NCBI GenBank assembly: GCA_028293405.1
Contig: JAQGOW010000206.1
Location: forward strand, 1-10,021
Direction of reading: 5' to 3'
Source of the DNA: Verrucomicrobiales bacterium
GTDB taxonomy: Bacteria; Verrucomicrobiota; Verrucomicrobiia; Limisphaerales; Palsa-1400
Length of the DNA: 10,021 bases
Program-made: the position numbers and the translations under genes
Notes under the pieces: generated by a model
The model's database searches: none
What the model saw: the letters and a program-made list of their open reading frames with translations, nothing else
Told to the model about the DNA's origin: nothing
Shown: positions 1 to 10,021 of the stretch, in pieces
How the letters are laid out: each line of letters begins with the position of its first letter
Numbering within the stretch: the stretch's first letter is position 1

Positions 1-1
1 T

Positions 2-166
2 TCAGCTTTGTTTTTCCGAAGCGGTCCCGAGCGGTTGCAAGCGGCAGCGGCGCTTCTTCCCGACGCTGTCATTGTCGACTACGACGGCGATGCGGATCCC
101 GGCCTGCCGCAGCGCACGATTGCAGCGCTCGGTCTGAAACAAATTGTGACGTTACCCGACAGATAA
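2..166 (+). CDS. C-terminus of an unidentified phage-region protein (partial)
   Basis: An open frame enters from the left edge and ends at TAA 164-166, giving 54 visible residues ending in ...GLKQIVTLPDR. The next gene starts 2 bases after the stop codon, so the two are almost certainly co-transcribed and probably translationally linked. The visible part is Ala- and Leu-rich with an acidic patch (DYDGDAD). I do not recognise the family. Its place directly before a head-module gene suggests a structural or head-completion role, which is inference from position only. The 5' end lies outside the window. Confidence 0.6.
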   Translation, partial: SALFFRSGPERLQAAAALLPDAVIVDYDGDADPGLPQRTIAALGLKQIVTLPDR

Positions 167-167
167 T

Positions 168-749
168 ATGGCGCTCGTTCTCGTCAAAGAAGATGGCACT
201 GGGTTAGCGAACGCGAACTCTTACGCGAGCGCTGCCGATGGTGACGCGTACCATGACGGGCACTTGTACGCTACCGTCTGGACCGGAGCGACGACGGCGA
301 ACAAAGAAAAAGCGCTCGTCTTTGCGACGCGTGTCATTGATTCGCAATATCGGTTTCGCGGATTCCGCGCGACGGCGGTGCAAGCACTGCAGTGGCCACG
401 AAGTGAATGCGCCGATCTGGACACTGCGCCGGATTCTACCGGCACGGCCTACTTTCCAAGCGATCAGATTCCAACTGCTTTGCTCAACGCGACGTGTGAA
501 ATGGCTCGCGCGCTGTTGGCGACAGATCGCACTGGCGCGCCGCCCGGTGAAGGGATTGATACGACGCAAACGTCTGCGTCGAGTTCGACCGGTGGCACTC
601 CGTCGAGCAGCGTCAGCAATAGTTCGATGACGCGATACAGCAAGGTGGATGTGCGCCCGACGATTTCCCAGGCGGCACAAGCGTTTCTTGCCAAGCTCGG
701 CGATTTGCGGGGCAAAGGCTGTGGGTCCGTGCGGCTGCTTAGAGTTTAA
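168..749 (+). CDS. phage 'DnaT-like' head-module protein
   Basis: This 193-residue protein matches by eye the phage family annotated as 'putative DnaT-like ssDNA binding protein' (Pfam DnaT_2). Diagnostic parts are the N-terminal EDGTGLANANSY motif (residues 8-19), the QALQWPRS box (72-79), the IPTALLNATCEMA helix (101-113) and a Gly-rich, basic C-terminus (181-193). Despite the name, members lie in head genes of tailed phages, typically after the major capsid gene, and are best regarded as head-completion or connector-like proteins; DNA binding is unproven. A Ser/Thr-rich linker (about 132-154) separates the two parts and looks like a local expansion. The ATG starts 2 bases after the upstream stop, with no clear Shine-Dalgarno sequence, which suggests translational coupling. 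The next gene follows after 6 bp. The family call is confident, the function is not. Confidence 0.8.
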   Translation: MALVLVKEDGTGLANANSYASAADGDAYHDGHLYATVWTGATTANKEKALVFATRVIDSQYRFRGFRATAVQALQWPRSECADLDTAPDSTGTAYFPSDQIPTALLNATCEMARALLATDRTGAPPGEGIDTTQTSASSSTGGTPSSSVSNSSMTRYSKVDVRPTISQAAQAFLAKLGDLRGKGCGSVRLLRV

Positions 750-755
750 GGAGCT

Positions 756-1076
756 ATGACAAACATGAACACAATCGAATTTTTGAAAGCAGTCGATCAC
801 GCCGCTGCAATGAACGACCGTTGGCTGTTCCTGGCCGCATTCTGCCTGCTGCTACTTTTGTGCGGCCTTGTCATCTATTGGCTGGTGCGGCAGTTGCAAT
901 TGGTCATCGGCGATCACAAGGAGCTTCGTCGTGAACATCATTCGGCCCTCGAAAAGATCATCAACACACAAAACGAAACCACACTGAAACTTGCGGTGTG
1001 TCTGGATCGGAATTCTGCCGCATTGCAGGAGTGTGCTTTTGAGCTGCGCCGATTTCAGGAGAACCGAAATTTATGA
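756..1076 (+). CDS. one-TM, coiled-coil phage membrane protein (inner spanin-like)
   Basis: The product has 106 residues. One strongly hydrophobic segment (about 23-46, Leu-rich) is followed by a charged helical stretch (about 50-104) with coiled-coil character. This short N-terminal anchor plus coiled coil is the shape of phage inner-membrane spanins (Rz type). Its stop codon overlaps the start of the next gene, a lipoprotein, in an ATGA overlap, again as in spanin pairs. I see no sequence signature that proves it. A holin accessory or structural membrane protein are alternatives. The start is uncertain: AAGGAG at 748-753 is only 2 bases from ATG 756 and 11 bases from the in-frame ATG 765, so the real protein may lack the first three residues. 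Confidence 0.6.
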   Translation: MTNMNTIEFLKAVDHAAAMNDRWLFLAAFCLLLLLCGLVIYWLVRQLQLVIGDHKELRREHHSALEKIINTQNETTLKLAVCLDRNSAALQECAFELRRFQENRNL

Positions 1077-1789
1077 AAAAGTTATTCATTGTCACTGTTG
1101 CCGCCATTGTCGTTGGGTGTGGTTCAATAAAACCACTGAAGCCAGGTGTGGCGCGCATTCAATCGAATGTTGCAACCAACGGTGCGCGCGAGTTCGTATC
1201 CGATCTAAAGCAGCCCGAAAATCCTGCGCAAAGCGCGAGTCAGAATTTCGAGCGCACCACAGAAACGGAGTTGCCGATCCCTGCACAAAGCAAAGTGCAA
1301 GAGGTCATCGTCACTCCATCAGCGCAGCCGGGCGAGCAACCTGTGAAGCAGGAAAAAACGGTCGTGCTGTCTGCGCCGACGGTGCAAAAAACGCGTATTG
1401 TTGAAAAGGCGGGCACGATGATCGGTGCAGCGCAAAAGGACACGGCACGGGAGTTCGGCGCGAAGCTCGCAAGTTTGAAAGGCATTGTTTGGGTTGGGCT
1501 CGGATTGTTTTTGTTTGGCCTCGCGTCGTTGTTCTATCCGCCGCTTCGCGCAATTGTCGGCAGTGTTACGACGAGCCTCGCGATGGTGGCTGGTGGCGTG
1601 GCGCTGATGGTCTTGCCTACGCTAATCGTCGGCAACGAGCTGGTGATTCTGGGAGTCGTGGCGCTCGGTGTCGGCGGTTGGTTCTTTGCGCATCGTCACG
1701 GGCAGCTCCGCGGTGTGGTTGACGCCCAAACTAAATCGACTGTGGCCGGCACAGCGGAAGCGACGGTTTCGCGGTTGATGGGCAAATAG
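1073..1789 (+). CDS. lipoprotein with three C-terminal membrane segments (spanin-like)
   Basis: This 238-residue protein begins with a lipoprotein signal: MKKLFIV core and lipobox VVGC with the lipidated Cys at residue 16, followed by Gly, so outer-membrane sorting is possible. Residues 17-135 form a polar, Pro- and Gln-containing periplasmic stretch without obvious fold. Then come three hydrophobic segments (about 136-156, 161-187 and 189-206) and a short hydrophilic tail. A lipid anchor at one end and membrane segments at the other is unusual. It recalls single-molecule spanins such as T1 gp11, although those have one C-terminal segment. The alternative is a lipoprotein anchored entirely in one membrane, or a holin-like multispan domain with a lipoprotein head. 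It overlaps the upstream gene by 4 bases; AGGAG at 1057-1061 lies 11 bases before the ATG. The gene is well supported, the lysis role is inference. Confidence 0.65.
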   Translation: MKKLFIVTVAAIVVGCGSIKPLKPGVARIQSNVATNGAREFVSDLKQPENPAQSASQNFERTTETELPIPAQSKVQEVIVTPSAQPGEQPVKQEKTVVLSAPTVQKTRIVEKAGTMIGAAQKDTAREFGAKLASLKGIVWVGLGLFLFGLASLFYPPLRAIVGSVTTSLAMVAGGVALMVLPTLIVGNELVILGVVALGVGGWFFAHRHGQLRGVVDAQTKSTVAGTAEATVSRLMGK

Positions 1790-1801
1790 AGTGAGGTAGC
1801 C

Positions 1802-2119
1802 ATGAACTCTGTAAAACAAAGATTTGTTCTTCCGTCGGGCTTGCCCGCGTGTGTCGGAATTGAAGAGGCCGCGCAGATCCTCGGCTGGCCAGATTATTTT
1901 CTACCGGTGCTGATGCGAACGGGTCTGCTCAAGCCGCTTGGTAAACCGTCACAATCTTCAAGAAAGTGGTTTTCCACTGTTGAACTCGAGCGGTTGGGGA
2001 CCGATCCAGTCTGGCTCGATAAGGCTGTGCGCACCGTTGAAAAGCATGTGCATGACATGAACGAAAAACGGCGAGGCAAGCTCGCGCCTGCCTCGCCGCC
2101 TGATCCTTCGTTAAACTGA
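1802..2119 (+). CDS. excisionase-like helix-turn-helix DNA-binding protein
   Basis: The 105-residue product carries a MerR/excisionase-type winged helix. Residues 19-45 (GIEEAAQILGWP... then LMRTGLLKPLGKP) form the HTH, and 50-66 (RKWFSTVELERL) look like wing and return helix. A basic, Pro-rich tail follows. Proteins of this kind commonly sit beside integrases and may be recombination directionality factors (Xis) or small regulators; no residue separates the two. GAGG at 1793-1796, 5 bases before ATG, gives a good ribosome binding site. The gene follows the lipoprotein gene by 12 bp and overlaps the convergent integrase by 9 bp at the stop codons. Its last codons also encode the integrase terminator, so the tail sequence (residues 90-100) is partly dictated by that hairpin. 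Placing it at the end of a structural/lysis operon is unusual for an Xis. Confidence 0.75.
   Translation: MNSVKQRFVLPSGLPACVGIEEAAQILGWPDYFLPVLMRTGLLKPLGKPSQSSRKWFSTVELERLGTDPVWLDKAVRTVEKHVHDMNEKRRGKLAPASPPDPSLN
2069..2098 (-). terminator. intrinsic terminator of the integrase gene
   Basis: Perfect 10-bp inverted repeat (CGGCGAGGCA at 2069-2078, TGCCTCGCCG at 2089-2098) with a 10-nt loop. Read on the minus strand it is followed at once by five T (2068-2064), the classic form of a Rho-independent terminator, 12 bp after the integrase stop. On the plus strand no T-tract follows, so it should act in one direction only. It lies wholly within the coding 3' end of the opposing DNA-binding gene. 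Confidence 0.8.
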
Positions 2120-3127
2120 CGCGGGCGCGTTTGTCTGGCGCTTTTCGTATTCTTCCAGGGATGGCAATTTCATGAGCGCCTTGCGCGAATAGGCGTGATG
2201 CACGGCCTTGCTGGTGTGACCAAGTGCCTCCTGCGCGAAACGCTCGGGATAGCCTGCGCATTTCGCGCGCTCTGCCCAGGCGTAACGATAACTGTGGAGT
2301 GTTACCCCGACGATTTTAAGTAATTTGCAGCGCGATCGGAATTCAGTCGCGCGGTCATTGGTGCGAACGCTCGCGAGATACGGAAAGAGAAGTCCTTCGC
2401 TCGGCAGGTCTTTCAAAACCGTCAGCGCCTCTTCGCCAAGATGGACGATCACTGCCACACTCGTTTTCTTGCGCGCATAGCTCAGAGTTTTGTCCTGCCA
2501 GTTCACGTCTTCACCGCGAAGATTGGCGATGTCGCCCTGGCTCGCGCCCAAGCACCAGCATAGGCGATAGAACGCGCGGCGCTCAGGATTGCGCTCGGCG
2601 GCGATAATCTGTTGGTGCTCTTCCAAAGTGATTGCGCGTTTCGGTTTGAAGTGGATCGCCGGCCATTGCCTTTTAGGAATGATCGTTGCCGGCAACCAAC
2701 TCATGTCCAACGCAAAGTTGTGAATCTTGCGCAGATGGGCGTTGGTCGAGACTTTGCCTTTCTGCAGAACTTCGAGGAAGTGCTCGGCTTTCGTTTCGAT
2801 GAGCGGCAACGAGAGGATTGATTTGAATGCCTGGTCTTTCGCGGCCGATTTCCAGCGCAGTTGCGTGGTGCCGGTTTTCGTCGAGATGATTGAGTCCAAC
2901 ACAGTCTGCCACGTGCGTTGCGCAACCATTGGATCACTGTGCCGCAGATAAACGCGAGCGAGGCTCATGTTCATGGCGGGTTGTTTGTTTGCTTCGTTCA
3001 TCGCCAGTAGCAGGCGATTGGCTTCGGCTTCGTCTCTGGTTTTGAGACTTTCGAAGCGCTTGGTTTGATTATCGAACGCGTAATAGACGGTCTTGCGTCG
3101 CAGGAATAAACGATACCTCTGTTTCAT
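2111..3127 (-). CDS. int: tyrosine recombinase (integrase) lacking the first catalytic Arg
   Basis: A 338-residue phage-type integrase. Residues 1-50 resemble an arm-binding/AP2-like N-terminus, about 53-150 the core-binding domain, and 165-320 the catalytic domain. Visible catalytic residues are Lys220 or Lys221 (ARKKT), His278 and Arg281 (HSYR), His304 (LGH) and the nucleophile Tyr313 (HHAYS). In box I, where most members read T-G-x-R-x-x-E, this protein reads LGASQGDIANL: Ser196 stands at the Arg position. As I recall, verrucomicrobial relatives share this change, so it is probably a family trait rather than damage. It should catalyse integration at the neighbouring tRNA-Cys. ATG 3127 has no Shine-Dalgarno at normal spacing; GGAG (3149-3152) is 21 bases upstream, beyond a perfect hairpin that abuts the start codon. 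The gene is full length and ends 12 bp before its own terminator. Confidence 0.92.
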   Translation of the reverse strand: MKQRYRLFLRRKTVYYAFDNQTKRFESLKTRDEAEANRLLLAMNEANKQPAMNMSLARVYLRHSDPMVAQRTWQTVLDSIISTKTGTTQLRWKSAAKDQAFKSILSLPLIETKAEHFLEVLQKGKVSTNAHLRKIHNFALDMSWLPATIIPKRQWPAIHFKPKRAITLEEHQQIIAAERNPERRAFYRLCWCLGASQGDIANLRGEDVNWQDKTLSYARKKTSVAVIVHLGEEALTVLKDLPSEGLLFPYLASVRTNDRATEFRSRCKLLKIVGVTLHSYRYAWAERAKCAGYPERFAQEALGHTSKAVHHAYSRKALMKLPSLEEYEKRQTNAPASV

Positions 3128-3146
3128 AGCTCGAACGATTCGAGCT
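3128..3146 (-). promoter_or_regulatory. perfect 8-bp palindrome abutting the integrase start codon
   Basis: AGCTCGAA at 3128-3135 and TTCGAGCT at 3139-3146, separated by 3 bases. In the integrase mRNA this forms a hairpin between GGAG (3149-3152) and the AUG, directly against the start codon. As DNA it is a symmetrical site suited to a dimeric regulator. Folding would bring the ribosome binding site close to the AUG, so translation could depend on the hairpin. Alternatively it is an operator for self-control or control by the HTH protein. The structure is seen; the role is inferred. Confidence 0.6.
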
Positions 3147-3297
3147 TACTCCGGCAGCAATTCCTTTAGTGAGGCGGTAACGAGTGAATCCTTGCAAGTA
3201 AGGAGATAATCCCGAGTGCACGGATTCAGTGTTAGCCATTCTATTAGCCACAGGCTGACTTCCTGTCCTAATCCCTTGCTGCACTCGCAGTTGAGAA
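3128..3297. other. integrase-tRNA intergenic (attachment flank) with nested inverted repeats
   Basis: This 170-bp gap between integrase and tRNA should hold integrase and excisionase binding sites and the integrase promoter. Besides the palindrome next to the start codon, I see an 8-bp inverted pair (CGAGTGCA 3213-3220 with TGCACTCG 3280-3287), a 7-bp pair (TGAATCC 3185-3191 with GGATTCA 3222-3228), the short palindrome CTTGCAAG (3191-3198) and a direct repeat TTAGCCA (3232-3238 and 3244-3250). These are candidate arm-type sites. No convincing promoter hexamers could be assigned. Confidence 0.45.
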
Positions 3298-3325
3298 TGG
3301 AGGCGGAGGTCGGAATTGAACCGAC
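3298..3325 (-). other. inferred attachment site in the tRNA-Cys 3' end
   Basis: The T-arm, acceptor 3' strand, discriminator and encoded CCA of tRNA-Cys (3325 to 3298 on the minus strand) face the integrase. Tyrosine integrases usually recombine in this part of a tRNA and carry a copy that keeps the gene whole, and the tRNA here is intact. The exact core cannot be fixed because the second copy lies outside the window. Confidence 0.5.
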
Positions 3326-3372
3326 GCATACAGCTTTTGCAGAGCCGTGCCTTACCACTTGGCTACTCCGCC
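3298..3372 (-). tRNA. tRNA-Cys (anticodon GCA)
   Basis: A complete 75-nt tRNA including an encoded CCA (3300-3298). Acceptor stem GGCGGAG (3372-3366) pairs with CTCCGCC (3308-3302). The D arm has a 3-bp stem GCC/GGC around AAGTGGTAA. The anticodon arm is CGGCT, loop CTGCAAA, AGCTG, with one G-U pair and anticodon GCA at 3340-3338. The T arm is GTCGG, loop TTCAATT, CCGAC. The discriminator base is U (3301), a known identity element of tRNA-Cys, which agrees with the anticodon. The gene lies 55 bp after mtnA on the same strand and could be read from the same transcript. It is the presumed integration site of the neighbouring element and appears fully functional after integration. Confidence 0.96.
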
Positions 3373-3384
3373 GCCTTGCAGAAC

Positions 3385-3419
3385 GTTCAAAGTTTAAGGT
3401 TCAAAGTTCAAAGTTCAAG
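3385..3419. repeat. five tandem heptamers (GTTCAAA type)
   Basis: Five uninterrupted 7-bp units fill most of the 55-bp gap between mtnA and the tRNA: GTTCAAA, GTTTAAG, GTTCAAA, GTTCAAA, GTTCAAG. The period is exact and all changes are substitutions. It resembles the heptameric short tandem repeats (STRR) scattered in cyanobacterial genomes, though the unit differs. It lies directly upstream of the mature tRNA 5' end, so it would be in the tRNA leader if transcription comes from mtnA. Confidence 0.85.
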
Positions 3420-3427
3420 CGCGAGTT

Positions 3428-4540
3428 TTAGCCGCCGAACCTCGCGCGGTTTTTCCACAGGTCTCGCGGTTTGAAAATTCCGGCGGGTGTGATGATGCCG
3501 GTGATGAGTTCAGCAGGCGTCACGTCAAACCCAGGATTGCGCGCGCCGCTGCTCGGATTGGCGATGCGCACATAGGTTGATTTCGGATTTCGAATTGCGG
3601 ACTTCGGGATTATTCCCCACGCGCCGAGCACTTCACTTTCGCTCCGGTCTTCAATCGGGATGTCGCGGCCTTTGCGCAGGTTCCAATCGATGGTCGATAA
3701 CGGAATGGCAACGTAAAACGGGATTTTGTGCCGATGCGCGAGAACGGCTTTGGTGTAGGTGCCGATTTTGTTCGCCACTTCACCGGTGCGGCCGAGCGTT
3801 CGATCACTGCCGACAATCACCATGTCAATTTCGCCGCGCTGCATCAAATGTCCGGCAGCGTTATCCGCGATGACTTGGTGCGAGATACCTTGCTGTGCAA
3901 GTTCCCACGCAGTCAACGTTGCGCCCTGGCAACGCGGACGCGTCTCGTCGCAGAAGACGTGAAACTTTTTCCCGGCTTGATGCGCTGCATACATCGGTGC
4001 GGTAGCACTGCCGATGTCCACGAACGCCAGCCAACCGGCGTTGCAATGTGTCAGCACTCGCATGCCGTTGCGAATGAGCTTGCCGCCGTGCTCGCCGATG
4101 GCACGGCAATGGTCGACATCTTCGTTCGCGAATTCTTCCGCAGCCGCCAACGCGAGCGCTTGCTGTTCTTCCACCGTTGCGCCGCTGCTCATGGAGCGGC
4201 GAACATCGTTCATCGCATTAACGGGATCGACCGCGGTGGGACGGGCGTCTTTCAAGGCTTGATAGACGGCTTCGACGTGCTTGGAAAATTTTGCCAAATC
4301 GCTGCCACGAAATGTGCGCGCGCCTTGTGCTAAACCGTAAGCTGCCGTCGCACCGATTGCGCCGGCACCGCGCACGATCATGTCTTTGATCGCTAACGCG
4401 GTTTCACGAAAATCGCGGGTGCCGATGATTTTGAATTGGTGCGGCAACAACCGTTGCTCGATCAGCATCACGGAATTTTTACCGGCATCAAATGTGACGG
4501 TGCGATAATGTTGGGAGCGGCCTTTAACTCTGACGTTCAT
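3428..4540 (-). CDS. mtnA: S-methyl-5-thioribose-1-phosphate isomerase
   Basis: MtnA converts 5-methylthioribose-1-phosphate to 5-methylthioribulose-1-phosphate in the cytoplasmic methionine salvage pathway. The 370-residue product shows the family motifs: VRGAGAIGATAAYG (56-69), THCNAGWLA (164-172) with the catalytic Cys166, DETRPRCQGATLTAWEL (198-214), and VGSDRTLGRTGEVANKIGTY (243-262) with the catalytic Asp246. It ends with the conserved NPGFDVTPAELITGIIT block (335-351). It is somewhat longer than the common 340-350 residues. Part of the excess is a 7-residue-period stretch (about 309-322, PKSAIRN then PKS) encoded by tandem heptamers and lying in a variable region before the conserved C-terminal block, so activity is probably retained. 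No other salvage gene is visible. It follows htrA by 45 bp on the same strand. The ATG has only a weak GGG ribosome binding site. Confidence 0.95.
   Translation of the reverse strand: MNVRVKGRSQHYRTVTFDAGKNSVMLIEQRLLPHQFKIIGTRDFRETALAIKDMIVRGAGAIGATAAYGLAQGARTFRGSDLAKFSKHVEAVYQALKDARPTAVDPVNAMNDVRRSMSSGATVEEQQALALAAAEEFANEDVDHCRAIGEHGGKLIRNGMRVLTHCNAGWLAFVDIGSATAPMYAAHQAGKKFHVFCDETRPRCQGATLTAWELAQQGISHQVIADNAAGHLMQRGEIDMVIVGSDRTLGRTGEVANKIGTYTKAVLAHRHKIPFYVAIPLSTIDWNLRKGRDIPIEDRSESEVLGAWGIIPKSAIRNPKSTYVRIANPSSGARNPGFDVTPAELITGIITPAGIFKPRDLWKNRARFGG
3579..3611. repeat. tandem heptamers (GATTTCG type) inside mtnA
   Basis: Four 7-bp units in a row: GATTTCG, GATTTCG, AATTGCG, GACTTCG, followed by a partial GGATT. 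It lies in frame within mtnA and encodes the PKS-AIRN-PKS stretch (residues 312-321). Because 3 x 7 nt equals 7 codons, the peptide also repeats every 7 residues. It interrupts MtnA between two conserved blocks and looks like an inserted or expanded dispersed repeat that the protein tolerates. Confidence 0.75.
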
Positions 4541-4585
4541 CGCCCGAGAATCTACGGGACAGGTGTCAGAGTCTCAAATAAAACC

Positions 4586-6082
4586 TCACGGCTGTCGTGC
4601 TGGAACCAGAATATACACTGTCTGTTTTTCGCGCTTCACTCGAAGCAACGTGTTGCTCTGATTGTTGGCGTTGTCCATGATCTTGCGTAGATCCGCCGGC
4701 GACGTGACTGGTTGATGATTCGCCTCCAGGATCAAGTCGCCTTCGTGCAAGCCAGCCATTGCCGCCGCACCGCCTTCTTGGACGTCAGTCACGACCACTC
4801 CTTTATCGCCTTGCAACCCGAGTTGCTGCGCTAACGCGGGCGTGAGCTGTTGCACGGACACACCGAGTTTGCCCGACGGTTTACTATCTTTATTCGCACC
4901 GGCAGGATCGGATTCGACCGAAGCGACTTCGGCTTCCGGCGCGAGTTTGCCGACAGTGGCCGTCAGCGTTTGCTCTTTACGATCGCGCAAGACATCCATT
5001 TTGAGCCGGGTGTCTGGTGGCGTTGCGGCGATCAGGTTTTTCAAGTGTGCCGTGTCCTGCACCGATTTTCCTTCAACGCGCAAAATGATGTCACCGGGTT
5101 TGAGCCCCGCTTGATCAGCCGGGCCACCTTTGCTGACCTCGCTGACCAAAGCGCCATTCAGTGTGTTCGCTTTGAACTGTTGCGCGAGGTCGCTGGTTAG
5201 TTCCTGGATTCCAACTCCAAGAAATCCGCGAACGATCTTGCCGCCGCTGGTCAAAGTCGGCAGAACGGCTTTGACCATGTTGATGGGTATGGCCAAACCG
5301 ACGCCGGCAAATTGCCCGATGCTCGTGGCAATCACGCTGTTGATGCCAATGACCTGACCGCGCATGTTCACCAAAGGTCCACCCGAGTTGCCTGGATTAA
5401 TCGCCGTATCGGTCTGCAGAAAATCTTCGTAAGTGTTGATGCCGATTCCAGCGCGGCCTTTCGCGCTGAGAACACCGGTCGTGACCGTTTGAATGAACCC
5501 AAACGGCGAGCCAATCGCCATGACAATATTTCCAACCTGCAACGCATCGGAATCGCCGAGCTCTGCCATCGGCAAATCTGAAGGCGCGTTGCCCTTGATG
5601 CGAATGACTGCAATATCGCTGGCTGGATCGCTCCCGACAATCTCTGCTTCAAAGCGACGTTTGTCGGCCAACTGCACTTTAATTTCATCGACGTCCCCGA
5701 CGACGTGATAGTTCGTCAGAATGCGACCCTTCTTGTCGATGATGATGCCTGAACCCATGCCTTGCTGCGGAACGGAACTCGCGTGACCGCGACTGCCGCG
5801 GCTCCGACTTTGCGGACCCTGTTCGCCAAAAAATTTGCGCAACAAATCGTCAGCGTTGCTTTCGTTGCGTTTGACCATCTTTTCGGAGTAGACGCTTACG
5901 ACGGCTGGTTGCACGCGTGCTGCGACTTCCGCGAATGCTTTGCCCAACTGCTCCGCCGGCGCGGTCACTTGCGGATCGATCGCACCGCCGGATTGATTGC
6001 CCGGCGCGCCGATTTGTTGCTCAGCGTCTGCCGCGAAAATTCCAAACGCGAGCGCGAGCCCGCAAGCTGTAATACGTGTCAT
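4586..6082 (-). CDS. htrA: DegP/DegQ-type periplasmic serine protease, two PDZ domains
   Basis: An exported quality-control protease that degrades damaged envelope proteins. From ATG 6082 it has 498 residues. A Sec signal peptide (1-20, hydrophobic core ACGLALAFGIF, likely cut after ADA) is followed by a linker and a trypsin-like domain (about 45-275). The catalytic triad is complete: His126 (TNYHVVGD), Asp156 (SDPASDIAVI) and Ser233 (NPGNSGGPL). PDZ1 spans about 283-378 (starting RGFLGVGIQ) and PDZ2 about 403-494 (GKLGVSVQQL). Two PDZ domains indicate the DegP/DegQ type rather than DegS. A Gln/Ser/Arg-rich insert (about 86-107) matches the position of the LA loop. An in-frame upstream GTG at 6148 would put 22 residues ahead of the signal peptide and is unlikely; AAGGAG lies 4 bases before ATG 6082. 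That site is completely enclosed in a hairpin, suggesting translational control. It lies 122 bp after glnD and 45 bp before mtnA. Confidence 0.95.
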   Translation of the reverse strand: MTRITACGLALAFGIFAADAEQQIGAPGNQSGGAIDPQVTAPAEQLGKAFAEVAARVQPAVVSVYSEKMVKRNESNADDLLRKFFGEQGPQSRSRGSRGHASSVPQQGMGSGIIIDKKGRILTNYHVVGDVDEIKVQLADKRRFEAEIVGSDPASDIAVIRIKGNAPSDLPMAELGDSDALQVGNIVMAIGSPFGFIQTVTTGVLSAKGRAGIGINTYEDFLQTDTAINPGNSGGPLVNMRGQVIGINSVIATSIGQFAGVGLAIPINMVKAVLPTLTSGGKIVRGFLGVGIQELTSDLAQQFKANTLNGALVSEVSKGGPADQAGLKPGDIILRVEGKSVQDTAHLKNLIAATPPDTRLKMDVLRDRKEQTLTATVGKLAPEAEVASVESDPAGANKDSKPSGKLGVSVQQLTPALAQQLGLQGDKGVVVTDVQEGGAAAMAGLHEGDLILEANHQPVTSPADLRKIMDNANNQSNTLLRVKREKQTVYILVPARQP

Positions 6083-6083
6083 A

Positions 6084-6110
6084 GTTCTCCTTTGCAAAAT
6101 GCAAGGGAAC
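6084..6110 (-). promoter_or_regulatory. hairpin burying the htrA ribosome binding site (candidate RNA thermometer)
   Basis: On the minus strand, GTTCCCTTGCA (6110-6100) can pair with TGCAAAGGAGAAC (6096-6084) across a UUU loop. All 11 bases of the 5' arm are paired; the 3' arm has two single bulged A residues (6091 and 6088). The Shine-Dalgarno AAGGAG (6092-6087) lies entirely in the 3' arm, and the stem ends one base before the AUG. An imperfect, bulged helix that hides a strong ribosome binding site is the layout of bacterial RNA thermometers, and HtrA-type proteases are classical heat-induced proteins. Base pairing is read directly; temperature response is inference. Confidence 0.6.
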
Positions 6111-6204
6111 GTACGACCCGAACTCCGCAATCGAAATTGGCACAACACCCCAAACCGCAGTCAGGGCAGGGTGGTTCGCGCTCTAGTGACGGTGCCGACC
6201 TCGA

Positions 6205-9030
6205 CTATTTACCGATCGCGCTGCGCAGGCGGTGCTCGATGTGACGGAGTCGGTCAGCATGCGTGATCTTGGTCTTGTCCCATTCGGTCACGTAAAACGT
6301 GTCGGAAGCCGCGCCTTTTTCGGTCAAGATTTTTGCGATGGAAACGTCGAGATTTAAATCGTTCAACGCGCGGGAAATATCATAGAGCAAACCGATGCGA
6401 TCTTCGGCTTCGATGTCGATGATAGTGCGGGTTTCGGAAAGTTCGTTGTCAAAACTTACGGACGTCGGGATGCGTTCGCCCTCCAACGATTTGTACGTTT
6501 GTGGCGCGGGTTTGGTTTTGGCGATGATACCGGGCAAGTCGACGTGCGTGCCCATGAGGACTTTGTTCATCAACGACTCGAATTTGTCGCGACCGTCTTT
6601 ATTCGGGAGCAAGCCGGTGCGGGCGTCGTTGACGCTTAAACAGTCCAAAATGATGCCGTCGCTGCGCGTTAAAATTTCGGCGTGGAAAATATTCAGTCCG
6701 GCGGCGGTGAGACATCCGGTGATTTTGCTGAAGAGGCCTTCGCGGTCCCAGGTGCAAACCGTGACGGTGCTGTAGCCGCGGTCGGGTTCGTTGTGCCAAG
6801 CGATAACCGGAGTGAGCGCGTTGGATTCGTCGTCGGCAAGTTGCACGTGCAAAAAACGGTGCACGTGCGTGATGTCGCGCAGGATTTCTTTGGCGTCGTT
6901 GATTTGAAAATAACGCGTGGGAAGATTGTTGAAGTGCGCTTCAATTTCTTCGGTGTCGAATGTGTCGGGCGCCATTCGTTCGACTTCTTCGGAGAGCAGG
7001 TCGCGTTGGCGCGCTTCGGCGATTAAGAATTCCGGTGCGCCGCTCAGCGCATCGCTGGTCTTGCGATAGAGTTGCCACATCGCGGCGTCCTTAAAACCGT
7101 TCCAGAGCTGATCGCTCGTGCCCATCGAATCGGCAAACGTGTGCAACGTCAGCATCACGAGGTGTTCGGCCGTTTGGATCTGGCGCGCAAAATTGCGGAT
7201 GACGGTGGCATCGTCGAGGTCGCGACGCTGGGAGATTTGCACCATCGTCAGATGGTTCTCGATTAAGAGGCGCAAGGTGTGCGTTTTTGCGCCGTCAAGG
7301 CCAAGTCGCGCGGCGGCTTTTTCGGCGAGCTTGGCGCTGGCGTCTTCGTGTTTGCCGGTGTCGAGGGCCTTACCGGAATCGTGGAGCAAGAGCGCGAGAT
7401 ACAAGACATGCGGATGCTCAACTTGCGGGAACAGCTCTGCATAGGAGTTGAACGGCGGCGTCTTTGCGTTCCACACTTGGTCGAGTTTTTCCAGGCAGAC
7501 CAACGTGTGTTCGTCGGCGGTGTATTGATGATAAAACTCATGTTGGACAAGGCACGTCAGTTTGCCGAATTCGGGAATAAATTTTCCGAGCAAGCCCACT
7601 TCATGCATCGCGCGTAGAACGGGCGCGACGTTGCCGCGTTGGTCGAGAATTTCCAAAAACGTTTCGCGCACATGCGGATCGCGTTGGAATTCATTGTTCA
7701 CGAGCGAAAGCTGATTGCGCAACAGTTGCGCGAGATCGGCGTTGAGCTTGAGGCCGCGTTGTTGGGCGTGCAGGAAGACGCGCATGATGCGGCGCGGGTT
7801 GTCGCGAAAGACGTTGCGCGAGAGAAAATGAATTTCGCCATCGACGCATTTGAATCCATCCACGACCTGACGGCGCATGCGTTCGGCTTGCGAACGGAAG
7901 ATCGCGCCGAAGGACGGGATGAAACCGGTCTTGGGTAGGAGCGCGAGGCGTTGTTCGACGGTGCGCGTGATTAAATCGATGTTGCGCGCGTGCGTGTAGT
8001 AATCGCGCATGAACTCTTCGACGCGCTTGCTTGGCGAACGCTCTTTGTAGCCGAGTTCCCAGGCGACCGGGGCCTGCGCGGCTTTGTTCAAGGCATCGGC
8101 GGCGCGATCGGCGTGATAGTGAAGCTCAGTGCGGGCGCGCAAAAGAAAATCGTAAGCGGCTTCGAGTTGCTTGCGCTCAGATTCGCTGATCATTTCCTTT
8201 TGCTGGAGTTCCTCGAGCGAGCGCGTGCGATATTTGAAATACGTCATCCAGATCAGGTTCTGGTAATCGCGTAAACCGCCGCAGCCGTTCTTGATGTTCG
8301 GCTCCTGCATTAACGGTGAGTTGCCGAACTTTGCGCGCCGCGCTGCCTGATCCTGCACGCGAGCGTTGATGTAATCGGATTCCTGACCCAGAACGCACTT
8401 GGCTAACAGTATGCGATGAAAGCGATCGAACAATTTTTCGTCGCCCATGATGCGACGCGTTTCAATCAAACTTGTTTTCGACTGGATATCTTTGCTCGCA
8501 ACCTTCACGCAATCTTCGACCGTGCGCACGGAATGGCCGACTTTGAATCCGAGATCCCAAAGCGTGTAGAGCAAGCCATCGACGAGCGCGGAGAGCGCCG
8601 GGTTGGCTTTGGGATTCAGGCCAATCTCGGACTCGTGCAGGAACATGATGTCGATGTCGCTGTGCGGATTGAGTTCCGCGCGGCCATAACCGCCCGTGGC
8701 GACTAACGTGAACGTCGGCACCGGAGTGCGCGCGCGTTGTTTGGCTTGTTCGGCAGTGGAGGCTGAAAAGTCCAACGGCTTCTGCGCGAATTCGGGCGAA
8801 TTGGCCAGCACACCGTCAACGATGTGGCGCAGGAGCAAATCAAGAATGGCGGAGCGCGCCTGACAAACTTCGAGCCCGCTTGCACCGGCGCGATGGAGCA
8901 TTTTGACGCGGTGGGTTTCGACTTTGAGAAACGTTTTGTAACGCGCCAGTTCCTGAGAAGGCATGCGATTGGCCGGCAGAACAAGGCGTTCTGCGGCGCT
9001 GGCTTCAATCTTCTCAAGCAATGTCGGCAT
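6205..9030 (-). CDS. glnD: bifunctional PII uridylyltransferase / uridylyl-removing enzyme
   Basis: GlnD attaches UMP to PII proteins when glutamine is low and removes it when glutamine is high, setting the nitrogen response. From ATG 9030 the product has 941 residues, somewhat longer than the E. coli enzyme. In order: a nucleotidyltransferase domain with GGYGRAELNPHSDIDIMFLH (113-132), metal-binding Asp125 and Asp127; the GlnD linker region (including GCGGLRDYQNLIWM, 249-262); an HD phosphohydrolase domain with HDSGKALDTGKHED (550-563), His550-Asp551; and two C-terminal ACT domains (about 753-828 and 869-938) that sense glutamine. All four modules are intact, so both activities are expected. 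A TTG 21 bases further upstream (9051) is also in frame, but ATG 9030 has TTAGGT about 5 bases ahead and TTG has no ribosome binding site. No PII or ammonium transporter gene is visible. Confidence 0.95.
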   Translation of the reverse strand: MPTLLEKIEASAAERLVLPANRMPSQELARYKTFLKVETHRVKMLHRAGASGLEVCQARSAILDLLLRHIVDGVLANSPEFAQKPLDFSASTAEQAKQRARTPVPTFTLVATGGYGRAELNPHSDIDIMFLHESEIGLNPKANPALSALVDGLLYTLWDLGFKVGHSVRTVEDCVKVASKDIQSKTSLIETRRIMGDEKLFDRFHRILLAKCVLGQESDYINARVQDQAARRAKFGNSPLMQEPNIKNGCGGLRDYQNLIWMTYFKYRTRSLEELQQKEMISESERKQLEAAYDFLLRARTELHYHADRAADALNKAAQAPVAWELGYKERSPSKRVEEFMRDYYTHARNIDLITRTVEQRLALLPKTGFIPSFGAIFRSQAERMRRQVVDGFKCVDGEIHFLSRNVFRDNPRRIMRVFLHAQQRGLKLNADLAQLLRNQLSLVNNEFQRDPHVRETFLEILDQRGNVAPVLRAMHEVGLLGKFIPEFGKLTCLVQHEFYHQYTADEHTLVCLEKLDQVWNAKTPPFNSYAELFPQVEHPHVLYLALLLHDSGKALDTGKHEDASAKLAEKAAARLGLDGAKTHTLRLLIENHLTMVQISQRRDLDDATVIRNFARQIQTAEHLVMLTLHTFADSMGTSDQLWNGFKDAAMWQLYRKTSDALSGAPEFLIAEARQRDLLSEEVERMAPDTFDTEEIEAHFNNLPTRYFQINDAKEILRDITHVHRFLHVQLADDESNALTPVIAWHNEPDRGYSTVTVCTWDREGLFSKITGCLTAAGLNIFHAEILTRSDGIILDCLSVNDARTGLLPNKDGRDKFESLMNKVLMGTHVDLPGIIAKTKPAPQTYKSLEGERIPTSVSFDNELSETRTIIDIEAEDRIGLLYDISRALNDLNLDVSIAKILTEKGAASDTFYVTEWDKTKITHADRLRHIEHRLRSAIGK

Positions 9031-9324
9031 GTCGGACCTAAGATAGGGCAAGACGGAGGGAGTATGAAAGTGAAACTACGTTTGGACCACCAAGACACCA
9101 AGGTTCAGGATGCGTGCCGGGCCGCGCACTAGTTTGCGGCAATGTTCGCGAAGGGGTTCGGGTTTTGGCGAGTCTGGATGCTTTACCGCTGACCGGCCCC
9201 CCCCACCTCACCCCTCTGGGACCCGTCCCACCGTCCCAAGGCCCGTAAACATTGGGTGTTTTTGACTTTTGACCCGTCCCGTGGGACGGGTCAGTGGCGT
9301 CCCAGACTCACTGTGCCTCCCGAA
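9031..9324. other. gene-free stretch between glnD and the secreted-protein gene
   Basis: I find no credible gene here. It should hold the glnD promoter, but no clear -35/-10 pair could be assigned. At 9086-9102 the sequence ACCACCAAGACACCAAG contains an imperfect 9/8-bp direct repeat and looks like a piece of a dispersed intergenic repeat. At 9197-9204 there is a run of eight C. The right part contains a cluster of GTCCC/GGGAC inverted repeats, listed separately. Confidence 0.6.
9215..9306. repeat. nested GTCCC/GGGAC inverted-repeat cluster
   Basis: The core is an 11-bp palindrome, TGACCCGTCCC (9270-9280) with GGGACGGGTCA (9283-9293), around a 2-base centre. A direct copy of GACCCGTCCC lies at 9220-9229 and can itself fold with GGGAC at 9218-9222. 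An outer pair, TCTGGGAC (9215-9222) and GTCCCAGA (9299-9306), encloses the group. It begins 19 bp after the stop of the secreted-protein gene on the minus strand, so a terminator role is possible, but no T-tract follows in either direction. It could also be a dispersed palindromic repeat or an operator. Confidence 0.6.
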
Positions 9325-10021
9325 TCATGGCACTCTTAACCTGAAGTATCGTCCGACGTTGCCAATCGTGACCGTAGCGTTGGTGCCAGCGGTGGAAATT
9401 TGCGTCCATTGGGCGGAAGGTCCGAGCGCAGTTGTGCTTTCCAGAATCGCTGTGGCGTAGCCACTGGACCACGACAGGTTCACTTGGTTGGCATTTCGGG
9501 CGATAGTCAGGACCAACGGAGCTCGGTAATCGATCGTGAGCGAAACCGTGGCGGGTTGTGAATCGGTGTGGCCATCATTAACGATGAACGTGAAGCTGTC
9601 GGAACCGACGAAGTTAGTGTTCGGCTGATAAGTGACGTTCGGCGCAGTGCCGATCAAGGTGCCGTTCGCGGGCGACTGAGTGACAGTGTAGGTCAATGGG
9701 TCGCCATCTACATCCGTTGCCGTCAACGTGATATTAGCGAGGGAGTTTTCAAACAGTTCCACGGATTGATTGGTCGCGGTCGGAGCGCTGTTGCCGGCAC
9801 CGACGATAATGTCGAAATTCTGCACACCGATTTCGGCATCCCTTGCCGCCAGTTCCACTGAGTTCGTGCCAATGTCCGCCGACGATGGTGTTCCCCAGAT
9901 TACTCCGCCAAAACGAACGAGTTTGCGAACGTTGTAGGCAACCGCGTCGAAGACATAGGCCGTTGAGCCATCCGGGGTCACAGTGAGGTTGAAGGCGTGG
10001 TCACTGAACCGTGCAAGCGGG
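9325..10021 (-). CDS. C-terminal part of a secreted protein with a cadherin-like/Ig-like domain (partial)
   Basis: The reading frame is open to the right edge and ends at TGA 9327-9325, leaving 231 visible residues. The first part (FNLTVTPDGSTAYVFDA) resembles a blade of a YVTN/NHL-type beta-propeller. Residues about 79-163 form a cadherin-like/Ig-like domain of the Big_9 or VCBS-related kind, with typical ATDVDGDPLTYTV and GSDSFTFIVNDG motifs. The last 65 residues (VLTIARNANQVNLSWSSG... RYFRLRVP) are a beta-rich domain of a kind frequent at the ends of verrucomicrobial secreted proteins. Such proteins are exported and often very large; binding partner and function are unknown. No membrane anchor, LPXTG or PEP-CTERM tail is visible. 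A GTG at 9981 is not the true start, because the domain continues upstream. The gene reads towards glnD with the repeat cluster between. Confidence 0.85.
   Translation of the reverse strand, partial: PLARFSDHAFNLTVTPDGSTAYVFDAVAYNVRKLVRFGGVIWGTPSSADIGTNSVELAARDAEIGVQNFDIIVGAGNSAPTATNQSVELFENSLANITLTATDVDGDPLTYTVTQSPANGTLIGTAPNVTYQPNTNFVGSDSFTFIVNDGHTDSQPATVSLTIDYRAPLVLTIARNANQVNLSWSSGYATAILESTTALGPSAQWTQISTAGTNATVTIGNVGRYFRLRVP

Follow-up and report, generated by a model that had tools for sequence, protein, structure and literature searches.

A stable predicted hairpin over the ribosome binding site and start codon of htrA in a Verrucomicrobiales bacterium

The usual layout of an RNA thermometer is pairing over both the Shine-Dalgarno (SD) sequence and the AUG, and a single short stem-loop can suffice, as in Synechocystis hsp17 (PMC4166951, section 3). 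In Salmonella, HtrA is controlled by fourU elements (PMC4166951, section 5, citing Klinkert et al. 2012). PMC4166951 also describes RNA thermometers as having little sequence conservation. A literature search for RNA thermometers in Verrucomicrobia, made with a single spelling and phrase, found none. An earlier note on a 10,021-nucleotide stretch of DNA from a Verrucomicrobiales bacterium (the whole stretch is the window here) proposed that an htrA leader folds into a heat-melting switch. The analogy is a fair one, in view of the Salmonella htrA fourU and the sufficiency of one short stem-loop (both in PMC4166951). Nothing that was computed indicates a heat response of the htrA hairpin.

The window encodes on its minus strand a Do-family serine endopeptidase of the HtrA/DegQ type (4586..6082, 498 aa), with trypsin-like and PDZ domains and a match to TIGR02037 (473.2 bits, cutoff 416.2). 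Upstream and in the same direction is glnD, encoding [protein-PII] uridylyltransferase (6205..9051, minus; TIGR01693, 646.8 bits, cutoff 519.4), which leaves a glnD-htrA gap of 122 nt, and mtnA (3428-4540) comes after htrA. The htrA ATG is at 6082-6080. This start assignment is well supported by the protein alignment, since M1 is invariant in 12 of 12 aligned proteins and the ATG position is thus common to the close homologues. An in-frame GTG further upstream, at 6148, was rejected as a start; by eye it has no usable SD spacing, and all 11 aligned close homologues start at the ATG position instead. Neither sigma-70-type promoters nor terminator-like sites were found in 5990-6400 (0 sites of each). 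A leader common to glnD and htrA also fails as a candidate, with no htrA match at 12 glnD loci of other genomes (0.3-1.5 kb downstream examined) and no glnD match in 131 htrA loci including their flanks. Elsewhere in the same genome, at 478-740 of locus L014 (contig C146), another glnD C-terminal segment shares about 74% identity with the window GlnD. It consists of two overlapping pieces in different frames, which suggests that a frameshift has occurred or that the assembly includes a contaminating contig. A surface-type protein fragment with a bacterial Ig/cadherin-like domain (PF17963) is encoded at 9325-9981 (minus).

The sequence GUUCCCUUGCAUUUUGCAAAGGAGAAC (window 6110 to 6084, minus strand) is calculated to fold as (((((((((((...))).)))).)))). 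This inner stem (6084..6110, minus) has 11 bp and an energy of -9.2 kcal/mol at 37 C, with a UUU loop at 6099-6097 and two bulged A's, A6088 and A6093, the latter degenerate with 6092 and 6091. One base (6083) separates it from the ATG. Folding thus reproduces the 27-nt helix of the earlier note, with its 11 bp, two bulged A's, UUU loop and position one base before the AUG. The SD AAGGAG (6087..6092, minus), identified from sequence and structure, had been placed entirely in the 3' arm, and all six bases do lie there, but only five of them are paired, with CCUU and C as partners, A6088 being bulged. Similarly, the limits 6110-6084 are exact for the inner stem, but pairing runs past 6110. The 5' outer arm GUCGUA (6112..6117, minus) pairs with the 3' outer arm UAUGAC (6078..6083, minus), which holds the start codon, so that the start codon is also paired. 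The whole stem-loop over SD and start codon (6078..6117, minus) has 17 bp in 40 nt and an energy of -16.2 kcal/mol. Occlusion of the ribosome site ahead of a stress protease gene therefore holds, from the folding and the TIGR02037 match. By calculation the locus has the general layout of an RNA thermometer, which is pairing over the ribosome site and/or the start codon, usually in a 5' UTR. A switch through an alternative leader fold was looked for in the 142-nt leader (-122..+20); no competitor helix takes the arm and there is no cheap release of the SD. Forcing the SD open in this leader costs about 9.5 kcal/mol at 37 C and dissolves the inner stem around it.

Pairing, stability and position of the hairpin are all calculated, and the stem is an outlier on the order of one start in a hundred, which is no proof of function. 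The 40-nt stem has a z of -5.73, with 0 of 200 shuffles equally stable, and the 27-nt core by itself a z of -3.02, with 1 of 200. The sense RNA of the 40-nt stem folds better than the antisense (-16.2 and z -5.73 vs -12.6 and z -3.18), as expected if RNA is the functional form. Of 4000 random 40-nt segments drawn from the genome, 155 contained letters other than ACGT and were set aside. Of the remaining 3845, 5 match the stem in both energy and z, a figure flattered by a length that was fitted to the helix ends, and 49 match it in energy alone. The raw energy of the region -40..+20 is ordinary, with values of -18.8 or lower at 22 of 262 called starts, and over the 27 positions of the core a value of -9.2 or lower is reached at 6 of 262. 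These starts, like those of the opening-cost comparison below, come from a simple calling rule of our own and not from an annotation, and a good number could be miscalled.

The cost of opening the htrA SD is 8.8 kcal/mol for AGGAG and 10.0 kcal/mol for AAGGAG. With SD and ATG fixed, 39 of 3000 flank shuffles reach the AGGAG cost and 23 of 3000 the SD-to-AUG cost, and 0 of 500 shuffles reach the AAGGAG cost. The p value of the htrA leader thus varies with the SD definition (39/3000; 0.025 with 200 shuffles; 0/500). Other starts of the genome were sampled from 115 contigs (678,629 b of 3,849,066 b; 563 ORFs), which gave 213 starts with an SD of at least 4. By AGGAG cost, htrA ranks second among these 213, first among 99 ATG starts, and first among the 33 ATG starts having an SD of at least 5. 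The joint SD-to-AUG opening is less special, 15 of 213 starts and 7 of 99 ATG starts being at or above htrA, itself included in both counts. With two such starts in the sampled 17.6%, the assembly as a whole should hold about eleven that are equally occluded, so the htrA SD lies in the tail of the distribution and is not unique. A called start at 765 (plus; window 725-784) also has its SD in a hairpin, with an opening cost of 7.4 kcal/mol, third of the 99 ATG starts. It belongs to a small ORF, 756-1076, which has no PHROG match and whose true start may be ATG 756 rather than 765. This ORF is part of a prophage-like region with a head-tail adaptor Ad1 (phrog_477; 168-749, plus), a tyrosine integrase (PF00589, phrog_1; 2111-3127, minus) and, adjoining the integrase, a tRNA-Cys (GCA) at 3298-3372 (minus). 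The region is a prophage remnant or end, and the tRNA-Cys is possibly the integration site.

The explanation that we favour, tentatively and at somewhat less than even confidence, is a cis-acting leader hairpin that lowers htrA translation and has so far been seen in this genome alone. The model supposes that the hairpin forms in the cell, where pairing of both the SD and the start codon would reduce translation initiation of htrA. A stem as stable as this would nearly silence the gene unless something opened it. Candidate openers are thermal breathing near the top of the host temperature range, an RNA chaperone or trans RNA, and capture by a ribosome before the stem closes. A transcript whose 5' end fell within the 5' outer arm would keep just the 11-bp stem, the weaker of the two. 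Against a translation-lowering hairpin are the lack of any sign of it in reachable relatives, the comparably occluded starts expected elsewhere in the assembly, a joint SD-to-AUG cost that is less special, and the failure to find a sigma-70-type promoter in 5990-6400.

The relatives with DNA are distant. The best HtrA matches in five other genomes of the family are only 40-43% identical. Among the matches listed, no homologue exceeds 46% identity in the order (319 other genomes) or 52% in the phylum (387 genomes sampled), and the highest value in genome_contigs, where 80 loci of 193 were kept, is also 52%. With the close homologue P0002 as query, 384 genomes of the class gave five more loci, 46.6-53.3% identical to the window HtrA. 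The nearest genome_contigs loci, at 52%, include records labelled Sideroxyarcus and proteobacterium. In the protein database, 11 aligned homologues have 71-85% identity, and P0006, named Limisphaerales, has 84% over 93% of the length. Thr is found at position 2 in 3 of the 12 aligned HtrA proteins, that of the window included, and Lys or Arg in the other nine, in which the terminal outer pair at base +5 therefore cannot be identical. Since identity is 40-43% in the family and 52% in the records with those labels, and much closer proteins occur elsewhere, a patchy distribution or transfer of the HtrA gene is possible. No viral contigs carrying the closest homologue were found, and a distant DNA search of plasmids gave no match.

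It is also possible that the stem is a chance inverted repeat without a regulatory role, or a neutral dampener, noticed because the gene encodes a stress protease. This is a serious rival, which we nevertheless consider unlikely, and the homologous leaders speak for it. Among 83 scored there is no excess of SD occlusion. Only 5 reach p<=0.05, close to chance expectation, and the p values are spread as by chance, with medians of 0.52 (24 leaders, family and order) and 0.57 (59 leaders from genome_contigs, many of which are Acinetobacter and not independent). This set is what remained after 38 of 122 loci, the window included, were dropped for want of an SD of at least 4. Unusual occlusion is also absent from the nine nearest htrA leaders for which there is DNA (proteins 47-53% identical), where 125-391 of 500 shuffles are as occluded as the leader itself, and a tenth near leader, L048, has p 0.284. 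Judged by opening cost, two leaders equal or surpass that of the window htrA in occlusion, namely L126 (9.2 kcal/mol, p 0.005) and L089 (12.9 kcal/mol, p 0.09). The start of L126 looks misassigned, because the DNA preceding it reads as a signal peptide. Chance is also favoured by the ordinary raw energy of the start region, by the roughly one in 100 leader shuffles that reach the AGGAG opening cost, and by the several starts in the window from which one could be picked. Against it stand the z of -5.7, the 17 pairs that include both SD and AUG, the few random segments that are equally extreme, and an SD-opening cost at the top of the 99 sampled ATG starts.

A true RNA thermometer, in which the ribosome site is closed when cool and heat opens the stem to raise HtrA, is doubtful. 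It has in its favour a pairing that covers both SD and AUG, which is the usual layout (PMC4166951, section 3), and the fourU control of HtrA in Salmonella (PMC4166951, section 5). Openness of the SD to the AUG also increases about 3,400-fold from 20 to 42 C, though in the same model the E. coli heat-shock leaders ibpA and ibpB rise about 1,450-fold and 360-fold, so a large relative rise is common to such stems. The relative rise is at least equal to that of these controls, and the difference lies in the absolute level. Rfam finds ROSE_2 only in the ibpA leader, and ibpB was used as a related heat-shock leader; E. coli degP was left unscored as a control, having no SD of at least 4 by the start rule.

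In absolute terms the stability calculated for the htrA hairpin seems too great for melting at ordinary temperatures. The earlier note had suggested folding at several temperatures; in ViennaRNA from 10 to 60 C the paired SD bases remain paired, and in leaders that include the outer arm the AUG stays paired as well. Over this range the bulged A stays free, and at the degenerate A bulge two A's are free about one third of the time. The bulges had been thought to weaken the helix, but the extended stem is predicted to be closed up to 60 C, and the two-state melting temperatures of 74.8 C (core) and 81.0 C (40 nt), vs 68.0 C and 61.7 C for the SD hairpins of ibpA and ibpB, are 7-19 C higher by the same method. 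The heat-melting switch is thus not supported. At 42 C, SD-to-AUG opening costs 12.4 kcal/mol for htrA, vs 5.5 (-91 leader) or 5.0 (-60 leader) for ibpA and 5.9 (-99 leader) or 6.9 (-60 leader) for ibpB. For a leader starting at 6110, which removes the outer arm, the 42 C cost falls to 8.0 kcal/mol and is still above both controls. The folding model leaves the ibpA and ibpB controls mostly closed at 42 C as well, so the calculation disfavours a simple thermometer and cannot settle opening at 37-42 C. The lack of any Rfam match and of the fourU feature, and the ordinary occlusion of the other htrA leaders (83 scored, the nine nearest shuffled), also count against a thermometer. Relatives that keep the SD and lose the 5'-arm pairing had been named as grounds for abandoning it, and such relatives were found, all of them distant. 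Thermometers are poorly conserved in sequence, so this lack of conservation is weak evidence against one at htrA.

In a helper-dependent version, heat or envelope stress would open the over-stable stem through a helper and so control HtrA translation in a lineage near Limisphaerales (Verrucomicrobiota), which we regard as very improbable. The inverted repeat TTGCATTTTGCAA could instead be a DNA operator, a repressor site overlapping the htrA start, with a 13-bp centre in which two perfect 5-bp inverted arms flank TTT. This is highly improbable. TTGCATTTTGCAA has a single exact match in its own assembly (estimated 67% complete), which gives no hint of a regulon; the 18-mer TTGCATTTTGCAAAGGAG, with one mismatch allowed, is confined to its own genome, the other 319 of the order lacking it; and the symmetry of the outer arms depends on bulges and a G-U pair, features that suit RNA rather than DNA. 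An intrinsic terminator or a hairpin stabilising the mRNA 5' end is scarcely credible, as the stable stem in the glnD-htrA gap has no terminator-like site around it in 5990-6400 and overlaps the ribosome site, which defeats a pure stabiliser role. Operator and terminator readings taken together carry very little probability.

If the translation-lowering hairpin is functional, it would add what is probably a Verrucomicrobiota lineage, going by the name of homologue P0006, to those in which a structured leader controls HtrA, the envelope-stress protease. A bulged stem over the SD is insufficient to infer a thermometer, as can be seen here, where the extended stem exceeds two E. coli controls in stability. 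The earlier note had recorded that the ROSE and fourU motifs are not matched exactly, and this was borne out. Like ROSE (Rfam ROSE_2; E. coli ibpA), the window stem holds the SD in a hairpin with irregular positions. Unlike it, the stem is more stable than that of ibpA, and comparison of 6020-6260 with Rfam gave nothing at E<=10, while the same tool scored ROSE_2 at 100.4 bits in the E. coli ibpA leader. The Synechocystis hsp17 thermometer is alike in being one short stem-loop and belongs to an unrelated gene; the likeness is to its description in PMC4166951. The Salmonella htrA fourU, as described in PMC4166951, shares both the gene family and a leader structure that pairs the ribosome site. 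Its four U's pair with the AGGA of the SD, whereas the SD here pairs with CCUU and C, and the UUUU at 6099-6096 makes up the loop and the base that closes it. A heat response is reported for the Salmonella element, and the window stem is known by calculation. The suggestion of a new type is not upheld, with no family match, no such stem in the nearest relatives with DNA, and an htrA thermometer already published (PMC4166951, section 5); a thermal switch at this locus would thus join a known kind.
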